Shown here piece by piece: positions 1-40,956 of a stretch of 40,956 nt of DNA. Position 1 is the stretch's first letter. Each line of letters begins with the position of its first letter. Below the pieces are notes generated by a model. It was not told the origin of the DNA. It saw nothing but the letters and a program-made list of their open reading frames with translations, and searched no databases. This DNA is from Actinomycetota bacterium (GTDB lineage Bacteria > Actinomycetota > Acidimicrobiia > Acidimicrobiales > RAAP-2). A program made the translations under genes and the position numbers. Location: positions 1 through 40,956 of the forward strand of contig JAJPJD010000025.1 of the NCBI GenBank assembly GCA_021324355.1, written 5' to 3'.

Positions 1-326
<326 letters not shown>

Positions 327-507
327 GACTTCCGGCCGGCCCACAGGGACCGCCCGAAAATCCATTGCCACCCGGGGACGGGCCCCGGCTGGCCGGCGGG
401 CCAACCCCCGGAGGGGACGGACCGCCGCGTTGTCCTGCTTGACAGTCAGCCCTGGTCGCGCCGAGGCGCTCCAGAGCTGCCCGCACTGGCTTTTGGCTCT
501 CGCTCTT

Positions 508-522
508 CCGTTTTCAAGGAAC
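508..522 (-). promoter_or_regulatory. boxA-like antitermination element in the rRNA leader
   Basis: On the minus strand this reads GTTCCTTGAAAACGG, about 180 nt upstream of the 16S 5' end. It resembles the GTTCTTTGAAAAC-type boxA motif found in rRNA leaders of Gram-positive bacteria, where Nus factors load to prevent premature termination. The rest of the leader, 327-640, is GC-rich with several self-complementary runs (for example around 370-400) that may form the 16S processing stem. No protein gene is credible there. Confidence 0.6.
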
Positions 523-643
523 GACCGGAGCACCGATCCACCAGGACCAGCACCCCCGCCCCGGGCCCAACGACGGTCTCGACCGCCCGTTGGGGCTCCG
601 GCTTCCCCACCGCCGTCGGCAATGAACGGTGTGGTGGGACCTC

Positions 644-1279
644 TCAGGATACCAGTTCGCCCGCCCGACCGTCAACGGGGCGAGGTCGCGCTCCCGACAC
701 ATTCGGGTCGCCCGGCACCCACCACCGCCAGGGCCACTCGGTGGCCACGCTGATCCCGACCCGAGGCCCGACCCCGGGGCGCGCCGGCGGCGGCATGCCG
801 TCGGTGCACAACCGTACCCCCCGGTCCCCCACCACCAGGTCGGCCCCATCGTGGTCGCCGGTCAGCCCGAGGCCCTGACACAGCTTGGCCGGGCCACTCA
901 GCAGGTCGGCAGGCCGGCGAGCAGCCGGCCGCGCCGCCCACATTGCCGCTTCCCCGGCCACCGGGGCCCCGGCCCGGAGCAGGACCGCGCCGGCCACTCC
1001 TTCGGGGCGGCAGACCACGTTCGCACACCAGTGCATCCCGTAGCTGAAGTACACGTAGAGCCGCCCGGGCGGTCCGAACATGGTCGCGTTGCGCCTGGTC
1101 AGACCACGGAACGCGTGCGAGGCCGGATCCTGGTCGCCCCGGTAGGCCTCGACCTCGACGATCCGGGCCACCCGCTCACCGTGGACCAAAAGGGCGTTGA
1201 GCAGGCGAGGAGCCACCTCGAGCGGGTCCCCGGCCAGCAGCGCCCGGGGCACCGGCTCCAGCTGGACCGGGCCACTCAC
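644..1279 (-). CDS. 3-methyladenine DNA glycosylase (AAG/MPG family)
   Basis: This 211-residue protein matches the AAG/MPG fold family of base-excision-repair enzymes, which remove alkylated purines such as 3-methyladenine and hypoxanthine from DNA. Visible family segments are EVEAYRGDQDPASHAF, with the catalytic Glu and the DPASHA(F/Y) motif, then RRNATMFGPPGRLYVYFSYG with the intercalating Tyr region, GMHWCANVV, GPAKLCQGLGL and GPRVGIS near the C terminus. Length is normal for bacterial members. The GTG start at 1279 overlaps the argH stop in a GTGA, so it is the last gene of the arginine operon. The final ten residues (VDGRAGELVS) are encoded by the DNA that also carries the rRNA promoter. 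Linkage to arginine synthesis is positional only. Confidence 0.93.
   Translation of the reverse strand: MSGPVQLEPVPRALLAGDPLEVAPRLLNALLVHGERVARIVEVEAYRGDQDPASHAFRGLTRRNATMFGPPGRLYVYFSYGMHWCANVVCRPEGVAGAVLLRAGAPVAGEAAMWAARPAARRPADLLSGPAKLCQGLGLTGDHDGADLVVGDRGVRLCTDGMPPPARPGVGPRVGISVATEWPWRWWVPGDPNVSGARPRPVDGRAGELVS
646..675 (-). promoter_or_regulatory. predicted rRNA operon promoter inside the 3' end of the glycosylase gene
   Basis: On the minus strand a TTGACG -35 (675-670) and a TATCCT -10 (651-646) are separated by 18 nt, close to the housekeeping sigma consensus. Transcription would start near 640, giving a leader of about 310 nt before 16S rRNA. The element lies wholly within the last codons of the upstream DNA glycosylase gene, whose stop codon is at 646-644. 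Additional upstream promoters cannot be excluded. Confidence 0.65.
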
Positions 1280-2688
1280 GCGCTGGGCGCAGGTGGGTCC
1301 TGGCCCGACAGCACGCTGAGGCGGGTCCGATCGACGTCCAGCCGCCGGGCGAAGCGCTCCAACTGTTCGGCCACCGCCGCCGAGCCGGCACCACCGGGGG
1401 TCGTGCGGCGGCTGACCGCCACCCCCGGCTCCAACAGCTTGGCCCCGGCGTCGCCCAACTCCGGATGGGCCTGGACCAGCTCAGCCAGGGGAACGTGGCG
1501 CTCGACCGAGTCTCGCACCAGCCCGGCCACCAGGGCGTGGGCTTTGCGGAAGGGCATGCCCCGCTCGACCAGGAACTCGGCCAGGTCGACAGCGGCGGTC
1601 GCCGGGGTATCGGCGGCCTCGGCCATCTTGTCCTGGTGCAGCTCCAGGGTCGCGACGAGGCCGGTCAGGGCTCGCAGGGCGGAGCTGACCTGGCCGACCG
1701 CGTCGATGAGCGGCTCCTTGTCCTCCTGGAGGTCTCGGTTGTACGACAGCGGCAGCCCCTTCAGCGTCACCAGCAGGCCGGTGAGGTGCCCAATGAAGCG
1801 ACCTGCCTTGCCCCTCACCAGCTCGGCCACGTCGGGGTTCTTCTTCTGCGGCAGCATCGAGCTGCCGGTCGCGTAGGCGTCGGCAATGGTGCAGAAGCCG
1901 AACTCGGCGGTCGACCACAGCACCACCTCCTCGCCAAGGCGTGACAGGTGGACGCCGAGCAGGGCGATGTCGAACAGCGCCTCGGCCACGAAGTCACGGT
2001 CGGACACCGCGTCCAGCGAGTTCTCGAACCGGGCGTGGAACCCCAGCTCTTCGGCCACGAAGTCCGGGTCGAGCGGGAGCGATGATCCGGCCAGCGCGCC
2101 GGCTCCGAGCGGCGAGACGTCCATCCGCTCGACGGTCGCGATGAGCCGGTCCACGTCACGGGCCAGGGCCCAGGCGTGGGCAAGCAGATGGTGGGCCAGC
2201 AGCACCGGCTGGGCCCGTTGAAGGTGCGTGTAGCCGGGCAGGTAGGCATCCCCGACCTCGGTCGCTCGACCCACGAGGACCTCCTCCAGACCGACCACCT
2301 CGCCGGCCACCCGAGCCAGCTCGTGGCGGCACCACAGTCGCAGGTCGGTGGCCACCTGGTCGTTGCGACTGCGACCGGTGTGCAGCTTGGCCCCGACCTC
2401 GCCGGCCAGCTCGGTGACCCGCCGCTCGATCGCGGTGTGGACGTCCTCGTCATCGGGACCGAACTCGAAGCGTCCCGCCGACAGTTCGGCCTCGACCTGG
2501 TCGAGGGCCTCTAGCAGGGCCGCGACCTCGTCCTCGCTCAGGATCCCTGAGCGCCCGAGCCCGCGCACATGGGCCCGGGACCCGGCGATGTCGTCGGCTG
2601 CCAGGACCCGATCGAACGCCGAGCTCACGGTGAACGCCCGGACGGCCTCGGCCATCTCATCGCCGAACCGGCCCTGCCACAGGGTCAC
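1276..2688 (-). CDS. argH: argininosuccinate lyase
   Basis: Catalyses the last step of arginine synthesis, argininosuccinate to arginine plus fumarate, in the cytoplasm. The 470-residue protein has the family start LWQGRF, the conserved KLHTGRSRNDQVATDLRLW segment, the TH-L-QRAQPV segment with the catalytic His, and the fumarase/aspartase superfamily signature GSSMLPQKKNPD near residue 280. The GTG start at 2688 overlaps the argG stop (GTGA), and the stop overlaps the start of the glycosylase gene, so translation is probably coupled on both sides. Nothing is unusual in the protein. Confidence 0.97.
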   Translation of the reverse strand: MTLWQGRFGDEMAEAVRAFTVSSAFDRVLAADDIAGSRAHVRGLGRSGILSEDEVAALLEALDQVEAELSAGRFEFGPDDEDVHTAIERRVTELAGEVGAKLHTGRSRNDQVATDLRLWCRHELARVAGEVVGLEEVLVGRATEVGDAYLPGYTHLQRAQPVLLAHHLLAHAWALARDVDRLIATVERMDVSPLGAGALAGSSLPLDPDFVAEELGFHARFENSLDAVSDRDFVAEALFDIALLGVHLSRLGEEVVLWSTAEFGFCTIADAYATGSSMLPQKKNPDVAELVRGKAGRFIGHLTGLLVTLKGLPLSYNRDLQEDKEPLIDAVGQVSSALRALTGLVATLELHQDKMAEAADTPATAAVDLAEFLVERGMPFRKAHALVAGLVRDSVERHVPLAELVQAHPELGDAGAKLLEPGVAVSRRTTPGGAGSAAVAEQLERFARRLDVDRTRLSVLSGQDPPAPSA

Positions 2689-3902
2689 GGCTCCTCCCGT
2701 CGCTGGCGGGCAGCCCAGGTGGTCACGCCCAGCCCGAAGAGGCGGACGAACCCTTCGGCGTCGTGGTGGCGGAAGGTGTCGTCCCGGTCGTAGGTGGCCA
2801 GGCCCCGGTCATAGAGCGCGACCGGACTGCGGCGGCCCTCCACCGTGCAACGACCCGGCGCGTCGAACCGGAGCCGGACCTCCCCGGTCACGTGCTGCTG
2901 GGAGCGCTCGATGAAGGCGTCGAGCGCCTCTTTGAGGGGCGAGAACCACAGGCCGTCGTAGACCAGCTCGGCCCAGCGGTGCTCGAGCCGGTGCTTCTCG
3001 TGCGCCAGGTCCCGCTCCAACGTCAGGCCCTCGAGGTCGACGTGCGCTGCCAGCAGGGCCAGCGCACCGGGGCACTCGTAGGCCTCCCGGCTCTTGATGC
3101 CCACCCGCCGGTTCTCCACCATGTCGAGCCGGCCGAAGCCGCGCGACCCTGCAAGGACATTCAGCCGCTCGATGACCGAGCGCACGGGCATCGCAGTGCC
3201 GTCGAGCGAGGTTGGCACGCCGGACTCGAACCCGACCACCACCGTCACTGGCTCGCTCTCGCGAACCTGGGTGAGGGTGTAGGCGTCCTCTGGCACGGCC
3301 GCCCACGGGTCTTCGATGGCCCCGCACTCGATCGCCCGGCCAAAGAGGTTCTCGTCGATCGAGTAGATCCGCTCGACCGTCGCCTCGATCGGGATCTCCC
3401 ATTTGGCCGCGTAGGCGACGCTGTCGGCCCGTGACATGCCCCAGCTGCGCGCCGGGGCCAGGACCTCGAGCTCCGGTGCCAGACACCGGGTGCCGACCTC
3501 GAAGCGGACCTGGTCGTTGCCCTTCCCGGTGCAGCCGTGAGCCACCGCGTCCGCCCGGTGGCGACGGGCCTCGGCCACCAGGTGGCGAACGATGAGCGGA
3601 CGTGACAGCGCCGACACCAGCGGATAGATCCCCTCGTAACGGGCATTGGCCTGGACTGCCGGCACGCAGAACTCCTCGGCCAGCTCGTCCTTGGCGTCGA
3701 CCACCACCGCCTCCACCGCGCCGGCAGCCAGCGCCCGGGACCGCAGGCGCTCCCAATGCTCGGGGCCGGCGTCTGGCTCCTGGCCCACGTCGACCGCGAC
3801 CGCGACCACTTCCACTCCGTGGTGCTCAATCAGCCACCGAACGGCCACCGAGGTGTCCAGTCCCCCGCTGTAGGCCAAGACCACCCGCCTCGCCACGCTC
3901 AC
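2685..3902 (-). CDS. argG: argininosuccinate synthase
   Basis: Joins citrulline and aspartate with ATP to give argininosuccinate, the penultimate step of arginine synthesis. The 405-residue protein opens with the ATP pyrophosphatase P-loop region VLAYSGGLDTSVAVRWL and has the conserved GCTGKGNDQVRFE segment and the YSIDENLFGRAIE substrate-binding region. An open frame continues far upstream of 3902, but only the start at 3902 gives the standard N terminus, and this GTG forms a GTGA with the argR stop. A second GTG two codons later (3896) is possible. The enzyme needs citrulline, which the product of the missing argF would supply. Confidence 0.96.
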   Translation of the reverse strand: MSVARRVVLAYSGGLDTSVAVRWLIEHHGVEVVAVAVDVGQEPDAGPEHWERLRSRALAAGAVEAVVVDAKDELAEEFCVPAVQANARYEGIYPLVSALSRPLIVRHLVAEARRHRADAVAHGCTGKGNDQVRFEVGTRCLAPELEVLAPARSWGMSRADSVAYAAKWEIPIEATVERIYSIDENLFGRAIECGAIEDPWAAVPEDAYTLTQVRESEPVTVVVGFESGVPTSLDGTAMPVRSVIERLNVLAGSRGFGRLDMVENRRVGIKSREAYECPGALALLAAHVDLEGLTLERDLAHEKHRLEHRWAELVYDGLWFSPLKEALDAFIERSQQHVTGEVRLRFDAPGRCTVEGRRSPVALYDRGLATYDRDDTFRHHDAEGFVRLFGLGVTTWAARQRREEP

Positions 3903-4450
3903 CGCCTTTGTTGTCCGGGCGGGCCATCCGACCCGGCCTCGCTCATGCCCGGTCGTCCTGACCGGGTGGCCCCGCCACCTCGAGCCGGTCCGATCAGGGC
4001 CTGGAGCCGTTCGACCATCGCGACGCCGCCGTGTTCTTCGGCGACCACCAGTAGCACCGTATCGTCGCCGGCAACCGTCCCCAGCAGCCCCGGCATGGCG
4101 CTGCGGTCCAGGGCCGATGCCACGACGTGGGCACAGCCGGGCGGGGTCCGGACGACCACCAGGTTGCCCGAGGCAGCCAGCTCGACGACCCACTCGCCCA
4201 GCACCCGCCGGAGGTGCTCGCTGGGCACGATCTGGCGGGTCGGCAGCTCGGCGAGCGCGTAGGCGCTCTCGCCGCCGGGCAGGCGCACTTTGACCGCCCC
4301 CAGCTCCTCGAGGTCACGGGACACGGTCGTCTGGGTGGCCTCGATCCCTTCGGCTGCCAGCAGCTCCACCAGCTGAGCCTGGTTGGTCACCGGGCCAGCC
4401 TCGAGCAGTCGGGCGATCCGGTGCTGGCGCTGGTGCTTGGTCACCCTCAT
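3899..4450 (-). CDS. argR: arginine repressor ArgR
   Basis: Arginine-responsive hexameric repressor of arginine synthesis. The 183-residue protein has an N-terminal winged helix-turn-helix with TQTTVSRDLEELGAVKVRL (the SRDL recognition segment, about residues 40-60). Its C-terminal oligomerisation and arginine-binding domain includes GLLGTVAGDDTVLLVV, matching the family GT(I/V)AGDDT motif. The last 30 residues or so, rich in Gly, Ser and Arg, extend beyond the usual domain. Its gene lies inside the operon it should control, between argD and argG, with ATGA overlap to argD and GTGA overlap to argG, so it is probably autoregulated. A candidate operator is at 8726-8739, in front of argC. Confidence 0.95.
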   Translation of the reverse strand: MRVTKHQRQHRIARLLEAGPVTNQAQLVELLAAEGIEATQTTVSRDLEELGAVKVRLPGGESAYALAELPTRQIVPSEHLRRVLGEWVVELAASGNLVVVRTPPGCAHVVASALDRSAMPGLLGTVAGDDTVLLVVAEEHGGVAMVERLQALIGPARGGGATRSGRPGMSEAGSDGPPGQQRR

Positions 4451-5634
4451 CGTGAGCCGTCTCTCCCCGTTCCCAACGAGCGCAGGATGCCGAGCGCCTC
4501 GTCGATCTCGTCATCCGAGACCAACAGGGGCGGAGCCAGCCGGAGGGTGTCGGCCCGGACCGGGTTCACGAGCAGCCCCTTCGCCAGGGCCGCCGCCGCC
4601 AGCTCCCGGGCCCGCTCCCCCTCCAGCCTGGCCGCCAGGAGCAGGCCCGCCCCTCGGACCTCGACCACGCCCGGGACGTCGCGCAAGCCCTGGGCCAGGC
4701 GAGCCCCGGCCCGACGAGCCCGCGCGCACACGTCTTCGGCCTCCATGACCGCCAACGTGGCCCGCACCGCCGAGAGGGCCAGTGGCTGGCCGCCGAACGT
4801 CGACCCGTGGTCTCCGGGACCGAACGCGGCGGCCACCTCAGCCCGGGCCCAGCACGCACCGGCCGGCATGCCGTTGCCCAGCGCCTTGGCAATGGTCACG
4901 ATGTCGGGCTGCAGGCCCTGGCCCTGGAACGCGAACCACCGCCCGGTGCGGCCGAGGCCGGTCTGGATCTCGTCGCAGATCAGCAGGCTCCCGTGGCGGT
5001 CGCACAGCGCCCGCGCCGCCGCCAGGTAGTCCGATGAGGGGACCACCACGCCGCCCTCACCCAGAATGGGCTCCAACAGGACCGCCGCCACCGGCCCGTC
5101 CTCGAGGGCTCGTTCGAGGGCATCGATGTCGTCATACGGGACATGGGTAAAGCCCTCGGGTACCGGCGCGAACGGGGCGTGCTTTTCGGGCTGGCCGGTG
5201 GCCGCCAGCGTGGCCAAGGTCCGCCCATGGAACGACCCCAGAGCGGTCACCACCCGGTGCCGGCCGGGTCCGGCCCAGCGCCGGGCCAGCTTGATGGCGC
5301 ACTCGTTGGCCTCGGCCCCCGAGTTGCAGAAGAACACCTGCCCGCCGGCCGGACTCGTCCCACCCCCGACCAGGCGGTCGATGGTGGTCGCGACCTCCGG
5401 GGCCAGCGCGTTCTGATAGAGGTTCGAGACGTGGGCCAGCGTCGCCGCCTGCTCGGCCACCGCCGCAGCCACCACCGGGTGCGCGTGGCCAAGCGACACC
5501 ACGGCCAGGCCACCGATGAAGTCCAGGTACCGGGCGCCAGTCTGATCGAACAGCTCCGTTCCCGACCCCCGCACAAACACCGGCTCGGGCGGCGTGTAGG
5601 TGGCCATCAGCGCCGAGCGCGCTTCGGGGGTCAT
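4447..5634 (-). CDS. argD: acetylornithine aminotransferase
   Basis: Pyridoxal-phosphate enzyme of the class III (fold type I) aminotransferases that turns N-acetylglutamate semialdehyde into N-acetylornithine. The 395-residue protein shows FFCNSGAEANECAIKLAR for phosphate binding, GSFHGRTLATLAATGQ, LLICDEIQTGLGRTGRWFA with the cofactor Asp, and IVTIAKALGNGMPAGA with the Schiff-base Lys. ATG at 5634 overlaps the argB stop (ATGA). Members of this family sometimes also serve in lysine synthesis as DapC, but the operon context makes the arginine role primary. In many actinobacterial clusters argF follows argD; here argR follows directly. Confidence 0.96.
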   Translation of the reverse strand: MTPEARSALMATYTPPEPVFVRGSGTELFDQTGARYLDFIGGLAVVSLGHAHPVVAAAVAEQAATLAHVSNLYQNALAPEVATTIDRLVGGGTSPAGGQVFFCNSGAEANECAIKLARRWAGPGRHRVVTALGSFHGRTLATLAATGQPEKHAPFAPVPEGFTHVPYDDIDALERALEDGPVAAVLLEPILGEGGVVVPSSDYLAAARALCDRHGSLLICDEIQTGLGRTGRWFAFQGQGLQPDIVTIAKALGNGMPAGACWARAEVAAAFGPGDHGSTFGGQPLALSAVRATLAVMEAEDVCARARRAGARLAQGLRDVPGVVEVRGAGLLLAARLEGERARELAAAALAKGLLVNPVRADTLRLAPPLLVSDDEIDEALGILRSLGTGRDGSR

Positions 5635-6515
5635 GGCACCACCATCGTGCCCACCCCGGCATCGGTGAACAGCTCGACCAGCAGGGCATGGGGGACCCTC
5701 CCGTCGAGGACGTGGGCCCGGCTGACCCCGTCGGCCACCGCCCGCACCGCCGCGTCCAACTTGGGGATCATGCCCCCCTCGACCACACCCTCGTCGATCA
5801 GGCGCCGTGCGTCGGCCACTGAGACCTGGCCGATGAGCGAGGACGGGTCAGAGCGATCGGCCTGTACACCAGGGACGTCGGTCAGGTACACAAGTTTGTC
5901 GGCCGACAGGGCAGCCGCGATCGCGCCGGCCGCGGTGTCGGCATTGATGTTGTAGGCCTGGCCGGCAGCCCCGATCCCGACGGTCGCGACCACCGGGATG
6001 AGCCCCTGGGAGAGCAGGCTGTGCACCATCGTCGGGTCCACCCGCAGGATGTCTCCCACGAAACCCAGCTGCTCGGAGCGCTGTTCGGCGGTGATCAGGT
6101 GAGCATCCTCCCCCGACAAGCCGACTGCCAACGGCGCGTGGACATTGATGGCCGACACGATCTCCCGATTGACCTTGCCGACCAGCACCATCCGTGCGAT
6201 GTCCAGTGTCTCGGCGTCGGTGACCCGCAGGCCGTCACGGAACTCGACCTCCTTGCCCAACCGCTGCATCAACTCGCCGATCTGGGGCCCGCCCCCATGG
6301 ACCACCACCGGCAGGATGCCGACCGAACGCAAGAGCACGACGTCCTGAGCGAAGGTGTCGAGGGTGGCGCGCTGTCCCACCACGTCCCCGGGCGCGGCGG
6401 CCAGGGCGCTGCCCCCGTACTTCACCACGACGATCTGCCCTGAGAACCGCCTGATGTAGGGCAGCGCCTCGACCAGCAGGGCTGCAACCGTCGCCGGATC
6501 GGTCCTGGTGCTCAC
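5631..6515 (-). CDS. argB: acetylglutamate kinase
   Basis: Phosphorylates N-acetylglutamate, usually the arginine-feedback-inhibited step when the pathway runs in its cyclic form. The 294-residue protein has the amino-acid-kinase nucleotide loop VVVKYGGSAL near residue 30, the LPVVVHGGGPQI segment, and NINADTAAGAIAAAL with substrate and nucleotide contacts. The open frame extends upstream, but the GTG at 6515 (MSTRTDPATVAALL) gives the normal N terminus and makes a GTGA overlap with the argJ stop. The N-terminal helix (AALLVEALPYIRRF) is the element that in arginine-sensitive hexameric kinases forms part of the allosteric site, so arginine inhibition is likely but not proven. Confidence 0.96.
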   Translation of the reverse strand: MSTRTDPATVAALLVEALPYIRRFSGQIVVVKYGGSALAAAPGDVVGQRATLDTFAQDVVLLRSVGILPVVVHGGGPQIGELMQRLGKEVEFRDGLRVTDAETLDIARMVLVGKVNREIVSAINVHAPLAVGLSGEDAHLITAEQRSEQLGFVGDILRVDPTMVHSLLSQGLIPVVATVGIGAAGQAYNINADTAAGAIAAALSADKLVYLTDVPGVQADRSDPSSLIGQVSVADARRLIDEGVVEGGMIPKLDAAVRAVADGVSRAHVLDGRVPHALLVELFTDAGVGTMVVP

Positions 6516-7681
6516 GACGTCGTCCGGTTCTCGTCGATGTACCCGTGACCGAGGTCGGTGCCGAGCACCGCGCCCACCCCCGGGCCCAGGCCGAGGTCGC
6601 AGAGGATCTCGACGTCTTGGCCGGCCATGTGGGCCCGGACCTCGGTCTCGTCGTGGGCGACGCCGACCCCTCCCGAGCACACCGTCACGCCGCCGTAGGA
6701 GACGGCGACTCGATCGAGGTCGAAGGCCACCCCGGCCGAGCCCAGCTCGCTCACGACCCGACCCCAATACGGATCAGCGCCGTTGAGGGAGCACTTCACC
6801 AGCAGGGACCCAGCGACCTGACGAGCGGCCCGGTGGGCGTCGGCATCGGACGCCGCGCCGGTCACCCTGACCCGGAACACCTTGGTCGACCCCTCGGCGT
6901 CGGAGGCCATCAGGTACGCGAGCTGGCCACAGGCGTCCTCCAGGGCGCGCCCGAATGTTCCCATGTCGGCCGGCCCGGCGAGCCCGCTCGCCAGCATCAC
7001 CACCGTGTCGTTGGTCGAGGTGCACCCGTCGACGGTGAGCGCGTTGAAGGTCGGCCCGACCGCCTGCACGAGGGTCCGGTGGAGATCGGCCGGCGCCACC
7101 TGGGCGTCGGTGGTAAGCACCGCGAGCATGGTTGCCAGGTTGGGTGCCAGCATTGCCGCGCCCTTGGCCATGGCCCCGATGGTGAAACCGGGACCCTCGA
7201 CCACCACCTCCTTCGGGAAGGTGTCGGTGGTGAGGATGGCCCGGGCTGCTGCCGCGCCGTCCTGGGGGTCAGCCCCCCGCCGAGCAACCACAGCCCCGAT
7301 CCGGCCCGCCACCGCGTCGAAGGGGAAGGGCACCCCGATGAGGCCGGTCTGGCACACCAGCACCGCTGCCGAGTCGGCACCGATGCCCTCGGCCACCGCC
7401 CGACAAAGGCCGGCCGCGGCCGCACGGCCCTCGGATCCGGTAGCCGCGTTGGCGTTGCCCGAGGTGACCACGACGGCCGCCGCCCTTCCGCCCGTCGCCT
7501 GGAGGTGCTCCTGGCTCACCTGGACCGGCGCTGCCCGAGCCAGGTTGGCGGTGAACACCCCAGCCGCCGACACCGGGCGGCCGTCGGCCGTGGCCACCAC
7601 CGCGAAGTCGGCTGCGCCGCCGGCCTTGATCCCCACCGCGCCGGCAGCGGCCACGAAGCCGGCCGGCGTGGTCACACTCAC
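6512..7681 (-). CDS. argJ: bifunctional ornithine acetyltransferase / N-acetylglutamate synthase
   Basis: Transfers the acetyl group from N-acetylornithine to glutamate, recycling acetate in the cyclic pathway. The 389-residue protein carries the autocleavage region KGAAMLAPNLATMLAVLTTD, where the Thr after LA is the expected nucleophile that splits the precursor into alpha and beta chains. It also has VDGCTSTNDTVVMLASG in the beta chain. The start at 7681 (GTG, MSVTTPAGFVAAAG) overlaps the argC stop as GTGA; the longer upstream frame lies inside argC and is not needed. Whether it also makes N-acetylglutamate from acetyl-CoA cannot be decided by eye. Confidence 0.95.
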   Translation of the reverse strand: MSVTTPAGFVAAAGAVGIKAGGAADFAVVATADGRPVSAAGVFTANLARAAPVQVSQEHLQATGGRAAAVVVTSGNANAATGSEGRAAAAGLCRAVAEGIGADSAAVLVCQTGLIGVPFPFDAVAGRIGAVVARRGADPQDGAAAARAILTTDTFPKEVVVEGPGFTIGAMAKGAAMLAPNLATMLAVLTTDAQVAPADLHRTLVQAVGPTFNALTVDGCTSTNDTVVMLASGLAGPADMGTFGRALEDACGQLAYLMASDAEGSTKVFRVRVTGAASDADAHRAARQVAGSLLVKCSLNGADPYWGRVVSELGSAGVAFDLDRVAVSYGGVTVCSGGVGVAHDETEVRAHMAGQDVEILCDLGLGPGVGAVLGTDLGHGYIDENRTTS

Positions 7682-8694
7682 GGGTAGACCCCGATTGCCG
7701 GCAACCCGGTGGTCTCCGGCAGCCCAAGGATCAGGTTGGCGCACTGGACCGCCTGGCCCGACCCGCCCTTCACCAGGTTGTCCAGCGCGCACATCGCCAC
7801 CACCCATCCGCTGCGCTCGTCGACCACTGCGCTGAGCTGCGCGCAGTTGGACCCGGCGGTGGCCTTGGTCGACGGCGGCACCCCGCTGACCACGACGAAC
7901 GGCTCGCTCCCGTACGCCTGCTCGTAGAGCGCGATGACCTCGGCGGTGGTGAGGCCAGGACGGGACAGCCTGGCGTAGCAGGTGGCCAGGATCCCCCGGG
8001 ACATCGGGGCGAGGTGCGGGGTAAAGATCACCGATGCCGCCAGGACCTGCTCGATCTCGGGGGTGTGCCGGTGCCGGCCAACCCCGTAGGCGCGGAAGTC
8101 CTCGTCGACCGTGGTGAACGCGGTCGCCTGGTCGACCCCGCTCCCGGCCCCGGACACCCCGCTGGCGGCGTCGACCACAATCCCTTCCGGCGACACCACC
8201 TTCGAGCGGATGAGCGGGGCCAGCGCCAGAGCCGCGGCCGTCGGGTAGCAGCCGGCAACGGCCACCGCCCGAGAGCCGGTGATCTGGTCCCTGAACAACT
8301 CGGGGATCCCGAATGCAAACCGTCCGAGCAGCTCAGGGGCACGATGAACCGCCCCGTACCAGGCTTCGTACGCTAGGGGGTCGGCCAGTCGGAAGTCGGC
8401 GGCCAGGTCGACCACGGCTCCGACTCGTCCGAGGAGCCCCGGGACGAGGTCCTGGGACTGACCGTGCGGCAACGCGAGGAACACCAAGTCCAGGCCGACC
8501 AGGGCTTCCTGGTCCGTCCGCTCGAACCGAAGCTCGGGGTAGGCGGCCGCTAGCGACGGGTACCGCACCGCCGCCGCCTCGCCGGCGTGGCTGGCGGCCA
8601 TTGCCGTCGTGACCTCGAACTCCGAGTGCCCAGCGCACAGGCGAAGCAGTTCAAGCCCGAGGAAGCCCGAGGCACCGACGATCCCGACCTTCAT
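7678..8694 (-). CDS. argC: N-acetyl-gamma-glutamyl-phosphate reductase
   Basis: First gene of the arginine operon; reduces N-acetylglutamyl phosphate to the semialdehyde with NADPH. The 338-residue protein starts with the Rossmann motif VGIVGASGFLGLELLRL and has VAVAGCYPTAAALALAPL with the catalytic Cys, plus the conserved VDEDFRAYGVGRHRHTPEIE-like segment. ATG at 8694 is chosen because MKVGIVGASG is the standard N terminus; the longer frame to 8805 covers promoter DNA. There is no Shine-Dalgarno before this ATG, and a TATAGT hexamer ends 6 nt upstream of it, so the mRNA may be leaderless. Confidence 0.96.
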   Translation of the reverse strand: MKVGIVGASGFLGLELLRLCAGHSEFEVTTAMAASHAGEAAAVRYPSLAAAYPELRFERTDQEALVGLDLVFLALPHGQSQDLVPGLLGRVGAVVDLAADFRLADPLAYEAWYGAVHRAPELLGRFAFGIPELFRDQITGSRAVAVAGCYPTAAALALAPLIRSKVVSPEGIVVDAASGVSGAGSGVDQATAFTTVDEDFRAYGVGRHRHTPEIEQVLAASVIFTPHLAPMSRGILATCYARLSRPGLTTAEVIALYEQAYGSEPFVVVSGVPPSTKATAGSNCAQLSAVVDERSGWVVAMCALDNLVKGGSGQAVQCANLILGLPETTGLPAIGVYP

Positions 8695-8700
8695 CCAATA

Positions 8701-8706
8701 ACTATA
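8701..8706 (-). promoter_or_regulatory. predicted -10 element for a leaderless argC mRNA
   Basis: On the minus strand TATAGT is followed by exactly six bases (TATTGG) and then the argC ATG at 8694. This spacing puts the transcription start on, or next to, the A of the start codon, as in leaderless actinobacterial mRNAs. No -35 close to consensus is visible 16-18 nt upstream, where the ArgR-like dyad lies. Confidence 0.5.
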
Positions 8707-8725
8707 CCAACCTTCGCATAGATAT

Positions 8726-8739
8726 CGAATACTTATTCG
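8726..8739. promoter_or_regulatory. candidate ArgR operator (ARG box)
   Basis: The minus strand reads CGAATAAGTATTCG, a 6-bp inverted repeat around a 2-bp centre. It matches the core GAAT-N4-ATTC of the ARG box consensus (TNTGAATWWWWATTCANW). It lies about 20 bp upstream of the -10 at 8701-8706 and would cover the -35 position, so bound ArgR would block polymerase. A weaker second dyad (TTCG-N9-CGAA) follows at about 8713-8729, and tandem boxes are usual for ArgR. The sequence match is direct; binding is inferred. Confidence 0.6.
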
Positions 8740-9040
8740 TCCGGGACCAATGGACCGCGAACACCGGGCGACCATGCCGGCACTCGGCGGCCAGCGAACA
8801 CCCATGAGGACGGCCGGATCGAGCTAGATCACCACATCGGGCTCGCCGACGGATCCGGACGACGAGGAATCTCCAGGCCGCCGACCGGTGCCCCACACCC
8901 TGGCCCGTTCGGGCATCATGCCGTGGAGCAACACCCTTCTGGACGCACCGAACTCCTCCCGCCCGGCATCCACGCGAGCGTTCACTCGTCGTCCACCGGT
9001 TGCGACCGACAGTTCGACGGCGCCGCCCGAGAAACAGCCG
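8740..9040. other. intergenic DNA between argC and the cyclase gene
   Basis: About 300 bases between the two divergent genes. Short frames exist on both strands (8702-8896 and 8824-9045 minus, 8888-9082 plus), but none has a recognisable product, a ribosome-binding site or conservation that can be seen. I see no tRNA, repeat or mobile-element end here. Confidence 0.5.
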
Positions 9041-9064
9041 TACAATGCCGCTTCGGGTGCCGAA
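9041..9064 (+). promoter_or_regulatory. -10 element and hairpin in front of the cyclase gene
   Basis: TACAAT at 9041-9046 is a good -10 hexamer, though no clear -35 is placed 16-19 bp upstream. It is followed by a perfect short dyad, TTCGG-GTG-CCGAA (9052-9064), that would lie at or just after the transcription start. The ATG at 9079 is preceded by a G-rich run (GCGGGGGTG) that may serve as the ribosome-binding site. Confidence 0.35.
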
Positions 9065-9078
9065 CAGCGGGGGTGCTC

Positions 9079-12000
9079 ATGAGTTCGGACGCCGCCACCG
9101 TCACGCTCCTCTTCACTGATATCGAGGGGTCCACTGCCCTTCGGACTTCTCGAGGAGATGAGAAAGCAGAGGCGCTATTCAGCGCCCACGAAGAGATCGT
9201 TCGCCGCCAGATCAGCTCACATGACGGACGGACGGTCAAGTCGACTGGCGATGGCTTCATGGCCGTGTTCGGTTCTGCCCGCAAGGCCATCGGCTGCGCA
9301 ATCGCCATCCAACGGGCCATCGAAGGCACCGAAATCCAGGTGCGGATCGGGCTCAACACTGGCGAGGTGATCGAGCGCGACGGCGATCTGTTCGGTGAAG
9401 CCGTAAACGCAGCAGCTCGGATCATGGGAAAGGCCAAGGGCGGCGAGATCCTGATCTCTGACGTCGTGCGCCAGCTTGCCGGGACGATGACCGATCTCGC
9501 TCTCTCCGACCGCGGCCGCTTCCGACTGAAGGGCTTTCCCGAGCGGTGGCACCTCTACCAAGTCCAATGGGCACAGGAGCGCCCCCCTGTTCCACTGACC
9601 GCCGAGCGCGCCACATTCGTCAGACGCGAAGCAGAGCGAGCTGGGTTGGTTCGCCTGATTGGCGCGGCGCTGGGCGGTCACGGCGAACTGGCTCTTGTAA
9701 GCGGCGAGCCCGGGGTGGGCAAGACTCGCCTAGCAGAGGAGGTCTTGGCCGAAGCCGAACAACGCGGCATGCGTGTTCGAATCGGTCACTGCTACGAGAT
9801 GGAGGGGGCGCCGCCGTACCTGCCCTTCATCGAAATGCTCGAGTCCGCGCTCGACGACATCCCGCACGATCTCTACCGCCAGGTGCTCGGCGATGACGCT
9901 CCCGAGATCGCCCGGATCATGCCGCACCTCCGCAAGGTGTTCACCGATATCCCGGAAGCCGTGAGCCTTCCGCCCGAGAGCGAGCGTCGGTACATTCTCA
10001 ATGCGGTTCGAGCGTTCATCGCCCGCGCCGCCGCCGTTCGGCCCCAAGCTCTGTTGCTCGAGGATCTCCACTGGGCAGACGAATCCACGCTCCTGGTGGT
10101 GCGCCACGTAGCCGAACAGCTTCACGAGATGCCCATTCTCGTCGTGGGGACCTACCGCGATGTCGAGCTTGACGTCACCCGCCCCTTCGCGCGCGTGCTG
10201 GAAGACCTCCACCGCCGACGTCTGGCTCACCGGGTCACCCTGAAGCGTCTCGGCGAGGCCGACGTCGGGGCGCTGATCCGAGGGCTCGTCGGCAAGGACC
10301 CGCCGCCGGACCTCGTCAACCTGGTCTTCAGTGAGACCGAAGGCAACCCATTCTTTGTCGAGGAAGTCATCCGTCACCTGCTCGAAGAGAATCGCCTCTT
10401 CGATTCCGCGGGGGAATTTCGCTCCGGCCTGCAGATCGGCGAGGTCGATGTGCCAGAAGGCGTACGCCTGGTGCTCGGTCGCCGCATCGAGCGACTTGGC
10501 GATGACGCACGGCGCATTCTCTCAGGAGCTGCCATCGTCGGTCGCGACTTTTCTTTCGAGCTCCTCAGAGCCATCAGTGACGTCGACGCAGACGCCGTCC
10601 TCGATGCGGTGGACGATGCCGAGCGGGCCCGCCTCGTTGTCTCCCAGGAGGGGCGCGAGGGCACGATGCGCTTCGCCCACGAGCTCATCCGCCAGACCCT
10701 CCTCTCGGAGCTGTCGTTGCCCCGCCGTCAACGCCTGCATCTGCGGATTGCCGAGGCGCTGGAGCAGCTGGGGCGGGGGGATGAGCACCCGGCCGACATC
10801 GCGCACCACCTCTACCAGGCCGGTGTGGCCGCCGATCCGCAAAGGACGATTCACTACCTGGTCCTGGCCGGAGAACGAGCGCTCGAGGCAGCGGCCTTCG
10901 AGGATGCGTTCACCCACTTCAGGCGGGCCCATGAGCTCGGACGCACCGATGACCCACGTACCGCTGCGCAGGTGCTGGCCAGACTGGGGGTCGCCCAACG
11001 AAGCCTTGGTCGGCTGGACGACGCGATGGAGTCGTGGGGCCAGGCACTGGCATTGTTCGAAGAGCTGGGTGACTCTGAGGCGTTCGGCTCTCTCTGTGTC
11101 GAGACGGCAGCGCAGCTCGCCATCCTTGGCCGGTTCCCGGAGTCGTTCCAGATGGCCCAGCGAGGGCTCGACGCCCTTGGTCCCCGGACGAGCGTCGATC
11201 GCGCCCGGCTCCTGCTGCGCGCCGGAGTGATGCTGAGCCTGGTGGGCAGCTACGACCAGGCGCAGCAGATGTTCGACGAGGCCAGCACCCTGGCCGATGC
11301 CCTCGCCGACGAGCACCTCCTCGGCCACGTCCACTACACGCTGGGGATCCACTACTTCGGGTCATGCGCGTTCGGCTCGTCTGTTTCCGCTTTGGCGAGG
11401 GCCGTCGAGCTACTGCGAAAGTCCGGGGATGCATGGACCCTGTCCGAAGCGTTGGGCTATCAGGCTGCCGCCGCGGGGTTCGCCGGAAGACCCCAGGAGG
11501 CCGAGGCCCATGGACAAGAGGCCGTCGCGCTGGCCCAGAAGCTTGGCAATGCTCGAGGTCAGATCCTCGCCTCGCGGGCCCTCGAGTGGGGGTGCGCATG
11601 GCCCTCGTCGGCCGACTTCGACCGGTTGGAGCGCTTCTCCGAGCGGGACCTCGCGTTCCAGGAGTCCATCGGCCTGCCCTGGGTCTGCGACTCCTACACA
11701 GCGTTCGGGCTGCTCGCCTTCTGGCGAGGGGAATGGGAGCAAGCGCTCAGGCACCACGAAGAGGCGGCACGCCGAGAGGTGCCCGGTGCCCTCGGTGGCA
11801 ACGCCGCCTTCGTGTGGTTGTGCCTCGCCTACCTCGGCCGCCGCGGTGAAGCCCTCGATCGCCTCGAGGAGAAGGCCGACCAGTTCCCCCGGCCCGGCGC
11901 GCTGAGCACTCGGACCTCGTGGACCTACGCGCTCGGCGCGATCGAGGCGTTCGCGATTCTGGGCGAACGTGATCGAGCCGCCGCGCTGTATCCCCTGGCG

Positions 12001-12330
12001 GTCCAGGCCCGAGAGCTCGGGTGCCCATTCCGACTGTACGACGCTCGCCTGATGGAATCCCTTGCTGGCATCGCGGCCGCAAGCGCTAACCGCTGGCAGC
12101 AGGCCGAGGAGCACTTCACCACTGCCCTGCGCCAAGCCCACGACCTGCCGATCAAGGTCGAGAATCCCGAGGTCCGTCGCTTCTACGCTCAGATGCTCAT
12201 CGACCGCCACGGGCCCGGCGATCTGGAGCGGGCCCAGAAACTCCTCACCGAAGCCGACGCGTCGTACGCCGAGATCGGCATGCCGCGGCACTCAAAGCTG
12301 GTGCAGCAGATGCTCGCCAGCTGTGGCTGA
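9079..12330 (+). CDS. class III nucleotidyl cyclase fused to a STAND-like ATPase and TPR domain
   Basis: A 1083-residue three-part signalling protein. Residues 1-165 form a class III cyclase homology domain. The metal aspartates are D14 (FTDIEGST) and D58 (KSTGDGF); K54 and D103 fit adenine recognition; N110 and R114 (NAAAR) fit transition-state binding, so adenylate cyclase activity is plausible. Residues about 175-560 form an AAA/STAND-type ATPase with Walker A GEPGVGKTR (209-217) and Walker B ALLLEDLHWADES (about 324-336). The remainder is helical and reads as TPR-like repeats. No C-terminal LuxR-type HTH and no membrane segment are seen, so it should be cytoplasmic and give cAMP rather than act on DNA directly. 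ATG 9079 is preferred over the longer frame from 8923 because the cyclase domain starts at once. Ligand unknown. Confidence 0.88.
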   Translation: MSSDAATVTLLFTDIEGSTALRTSRGDEKAEALFSAHEEIVRRQISSHDGRTVKSTGDGFMAVFGSARKAIGCAIAIQRAIEGTEIQVRIGLNTGEVIERDGDLFGEAVNAAARIMGKAKGGEILISDVVRQLAGTMTDLALSDRGRFRLKGFPERWHLYQVQWAQERPPVPLTAERATFVRREAERAGLVRLIGAALGGHGELALVSGEPGVGKTRLAEEVLAEAEQRGMRVRIGHCYEMEGAPPYLPFIEMLESALDDIPHDLYRQVLGDDAPEIARIMPHLRKVFTDIPEAVSLPPESERRYILNAVRAFIARAAAVRPQALLLEDLHWADESTLLVVRHVAEQLHEMPILVVGTYRDVELDVTRPFARVLEDLHRRRLAHRVTLKRLGEADVGALIRGLVGKDPPPDLVNLVFSETEGNPFFVEEVIRHLLEENRLFDSAGEFRSGLQIGEVDVPEGVRLVLGRRIERLGDDARRILSGAAIVGRDFSFELLRAISDVDADAVLDAVDDAERARLVVSQEGREGTMRFAHELIRQTLLSELSLPRRQRLHLRIAEALEQLGRGDEHPADIAHHLYQAGVAADPQRTIHYLVLAGERALEAAAFEDAFTHFRRAHELGRTDDPRTAAQVLARLGVAQRSLGRLDDAMESWGQALALFEELGDSEAFGSLCVETAAQLAILGRFPESFQMAQRGLDALGPRTSVDRARLLLRAGVMLSLVGSYDQAQQMFDEASTLADALADEHLLGHVHYTLGIHYFGSCAFGSSVSALARAVELLRKSGDAWTLSEALGYQAAAAGFAGRPQEAEAHGQEAVALAQKLGNARGQILASRALEWGCAWPSSADFDRLERFSERDLAFQESIGLPWVCDSYTAFGLLAFWRGEWEQALRHHEEAARREVPGALGGNAAFVWLCLAYLGRRGEALDRLEEKADQFPRPGALSTRTSWTYALGAIEAFAILGERDRAAALYPLAVQARELGCPFRLYDARLMESLAGIAAASANRWQQAEEHFTTALRQAHDLPIKVENPEVRRFYAQMLIDRHGPGDLERAQKLLTEADASYAEIGMPRHSKLVQQMLASCG

Positions 12331-12449
12331 CGCACGACCCAACTTGTCGGAGTTCAGGCTGTGCATCCAGCTGACCTCGCCTCAATGGTACGGAACCCCC
12401 CGGTTCGTCCGACCAACAGTTCGCGGGGCGTGCGGACTTCGGCGGCCGG
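12331..12449. other. convergent intergenic region
   Basis: The cyclase gene (plus) and the membrane-protein gene (minus) end facing each other across 119 bases. A small dyad GAACC-CCCC-GGTTC is present near 12389-12402 and could act in termination, but no T-run follows on either strand, so an intrinsic terminator is not supported. Confidence 0.3.
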
Positions 12450-14201
12450 TCACCGCCGACCGACGGGCACGAGGCGCACCGACGGCGGTCCAGCCCGGCT
12501 CAGCCGGACCAGGACGCGCCGTGCCCCCGGCCGCACCACCAGCCCGGTATAGGTGGCCGCCGGACCGGTCGTCCCAGGCCGCCACCCGGCCACCTCCAAC
12601 CGGTACGCGAGCGCCTCGGTCAACCACGTGGTCGCGTAGAAGCCCCCACCCAGCACGCGCACCGTGACCGGGCCAGGGGGGACCATCCGCTCGATCGCCG
12701 CCCCGGCCTGGGCCAGCTCGGTGACGGCCCGGGGGCTCCAGCCGGCCGCCGGCGGGTCGGCCCCGGCAACCAGGCCGAGCGCTCCCGCGCCGCCGACGGC
12801 GGCCGCCACGATCGCGGCCAGCCCCAGGTGCGCTGCCGACCGGGCACGCCCTTCGAGCGGGGTGCTCCCCCGCCGGCGGGCCCACCACCGCCAGAGCACC
12901 TCCAACGCCACGGCCAGGCACCAACCGGCGACCAACCACAGCGCCAGGCCAACCAGCCAGAACGGCACCACCAGATAGCCGAGGCTCAAGATGTTCTTGT
13001 CCGGGAAGATCGCCAGGCTCACGACCAGCCCGACCGACAGTGCCGCCGTGGCGGCTGCGAAGGAACCGAGCGCTCGCCGCCCGGTCGCCAGCGCGACCAG
13101 CGTGACGAGCGCGAGCACCCCGAGCAGCACCCCCCCGTACCAGGCCGGGTAGGCCGTCTCCAACGCGGCCAACGGGAAGAATCCCGACGGCAATCGAGTC
13201 GACCAGATCGGGTGGAGCGCGCCGGCCATGGCCAGGTCCCGGAGCGCGAACGAAACCCCCAGCTCCTGCTGGCCGCCGGCCGAGGTCGCGACCGTGACCA
13301 AGTTGCCGGGTCGGTCGGCCAGCTGCTGGATCAGCGGCTCGATCCAGCACAAGACGCCCACCCCCACCCCGGCCACGACCCAACCGAGGCGGCCGGTGCC
13401 GAGCCGCAGGCCGAGGGCCAGGCCGGCCACCACCAGCAGGAACGCCGGCAGGACGAGGAACAGGTGGCACTGAGCGACCACCGAGGCGCAGGCCACGAGC
13501 ACCGGCCACCACCGCCGGCTGCCGGTTCCCACCGCCCAGCACGACACCACCGCGGCCAGGAGGAACAGCACCGGGAACGAGGCGTTCCAGGCCAGGTTGG
13601 CGAACACCGACGGCGTCCGCCACAGCAGGTCGAACACCGCCAGAGCGACGATCGCGGCAGCCAGCCAACCCCGGCACCGCCAGGCCGCCTCCAGCGCGAC
13701 CGACAGCACCAGTCCGCACCACAGCGCCGCTCCCCACAGCAGGCCCCGAGCGGGGTCGAGACGGACCGGCACTGCAAGCAGGTCGAAGAGCAGCGGGCCC
13801 AGACCGTAGAGCTCGTGGCCGGTCTGGTTCGAGGCCGCCGAAGCCAGGCCGCTGAGCGGGGGATGCGAAGAGAAGACCTGGTAGGCACGGCTGGCGATCG
13901 CAGCGTCGTCACCGTAGGGACGCCAGCCCCGGGCCAGTTCGACTGCCGTTGGAACCGCGACCGACGCCCACACCAATAGGTGCAACGCACCCCGCACAAC
14001 CCAGCGCGCGATGGCGCGCGACTCCCCTCCGGCGTCGTGGCTTGCCGAACCAGTCGCGTCCAGCAGCTCTCCAGCTTGCTCCACGACGTCCGAGCGGTGA
14101 CGCGCCGAAAACACCCCAGAGGGCATGATCGGCGCCGCCACAGGTTCCTCCTCTCGTTCCGGCCCCCGGGCGCCCGGCCCGACCTTGAGGCCTCTGATCA
14201 A
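12450..14201 (-). CDS. multi-pass membrane protein, possible GT-C type glycosyltransferase
   Basis: A 583-residue protein with about ten to twelve hydrophobic segments, beginning near residue 70 (ALHLLVWASVAVPTAVELA) and ending in a soluble C-terminal domain of about 130 residues. After the first membrane segment there is an acidic motif GWRPYGDDAAIASRAY and then PPLSGLASA. An Asp-Asp pair in the first external loop followed by hydrophobic helices is typical of GT-C glycosyltransferases that use lipid-linked sugars. This is a fold-level guess; no specific family was recognised. The N terminus is uncertain: ATG 14201 gives a polar leader of about 60 residues, and ATG near 14126 (MPSGVFSARHR) is also possible. 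It stands alone on this strand and is more GC-rich than the catabolic genes upstream. Confidence 0.6.
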   Translation of the reverse strand: MIRGLKVGPGARGPEREEEPVAAPIMPSGVFSARHRSDVVEQAGELLDATGSASHDAGGESRAIARWVVRGALHLLVWASVAVPTAVELARGWRPYGDDAAIASRAYQVFSSHPPLSGLASAASNQTGHELYGLGPLLFDLLAVPVRLDPARGLLWGAALWCGLVLSVALEAAWRCRGWLAAAIVALAVFDLLWRTPSVFANLAWNASFPVLFLLAAVVSCWAVGTGSRRWWPVLVACASVVAQCHLFLVLPAFLLVVAGLALGLRLGTGRLGWVVAGVGVGVLCWIEPLIQQLADRPGNLVTVATSAGGQQELGVSFALRDLAMAGALHPIWSTRLPSGFFPLAALETAYPAWYGGVLLGVLALVTLVALATGRRALGSFAAATAALSVGLVVSLAIFPDKNILSLGYLVVPFWLVGLALWLVAGWCLAVALEVLWRWWARRRGSTPLEGRARSAAHLGLAAIVAAAVGGAGALGLVAGADPPAAGWSPRAVTELAQAGAAIERMVPPGPVTVRVLGGGFYATTWLTEALAYRLEVAGWRPGTTGPAATYTGLVVRPGARRVLVRLSRAGPPSVRLVPVGRR

Positions 14202-14544
14202 TGACGCTGGCCAACCGGCGAGCGGGGACCTAACCCTGGACGGTGGACAGGGTCACCGCCGTTCGCAGGAGCCACGGCGGCCAGACTCGCCGGCCACCCA
14301 AACCGAGGTCAACCTTCTCACGGTCGAGCGGGTCCGGAATGCCTCGCTCGAGGACGCCGACGTGAGTCCTATCGACCTACGGTATGGAACCCGACCAGCG
14401 TGTCCGCGGGCGGTGCCGGGCAGAGGGCCCGACGAGGCCGGGCCAACTTTGCTCCGGCGATGTATGGGACCTGGCCCGCCTCCGACGGCGCGCGCTTGGA
14501 ATTCCGTTCAGGACGGCCGCCGACCTCCTTCACCCGATCGGGCA
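14202..14544. other. 343-base gap with no recognised gene
   Basis: This gap lies between the start of the membrane-protein gene and the end of the monooxygenase gene. It contains a perfect 10-bp palindrome CCCGATCGGG at 14533-14542, just after the monooxygenase stop, and a GGCCCG/CGGGCC stem-loop near 14429-14447. Neither is followed by a T-run. Plus-strand frames crossing it (from 14125 and 14384) have no recognisable product and run antisense into the monooxygenase gene. It probably holds the end of the catabolic operon and the promoter of the membrane-protein gene. Confidence 0.4.
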
Positions 14545-16191
14545 TCAACGAGCTCGGGGGTTGATCGCCCGCTCTGTCACGAGCCGACCCGTGACGAAAG
14601 TCACGACCGATTTCGGATCCTGTGGAACATCCTCATCGCGCCACGCGACATGCTGATCCGGTCGGACCAAGACGACCCGCGCACCGAGGTGCTCTTGACA
14701 GAGGTTCGGGTCCACCTCGACGGTGGTCATGGGAACCCCAGCTGCGGCGGCGGTCGCCGCGATCTGCTCCGCTAGGGCCGAGGAGCCGGCGGACAGAAGC
14801 GTGAACTCCTTGCCAAGCTGGTCGTAAATGGACTGACCGTCGACCACAAAATGCGGCAGTCGATTTCCAGGGGCGGCGCTCGGCCGATACTCCAGAGTCG
14901 GTGGCGCGGCCTCCGCGTGACCTGAGGCGACGATTGGCGACCCAGCGTAGCTATAGCCAAGCGTCAAGCCGAGGCTGTGAAACTCTGCCTCTTTCGCAAC
15001 CCTGATTGCCTGGGCAACTTCGGTACGTCGCTCACTCGAAACCTTTCCTTCGAGGCGATTCACCAAGGATGCAAGCTCGGGCGCAAGAGTCAAGGTGTTT
15101 TGGACAGCCACATCAATTGTCTGTTGCGCGATGGGCTTTCGCTCCGTTTCGTACGTATTGAGCAACTCCCGCGGGGCCCATCCGTTGATCACGGCGGCAA
15201 GCTTCCACCCGAGATTGACCGCGTCCCCTACTCCCGTGTTGAACCCGTGCCCTCCCCACGGGGGGTTCTGGTGTGCCGCGTCACCGGCGATGAAAAGCCG
15301 ACCCCTCGCCCAACTGCTCGAGAGCGCAACACGAGCCCGCCAGAAGTCGGTCGAGAGCACCTCGGTGTCCACGTTGCCGCCGATGAGGTTTTGCACGATC
15401 GTTTGTGGATCGACTTCCTGCACAGCCGGATCGATCCCATTGGCCCCGCACCACCAGAGGTCCTTCAGGTCCAGTCGACCCATGACTCCTGGTTGCGCTG
15501 GCGAGACAATCCAGTAGTGCACTGCTGGCCCGTGCGGCACCATTGATGCCAGCTCCGCAGACCGGAAGACGATCCCAAGGTTTGGCCGCCCGGCGTCGAC
15601 CACCTCGTAATGCGCACCGATTGCTTCGCGAACGATGCTCCTGGCACCTTCGCAACCGACCACCCACCCAGTCTCCACCCCTCGCACGGACCCGTCGGCG
15701 TCGAGGACTTCGACTACGGCTCGATCGTCGCTCTGCGAGACCGAAACGCCCGACACCCCCGTCGTGAGTGTCACCAAGTTCGACGAGGCCAGCGCGTCTC
15801 GAAGAACCTCCTCGACGATGGGCTGCGCAACCTGCTGGCCGGCCTCGGCAACCAGGCCTGAGCCCACCAGGTCTAGACCAAAACACCCATCTAGGCGGGC
15901 GAGTTCCTCACCTAGGAGGGCGGTGCAGAAGACCGCGGCGCTCGACCACTCGACCGGAAGACCAGCCCGAACGCGCACCTCGTCAGCAATGCCCCACCGA
16001 CGAAAGTGCTCCATCGTCCGAGGTGAGGTTGTCTTCGCTCTAGGTCGCAGAAACGAGACTTCCTGCCGCTTCTCGACAACCAGGCATTCCACTCCGTGGA
16101 AGGCGAGCTCCATCGCGCACGAAAGGCCAACGGGGCCGCCTCCGACCACGACAACTGGAGCGAAATCTGGAACTGCCCGCCTCAGCACCAT
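14545..16191 (-). CDS. class A flavin monooxygenase (aromatic hydroxylase, MhpA/PheA-like)
   Basis: A 548-residue FAD enzyme of the p-hydroxybenzoate-hydroxylase fold, which hydroxylates aromatic rings with NAD(P)H and O2. It shows the Rossmann FAD motif VVVGGGPVGLSCAMELA (GxGxxG at about 17-22) followed by E at the end of the second strand (VVEKR). It also has the DG-type segment GCEGARSIVREAIG and the second FAD motif GRLFIAGDAAHQNPPWGG. The C-terminal 130 residues or so fit the thioredoxin-like domain of the larger phenol-hydroxylase subgroup. As last gene of the operon it starts 4 nt after the hydrolase stop. Making a catechol-type diol for the dioxygenase encoded upstream is the natural role. 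The exact substrate cannot be inferred. Confidence 0.9.
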   Translation of the reverse strand: MVLRRAVPDFAPVVVVGGGPVGLSCAMELAFHGVECLVVEKRQEVSFLRPRAKTTSPRTMEHFRRWGIADEVRVRAGLPVEWSSAAVFCTALLGEELARLDGCFGLDLVGSGLVAEAGQQVAQPIVEEVLRDALASSNLVTLTTGVSGVSVSQSDDRAVVEVLDADGSVRGVETGWVVGCEGARSIVREAIGAHYEVVDAGRPNLGIVFRSAELASMVPHGPAVHYWIVSPAQPGVMGRLDLKDLWWCGANGIDPAVQEVDPQTIVQNLIGGNVDTEVLSTDFWRARVALSSSWARGRLFIAGDAAHQNPPWGGHGFNTGVGDAVNLGWKLAAVINGWAPRELLNTYETERKPIAQQTIDVAVQNTLTLAPELASLVNRLEGKVSSERRTEVAQAIRVAKEAEFHSLGLTLGYSYAGSPIVASGHAEAAPPTLEYRPSAAPGNRLPHFVVDGQSIYDQLGKEFTLLSAGSSALAEQIAATAAAAGVPMTTVEVDPNLCQEHLGARVVLVRPDQHVAWRDEDVPQDPKSVVTFVTGRLVTERAINPRAR

Positions 16192-16195
16192 CGCG

Positions 16196-17173
16196 CTAGA
16201 CGCCCGCTGGGAGAGAGTCCACCCACTCGCGGACCGTTCGTGCGTACAAGTCCGGATCTACCTGGTGAAGCGCGTGAGGACGGTCTGGAAACGAGAGATA
16301 ATCGAAACGCTGACCGGCTTCCTTTACGAGCCGGCCTACCTGGCGCACCTGATCGTCCGAGATCGCGCCGATCAGCATCCCGGTGTCCGGGTCGACTCGC
16401 CTGCTGTGATGGGTGAACAGCACCGGAACCTTCGCGGCCGCGATCATTGCGGCGTGCGAGCAGTTGGCGAAGAAGGTTCCCGAATAGAACGCTCGGGCCC
16501 ATTCGGGATCGTATTCCCGGAGGTTCTGCGGAATATCCACCTGCATACCGTCGGAAACCCGACCGAATCGGTTAGCGAACATCCAATCCGGAAGCTCACG
16601 CATGGCTGCCCGCACAAAGCCGTCCCAGTCGCCAATCGTCCATTGGTTACCGAGCCACGTCGCATAGAGAGCCCACAGTGGGCCCACGAACGTCTGGCGG
16701 ATGGAATGGCCGTAGGCCGGAACCACCTCTGACGCGAACAATGGTGGATCTTCCCAAACGGCGGCAGTAATCTGCCCCGGCTTCGCGTAGGCCGAGAGCC
16801 AGGCTGCCATCACTCCGCCGGACGAGAGTCCACTAATCAGCGTCGGTTCTCCGATAACGGTGTCGATGAATCGAACAAGGTCGTTCCCGACGTTGTCGAC
16901 GCTGTAACGGCCAGGCGTCCATGACGATCGCCCTTGACCACGAAGGTCGACTGCGTAGCAACGAAACCGTTCGCTGAGCAGCGGCAAGGCGGCTTCATAT
17001 CCCCACCAGGACTCTGTCTGTCCCGGTATGAGCAGCAGTGGAGGCCGATCAGTGTCGCCTAGCTGGACGTAATTCATTCGGACTTCTCCGAGATCTACCG
17101 ATTGCTCGGGAAACGCATGCGGCACAAATGTGTCGGCGCGATCAGCAGCCTCGTACGTGTTCGGCATCGTCAT
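16196..17173 (-). CDS. alpha/beta hydrolase, probable meta-cleavage product hydrolase
   Basis: A 325-residue alpha/beta-hydrolase-fold protein without a signal peptide. The oxyanion region is LLLIPGQTESWWGYE, where PGQ replaces the usual HG, followed by AVDLRGQGRS. The nucleophile elbow is GLSSGG, with Ser117 the expected nucleophile. The catalytic His is in FPDRPHALHQ, about 25 residues from the C terminus. In meta-cleavage pathways such enzymes cut the C-C bond of the ring-opened product. Its place between the extradiol dioxygenase and the hydroxylase supports that role, but an esterase or dehalogenase activity cannot be excluded. ATG at 17173 follows the dioxygenase stop by 30 nt; an internal ATG two codons later is also possible. 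Confidence 0.8.
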   Translation of the reverse strand: MTMPNTYEAADRADTFVPHAFPEQSVDLGEVRMNYVQLGDTDRPPLLLIPGQTESWWGYEAALPLLSERFRCYAVDLRGQGRSSWTPGRYSVDNVGNDLVRFIDTVIGEPTLISGLSSGGVMAAWLSAYAKPGQITAAVWEDPPLFASEVVPAYGHSIRQTFVGPLWALYATWLGNQWTIGDWDGFVRAAMRELPDWMFANRFGRVSDGMQVDIPQNLREYDPEWARAFYSGTFFANCSHAAMIAAAKVPVLFTHHSRRVDPDTGMLIGAISDDQVRQVGRLVKEAGQRFDYLSFPDRPHALHQVDPDLYARTVREWVDSLPAGV

Positions 17174-17203
17174 CGGTGTGTCTCCATGCGATCGAAGTGC
17201 GGT

Positions 17204-18133
17204 TCAATGACTTTGCAGCATCAGGTCGGCGAGATCCTCGGGTTCCAGAAATGAAGGGGGCGGCGGAGGGCCCCAGTTGAACAGCCCCCGTGCCCCTTCC
17301 CAGACCTCTGGCCTCCAGAGTGCATCATCCACGATGCAGTCGAGGTCGGAGTAGTACTCGGTGAAGTTCCCCGCGGGATCTCTCAGGTACCAGAAGAAGT
17401 TTGATCCGACATGATGCCGGCCGAGGCCCCAGACATGACGGCTCGGATCGGCTTCCAACATTCGGGTGGCGCCGCGTCCGACCTCATCCACATCGTCGAC
17501 CTCCCAGGCACTGTGATGGAGGAACGGCACCGGAGCCTGCTGAACGAGGACATTATGGTGATCTGGCGAACAGCGAAGGAATGCTGCAAGGCCTGGCACC
17601 GTGTCGCTCAGTTTGAACCCAAGCCCGTCACGGAAGAAGCGCTGAGACCGTTCCTGGTCGACCGACCCGAGAACGACGTGCCCGAGCCGCCGCGGCTTGA
17701 CCGGCCCCTCGCGCAGGATGGCGGCGGACCTCTCGTTCGGGCGGCTGACGCTACCGGGACCGTTGTAGGCGACCGCTTCAGCCGGCGCCTGCCTTATCCG
17801 AGGAGCGATGGCAACGACGACACTGACGCCAGTCGCAGCCTCGACGGTCGTGATGGCCCTCTGGTCACGGTGGGCTGCTTCGCCGAGCTCGTCGAGCGAA
17901 TGTTCTATCCGATCGAGGTCGTCCGGATCGTCGGCGCCGATGCGGAGCTCGACTAGACGGCGCCGGTTCGACTGGACAAGCCTGAGTTGCTCACCTCCGT
18001 CGACGGTCGCGAATGCGGCCTGCCCAGCCACCGCAAGGGGGATGCGCTCGAGGCCGAACTCCTGGTAGTAGGCCGCGGCTTGTTCAACATTCGGTACCCC
18101 GATGGTGATGCCCACAAGACCGTGCAAGCTCAT
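17204..18133 (-). CDS. type I extradiol ring-cleavage dioxygenase (VOC superfamily, BphC-like)
   Basis: A 309-residue, two-domain vicinal-oxygen-chelate protein, the size usual for 2,3-dihydroxybiphenyl- and catechol-2,3-dioxygenases. The second domain keeps all expected active-site residues: metal ligands His152 (RLGHVVLGS), His207 (FLHHSAWEV) and Glu259 (GNFTEYYSD), and second-shell His192/193 (SPDHHNVLV), His240/241 (GLGRHHVGS) and Tyr249. It should therefore be an active Fe(II) or Mn(II) enzyme that opens a catechol next to the hydroxyls. ATG 18133 overlaps the stop of the FAH-family gene (ATGA), so the two are translationally coupled. The C-terminal tail (GLFNWGPPPPPSFLEPEDLA) is long. 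Substrate is unknown; the side-chain pocket cannot be judged by eye. Confidence 0.9.
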   Translation of the reverse strand: MSLHGLVGITIGVPNVEQAAAYYQEFGLERIPLAVAGQAAFATVDGGEQLRLVQSNRRRLVELRIGADDPDDLDRIEHSLDELGEAAHRDQRAITTVEAATGVSVVVAIAPRIRQAPAEAVAYNGPGSVSRPNERSAAILREGPVKPRRLGHVVLGSVDQERSQRFFRDGLGFKLSDTVPGLAAFLRCSPDHHNVLVQQAPVPFLHHSAWEVDDVDEVGRGATRMLEADPSRHVWGLGRHHVGSNFFWYLRDPAGNFTEYYSDLDCIVDDALWRPEVWEGARGLFNWGPPPPPSFLEPEDLADLMLQSH

Positions 18134-19017
18134 TTGTCCTTCTCCTCCTCAGAAGCGGTCGCGGGGTGGTATCGGGGTCCAGCCACAAACCGGTTCTCCA
18201 ACTCCCCTACTCCTTCGACCCAACTGCGCAAGACTGCACCAGGACCGATGAATCGCGCTGGCTGTCGCGCCATGCCGACACCTGCCGGCGTTCCGGTGAA
18301 GATCAAATCCCCAGGAAGGAGCGGGCAAATCCGAGACAGCTCGGCGATGATGTCCCCAACGCTCCAAATCATTTCGGACGTTCGAGCCCGCTGGACAACT
18401 TCTCCGTCGAGTTCACAGCCCAGCTCTAGATCTTCGGGATCGGGAACTTCGTCGACTGTCACCAGCCAGGGTCCCAATGGTGCGAAGCCTCGGTGGGACT
18501 TCCCCAGCGAGAATTGCGGTCGGGCCCCTGCTAACTGGAGCTTCCGATCTGAGAGGTCTTGGCCGACGGTGATGCCGGCCACGTGCGACCATGCTGCTTC
18601 GTAGGCCACCTCCCAAGCGATCCTACCGATCACCACCACGAGCTCAACCTCCCAATCAACGGCCGGCGACGGGAGACTCACGGTTGCTCTTGGCCCGGTT
18701 ATGGCGGTTGGGAACTTGGTGAACACGCAGAGATCTGACGGTCGCTTGTGACCTGCTTCCTCTGCGTGGTCCCCATAGTTCAGGGCCAGCGCAAACACCT
18801 GCCGCGGCCTGGGCACCGGGGCCCACAACGCATTCAGGTCGATCGGTTCGTCCGCCTGGGACTCCCGACCGGAGGCCCACTCGGCGAACTCCGGCCACCG
18901 CTCGAAGAGCTCCATGACATCGGAGGAGAATCTGCCAGCGCTAGCCCGCTCGACGTCCAGACCTACCCCCTCCCCGCTGATCACGACTGCCCGACCCAAC
19001 AGATTCGCAAGTTTCAC
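18130..19017 (-). CDS. fumarylacetoacetate hydrolase (FAH) family enzyme
   Basis: A 295-residue member of the FAH superfamily, which includes fumarylpyruvate hydrolases, 2-hydroxypentadienoate hydratases and HpcE-type isomerase/decarboxylases. Metal ligands are visible as Glu123 and Glu125 (VDWEVELVVVIGR) and Asp154 (TVGQDLSDR), with Lys173 (LGKSHRGFAPLGPWL) and the late GDLIFTGTPAGVG motif. The first 65 residues or so form the smaller N-terminal domain. In the operon it would process the chain released after ring cleavage, for example as a hydratase. The downstream aldolase and acetaldehyde dehydrogenase of classical pathways are not in this window, so a hydrolytic variant of the pathway is equally possible. 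Confidence 0.88.
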   Translation of the reverse strand: MKLANLLGRAVVISGEGVGLDVERASAGRFSSDVMELFERWPEFAEWASGRESQADEPIDLNALWAPVPRPRQVFALALNYGDHAEEAGHKRPSDLCVFTKFPTAITGPRATVSLPSPAVDWEVELVVVIGRIAWEVAYEAAWSHVAGITVGQDLSDRKLQLAGARPQFSLGKSHRGFAPLGPWLVTVDEVPDPEDLELGCELDGEVVQRARTSEMIWSVGDIIAELSRICPLLPGDLIFTGTPAGVGMARQPARFIGPGAVLRSWVEGVGELENRFVAGPRYHPATASEEEKDK

Positions 19018-19066
19018 GTTCGGCTACCCTGATTCTCTCTACACACGACTCGGACCACGGGTGGTC

Positions 19067-20080
19067 TCACCGTTCTCTCACCGCACTTGCCGTTGCCACG
19101 TGTACCTGGCGCTTCTCCTTGTCCGCGGCCATCCCCTGTGCTCCCGCTCGCCGCTTCCATGCCGACTCGAGGCGCTTGCCAACCGAAAGGGCGGTCGGCC
19201 AGATACCGCTCGGCGCAAACCGCAAAACGGCCACCAACAGCACGCCCTCGATGATCGAGCTCGCTACCCCGAGGTTCTGCAACCCTTGGGTCAAAATCAG
19301 GTACACAAGGATCACGCCCAGCAGGGGGCCCACCGCCGTCCCAATCCCTCCGGCGACGACGAAGAGGCTGGCGTTGATGGTCCACTCCATGGAGAACGAC
19401 CCCGCAGGGCTCACCGAGACCGACTGCAGCGCGCTCAGCTGCCCCGCCAGCCCCATCAGGATCCCGCTCGCCACAAACGGCACGAGCCTGTAGGTCGAGG
19501 TCGCGATGCCCAACCCAGCTGCCGCCTGCTCGTCATCTCGGACAGCTCGCAGCCGAAGACCGAATCGACTGTCCTGCACGTACAAGGTGGTCGCGAGAGC
19601 AACTACGAGCACGACGACGCCTGCCCGCAGCACAGTCGAGTCCGACGGCAGCTGTGCGATCGGCAGTGTGAACCCGCTGCCTCCGCCAGCCCACGTCCAC
19701 AACTGTGCTCCGGCCTGAAGCCCGACCGCGACCACCAAGGTCGCGACCGCGAAGTACGCACCTTTGACGCGTAGCAGTGGCAGGCCAACCACCAGCCCGA
19801 ACGCGGCGCACACCACGAGCCCAGCCAAGCCTGCCTCCAACCACCCCCATCCCAAGTGCACCATCGCGAGACCGCAGGCGTAGGCCCCGACACCAGTAAA
19901 GGCACCGACACCCAGCGAAAGCTGGCCCCCGTATCCGACGACCACATTCCATGCCAAGGCAATGGTCATGTCGGTGACCAACGTCACCGCGGTGTACTGG
20001 GTGGCGGGCGCAAGCACCGCGGGCATGCACAGGCCTATGGCCAGGACTGCAGCGACGATGAACCAGCTCCTCCTCCTCAC
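19067..20080 (-). CDS. HAAT-family ABC transporter permease (LivM type)
   Basis: A 337-residue inner-membrane permease with eight or more hydrophobic segments, from FIVAAVLAIGLCMPAVLAPA to VAVLRFAPSGIWPTA. It has the LivM signature stretch NVVVGYGGQLSLGVGAFTGVGAY after the second segment and the coupling-helix region RDDEQAAAGLGIATSTYRL. The GTG start at 20080 overlaps the livH-type stop as GTGA. Together with the LivH-like permease, the binding protein and the fused ATPase it makes a complete hydrophobic-amino-acid-type importer. In this context the importer more likely carries the aromatic acid degraded by the downstream enzymes than leucine or valine; that is inferred from the operon, not the sequence. 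Confidence 0.92.
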   Translation of the reverse strand: MRRRSWFIVAAVLAIGLCMPAVLAPATQYTAVTLVTDMTIALAWNVVVGYGGQLSLGVGAFTGVGAYACGLAMVHLGWGWLEAGLAGLVVCAAFGLVVGLPLLRVKGAYFAVATLVVAVGLQAGAQLWTWAGGGSGFTLPIAQLPSDSTVLRAGVVVLVVALATTLYVQDSRFGLRLRAVRDDEQAAAGLGIATSTYRLVPFVASGILMGLAGQLSALQSVSVSPAGSFSMEWTINASLFVVAGGIGTAVGPLLGVILVYLILTQGLQNLGVASSIIEGVLLVAVLRFAPSGIWPTALSVGKRLESAWKRRAGAQGMAADKEKRQVHVATASAVRER

Positions 20081-20946
20081 CGTATGCCAAGCTCTCGACG
20101 CTTCAGGATCCCCGAGGGGAAGACGATCAAGAAGACCAGCAGAAAGACGTAGACGGCCAGATCCGTGCTGCTCTGCCCGATGACGGCACCGGCGATCGCC
20201 TGGAGCAGCCCGACGAACATCCCTGCAACTACCGCGCCAATCACGTTGCCGATCCCGCAGATCACCATCACGGTGAAGCTGAACACCAGCAGTGACAAGC
20301 CGCTGGTCGGCGACACGCTCTGGCCGACTGCGAGGATGACTCCAGCCGCTGCCGCGAGCACTCCTGCAAGCCCAAAGGTCAGGGCAAACACGCGCTCGAC
20401 ATCGACACCGAGCAGGCGCGCAGTCGACGCATCAGCCGCAGCAGCACGGACCGTTCGCCCGAAATGTGTCCGGTACAGGAGGAACCAGGTGCACGCTGCC
20501 AGTACGGCCCCGGTGATGAACGCGACCACATACAAGGTCTCGATGCGCACTCCAAGAACGGTGAAGCCGGTGTCGCCCCAAAATGCCGGCAACGAAGCCG
20601 GGTTGGCTCCGAAAAGCTCCTGGTAAAGGGACTCGAGAAGCAGCGACAGGCCGAACGTCACGACCAGCAGGGCCAGTGGTTCCCTGGTGACCAAGCTGTT
20701 AAGCAGCCACTTCTGCACGACGTAGCACCCGCAGAAGATGGCCACTGCGACGATTGGCAACAACCACAGGGGGTCCCAACCCAGCACGCCGTGGAGCGCG
20801 ATTGCGAGGTACGCGCCACCGACCAAGATGTCGCCCTGGGCGAGGTTGATCAACCTGACAACTCCCGCCAAGAGCGACAACCCCATGCCCACGAGGCCGT
20901 AAAGGCTCCCGATCAAGAGGCCGTTGATGGCAACGGTCAGGCTCAC
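20077..20946 (-). CDS. HAAT-family ABC transporter permease (LivH type)
   Basis: A 289-residue polytopic permease with the canonical LivH beginning INGLLIGSLYGLVGMGLSLL, followed by GVVRLINLAQGDILVGGAY and the coupling segment GRTVRAAAADASTARLLGVD. Eight hydrophobic segments can be traced. It is the partner of the LivM-like permease, whose GTG overlaps its stop, and begins 31 nt after the binding-protein gene. It forms one half of the membrane channel of the importer. Confidence 0.93.
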   Translation of the reverse strand: MSLTVAINGLLIGSLYGLVGMGLSLLAGVVRLINLAQGDILVGGAYLAIALHGVLGWDPLWLLPIVAVAIFCGCYVVQKWLLNSLVTREPLALLVVTFGLSLLLESLYQELFGANPASLPAFWGDTGFTVLGVRIETLYVVAFITGAVLAACTWFLLYRTHFGRTVRAAAADASTARLLGVDVERVFALTFGLAGVLAAAAGVILAVGQSVSPTSGLSLLVFSFTVMVICGIGNVIGAVVAGMFVGLLQAIAGAVIGQSSTDLAVYVFLLVFLIVFPSGILKRRELGIR

Positions 20947-20977
20947 GTCCCCTGTTCCCTCTGCTCAGCCGTCTTCC

Positions 20978-22168
20978 TTATCCACCCAACCCCGATGGCG
21001 GAAACTCCACCTTCGTTCCCGGAACTGGCGGGTACACCTGTACCACCTTCTTGTTCTGCCATTGGGCTAGGAAGGTGTTGCCGCTCCAGACATGCTGGGA
21101 GTTGAACTCGATGTGGCCGAGGGGATAGGCGCCGTTAGTCTTCTTGATTGCCGCGTTGATCGCTGCCGGGCTCGTCGAATGAGCACGTGTTATGGCGTCG
21201 AGCAACACCTCCATCGTCGTGTACGCAGTGACCGCCGATTCCTGATCGATGACGTCACCGCGGTACACGCGGTTGAACACCGCGGCCAGCTTCTTTGCCT
21301 CTGGCAGGCCCGACGTAGGTGTCCAGTTCATGCCCAATAGCGCTCCGTTGCCGAGCGCGCCCAGCTGAGTCCACGTCGGGAGGGCACCGCACTGGTTCGC
21401 CAGCGCCACCTTCGGCACATACCCCAACGCCTTCATCTGCTTCCACAGGTTGAAGCAGTCTGGACCAGGCATCTGTACTACCAACACCTGTGCCTGGGAG
21501 CTCTTCGCCTCCTGGATGAAGCTCGAAAAGTCCGTGGTGCCTAGCGGAACCGCCGAGTTCACCACAACGTCGTACCCACCTTGGCTCGCTTCAGCTTTCG
21601 TCACCGCGCTCGCACCTTGGCCCTCTGGATCAGAACTGACCACGATGGCAACTTTCCGATCAGTCGTCCCCAATGACGGAATGACCGTCGAGAACAGTCG
21701 CGGATTGAACAGGTTCACGAAGATGTTCCAGGCCCACTGGCCGTTGAACTGCTCAACCAGCTCATTTGGGATGGCTGTTCCTACGAGGGGGATCTTGAGC
21801 GCGTTTGCGATTGGAGCCTCGGCGACGTTTAGGTCGCAACAGCCGCTCACCAATGCGACCGCATGGTCGCTCAACACCAACGTATGAACCTGCTCCGCGA
21901 GCAGCGAATCGCTCGAACGATTGTCCAACACGACCAGTTGCACCGGGTGCCGTACTCGACCGACGCGCAGCCCTCCCACGGCATTGACTTCCTTTACCGC
22001 CTCCCGATACCCCACTACTAACGTGGGGATCGCTTCGCTCCCGGTCTCGGCGATGCTCAGACCGATCACGATTGGAGACCCCTTGGGTGCTGCTGAGGCG
22101 CTGCCAGTCAGGGCTACACCAATCATCAGGCACAGGGTGATGCCTACCGAAGCAATCCTTCTAATCAT
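20978..22168 (-). CDS. ABC transporter substrate-binding protein (LivK / periplasmic-binding type 1)
   Basis: A 396-residue secreted binding protein. The N terminus MIRRIASVGITLCLMIGVAL is a signal peptide with probable cleavage after ASA. No lipobox Cys is evident, so it is either anchored otherwise or free. The mature part starts SPIVIGLSIAETGSEAIPT, the usual strand-loop of amino-acid-type binding proteins, and continues with DNRSSDSLLAEQVHTLVL and LVSGCCDLNVAEAPIANAL. The ATG at 22168 is preferred over 22186 because GGGAGAG lies about 9 nt upstream and the signal peptide then starts at once. This start overlaps the end of the ATPase gene by 8 nt. The ligand determines the operon's substrate and would be the most informative thing to test. 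Confidence 0.9.
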   Translation of the reverse strand: MIRRIASVGITLCLMIGVALTGSASAAPKGSPIVIGLSIAETGSEAIPTLVVGYREAVKEVNAVGGLRVGRVRHPVQLVVLDNRSSDSLLAEQVHTLVLSDHAVALVSGCCDLNVAEAPIANALKIPLVGTAIPNELVEQFNGQWAWNIFVNLFNPRLFSTVIPSLGTTDRKVAIVVSSDPEGQGASAVTKAEASQGGYDVVVNSAVPLGTTDFSSFIQEAKSSQAQVLVVQMPGPDCFNLWKQMKALGYVPKVALANQCGALPTWTQLGALGNGALLGMNWTPTSGLPEAKKLAAVFNRVYRGDVIDQESAVTAYTTMEVLLDAITRAHSTSPAAINAAIKKTNGAYPLGHIEFNSQHVWSGNTFLAQWQNKKVVQVYPPVPGTKVEFPPSGLGG

Positions 22169-23696
22169 TCGATGCTTCTCTCCCAAAGTAGACGGAATCT
22201 AGGTACTCATCGTCAAACAACTTGCCGGGATGCCCCTCATAGGTAACTCGCCCGCGAAGCAGGACGTACACCCAATGTGCTGCATCGAGGCACCGTTGCA
22301 CGTCCTGTTCGATGAGGATCACCATTACTCCCGCTTTTGCGATCCTCAGGATCCCCTCATAGATGGCGTCTATCGCCATAGGCGCCAGTCCGAGCGTTAG
22401 CTCGTCACAGATGAGCAGTTTTGGCTCGTTCATGAGTGCCCGACCGATGGCAAGCATTTGCTGTTCACCGCCGGAGAGGGTTCCGGCAACTTGTCGCTGC
22501 CGTTCAGCCAGACGCGGGAAAAGGTCGTACACCGCGGCCAGGCGCTCGTGGACTCGTGACCGAACTCCACAGGCGACATCGAGGTTCTCGGCAACGGTGA
22601 GGTTCCCGAAGACATGGCGGCCCTCAGGACAGTGACAGATTCCCATCCGGGCCCTGAGATGGGTTCGCAGAGTTGTGATGTCCTGACCGAATGCTCGGAC
22701 CGTGCCCGCAGTTGCCGGCACCAGGCCACTCAGCACCGAAGCCAAGGTCGACTTTCCGGCTCCGTTCGCCCCGATGACGCCCACGATCTCGCCCTCGCAC
22801 ACCTGGAGGTTCACACCCGACACGGCAACGACATCGCCGTAGCGCGCCGTGACGTCGACCAGTTCGACGAGCGGTTCGGGACGCGACGCAACGGTCGGCG
22901 TTTCTTGTGCTCGGGCCTTCTGTACCCCTAGGTAGACCCGCCGCACGTCTTCGTTCTGGGCAACTTCGGCTGGGCTGCCCTCGGTGACCACTCGTCCCCA
23001 GTCCAAGACCAGCACTCGGTCGACCAGATCACGGATGACCCGCTCAATGTGTTCGACGACGACGACCGTGGTCCCCTGGTGGTGGATGTCGGCGACCAGC
23101 GCGATCACTGCGTCCAAGTCCCTGCCGTTGAGGCCCGCTGCGACCTCATCGAGGAGCAGGACCGACGGCTCGAGGGCAAGGGCACGCGCAACCTCGAGGC
23201 GCTTCAAGTCCAACAGGCCGAGGGACCTGGGCAAGGTTGCCGCCTTGTCCTGCAGGCCACAGCGCTCCAGCACCTGACGCACCTGTGCATCGGGCTTGGG
23301 CGACCGCACCGGGCCAAGGGCTCGCCGCTGCGACGCAAAGAGCGCCGCCCGCACGTTGTCATACACTGACAGCGACCGGAAGGGTCGCGGCGCCTGGCTC
23401 GCCATGGCGACCCCCAGCCGAGCGATCCGGTGCACTGGCTGGCCGGCCAACGGCTGTCCAAACAGGCACACCCGACCCTGGTCGGGTCTCAGCAGGCCCG
23501 CGATCAGCTTGAGCAACGTGCTCTTGCCGGCACCGTTGGGCCCAATGATCCCGACCGCCGACCCTTCCTCCACCGACCAGGTCACGCCGTCGACGGCGGT
23601 CACGCCCCCGAAGCGCTTGGTCACCCCAACCAGGTCCAGCGCCATGGCCGGCGCGCCCCGTGGCGCCTCGGCCGCGAGCAGCGACTCGGCGCTCAC
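22161..23696 (-). CDS. fused LivG-LivF ABC transporter ATPase
   Basis: A single 511-residue chain holding two complete ATP-binding cassettes. Cassette 1 (about residues 18-255) is LivG-like: Walker A GIIGPNGAGKST, a degenerate signature SLGLLDLKRLEVARAL, Walker B SVLLLDEVAAGLN and H-loop VVVEHIERV. Cassette 2 (about 270-505) is LivF-like: Walker A GVIGANGAGKST, signature LSGGEQQMLAIGRAL, Walker B KLLICDELTLGLAP. The two are usually separate genes. The linker of about 20 residues is rich in Glu, Pro and Ala. GTG 23696 is supported by GGAGGGG ending 7 nt upstream; an internal ATG 17 codons later is possible. It is the first gene of the catabolic operon, with a promoter at 23751-23780. Confidence 0.92.
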   Translation of the reverse strand: MSAESLLAAEAPRGAPAMALDLVGVTKRFGGVTAVDGVTWSVEEGSAVGIIGPNGAGKSTLLKLIAGLLRPDQGRVCLFGQPLAGQPVHRIARLGVAMASQAPRPFRSLSVYDNVRAALFASQRRALGPVRSPKPDAQVRQVLERCGLQDKAATLPRSLGLLDLKRLEVARALALEPSVLLLDEVAAGLNGRDLDAVIALVADIHHQGTTVVVVEHIERVIRDLVDRVLVLDWGRVVTEGSPAEVAQNEDVRRVYLGVQKARAQETPTVASRPEPLVELVDVTARYGDVVAVSGVNLQVCEGEIVGVIGANGAGKSTLASVLSGLVPATAGTVRAFGQDITTLRTHLRARMGICHCPEGRHVFGNLTVAENLDVACGVRSRVHERLAAVYDLFPRLAERQRQVAGTLSGGEQQMLAIGRALMNEPKLLICDELTLGLAPMAIDAIYEGILRIAKAGVMVILIEQDVQRCLDAAHWVYVLLRGRVTYEGHPGKLFDDEYLDSVYFGREASND

Positions 23697-23750
23697 CGCC
23701 AGGCCCCTCCGGTCCCGAATGTCCCGATCCCCTGCCGCATGCGGAGCGGG

Positions 23751-23780
23751 AGGTTAGCCAGTCGAAAAGCGAGAACGCAA
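23751..23780 (-). promoter_or_regulatory. predicted promoter of the transport/catabolic operon
   Basis: The minus strand reads TTGCGT (23780-23775), an 18-nt spacer and TAACCT (23756-23751). Transcription would start near 23744, about 48 nt before the GTG of the ATPase gene. The inverted repeat proposed as the regulator's operator begins immediately upstream of the -35. Confidence 0.45.
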
Positions 23781-23808
23781 GTGCATATCGATATCCTCGC
23801 CTATGCAC
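23781..23808. promoter_or_regulatory. inverted repeat, candidate operator of the divergent GntR regulator
   Basis: GTGCATA (23781-23787) and TATGCAC (23802-23808) are perfect 7-bp inverted arms, with 21 bp between equivalent positions, about two helical turns. A second palindrome, ATATCGATAT, occupies 23785-23794. The site lies in the 137-bp divergent region between the regulator and the transport/catabolic operon, next to the operon's -35. GntR/FCD dimers commonly bind dyads in such divergent regions. Symmetry is seen directly; the function is inferred. Confidence 0.5.
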
Positions 23809-23833
23809 GATCAGAAGGTAAGCTCTCGCCGTT

Positions 23834-24559
23834 GTGACCGTCCAAGGTGCTCCCACGCCGACGCCGACCGGTGTCGGTGCCACCCGTGTCGAGCACGTCT
23901 ACGCGAGGCTGCGATCGGAGATCCTGAGCGGCCACCTTCGCCCGGGAACCCGCCTCCGGTTGGTGGAGATCGCAGAGCGCTTCTCGGTCAGCCAGACCGT
24001 CGTGCGGGAAGCGCTGACCCGGCTGGCCGAGCAGCGGGTGGTGACGTCAGAACCGCAACTCGGCTTTCGGGTCGCACCACTGACCCTCGACGACCTGACC
24101 GACCTCACCGAGGCGCGGGTTCACGTCGAAGGCCTGGTGTTCCATTTGGCGATCGAGCGGGGCGACCTGGCGTGGGAAGCCACAGTGGTCGCCGCCCATC
24201 ACCGGCTGAGCCGAACACCACAGCAGGGGCCCGATGGCGACGCCAACCCAGCGTGGCGCGACGCGCACGAGGCCTTCCACACGGCGTTGTTCGCCGGGTG
24301 CGGCAACCCCCGGCTCCTCCACGTTGCCCACAGCCTGCGCGACGCCGCCGCCCTCTACCGCATGTGGTCAGCACCGCTCGGTCACGACGAGGACCGAGAT
24401 GTCGCCGGAGAGCACCACCGGCTCCTCCAGGCGGTCCTGGCTCGAGATGCCGAGCTCGGCCAACGGCGACTTGCCGAGCACATCGAGCGCACGACCGCCG
24501 CGTTGAAGCCAGTCGCCGAGCAACTGGCACACGCCGACGAGCCCCCTGCGGACCTCTGA
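23834..24559 (+). CDS. GntR-family transcriptional regulator (FadR/FCD subfamily)
   Basis: A 241-residue regulator. Residues about 15-85 are the GntR winged helix: EHVYARLRSEILSGHLRPGTRL, then LVEIAERFSVSQTVVREAL with the recognition helix and LAEQRVVTSEPQLGFRV as wing. Residues about 95-225 are the helical FCD ligand domain. Its metal and effector residues are visible as DAHEAFHTALFAGCGNPRLL, GEHHRLLQAVL and AEHIERT, which fits binding of a carboxylated ligand through a divalent metal. The start is GTG 23834. Divergent from the catabolic operon and separated by an inverted repeat, it is most likely the pathway-specific regulator, relieved by the substrate or an intermediate. Confidence 0.9.
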   Translation: MTVQGAPTPTPTGVGATRVEHVYARLRSEILSGHLRPGTRLRLVEIAERFSVSQTVVREALTRLAEQRVVTSEPQLGFRVAPLTLDDLTDLTEARVHVEGLVFHLAIERGDLAWEATVVAAHHRLSRTPQQGPDGDANPAWRDAHEAFHTALFAGCGNPRLLHVAHSLRDAAALYRMWSAPLGHDEDRDVAGEHHRLLQAVLARDAELGQRRLAEHIERTTAALKPVAEQLAHADEPPADL

Positions 24560-24640
24560 CGCCCCGGCATCGGGTCCGCCCAGCGGCCCACCGAGGCCCC
24601 GGTCTCCGCACTGGTGCCCGGCATCGCGGCGATTCGGCGA

Positions 24641-25843
24641 TTAGGAGCGAACGTGCGCCGGCACCGGCGCGGCGCACCGCGGCCCACACCCGCGATGGCG
24701 TGGCCGCGCCGGGCCTGAGCCAGGCCCGGCCGGCCGCGGGTCGGGCGCGCTCCACGCCGGCGTGCCCGGCGGCACCACGCTCGGGCCGTCGGGACCGAAG
24801 ACCAAACGGGCCACCGCGGCCGGTCGGGGGGTGAAGGACTGGTAGTCGACTGCGAACGGGGCGTAGAACATCCACCACCGGGAGCCATCGAAGAACAGCG
24901 ACTCCTCTCCCGGCCCCGCCCCCTGCGCGTTGGACGCGAACCAAGGGCCGAGGGTGGTGGGGTCACAGGGCCCGATGACCGACTGGCACTCGGCCACCCC
25001 CATCGCGTAGTAGGGCTCGTTGAACCAGTTGCCCGAGAAGAACAGCCAGTAGTGGCCGGCGGCGTAGACCATGTCTGGGGACTCGACGATCCGGCCCTCC
25101 CACGGAAGATCCGCCGTCATGAGCGCGACTGGCTGGCCGATCAGCTGCAGACCGTCGGGCGACAGCCGCTGGACCCAAATGGTGGAGTGGGTCTGGGCTT
25201 GGAGGTCGGCGTTGTCGTCGGACTTCCACAGCAGCCAGAGCTGACCAGAGGGGTCGACGAAGGCCCGGGGGTCGATCGAGCCCAGGTGGTCGAGCTGGCA
25301 CACGAGCGGCGCCGACCCGACCGGGTGATAGGGACCGACGACCGAGCGCGAGGTGGCGACCCCGATGCACTTGGTCGCGGTCGGACCGCTCGCGGCCAAC
25401 GCGGCGTTGAACCACAGCACGTAGCGCCCCTGCACCCGGAGCACGTCGGGCGACCAGGTGAACCCGGGCTCGGCCCACCGGGGCAGGGTGGGGAGCGCGT
25501 CGATCGGCGGTCCGGTCCAGTCAACGAGGTCGCTCGACACCCGGACCGGCACGTTGGGCCCGAAGAACCCGTCCTGCGAGGCGAACATGACATAGACGCC
25601 GTTGGCCTCGATCACATAAGGATCCGGGACGTCCTGGCCTGGGGTGACCACCACGCCCGGGTCCGGAAGGGAGACCGGGGACATGGTGACCGGGAACGGG
25701 GCCGACGCCGGTCCCGCGGTGGCGGTCGCCGGGGCGGCGCGGCCAGCCCATCCGAACACCCCGGCCAGCGCAGCGACGGCCCCGAGCGCCGCCCGCACCC
25801 AGAGGAGGCACCCTGTGCCGGTCCCGCCACCATCGCCTCTCAT
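24641..25843 (-). CDS. secreted GH43-like glycoside hydrolase
   Basis: A 400-residue exported protein with an N-terminal hydrophobic segment (ALGAVAALAGVFGWAGRAA, residues about 19-37) serving as signal peptide, and a five-bladed beta-propeller of the GH43/GH62/GH68 type. The expected catalytic acids are visible: Asp74 as base (VPDPYVIEANGVYVMF), Asp191 as pKa modulator (GSIDPRAFVD) and Glu254 as acid (EGRIVESPDMV). Families of this fold act on arabinan, xylan and related plant polysaccharides. The last 35 residues are Pro/Arg-rich and probably disordered. The gene begins 4 nt after the pheT stop, so it is likely cotranscribed with the phenylalanyl-tRNA synthetase genes although unrelated to them. 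Confidence 0.8.
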   Translation of the reverse strand: MRGDGGGTGTGCLLWVRAALGAVAALAGVFGWAGRAAPATATAGPASAPFPVTMSPVSLPDPGVVVTPGQDVPDPYVIEANGVYVMFASQDGFFGPNVPVRVSSDLVDWTGPPIDALPTLPRWAEPGFTWSPDVLRVQGRYVLWFNAALAASGPTATKCIGVATSRSVVGPYHPVGSAPLVCQLDHLGSIDPRAFVDPSGQLWLLWKSDDNADLQAQTHSTIWVQRLSPDGLQLIGQPVALMTADLPWEGRIVESPDMVYAAGHYWLFFSGNWFNEPYYAMGVAECQSVIGPCDPTTLGPWFASNAQGAGPGEESLFFDGSRWWMFYAPFAVDYQSFTPRPAAVARLVFGPDGPSVVPPGTPAWSAPDPRPAGPGSGPARPRHRGCGPRCAAPVPAHVRS

Positions 25844-25847
25844 CGCT

Positions 25848-28325
25848 TCAGCGCAACGACGCCCCCACCTCGTCTTCGGCCGCAGCCACGCACCGGGCCC
25901 GCAGCTCGCCCACCTCGGCGTCGGTCAGGGTCCGGTCGGCAGCACAGAACCGCAACCGGAACGCCAGGCTCCGCCGACCGGGGCCGACCCCCGGGCCACG
26001 GAACACATCGAAGAGGGTAACCGACTCAAGCAGCTCGCCCCCGGCGCCCCGGAGGGCATCGGCGACCAGATCTGCCGGTATCGCGTCGTCCACGCTCAGG
26101 GCCACGTCCACGTCCGCCGACGGGTACCGGCTGACCGGCCGGGCCACCTCCGGCCGCCGGGACACCAGGTCGCGGTGCAAGAAGGTCCGAAGGTCCAGCT
26201 CCAGCCAGCCCACCCGGCCGCTGGCGGCACCGAACTCAGCCACCACCGCGGGATCCAGCTCTCCCACGGTCCCCACCACCGGTCCGTCGCGCCCGGAGCG
26301 GACCACCGCGCTGCGGCTGGGGTGCAGGCCGGGCAGCGCCGCGCCGTCGGCCTGCGGCCGCAGCCGGAGGTCGGCCACCCGCAGCTCCTCGGCCAGCGCG
26401 TGCAGCGCGCTCAGCGCCACCGCGGCATCGTCACCATCGGCTGCGAACACCGCCGAGACCAACTCCCGCTCGACCGGGAGGTGGACCCCGGCCCCGCCCT
26501 CCGACCCCGCCCGGGTCGGGGGCTGGGACGGGTCGGGGGGCCAGAAGACCACGCCCACCTCGAAGAGGCGGAGGTCCCCCTGGCGGCGATCACGATTCCA
26601 GGCCAGCGCCCGCAACAACCCGCCCATCTGGGTGCGGCGGAGCGCAGCCTGGTCGGCGGCCATCGGGTTGGTGATCCGCACCGGCGGGATCCGCACCCCC
26701 AGGCGGTCCTCGTCGCGCTCGTCGACCAGCGACGAGGTCCACACCTCGTCGGCGCCCAGCCCCACCAGGACCTCTCGGACCCGGCGCCGCTCCGCCTGAT
26801 AGGTGCTCAGGCCGCCGGGGGTGGCCCAGGTCGGCCGGCGCCGTTCGATGCGCGAGTACCCGTAGAGGCGGGCCACTTCCTCGGCCAGGTCGGCCACGCC
26901 GTGGGGCTCGGGGCGCACGTCGGGGCGGTTGGTCGGCACCACCACCACGATCCGATCGCCGCCCGCCGGTGTGCAGCGGAAACCGATCGGCCCCAACAGC
27001 TCGGCCACCTCGCTCGCCGACAGCTCCGTCCCGAGCAGCCGGTTGACCTGGTGCGCCCCCAGGGTGATCCGCACCGGGGAGGGGAGGTCGCCACGGACGT
27101 CGAGCACCCCGGCCGCCACCCGCGCCCCGGGCGCGCTGGCCACCACCAGCTGGCAGACCCGTTCGGCTGCCCGGTCGATCCCGAAGGGGTCGACCCCCCG
27201 CTCGAAGCGGGCCGAGGCCTCGGTGCGCAGGGCCAACCGCTTGGAGGTCCGGGCGATGGCCATCGGATCGAAGGCCGCGGTCTCAAGCAGCACCCGAGTG
27301 GTGGTCTCTGCGATCTCCGAGCTCGCCCCACCGAAGATGCCCCCGATGCCCACCGGTTGGCCATCGGCGTCGCAGATCACGCAGTCCTCGCCGGTCTCCC
27401 CCAGCCCGCGACCGGGGACCCCGAGCACCCGGTCCACCCCGTCGAGGGTTCGCACCACCTCGCCCGGGTGGGCTCGACGGACCAGCAGCCCCGGGGCCCC
27501 CAGGCGGTCGAGGTCGTAGGGGTGCGTGGGCTGGCCCAGCTCGAGCATCACGTAGTTGGAGGCGTCGACCACATTGTTGATCGGCCGCATCCCGGCGAGC
27601 ACCAGCCGGCGGGCCATCCAACGGGGCGAGGGCCCCACGACCACCGAGTCGAGGACCCGCACGGTGAGCCTGGGGCACAGCCCGGGTGCCTCCACGACCG
27701 CGCTGGCGAGGGTTTCCACCGGCGGCCCGGCGGCCTCCAGCTCGACCTCGGGCAGCGCGAACGGGAGCTTGAACCGGGCCGCCAGATCGCGAGCCACCCC
27801 GGCCATGCACCAGGCGTCGGGGCGGTTCCCCTCGACGGTGAGGTCGAACACCACGTCGGGCCGGATCCCGAGCGCCTCGGCCAGCGGCACCCCGGGCGCA
27901 GCCCCGTCGGTCCCGGTCAGCACCAGCAGGCCCTCGCCATCGTCGGAGAGCCCGAGCTCCCGGCCCGAGCACAGCATGCCGTTGGAGGTCACGCCACGCA
28001 GCCGGCGACGGCCGATCTCCATCCCGTTTGGCAGAACGGTCCCGACCGTTGCCAACGGGACCAGGTCGTCGACGTCGAAGTTGAACGCCCCGCAGACGAT
28101 CTCGACCGGCTCGCCACCCGGGTCGACCACCACCCGGCGGATCCGATCGGCGCCGGCGATCGGGCTGATCTCGAGGACCCGGGACACGACGACCTGGTCG
28201 AGGCCGGTCCCCACCCGCTCGACGCCCTCGACGATGAGACCGAGATCGTCGAGGGCGTCGACCAGGGCGTCCACATCGGCCTCAATCGGGGCGAAGTCCT
28301 GCAACCACGAGAGCGGGGCGCGCAT
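25848..28325 (-). CDS. pheT: phenylalanyl-tRNA synthetase beta subunit
   Basis: Beta chain of the alpha2-beta2 enzyme that charges tRNA-Phe. The 825-residue protein has the normal start MRAPLSWLQDFAPI, an N-terminal tRNA-binding OB domain (about 40-150, with VVSRVLEISPIAGADRIR and TSNGMLCSGRELGL), the B3/B4 editing region, B5 with AEEVARLYGYSRIERRRP, the catalytic-like core, and the C-terminal ferredoxin-fold anticodon-binding domain (SRYPSADVDVAL to the end). ATG 28325 is chosen over a longer open frame because it gives this standard N terminus. It lies 8 nt after the pheS stop. Confidence 0.96.
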   Translation of the reverse strand: MRAPLSWLQDFAPIEADVDALVDALDDLGLIVEGVERVGTGLDQVVVSRVLEISPIAGADRIRRVVVDPGGEPVEIVCGAFNFDVDDLVPLATVGTVLPNGMEIGRRRLRGVTSNGMLCSGRELGLSDDGEGLLVLTGTDGAAPGVPLAEALGIRPDVVFDLTVEGNRPDAWCMAGVARDLAARFKLPFALPEVELEAAGPPVETLASAVVEAPGLCPRLTVRVLDSVVVGPSPRWMARRLVLAGMRPINNVVDASNYVMLELGQPTHPYDLDRLGAPGLLVRRAHPGEVVRTLDGVDRVLGVPGRGLGETGEDCVICDADGQPVGIGGIFGGASSEIAETTTRVLLETAAFDPMAIARTSKRLALRTEASARFERGVDPFGIDRAAERVCQLVVASAPGARVAAGVLDVRGDLPSPVRITLGAHQVNRLLGTELSASEVAELLGPIGFRCTPAGGDRIVVVVPTNRPDVRPEPHGVADLAEEVARLYGYSRIERRRPTWATPGGLSTYQAERRRVREVLVGLGADEVWTSSLVDERDEDRLGVRIPPVRITNPMAADQAALRRTQMGGLLRALAWNRDRRQGDLRLFEVGVVFWPPDPSQPPTRAGSEGGAGVHLPVERELVSAVFAADGDDAAVALSALHALAEELRVADLRLRPQADGAALPGLHPSRSAVVRSGRDGPVVGTVGELDPAVVAEFGAASGRVGWLELDLRTFLHRDLVSRRPEVARPVSRYPSADVDVALSVDDAIPADLVADALRGAGGELLESVTLFDVFRGPGVGPGRRSLAFRLRFCAADRTLTDAEVGELRARCVAAAEDEVGASLR

Positions 28326-28333
28326 CGGGCCTC

Positions 28334-29425
28334 CTAGAACTGCCGGAGGAAACGGACGTCGCTCTCCAGCAGGCTCCGCATGTCGGCGACCTGGTGGCGC
28401 ATCTGCGCACAGCGATCGATCCCGAACCCGAACGCGAAGCCGCTCCAGACCTCCGGGTCGATGCCCACCGCGGCGAACACCGCCGGATCGACCATCCCGC
28501 AGCCGCCCAGCTCCAGCCACCCGGTCCCCGAGCAGGTCCGGCAGCCAGCCCCCAGGCACAGGGTGCAGGTGATGTCGTACTCCGCCGAGGGCTCGGTGAA
28601 GGGGAAGTAGCTCGGCCGCAGACGGGCGTGGACCTTCGGACCGAAGTAGGCGGTGGTGAAGGTCTCGATGGTGCCGGCCAGGTCGGCGAAGGTGATCCCC
28701 TCGTCGACCACCAACCCCTCCACCTGGTGGAACACCGGCAGGTGGCTGGCGTCAGCGGTGTCCCGTCGGTAGCAACGGCCGGGGATGACCGCGTGGATCG
28801 GGATCGAGTCGGCCGCCACCGCCGCCTCCATCAGGCGGATCTGGACCGGCGAGGTGTGGGTCCGCAACACCACGGTCTCAGGCTCGCCGACCTCGAGGTA
28901 GAAGCTGTCGTACATGCCCCGGGCCGGATGGGCTGGGGGGATGTTGAGCGCCTCGAAGTTGTACCAGTCGGTCTCGGCCTCGGGACCCTCGGCGACCTGG
29001 AACCCCATCGCCACGAACACGTCCTCCAGCGCGTCCCGGGTGGTCGAGACCAGGTGCCGGTGGCCCCGGCGCAGCGGCGAACGGACCGTCGCCAGCACCA
29101 CCTCGGTCAGGTCCAGCCGATCGGCGACCAGCGCCGCCACGCGCTCCTGGCGGGCCAGCTCGGCCCGGCTCCGAGCGACCAGCGCCTCGAGCGACGACCA
29201 CAGGTCGTTCAGCCGCCGCCCCGCCTCCCGGCGGGCCTCGGGATCGAGACTCCCCAAGGCCCGGCGGGCTTCGGCCAGCGGGGACCGCCGACCAAGGGTT
29301 GCCGTCTCCGCGCGCTCCAGCTCCGCAGTGGTCGACGCCTGCTCGATCGTCCGGGCGGCCGCCGCGGCCAGGGCGTCGAGGTCGCCGAGCGTGCGGTTGG
29401 GGTCGGAGGCTCCGCTGCCAGCCAT
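28334..29425 (-). CDS. pheS: phenylalanyl-tRNA synthetase alpha subunit
   Basis: Catalytic alpha chain, 363 residues. An N-terminal coiled coil (about 10-95) precedes the class II synthetase core. Motif 2 is seen around VIPGRCYRRDTADASHLPVFHQVEGL and motif 3 around GFAFGFGIDRCAQMRH; family segments HLVSTTRDALEDVFVAMGF and RLRPSYFPFTEPSAEYD are intact. It carries a four-Cys cluster, CTLCLGAGCRTCSGTGW, before the GGCGMVDP segment, a known variant of PheS in actinobacteria and some other lineages that could bind zinc. Start ATG 29425 is 10 nt after the methyltransferase stop. Confidence 0.96.
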   Translation of the reverse strand: MAGSGASDPNRTLGDLDALAAAAARTIEQASTTAELERAETATLGRRSPLAEARRALGSLDPEARREAGRRLNDLWSSLEALVARSRAELARQERVAALVADRLDLTEVVLATVRSPLRRGHRHLVSTTRDALEDVFVAMGFQVAEGPEAETDWYNFEALNIPPAHPARGMYDSFYLEVGEPETVVLRTHTSPVQIRLMEAAVAADSIPIHAVIPGRCYRRDTADASHLPVFHQVEGLVVDEGITFADLAGTIETFTTAYFGPKVHARLRPSYFPFTEPSAEYDITCTLCLGAGCRTCSGTGWLELGGCGMVDPAVFAAVGIDPEVWSGFAFGFGIDRCAQMRHQVADMRSLLESDVRFLRQF

Positions 29426-29434
29426 CGCGGGATT

Positions 29435-30259
29435 CTAGGCAGCCGGGCCTGAGGCCCCAGCCGGCCGACCGACCCGTCGCTGGCGGGCCGCCTCGAAGCA
29501 CAACACCGCGCAGGAGACGGCGACGTTGAGGGACTCGGCGCGGCCAGCCATCGGGATGGCCACCAGGGCGTCGGCTTCCGTCGCCACCGCCGCCGGGAGG
29601 CCGGCCGCCTCGTTGCCGAACACCAGCGCGCACGGGCGGGCCAGGTCGACCGTGGTGTAGTCGGTGCCTTCTGGGCTGGTCGCGTACACCGCCAGCCCGG
29701 CGGCACGCAGCCAGTGCAAGGCCTCGGCCACCTCGACCACGCTGAGCGGCACATGGAACAACGACCCGGCCGAGGCCCGCACGGTCTTGGGGTTGTAGGG
29801 GTCGACGGTGGAGCCACAGAACAGCACCGCCTCGACGCCGGCCGCGTCGCAGGTCCGCAGGACCGTTCCGGCGTTGCCCGGGTCGCGCACGTCCACGCAC
29901 GCCACCGCCAGGGTGGGCCGGGCCAGCTCGCGCAGGGCCACGTCGGTCATGGCGAACACCCCGAAGATCGGATGCGGGGTGACGGTGTCGGCCACTCGGC
30001 CAGCCACCCCCGGGGCCAGGGTGAACACCCGCGACCCGGCGGCGAGCGCCCGAGCCGCGACCGCGCGCACCTCGCCGGATCCCTCGGCCTCGGCGGCGAC
30101 GAAGACCGCCTCGGGGACCCGGCCGGCCGCCAGCGCAGTGCCGACCGCCTCCACCCCTTCGGCGACGAAGGCGCGCTCGGACCACCGGGTGGCGCGTTTG
30201 TGGAGCAGCCGGCGGAGTCGCCGGACCCGCTGGTGGGAGGGGCCCAGCGGGAGGGTCAG
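29435..30259 (-). CDS. SpoU/TrmH-family RNA 2'-O-methyltransferase, probable CTG start
   Basis: A SPOUT-fold methyltransferase of about 274 residues that would methylate ribose 2'-OH in rRNA or tRNA with S-adenosylmethionine. The three trefoil-knot motifs are present: motif 1 [19 protein letters not shown], motif 2 [13 protein letters not shown] and motif 3 [19 protein letters not shown]. The N-terminal substrate-binding part ([20 protein letters not shown]) begins almost at once after the rplT stop. No ATG, GTG or TTG lies near it in frame; the next GTG would remove the conserved N terminus. A CTG at 30259 overlaps the rplT stop as CTGA and has a perfect AGGAGG 7 nt upstream, so it is the best start. 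The target nucleotide is unknown. Confidence 0.87.
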
Positions 30260-30636
30260 GAGGCGGCCTCCTGCGCCGCCGGCTCCTGGTCGCCGGCGGC
30301 CAACGCGACCAGGGCCTCGAAGGCCTCGGCGTCGGTCACCGCCAGCTCGGCCAGGATCTTGCGGTCGACCTGGACCCCGGCCCGGTGCAGGCCGGCGATG
30401 AACCGGCTGTAGCTGAGCCCGTTCTGGCGGGCGGCGGCACCGATCCGCTGGATCCACAGCTTGCGGAAGTCCCCCTTGCGGGCCCGGCGGTCCCGGTACG
30501 CGTACTGCATGGAGTGCAGGACCTGCTCGTTGGCCGCCCGGTAGGTGCGGCTCTTGTTGCCGTAGTAGCCCTTGGCCTGCTCGAGGATGGCCCGGTGGTG
30601 CTTGCGGCCGTGAACCGAACGCTTCACCCTTGCCAT
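30256..30636 (-). CDS. rplT: 50S ribosomal protein L20
   Basis: A 126-residue 23S rRNA-binding protein needed early in 50S assembly. It has the standard start [20 protein letters not shown], the long basic N-terminal tail, and the globular part with [20 protein letters not shown] and [13 protein letters not shown]. The C-terminal extension of about 10 residues ([12 protein letters not shown]) is Ala- and Glu-rich. It lies in the conserved order infC-rpmI-rplT. In several bacteria L20 represses this operon through a leader structure; the leader here, upstream of infC, is about 170 nt by prediction. Confidence 0.97.
30267..30272 (-). promoter_or_regulatory. strong ribosome-binding site supporting a CTG start
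   Basis: Minus-strand AGGAGG, identical to the core Shine-Dalgarno sequence, inside the last codons of rplT and 7 nt before the CTG at 30259. It decides the start of the methyltransferase gene. Confidence 0.65.
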
Positions 30637-30691
30637 CGCTTCTCCTCTCTTCTTCGTTCGCGCCGTGTGCTGGCGCCGCTCGGGGCCGCGC

Positions 30692-30886
30692 TCAGCGGCC
30701 GAGCATGCGGCGGACCAGCCGTTCGTCGGCCTTGGCCACCCCGGTCTCGGTGGCCAGCCGGCGAGTCCGCTTGGACGCCTTCTTCTCCAACAGGTGGGAG
30801 CGGAACGCCTGGCGCCGGCGGAGGCGGCCGCTCCCGGTCACCTTGATCCGCTTCGCCGCTCCCCGATCGGTCTTCATCTTGGGCAT
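30692..30886 (-). CDS. rpmI: 50S ribosomal protein L35
   Basis: A 64-residue basic ribosomal protein with the family start [20 protein letters not shown] and [14 protein letters not shown]. The ATG at 30886 is used rather than the in-frame upstream codons because it gives the universal N terminus. It directly follows the infC stop (1 nt between), so it is translationally linked to IF3 expression. 55 nt separate it from rplT. Confidence 0.96.
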
Positions 30887-30887
30887 C

Positions 30888-31513
30888 TCAGGCCCCCTCT
30901 TCGGACTGGCCAGCATCGGACGGACCACCGTCGGCTGGGGCCTCGGCCGGCTCCTCCTGGCGAGCGGCGCGGGCCGCCGCCGACTGGCGAGCCCGCTTGT
31001 CCGGGGCGAGCACCATCACCATGTTGCGGCCGTCTAGGCGGGGCTCGAACTCGACCTTCGCCGAGTCGCGCAGTTGCTCGGCCACCCGGTCCAAGATCCG
31101 CTTGCCCAACTCGGGGTGGAAGACCTCGCGACCTCGGAACATGATCGTGAGCTTCACCTTGTGCCCCTCGTCGAGGAACTTGGCCACCTGGCGGGTCTTG
31201 GTCTCGAAGTCGCCCGGCCCGATCTTGGGCCGGTACTTCATCTCTTTGATCCCGACGTGAACCGCCTTGCGCCGCGACTCCTTGGCCCGCTGGGCTTCAT
31301 CGAACTTGAACTTGCCGTAGTCCATGATCCGGCACACCGGCGGGTTGGCCATCGGGGCGACCTCGACCAGGTCGAGATCGAGCTCCCGGGCGATGGCCAA
31401 CGCTTCGGGCAACGGCTTGATCCCGAGCTGCTGGCCGTCGGGGTCGACCAGCCGGACCTCGCGGCCCGGATGCGGTCGTTGACGCGGTGCTCGTTGGTGG
31501 TCTCAGTGACGAT
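30888..31513 (-). CDS. infC: translation initiation factor IF-3, ATC start, interrupted by an apparent 1-nt deletion
   Basis: IF-3 keeps 30S subunits free and checks start-codon pairing. From 31412 down, the normal protein is read (PEALAIARELDLDLVEVAP, PPVCRIMDYGKFKFDEAQ, KVKLTIMFRGRE, DGRNMVMVLAP). The usual N terminus is split over two frames. ATC 31513 opens MVTETTNEHRVNDRIRA, with AAGGAG 9 nt upstream (31528-31523), and VRLVDPDGQQLGIKPL follows in another frame. One extra C near 31462-31463 (CGGGCCCGC instead of CGGGCCGC) would restore NDRIRAREVRLVD, the family pattern. Because infC is essential, a sequencing error or a rescued frame is likelier than a true loss. Without repair the first in-frame TTG is at about 31412, which would remove some 34 residues. 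The C terminus has a disordered tail rich in Ala, Glu and Gly. Confidence 0.88.
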
Positions 31514-31649
31514 GCGGCATCACTCCTTCCGGTCGGGCGCGCGGCTCGCCGCCGGGCGCTGTGGCGGAGAGCGGGCGGCCACCGGGTTGCCCGGAGCGGC
31601 CGTTCGAACCCGGCGCACCGAGAGCCCACGCGGGTGGTGGCCGGGTGGA

Positions 31650-31666
31650 GGTGGCCTCGGGCCACC
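31650..31666 (-). other. stem-loop in the predicted infC leader
   Basis: A perfect 7-bp stem with a 3-nt loop (minus strand GGTGGCC-CGA-GGCCACC), about 140 nt upstream of the infC ATC. No T-run follows, so it is not an intrinsic terminator. It would lie near the 5' end of an infC mRNA starting at about 31686 and may be a leader structure. Confidence 0.4.
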
Positions 31667-31691
31667 CCGCTTTCCGTTGTGCTCGGCTGTG

Positions 31692-31698
31692 TAGGGTA
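31692..31698. promoter_or_regulatory. overlapping divergent -10 elements for the DUF1844 gene and infC
   Basis: TAGGGTA reads TAGGGT on the plus strand (31692-31697) and TACCCT on the minus strand (31698-31693), both fitting the TAnnnT -10 pattern. On the plus side six bases (ACCAGC) separate it from the ATG at 31704, the spacing of a leaderless mRNA. On the minus side it would give infC a leader of about 170 nt. -35 elements are weak in both directions. Confidence 0.4.
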
Positions 31699-31703
31699 CC
31701 AGC

Positions 31704-32117
31704 ATGTCCAGTCTCTGGACACCCTCTGGCGAACACCGGGTGGGCGACCAGGGAGGGCGGCCGGCGCCGACCGGTCCTGCGGACGCGCCCGGCGGTCCCG
31801 AGCAGCCGGACCGAGCGCAAGCCCAGGCCGAGGTGGAGGCCCTCCGACGCCAGCTGGCCGAGAGCCCGGCCGAGACGGTCGTCGCCAACCACTGCTACGG
31901 CCTGTTCGAGCTGGCCGCGGTGTACCTGTCGGCCGACCCGCCCCAGCTGGCAAAGGCCCGCCTGGCCATCGACGCCCTGGGGCTGCTGGTCGACGGGCTC
32001 GGGGACCGGCTCGGGGAGGCCACCGCCGCCCTGCGCGACGGCCTGACCCAGCTCCGCCTGGGCTACGTCCAGGTCGATCAGGCCGTGCGCTCGGGCTCCC
32101 GGCCCGGGTCGAGCTGA
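31704..32117 (+). CDS. DUF1844 family protein
   Basis: A 137-residue protein of unknown function. The first 50 residues are polar and Pro/Gly-rich, probably disordered. Residues about 55-130 are helical and match the pattern of DUF1844 proteins (ETVVANHCYGLFELAAVYLS, then ARLAIDALGLLVDGLGDRL and LRDGLTQLRLGYVQV). Genes of this type are often next to infC in actinobacteria, and here it is divergent from infC. No Shine-Dalgarno precedes the ATG, and a -10-like TAGGGT ends 6 nt upstream, so the mRNA may be leaderless. It ends 8 nt from the convergent cold-shock gene. Confidence 0.8.
   Translation: MSSLWTPSGEHRVGDQGGRPAPTGPADAPGGPEQPDRAQAQAEVEALRRQLAESPAETVVANHCYGLFELAAVYLSADPPQLAKARLAIDALGLLVDGLGDRLGEATAALRDGLTQLRLGYVQVDQAVRSGSRPGSS
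31705..31721. repeat. perfect inverted repeat at the DUF1844 start
   Basis: TGTCCAG-TCT-CTGGACA, 7-bp arms and a 3-bp centre, overlapping the ATG of the DUF1844 gene and covering the -35 position for infC. It could be an operator for the divergent pair, or an mRNA hairpin at the start codon. No known regulator motif was recognised. Confidence 0.5.
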
Positions 32118-32125
32118 CCGGACGT

Positions 32126-32362
32126 TCAGCACTTCTCGACCACCCGGGCCTCGAGGCGGCCGCCGTGCCCTGGTCGGACCACGAACCGAACCCGCCGGCC
32201 CACCTCGACCTGGCGGCTCCCGTCGGTGAGCGCGGTGCAGTGGAATGAGAAGCTGGTGCCGCCGTCCTCCGTCACCGTGCCCAGCCCCCGGTCGGCCGCG
32301 AACTCGGTCACCACCCCGGCCCGGGGCCCCCGGCGGAGCGGCCAGCCGTCGGGCGCGCTCAA
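32126..32362 (-). CDS. small cold-shock-domain protein
   Basis: A 78-residue single-domain OB-fold protein. It has AGVVTEFAADRGLGTVTED (RNP1-like GLGTV) and TSFSFHCTALTDGSRQVEVG (RNP2-like SFHCTAL), ending in VVRPGHGGRLEARVVEK. The variant motifs, with FHCTAL instead of VFVHFSAI, fit a divergent actinobacterial subgroup rather than CspA proper. It should bind single-stranded nucleic acid. ATG 32362 overlaps the hisG stop as ATGA, so it is the last gene of the metK-to-hisG block. Biological target unknown. Confidence 0.82.
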   Translation of the reverse strand: MSAPDGWPLRRGPRAGVVTEFAADRGLGTVTEDGGTSFSFHCTALTDGSRQVEVGRRVRFVVRPGHGGRLEARVVEKC

Positions 32363-33240
32363 TGGACGATCTTGGCCAGGGCCAGCTCCAAGATGTCGCT
32401 GGCCCCCAGCTCCTTGAGCTCGGGGATCAAGGTGTTGATCTGGTCCTTGTGGACCACGGTCTCCACCGCGAACCCGCCCCCGGCCAGCTCGGAGACCGTT
32501 GGCGAGCGCAGCGAGGGCAGCCGCTCGATCACCGCCGCTCGCCGCTCGGCCGACACGTTGAGCTTGACCAGGACCTTCTCCCGTGCCTCGAGGGTGCCGA
32601 GCAGCAGCGTATAGAGCTGGTCCATGGCCCGCCGCCGCCGGGGGTCGGCGGCCGCGTCAGGGTTGGCGACCAGCTCGGTGTGGGAGACCAGCAGGGTGTG
32701 GATGGCCCGCAAGCCGGCCGCCCGCAGCGCTCGGCCGGTCTCGGTCAGCTCGACCACGCAGTCGGCGATGTCGGGCACCTTGGCCTCGGTGGCGCCGTAG
32801 GAGAGGGAGATCTCGGCCTCGATCCCGGCCTCGGCCAGCGCTCGCCGAGTGAGCTCGGGGTACTCGGTGGCCACCCGGAGGGGTCGCCGCTGGGCCGCCA
32901 GGTCGGCCAGGCTGGTCGCCGGGGAGGCGTCGGCCACCGCCAGCACGATCCGCACGGGCTGGCTGCTGGCCTTGGAGTACGACAGCGGACCCAGGCTGAC
33001 CAGCTCCACCCCCTGCTCCTCGATCCAGTCCCGGCCGGTGATCCCGAGGTCGAACAACCCGTCGGCCACGTAGCGCGGGATCTCCTGGGGGCGCAGGAGC
33101 CGCACCTCCGCGATCCGGTTGTCGTCGATGGTGGCCCGGTAGTCCACCTCCGAGGAGCGCCGCACTGCCAGGTCGGCCTCGGCGAACAACGCCAGGGTGG
33201 CAGCCTCGAGGGACCCCTTGGGCAGCACCAGCCGGAGCAT
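32359..33240 (-). CDS. hisG: ATP phosphoribosyltransferase, long form
   Basis: First enzyme of histidine synthesis: ATP plus PRPP to phosphoribosyl-ATP. The 293-residue protein is the long, HisZ-independent form. A catalytic periplasmic-binding-like core (LRLVLPKGSLEAATLALF, LFDLGITGRDWIEE, and the PRPP loop DCVVELTETGRALRAAGL) is followed by a C-terminal regulatory domain of about 75 residues (VLVKLNVSAERR to LELALAKIVH) that binds histidine for feedback inhibition. Its ATG shares one base with the ribH stop (TGATG). Other his genes are not in the window. Confidence 0.96.
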   Translation of the reverse strand: MLRLVLPKGSLEAATLALFAEADLAVRRSSEVDYRATIDDNRIAEVRLLRPQEIPRYVADGLFDLGITGRDWIEEQGVELVSLGPLSYSKASSQPVRIVLAVADASPATSLADLAAQRRPLRVATEYPELTRRALAEAGIEAEISLSYGATEAKVPDIADCVVELTETGRALRAAGLRAIHTLLVSHTELVANPDAAADPRRRRAMDQLYTLLLGTLEAREKVLVKLNVSAERRAAVIERLPSLRSPTVSELAGGGFAVETVVHKDQINTLIPELKELGASDILELALAKIVH

Positions 33241-33803
33241 CAGCTGACCCCCGCCTGCCGCCAGGGGCCCGGTACCGACCGGAGCACCGAGGCCAGGTGG
33301 ACCGCCGAGAGCGCGGCCTCTCGGCCCTTGTTGGTGGGGTCGGGCCGGCTCCGCTCGAGCGCCTGGTCCAGGTTCTCGGTGGTGAGCACCCCCAGGACCA
33401 CCGGCACCTGGGCATCCAGGGCGACCCGGGACAGCCCGGTGGCGCAGCCGTTGGCCACCAGGTCGAAGTGGGCGGTCTCGCCGCGGATGACCGCCCCCAG
33501 GCAGACCACCGCGTCCTGGCCGGCCGCGGCCAGCCGCTGGGCTGCCAGCGGGAGCTCGAACGCACCGGGCACCCAGACCACGGTGACGTCGGTGCGGTCG
33601 ACCGCCGCGGCCTCCAGGCCGGCCAAGGCCCCGTCGAGCAGCCGCGCCGTCACCCCCCCGTTGAACATCGAGCAGGCCAGCGCGACCCGGAGGCCTCGGC
33701 CGTCGGCCTCCTCCAGCCGGTAGCCACCCAGCTGGCGCCCGACCCGCTCGGCCACCCGGTCGAAGACCGCCGGCTCCAGCCGGGCCTGATCCTCGCCACT
33801 CAC
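33240..33803 (-). CDS. ribH: 6,7-dimethyl-8-ribityllumazine synthase
   Basis: Condenses the pyrimidine from RibD with the C4 unit from RibB to form lumazine. The 187-residue protein has [33 protein letters not shown] with the catalytic His, and [18 protein letters not shown]. It is about 30 residues longer than typical because of an N-terminal extension ([20 protein letters not shown]). GTG 33803 overlaps the ribBA stop (GTGA), which supports keeping the extension. A longer upstream frame belongs to ribBA DNA and is ignored. Confidence 0.95.
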
Positions 33804-35044
33804 GGGGCCGAGGGGTCCGGGTCCTCGATCACGTCGGTCAAGTTCTCCAGCAGATGCCCGAGCCGCTCGCGCTTGGTCCGCAGGTACCCGATGTTCTCGG
33901 GGGTCGGCACCGACTCGAGGGGGACCCGCTCGACGATGTCGAGCCCGAAACCCTCCAGGCCCCCGTACTTGACCGGGTTGTTGGTCATGACCCGCATGGT
34001 GGTCACGCCCAGATCGACCAGCATCTGGGCGCCAATCCCGTACTCCCGACTGTCCACCGGGAGGCCCAACTCCAAGTTGGCGTCGACGGTGTCGTGCCCG
34101 CGCTCTTGGAGGCTGTAGGCCCGGATCTTGTGCCCGAGCCCGATCCCCCGCCCCTCGTGACCCCGCAGGTAGATCACCACGCCCCGCCCCTCCCGCTCGA
34201 TGAGGTCGAGCGCGGCGTGGAGCTGGGGGCCGCAGTCGCAGCGGCGCGACCCGAAGACGTCCCCGGTCAGGCACTCCGAGTGCACCCGGACCAGGACGTT
34301 CTCCTGGCCGGCGACCTCGCCGCGCACCAGGGCCAGGTGCTGCTCGCCATCGAGGAGCGACTCGTAGACGTAGGCCGAGTACTCACCGCCCTCGGTGGGG
34401 ATGCGGGCCTGGGCGACTCGCTTGACCAGCATTTCGTTGCGGCGGCGGTAGCGGATGAGGTCGGCGATGGTGATGAGCGGCAGGCCGTGGGTCTCGGCGA
34501 ACCGCTCCAGCTCCTCGAACCGGGCCATCGAGGACTTGTCGGCGGTGACGATCTCGCACAGGACACCGGCCGGGTACATCCCGGCCGCCCGGGCCAAATC
34601 GACCGCAGCCTCGGTGTGGCCGTGACGCTTCAGCACCCCCCCGGTCCGGTAGCGGAGCGGGAAGACGTGACCCGGCCGGGCCAGGTCGCTCGGGCGGGTG
34701 GCCGGGTCGATGAGGGCGGCGATGGTGGTGGCCCGATCGGCGGCCGAGATCCCGGTGGTGGTCCCCCGCCGGGCGTCCACGCTGACCGTGAACGCGGTGC
34801 GCTGGGACTCGGTGTTGGTGTGGACCATCGGCGGCAGGTCGAGCTCGTCGGCCCGCTCCGGGGTGATCGGGACGCAGATGACCCCCGAGGTGTGCTGGAG
34901 GAAGAACGCGATCTTCTCGGGGGTGGCCGCCTCAGCCGCCATGATCAGGTCGCCCTCGTCCTCCCGGTCGGCGTCGTCGACCACCACCACCATCTGGCCG
35001 CGCCCGATCGCGTCGATCGCCTCGGGGATAGAGGCGAGCGGCAT
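33800..35044 (-). CDS. ribBA: bifunctional 3,4-dihydroxy-2-butanone-4-phosphate synthase / GTP cyclohydrolase II
   Basis: A 414-residue fusion. Residues 1 to about 205 are Rib[33 protein letters not shown] with the Mg-binding acids, and [20 protein letters not shown]. The rest is RibA, GTP cyclohydrolase [22 protein letters not shown] with the three zinc Cys, [19 protein letters not shown], and [17 protein letters not shown]. It therefore supplies both branches of riboflavin synthesis. ATG 35044 shares one base with the ribD stop (TGATG); the much longer upstream frame lies over ribD. Confidence 0.96.
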
Positions 35045-36066
35045 CAGGCCGCCACCTCCACCCGCAGGTCGTCCCCCAACCGCTCGACCGACACCAACCG
35101 GCCTCGCCAGAACTCGCGCACGCTCGGCGCCGCCGGACCGGCGAACGCCCCCCGGGCGTCGTCGCCGCCGGCCAGCGCCGGGGCCAGGTAGAACACGTAC
35201 CGGTCGACCAAGCCGGCCGAGTGGAACTGATGGGCCACCCGGGCCCCTCCCTCGACCAGCACCTGGAGCGCGCCCCGCCGGCCCAGCTGGTCGAGCACCG
35301 CCCCCAAGTCCCCGTCGAGCTCGAGGGCCGGCCGCACCCGGGCCGCCTGCGGTGCCCGGCCCAGCACCACCCGCAGGGGCTGGCGGGCTGGCGCATCGCC
35401 GCCGGCCAGCCGGACGGTCAGTTCGGGATCGTCGGCTCGCACCGTCCCGGCCCCCACCACCACCGCGTCGGAGCAGGCCCGCAACCGGTGGACGTCCGCC
35501 CGGGCGGCCGGACCGGTGATCCAGCGGCTGGAGCCGTCGGGGGCCGCGGTCCGACCGTCCAGGGTGAGGGCCAGCTTGAGCACCACCCACGGCCGGCCGG
35601 TCAGCCGGTGCTTCACGTACGGCGCCAGCTGCTCAGCCACCGCCTCCTCGCACACCCCAGTGGTCACCTCGATGCCGGCCTTGCGCAGGGCTTCGATCCC
35701 CCGTCCCTGCACCTTTGGGTCGGGGTCGACCATCCCCACCACCACCCGGGCGATCCCGGCCCGGATCACCGCGTCCACGCACGGCGGGGTCCGGCCGTGG
35801 TGGGCGCAAGGCTCGAGCGTGCTGTAGAGGGTGGCCCCGGCGGCCAGGCCGGCTGCCTCGGCTCGGGCCAGGGCCTGGACCTCGGCGTGGTCCCCGCCGG
35901 CCGGCGCGGTCCGGCCCTCGAAGGTCACCGACGGACGGGCCGGCACCACCACCGCCCCCACCCATGGGTTGGGCGAGGTCTGGGGCCGCGCCTCGGCGGC
36001 CAGCTCGATGGCCCGCGCCATGTACCGCTGGTCGCGCGCTTGGTCGGCGTCCTTTGCGATCGGCAT
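35044..36066 (-). CDS. ribD: bifunctional pyrimidine deaminase / reductase RibD
   Basis: Carries out steps 2 and 3 of riboflavin synthesis. The 340-residue protein has an N-terminal cytidine-deaminase-like domain with zinc motif [10 protein letters not shown] and the [12 protein letters not shown] pair (about residues 50-100), and a C-terminal dihydrofolate-reductase-like domain ([50 protein letters not shown]). ATG 36066 gives [20 protein letters not shown]; a second ATG 15 codons on (MARAIELA) is the more usual start. The next gene is ribBA, not ribE, so riboflavin synthase must be encoded elsewhere. Confidence 0.95.
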
Positions 36067-36119
36067 AGGCGGCTCGATCCTACCGGTCCGGCCGAGAATC
36101 CCTGGACAGAGGGCACGGA

Positions 36120-36872
36120 TCATCGCGGCGCGGCCGCCTCGGCGGCGTGGCGGATCTGCTCGACCGCCTCCCAGGGCGCCTCGCCACCGAACACCGCGCT
36201 GCCGGCCACCAGGACGTTCGCCCCGGCCTGGACCGCCCGGACGGCGGTGTGGCGGTCGATCCCGCCGTCGACCTCGAGATCGACCGCCAGCCCGCGGCGG
36301 TCGAGGGCGGCCCGCACCTCGGCCACCTTGTCCAAGACCTCCGCCATGAACGCCTGACCACCGAAGCCGGGGAACACGGTCATGCACAGCACCAGGTCCA
36401 CCCGGTCCAGCACCGGCGCCACCGCGTCGAACGGGGTGTCGGGGTTGAGCGCCACGCCGGCTCGCAGGCCGAGCTGGCGGATCGCGGCCACCAGCTCGGC
36501 GGTGTGGCCGACCTCGACGTGGACGGTGAGCGAGTCGGCCCCGGCGTCCCGGAACGCCTCCAGGTAGCGGCCGGGGTCGGTCATCATCAGGTGGCAGTCG
36601 AAGAACAGCCCGCTGTGGCGGCGCAGCGACGCCACCACCGGAGGGCCGATGGTCAGGTTGGGAACGAAGTGGCCGTCCATCACGTCGACGTGCAGCCAGT
36701 CCGCGGCGCTGGCCACCTCGCCGACCGCCTCGGCCAGGTTCCCGAAGTCGGCCGAGAGCACCGACGGCGCCACTTTGAGGCGTCCCGGCGGCCCTGGGTC
36801 TCGCTGGCCGCCCCCGTGTGCTCCCACCGGCCCCAGCCTACGGAGCGCGTGCCGCCGGTCGGCGGAGCTCAC
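36120..36872 (-). CDS. rpe: ribulose-phosphate 3-epimerase
   Basis: Interconverts ribulose 5-phosphate and xylulose 5-phosphate; ribulose 5-phosphate is also the substrate of RibB downstream. TIM-barrel motifs are VAPSVLSADFGNLAEAV, WLHVDVMDGHFVPNLTIG, CHLMMTDPGRY, VFPGFGGQAF and DLEVDGGI. The GTG at 36872 overlaps the fmt stop (GTGA) and gives about 250 residues, with an unusual basic, Gly-rich leader of some 35 residues before KVAPSVLS. Family members normally begin right there, so the true start may be later, for example the GTG of KVAPS or the GTG in GPVGAH. Confidence 0.92.
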   Translation of the reverse strand: MSSADRRHALRRLGPVGAHGGGQRDPGPPGRLKVAPSVLSADFGNLAEAVGEVASAADWLHVDVMDGHFVPNLTIGPPVVASLRRHSGLFFDCHLMMTDPGRYLEAFRDAGADSLTVHVEVGHTAELVAAIRQLGLRAGVALNPDTPFDAVAPVLDRVDLVLCMTVFPGFGGQAFMAEVLDKVAEVRAALDRRGLAVDLEVDGGIDRHTAVRAVQAGANVLVAGSAVFGGEAPWEAVEQIRHAAEAAAPR

Positions 36873-37759
36873 GGCGACCCGAGCCGGGCACCAGGGCCGA
36901 GGCGGCTCCCCCGGAGCCACTCGGCGGCCGCCATCGGGCGCCGGCCCTCAGGTTGGACCCTGAGCAGGCGCACCGCCCCGTCGCCGGTGGTCACCAGCTC
37001 GCCCCGCAGGGTGCCCGGTGGTGAGCCGTCCGGCCGCTCCTCGGTGCGGGTCGCGTCGAGGACCAGCAGCCGCCGGCCGGCCGCGCTGGTGTGGGCACCC
37101 CGGTCCAGGCGGACGAGCGCCAGGACCGCAGCGCTCGGCCGGCTCCAGTCGATCTCGAGCTCCTCGGGGGCGAGCTTGCGGGCGTAGCTGGCCTCGCCGA
37201 CCTGGGGAACCGGCTCGGGCAGGCCGCCGATCCCCCCCGCCACCACCTCGACCAACAACCGGCTGCCCAGCTCGACCAGGCGCTGGCGCAGCGGCACCAG
37301 GTGCTCCTCGGGGCCGATCTCCACCTCCGCCCGGGCGTAGATCGGCCCGGTGTCCAACCCCTCCTCGACCGCCATGACGCAGACCCCGGTGGTGCGGTCA
37401 CCGGCCAGGATGGCCCGCTCGAGCGGCGCCGCCCCACGCCAGCGGGGCAGGAGGGAGAAGTGCAGGTTGACCATCGGCACCGCGTCGAGGACCGCCTTGG
37501 GGATGAGGCGGCCGTAGGCGACGACCACGCCGAGCTCGGGCCGGACCGCCCCCTTGGCCAACGGCTCGAGCGAGTCGCTGACCGCCAGGCCGGCCGCCAG
37601 CGCCGCCGCCTTGACCGCTGAGGGACTGGCCGTTCGGCCCCGGCCCCGCCGGCGGTCGGGTGCGCTCACCACCAGCTCGATCTGGTGGCCGGCGTCGAGC
37701 AGGGCCTGCAACGGCGGCACCGCGAACGCCGGCGTGCCCAGGTAGGCCAAGCGAGCCAT
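36869..37759 (-). CDS. fmt: methionyl-tRNA formyltransferase
   Basis: Formylates initiator Met-tRNA using 10-formyl-tetrahydrofolate. The 296-residue protein starts MARLAYLGTPAFAVPPLQAL and has the catalytic segment VNLHFSLLPRWRGAAPLERA (Asn and His), then GLDTGPIYARAEVEIG with the catalytic Asp, and a C-terminal OB domain. ATG 37759 is chosen; in-frame GTG codons at 37762 and 37768 would add one or three residues. It pairs with the deformylase gene upstream, separated by 123 nt with no recognised gene, and overlaps rpe by GTGA. Confidence 0.95.
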   Translation of the reverse strand: MARLAYLGTPAFAVPPLQALLDAGHQIELVVSAPDRRRGRGRTASPSAVKAAALAAGLAVSDSLEPLAKGAVRPELGVVVAYGRLIPKAVLDAVPMVNLHFSLLPRWRGAAPLERAILAGDRTTGVCVMAVEEGLDTGPIYARAEVEIGPEEHLVPLRQRLVELGSRLLVEVVAGGIGGLPEPVPQVGEASYARKLAPEELEIDWSRPSAAVLALVRLDRGAHTSAAGRRLLVLDATRTEERPDGSPPGTLRGELVTTGDGAVRLLRVQPEGRRPMAAAEWLRGSRLGPGARLGSP

Positions 37760-37882
37760 CACTTTCACGCTACGGGCCGTCTGGGGGTGCTGGCGGCCGG
37801 CCGGCGGCCACGGCACCGGAGGGGGCGGCGCCGCCCCGACGAGCGGTCGCCTGGCGCTGGCCGATCGCCCGTGGGCGGTCCC

Positions 37883-38398
37883 CTACCCTCCGGCCGGCCG
37901 TTCCTCGGAGAGGCCGAGGGCCCGAGCCCGCAGGATCCCCCGGGCCTCCCGCCGCTGGTCCTCGTCGAGGCGCTCGATCAGCAAGGTCCCGTCGAGGTGG
38001 TCCACCTCGTGCTGGAACACCCGCCCCAGGTACTCGCTCGCCTCGATGGACAGCTCGTTGCCGTCCAGGTCGATCCCGACCAGGTGGACCTCCTTGGGCC
38101 GGACGATCGGCCAGGACAGGCCGGGCACCGAGAGGCACCCCTCTTCGAAGGTCCACTCCCCGGAGGACTCGACGATCCTCGGATTGAGCACCACCTTGGG
38201 GCCGTCGCCGATGTCGTAGACGAACAGCCGCCGCTGGACCCCGACCTGGTTGGCGGCCAGCCCCACGCCGGGGGCGGCGTGCATGGTCTCGATCATGTCC
38301 TGGGCCAGCTTGACCACCCGGGCGTCGATGTCGTCGATCTCCCGGGTCGGCTGACGCAGGACGGGGTCGCCGTACTGGCGGATGGTGAAGGTGCCCAT
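37883..38398 (-). CDS. def: peptide deformylase
   Basis: Removes the N-formyl group from new proteins. The 171-residue metalloenzyme has the three motifs in order: GVGLAANQVG (motif 1), EEGCLSVPG with the metal Cys (motif 2), and QHEVDHLDG, the HExxH zinc/iron site (motif 3). The start at 38398 (MGTFTIRQYGDPVLR) is standard; an ATG four codons upstream is also possible. It precedes fmt in the operon, as in many bacteria. The C-terminal tail (ALGLSEERPAGG) is short and polar. Confidence 0.96.
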   Translation of the reverse strand: MGTFTIRQYGDPVLRQPTREIDDIDARVVKLAQDMIETMHAAPGVGLAANQVGVQRRLFVYDIGDGPKVVLNPRIVESSGEWTFEEGCLSVPGLSWPIVRPKEVHLVGIDLDGNELSIEASEYLGRVFQHEVDHLDGTLLIERLDEDQRREARGILRARALGLSEERPAGG

Positions 38399-38425
38399 GG
38401 CGCCGCCCATGGTACTGGGCCACGC

Positions 38426-40153
38426 TCAGACACTGGCCGGGTCGACCACCACCCGCACCGCCGGGCCCCGGGGACGGGCAGCCAGCCGGTCGCACAGCTC
38501 GCGGTGCCCCGACGCTCGGACCAGCCACCGGTCGGCGTCGAGGGGGGCGCCGTCCAGGCCGAGCGCGGCGGCGTACTCGGCGGCGCCGGGCCCGTGCAGC
38601 TCGGCCAGCGCGCCGAATGGCGGCAGCGCCAGCTGGCGGCGGAGCTCCAGCTCGGGCCGGAGGAACACGTCGGGGTCGCCGGCCACCGCAGCCGCCAGGA
38701 CCTCGTGATCGGGCAGCCTGGTCTGGACCAGCACCACGCCGGCGCCCGGGCTGCCCCGCCCGCCCACCAGCCGCCCGGCCCGGGCCAGCAGGGCCAACGA
38801 GTGCTCCCCGGCGGCCAGCCGGGGGGCGAGCAGGTGGAGGTCGAAGTCCACGAAGGCGACCACCGAGGCCCGTCGGAGCCGGTGCAGCACCGCCTCGGTG
38901 CCCACCATCACCGGGGTCGCCGGCAGCTCCTCGTGCTCGGCGGTGACCTCCCCGACCTCCCGCCCGAGGAGGGCCGCCAGCTCCTCGCGGACCCGGCTCA
39001 CCCCGACCCGCAGCACCTTCAGCCGCAGGTTCCCGCAGGCCAGGCACAGCCGAGGCCGCTCCAGCGAGCAGGTGGCACAGCCGAGCCGTGCCCCGTCCTC
39101 GCCAACCTCGCCGACCGAGTGCCCGCAGCGCTCGCACCGGGCCAGCTCCCCGCAGTGGGCACAGGCGAGCAGGCGCCCCCGCCCCCGCCGGTGGTGCACG
39201 ACGACGACCGGGTGGGGGTGCTCGGCTCGGGCCACTCGCACCAGTTCCTCGGAGTACCGGCCGGTGCGCGGGTCGGCGAGGCGGCGGTCGACCACGCGCA
39301 CCGCCGGCCAGCCCCGCCGGACCAGCTCCCGGGGCACCTCGACGCGCCGAGCGGCGACCAGCTGGGCCAGGTCGGGGGTCGCCGAGACCAGCAGGCAGGG
39401 GGCGCCGGCCCGGCGGCACCGCTCGGCCAGCACCGTGGCGGCGTCGAACTGTGGCGAGCGCTGCTCGCGGTAGGCCTCGTCGTGGGCGTCGAGGACCACC
39501 GCCGCGCCGAGGCGCGAGACGGGCGCGAACGCCCCCGAGCGGGTCCCCACCACCACCGGCCAGCCGGCGGCGGCCTCGGCCCAGGAACCGGCCACCGCCA
39601 GGCCCCGCCGTGCCAGCCGGGCCCGGAGCCGCTCGGCCCAGCCAACCGAGGGCACCAGCACCACGACCGCGCCCCCGGCCCGTGCGCACGCCGCCAGCAC
39701 CGCGTCGAGGGGATCGGTGGCCGGGCCCGGCACGAGCAGGCCCGGCCGCCCGGGCTGCGCCAACGCAGCCTCGGCCGCCCGGGCGAGCGGGCCCGGCGGC
39801 ACCGCCGGGAGGGGGCCCGGGGCCGGCGGCACCGGGAGCGCGCTGAGTCGGCGGGGCGGGGACGCCGCCCGCAGGAGGGCCCGCCGGGGGCCGGCCCACC
39901 GCCAGGCCACCCAGGCCGTGAGGTCGACCACCTCGGGCGGGGGGCCGAGGCCGGCCACCGCCGCCACCGCCTTGAGCTCGAGCCCACCCTCGGGCTCGAT
40001 GCCGTCGGCCACCACCCACCCGCTGACCGTCCGGCCGTGCAAGGGCACCCGGACCACCGTCCCCGGACGGATCGCCCGAAGCTCGGGGGGGACGGCGTAG
40101 TCGAACGGCTTGTCCAGGCCCGAGACGTCGGGGACCACCCGCACCATTGCCAT
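38426..40153 (-). CDS. priA: actinobacterial PriA-like primosome protein lacking helicase motifs
   Basis: A 575-residue protein matching PriA in its N-terminal DNA-binding domain (MAMVRVVPDVSGLDKPFDY, VRVPLHGRTVSGWVV), its central zinc-binding region with paired Cys (CAHCGELARCERCGHS and CATCSLERPRLCLACG), and its C-terminal region. The Walker A loop is missing: where GxTGSGKT is expected there is LLVPGPATDPLDAVLAA. The DEAH box is replaced by VLDAHDEAY. It is therefore unlikely to hydrolyse ATP or unwind DNA, as is known for actinobacterial PriA homologues. It should act in replication restart as a structural loader. It begins 23 nt after metK. Confidence 0.9.
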   Translation of the reverse strand: MAMVRVVPDVSGLDKPFDYAVPPELRAIRPGTVVRVPLHGRTVSGWVVADGIEPEGGLELKAVAAVAGLGPPPEVVDLTAWVAWRWAGPRRALLRAASPPRRLSALPVPPAPGPLPAVPPGPLARAAEAALAQPGRPGLLVPGPATDPLDAVLAACARAGGAVVVLVPSVGWAERLRARLARRGLAVAGSWAEAAAGWPVVVGTRSGAFAPVSRLGAAVVLDAHDEAYREQRSPQFDAATVLAERCRRAGAPCLLVSATPDLAQLVAARRVEVPRELVRRGWPAVRVVDRRLADPRTGRYSEELVRVARAEHPHPVVVVHHRRGRGRLLACAHCGELARCERCGHSVGEVGEDGARLGCATCSLERPRLCLACGNLRLKVLRVGVSRVREELAALLGREVGEVTAEHEELPATPVMVGTEAVLHRLRRASVVAFVDFDLHLLAPRLAAGEHSLALLARAGRLVGGRGSPGAGVVLVQTRLPDHEVLAAAVAGDPDVFLRPELELRRQLALPPFGALAELHGPGAAEYAAALGLDGAPLDADRWLVRASGHRELCDRLAARPRGPAVRVVVDPASV

Positions 40154-40176
40154 GGGCCGGGCCCCGCGGTGCCCGG

Positions 40177-40956
40177 CTAGAGGCCGAGCGCCCGCTTCAG
40201 GTCGTCGACGCGGGGCGTCGCCTCCCAGGTGAACTCCTTCTCGCCCCGGCCGAAGTGGCCGTAGGCAGCGGTGCCCTTGTAGATGGGCCGCCGAAGGTCG
40301 AGCTCCTCGATGATGGCCGCCGGACGCAGGTCGAACAGCTCCCCGATCGCGACCGAGATCTTCGCCGGGTCCACCGTCTCGGTCCCGAACGTCTCGACCA
40401 GCAGCGACACCGGCCGGGCCACCCCGATCGCGTACGCGACCTGCACCTCGCACCGACGGGCGGCGCCGGCCGCCACCACGTGCTTGGCCACCCAGCGGGC
40501 GGCGTAGGCGGCCGAGCGGTCCACCTTGGAGGGGTCCTTGCCCGAGAAGGCCCCGCCGCCGTGGCGGGCCATCCCCCCGTAGGTGTCGACGATGATCTTG
40601 CGGCCGGTCAGCCCGGCGTCGGCGTGCGGGCCGCCGAGCTCGAACCGCCCGGTTGGGTTGACCAGGATGGAGAGGCCCTCGGTCTCGAGCTCCTCGGGGA
40701 TGAGCGGCAGGATCACCTGCTCGGTGATGTCCGGCGCGAGCAGGGTGTCGATGTCGATCCCCGGCTGGTGCTGGGTCGAGACCAGCACGGTCTGCACCCC
40801 GACCGGCCGCCCGTCCTCGTAGACCACGCTCACCTGGGTCTTGCCGTCGGGCCGCAGGTAGGGCAGCGAGCCCATGCGACGCACCTGGGTGAGCCGCTGG
40901 GACAGCCGGTGGGCCAGCCAGATGGGCATCGGCATGAGGTCGGGCGTCTCGTCGCA
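40177..40956 (-). CDS. metK: S-adenosylmethionine synthetase (5' part cut by the window end)
   Basis: Makes S-adenosylmethionine from methionine and ATP. The visible 259 residues are the C-terminal two thirds. They begin with [20 protein letters not shown] (the conserved ACDET region) and include the glycine-rich signature [20 protein letters not shown] with phosphate-binding residues, [20 protein letters not shown], and the terminal [19 protein letters not shown]. The start lies beyond 40956. It is the most upstream visible gene of the metK-priA-def-fmt-rpe-rib-hisG block. Confidence 0.97.

Follow-up and report, generated by a model that had tools for sequence, protein, structure and literature searches.

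How are a ribosomal operon, infC-rpmI-rplT, and a gene for an uncharacterised DUF1844 protein expressed when they diverge from a common start region, and are the two controlled together? The window, i.e. the whole 40,956-nt stretch analysed here (assembly GCA_021324355.1, contig JAJPJD010000025.1, positions 1 to 40,956), carries on its plus strand a DUF1844-like gene of 137 aa (31704..32117; ATG at 31704-31706) and on its minus strand, in this order, infC for IF3 (30888..31513), rpmI for L35 (30692..30886; PF01632, E 3.5e-23) and rplT for L20 (30256..30636; PF00453, E 3.7e-44). Here we ask which elements between the diverging genes are conserved in relatives, and what they suggest about control in either direction.

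Genes and conservation of the locus

By comparison with relatives, infC starts at an AUC codon (31513-31511, minus strand), ahead of which the sequence holds a Shine-Dalgarno (SD) element, GGAAGGAG (31523..31530, minus strand). The portion of infC downstream of 31412 matches Pfam IF3_N and IF3_C. Near 31461-31467 (minus strand) the infC frame is broken, one base being missing from a G/C run relative to relatives. A frame pattern was passed by 74 of the 89 leader segments that we extracted, and the 15 that failed it comprise 13 that are in frame by eye, one (L067) that could not be judged, and the window. Because IF3 is essential, the one-base gap in the window is probably a sequence or assembly error.

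The 137-aa product falls below the cut-off for Pfam PF08899 (E 0.0017; 18.9 of 27 bits). With the window's genome counted each time, DUF1844 was matched in 53 of 61 relative genomes, 140 of 150 genomes of the family and 103 of 198 genomes of the class; in 67 of the 69 loci from these searches DUF1844 and infC are divergent, and IF3 was not found in the other two. A profile built from 15 proteins found DUF1844 in 70 of 149 phylum genomes. Among 30 phylum DUF1844 loci, 21 have IF3 on the opposite strand, 11 of them outside the class; IF3 was not found in the flank of the remaining nine. In the accessible text of the literature searched, DUF1844 is named once, as a table entry.

Between DUF1844 and hisG lies a small cold-shock-domain-like ORF on the minus strand (32126-32362), just under the Pfam cut-off (25.1 of 27 bits). 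The contig starts inside a 16S rRNA gene (window 1-326, minus strand); a search of the window's genome for 23S found no match, and contigs of this genome seem to break at rRNA genes.

A probable -10 element shared by divergent genes

The heptamer TAGGGTA (31692-31698), which occurs once on the plus strand of the window, had been proposed in the initial annotation as a -10 element for both strands. Read rightward, TAGGGT (31692..31697) would be the -10 of DUF1844; read leftward, TACCCT (31693..31698, minus strand), in its TGG-extended form (TGGTACCCT), would be that of infC. A scan for E. coli-type promoters across 30800-33400 found none. The pattern TANNNTA appears three times in the window against 3.2 expected, so that only its position and conservation make TAGGGTA significant.

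Both were assessed in relatives. An A following the infC box creates TANNNT on the opposite strand, and a leader-anchored rule found such an A in 68 of 76 loci (p 2e-32 against 25% chance, relatedness ignored). That rule scored 76 of the 89 leaders (window included), it prefers TG-extended boxes, its 13 unscored leaders include four (L040, L043, L052, L053) in which C follows the box, and it assigned L050 a different box. Because of these biases the count was repeated under a rule that ignores TG and A alike, namely the first TANNNT on the infC strand within 40 nt of the DUF1844 LW codon. This recovered an infC box in 52 of 56 loci, TG-extended in 50 of the 52, with A as the next base in 45, C in six and G in one; TANNNTA thus stands upstream of the LW codons, and near them, in 45 of 56 loci.

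The distance to DUF1844 is short as well: the ATG begins 6 nt past TAGGGT in the window, and 6-8 nt separate the box from ATG or GTG in the 45 TANNNTA loci. A -10 only a few nucleotides ahead of the start, with no room for an SD, is the sequence arrangement of leaderless genes, and the DUF1844 mRNA is predicted to be leaderless. Transcription would begin at 31704 for DUF1844 and at 31686 for infC, and these predicted starts lie 18 bp apart, which according to the accessible text on bidirectional promoters with a shared -10 is their commonest start spacing, 10 and 23 bp also being common (PMC12825309).

The proposal of a shared divergent -10 is supported by this conservation in most loci, though not in all. 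At least six sister-family loci (L040, L043, L050, L052, L053, L056) keep the infC box and lose the symmetry, because the next base is C and the DUF1844 side reads GANNNT. In three others (L033, L041 and, as L088, the genome of L032) the leader rule finds TANNNTA, but not near a DUF1844 start. Where IF3 is present with no DUF1844 nearby (L080, L092), the base after the box is T and C, respectively. On balance, one shared promoter box probably starts DUF1844 and infC in opposite directions.

A palindrome and a probable -35 region within DUF1844 codons

A perfect palindrome, TGTCCAG-TCT-CTGGACA (31705..31721), had been noted over the DUF1844 start codon and the infC -35 position, and it is indeed there: it overlaps the ATG, and its minus strand carries TGTCCA (31716-31721) 17 bp ahead of TACCCT. 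By itself this is unremarkable, since the window has 52 inverted repeats that are perfect over 7-bp arms and enclose a loop of 3-8 nt (30.7 expected under a first-order Markov model); with such repeats plentiful and TANNNTA at its expected rate, conservation must decide. Arms of at least 6 bp were found in four of 56 loci (L001-L004), all from the window's genus, and are absent from two further loci of that genus (L005, L006). The palindrome is therefore an accident of one genus; beyond that genus it fails the refutation condition that came with the initial annotation, and on these grounds we rejected it as an operator.

What is conserved is its right half. The right arm encodes W-T, and ACA spells this threonine in 41 of 56 loci, while at other positions of these DUF1844 and IF3 genes it spells only 26 of 458 threonines (Fisher 2e-30). 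Use of ACA varies with the distance of the box from these codons, with 34 of 37 loci at 21-23 nt having ACA and one of eight at 18 nt (p 2e-5); it is found in six of the 11 loci without a nearby TANNNTA. The simplest reading of this codon bias is that GTGTCCA (31716..31722, minus strand), within DUF1844 codons 5-7 (TGG ACA C), is the infC -35 region written in DUF1844 codons, and that the right half is kept because it holds this region. The left arm arises where serine is encoded by TCC, not AGC.

Two other explanations of the promoter region have to be weighed against a shared box. The infC promoter alone may be under selection, the symmetry of TANNNTA being a by-product of -10 sequences and transcription towards DUF1844 incidental, with DUF1844 starting elsewhere. 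The six loci that keep the box TGGTANNNT with C next, and hence GANNNT on the DUF1844 side, would fit this account, as would the observation that -10 symmetry makes divergent transcription common in general (accessible text of PMC12825309); the frequency of A after the box under either rule and the recurrence of the 6-8 nt spacing in 45 loci argue against it, and we regard it as unlikely. Far less probable still is that the palindrome is the operator of a regulator controlling both DUF1844 and infC. Its perfect 7-bp arms span the start codon and the -35 position as an operator might, but it is confined to four of 56 loci, all from a single genus, and lacking in two of that genus's six, comparable repeats abound in the window, and the codons together with the -35 account for the right arm. 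As a control site the palindrome is thus unsupported, the conserved part being the overlap of the infC -35 with coding sequence.

A conserved leader RNA on the infC transcript

A stem-loop had also been noted early in the infC leader. It is real, and proves to be one helix (P2) of a larger conserved leader RNA, all elements of which lie on the minus strand. The order in the window's family is GGAAGCGGGG, P2, P3, a variable P4, a CUCCGCUCC-like P1', P5, the SD and the AUA/AUC start. The 5' strand of P1, CGGAAAGCGG (31667..31676), is defined by invariant letters, by own-versus-swapped pairing (see below) and by the minimum free energy (MFE) fold of the window; its AAG and next GG are invariant in the 35 leaders of alignment A1. 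Its 3' strand, P1' (CCGCUCUCCG, 31565..31574), pairs with it and is a possible SD partner. In between are the P2 hairpin, GGTGGCC-CGA-GGCCACC (31666-31650), P3 (31608..31646), in which ACCYGGCCAC pairs with GUGCGCCRGGU, and the lineage-variable P4 hairpin (31576..31602), which was drawn from the window MFE and, by eye, from A1 and A2. The P5 hairpin (31536..31559) lies ahead of the SD.

Three alignments were used. A1 holds 35 of the 69 loci; A2 consists of 24 leaders of A1, the six from the window's genus having been excluded on purpose and five more dropped, and is not fitted to structure; A3, with 78 matches from 87 of 110 loci, was aligned by fitting to the model; two of its matches (L059, L063) are on the wrong strand, and where a leader is of the terminator type (as in L017, L026, L075-L077) P1' falls beside the loop, not on it. 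RNAalifold on the MAFFT alignment A1 returned P2 and P3 only; the window MFE and inspection by eye supplied P1 and P5, which were then counted on A2, and P4 was left uncounted.

Across A2, 89.3% of cells are paired, against 85.3 when shuffled and 38-46 when slid, and changes on both sides of a pair affect 11 pairs and 43 cells (7.0 and 15.8 when shuffled). Such double-sided changes touch five of six pairs in P2, three of eight in P5 and three of ten in P3, where 97.9% of cells are paired. Counts in A3, which is fitted to the model, are 90.6% of cells paired and double changes in 26 of 32 pairs, including seven of ten in P3. Within A2 no P1 pair changed on both sides, and the evidence for P1 is drawn from comparison between families. 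Taken singly, the window leader is no more stably folded than its shuffles (z -0.70). We read the beginning of the infC mRNA as adopting a conserved RNA fold that is not yet catalogued and that probably controls infC.

Distribution and novelty of the leader

A covariance model, R1, was built from A2, from one family and without the window's genus. It matches the window at 31510..31675 (minus strand; E 3.0e-12), its only hit in that genome at E up to 0.01. At the same threshold and under strict filters, R1 hits only 33 of the 296 genomes sampled from the class, among them the window's and one used in training, and eight of 296 from the phylum, once in each genome; the two samples overlap, and the window belongs to both. 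IF3 lies just downstream on the same strand in 30 of 32 R1 loci, again including the window and one training genome. The other two hits (L097 in G231, L100 in G461) have no IF3 in the flank; they are counted as misses and are probably false positives.

Two loci (L080 in G222, L092 in G367) keep the leader with no DUF1844 found in a 1.5-kb flank, from which it follows that the RNA goes with infC. The suggestion of joint control of DUF1844 and IF-3/L35/L20 therefore holds as regards the shared -10 and fails as regards the leader RNA, which is on the infC transcript only.

Rfam contains nothing for the leader region of the window (31400-31800, searched up to E 5), and at gathering score gave no match in the loci of 14 relatives; the leader is not recognised by the Rfam covariance model as an L20 leader. 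Literature searches, in which coverage of subscription journals was limited, returned no infC leader of this kind in titles or abstracts. A conserved structured RNA that precedes a ribosomal protein operon is one mark of an r-leader, binding of a protein of that operon being another, and in the window L35 and L20 follow infC; we suggest that the RNA is a candidate r-leader, preceded by a bidirectional promoter whose type is known.

Possible pairings with a terminator loop and with the Shine-Dalgarno

Of the 89 leaders, 32 gave a hairpin with a T-rich tail in a loosely set scan. We took 21 of these, which by eye seemed to be of one kind and were picked for strong arms and the 5' motif, two near-identical pairs (L050/L052, L095/L098) among them, for a duplex test. 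The arms vary widely, but letters of the type GCUUYCC recur in most loops and match the leader 5' strand. Thus GGGAAGC faces GCUUCCC in L026 and L043, GGAAAGC faces GCUUUCC in L020 and L033, and the pairs GAGAAGC/GCUUCUC (L040), GAAAAGC/GCUUUUU (L034) and GGGAAGU/ACUUCCC (L090) follow suit; in L081, L095 and L098 strand and loop pair only with mismatches. Duplexes of the 5' strand with its own loop averaged -12.4 kcal/mol over the 21 loci, compared with -11.0 when swapped between loci and -7.7 when shuffled (permutation p 1e-4). Over 60 distinct long A3 matches, P1:P1' likewise gave -13.1 for own and -11.7 for swapped partners (0 of 5000 permutations). Sequence relatedness inflates all of these permutation tests.

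The scan found no terminator-like hairpin in the window leader, so that control there would have to be translational. In the 60 A3 matches, P1' with its own SD gave -13.3, swapped -12.8 and shuffled -11.6, a marginal difference (p 0.049), and the SD switch is therefore only suggested; the control, the P1 5' strand with the SD, gave -5.2, -5.0 and -5.4 (p 0.061). An antiterminator pairing between the P3 3' strand and the terminator arm was considered and dropped, being non-recurrent by eye in a few relatives.

Start codon and putative ligand

The infC start is AUA or AUC in 85 of the 86 relatives scored out of 89, CTG being called in one; the window has AUC. In three leaders (L060, L064, L065) the start was placed a few codons late.

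The leader stretch GAAGCGGGGC resembles the 23S stretch UAACGGGGCU in all four full-length 23S genes that were compared by motif, the match being too short to settle the ligand. We take this 23S stretch to be part of the L20 site. What L20 leaders elsewhere have in common is two G-C pairs in a row and an AA dimer, which 23S has too (accessible text of PMC7247131).

A model for the locus and its rivals

As a reading of the whole locus we favour, with moderate confidence, a bidirectional promoter joined to a conserved autoregulatory leader of infC-rpmI-rplT with a putative ligand. The shared -10, TAGGGTA, would drive a leaderless DUF1844 mRNA rightward and the infC-rpmI-rplT operon leftward, with the infC -35 sitting inside the first DUF1844 codons. 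Co-transcription of the operon being assumed, the infC transcript would open with the structured leader P1-P5, acting as a cis-regulator, whose 5' strand (GGAAGCGG) would pair with the downstream CU-rich P1'. P1' would take different places: the loop of a hairpin resembling a terminator in sister families, and the stretch between P4 and P5, with the infC SD as a possible alternative partner, in the window's family. The fold may be bound by one of the operon's own products, in the first place L20, alternatively IF3, which would thereby govern attenuation or translation, in whichever direction control runs, and the non-AUG start, AUC in the window, would add feedback by IF3. Conservation, pairing statistics and position are what was observed; the points of transcription start, the leaderless state of DUF1844, transcription as an operon, the ligand and the direction of control are inferred.

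It may be instead that the leader has structure but no regulatory role, being a 5' UTR that serves stability or insulation, and that the only regulation is IF3 feedback at the AUA/AUC start. The near-universal non-AUG start, a ligand that is putative, and a window leader no stabler than shuffles are all compatible with this; the compensatory changes and near-invariant residues across families, and the match between 5' strand and terminator loop, suggest a specific fold, and a passive role seems improbable to us. A more far-reaching version of the regulatory model, which we put forward tentatively, is an attenuator common to the class, in which the 5' strand of the nascent infC mRNA would pair with the loop of its own terminator as a pseudoknot stabilised by L20 or IF3. 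The window's family would then have lost the terminator and re-used the strand in a switch between 5' strand and SD, while the shared hexamer would set the output of both DUF1844 and IF3/L35/L20.

Comparison with known systems

The promoter resembles E. coli bidirectional promoters in its symmetric shared -10 and its 18-bp start spacing, here predicted (accessible text of PMC12825309); unlike the E. coli cases, one side is predicted to be leaderless and the -35 of the other lies inside the neighbour's codons. The leader recalls Bacillus subtilis, where as here a leader stands upstream of infC-rpmI-rplT, with a terminator helix (here in sister families) and a non-AUG infC start, which is ATT in B. 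subtilis (accessible text of PMC10931766, PMC6097659). The two were compared by description, and differ in that the present leader has no Rfam match, its far 5' strand matches the terminator loop, and L20 binding is putative. The E. coli L20 operator and IF3 autoregulation concern the same operon genes; there, infC is regulated by IF3 and is not under L20 control, L20 acting on the two r-protein genes (accessible text of PMC10931766).

Firmicutes and Gammaproteobacteria are known to have L20 leaders, and one candidate has been described from Deltaproteobacteria (accessible text of PMC7247131). That candidate is likewise a further L20 scaffold proposed by comparative genomics; it comes from another lineage, was compared by description, and neither infC nor 'Acidimicrob-' appears in the accessible text of PMC7247131. 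A separate leader in the window's lineage, if true, would be a further, independently evolved answer to one regulatory problem, and in it the same strand would act as a terminator loop in certain families and might block the SD in others. The shared -10 would also tie the operon to the uncharacterised DUF1844, as would a -35 whose sequence restricts the choice of DUF1844 codons.

Short reading frames at the infC start

A micro-ORF in the window (ATG 31520, stop 31503) overlaps the infC start. We dropped it as a part of the system, since the frame in which it stands to infC is not the one seen in sister families. There, ORFs of 6-8 codons (LHRSDQP*, VTHRSDEQ*, MKSDRP*, VLTRSSGR*) end in a UAG that overlaps the infC AUA, e.g. 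in L033, L034, L035, L038, L048, L086, L088, L089 and L095. From its layout the arrangement may be translational coupling, but part of the peptide is spelled by the shared SD letters.
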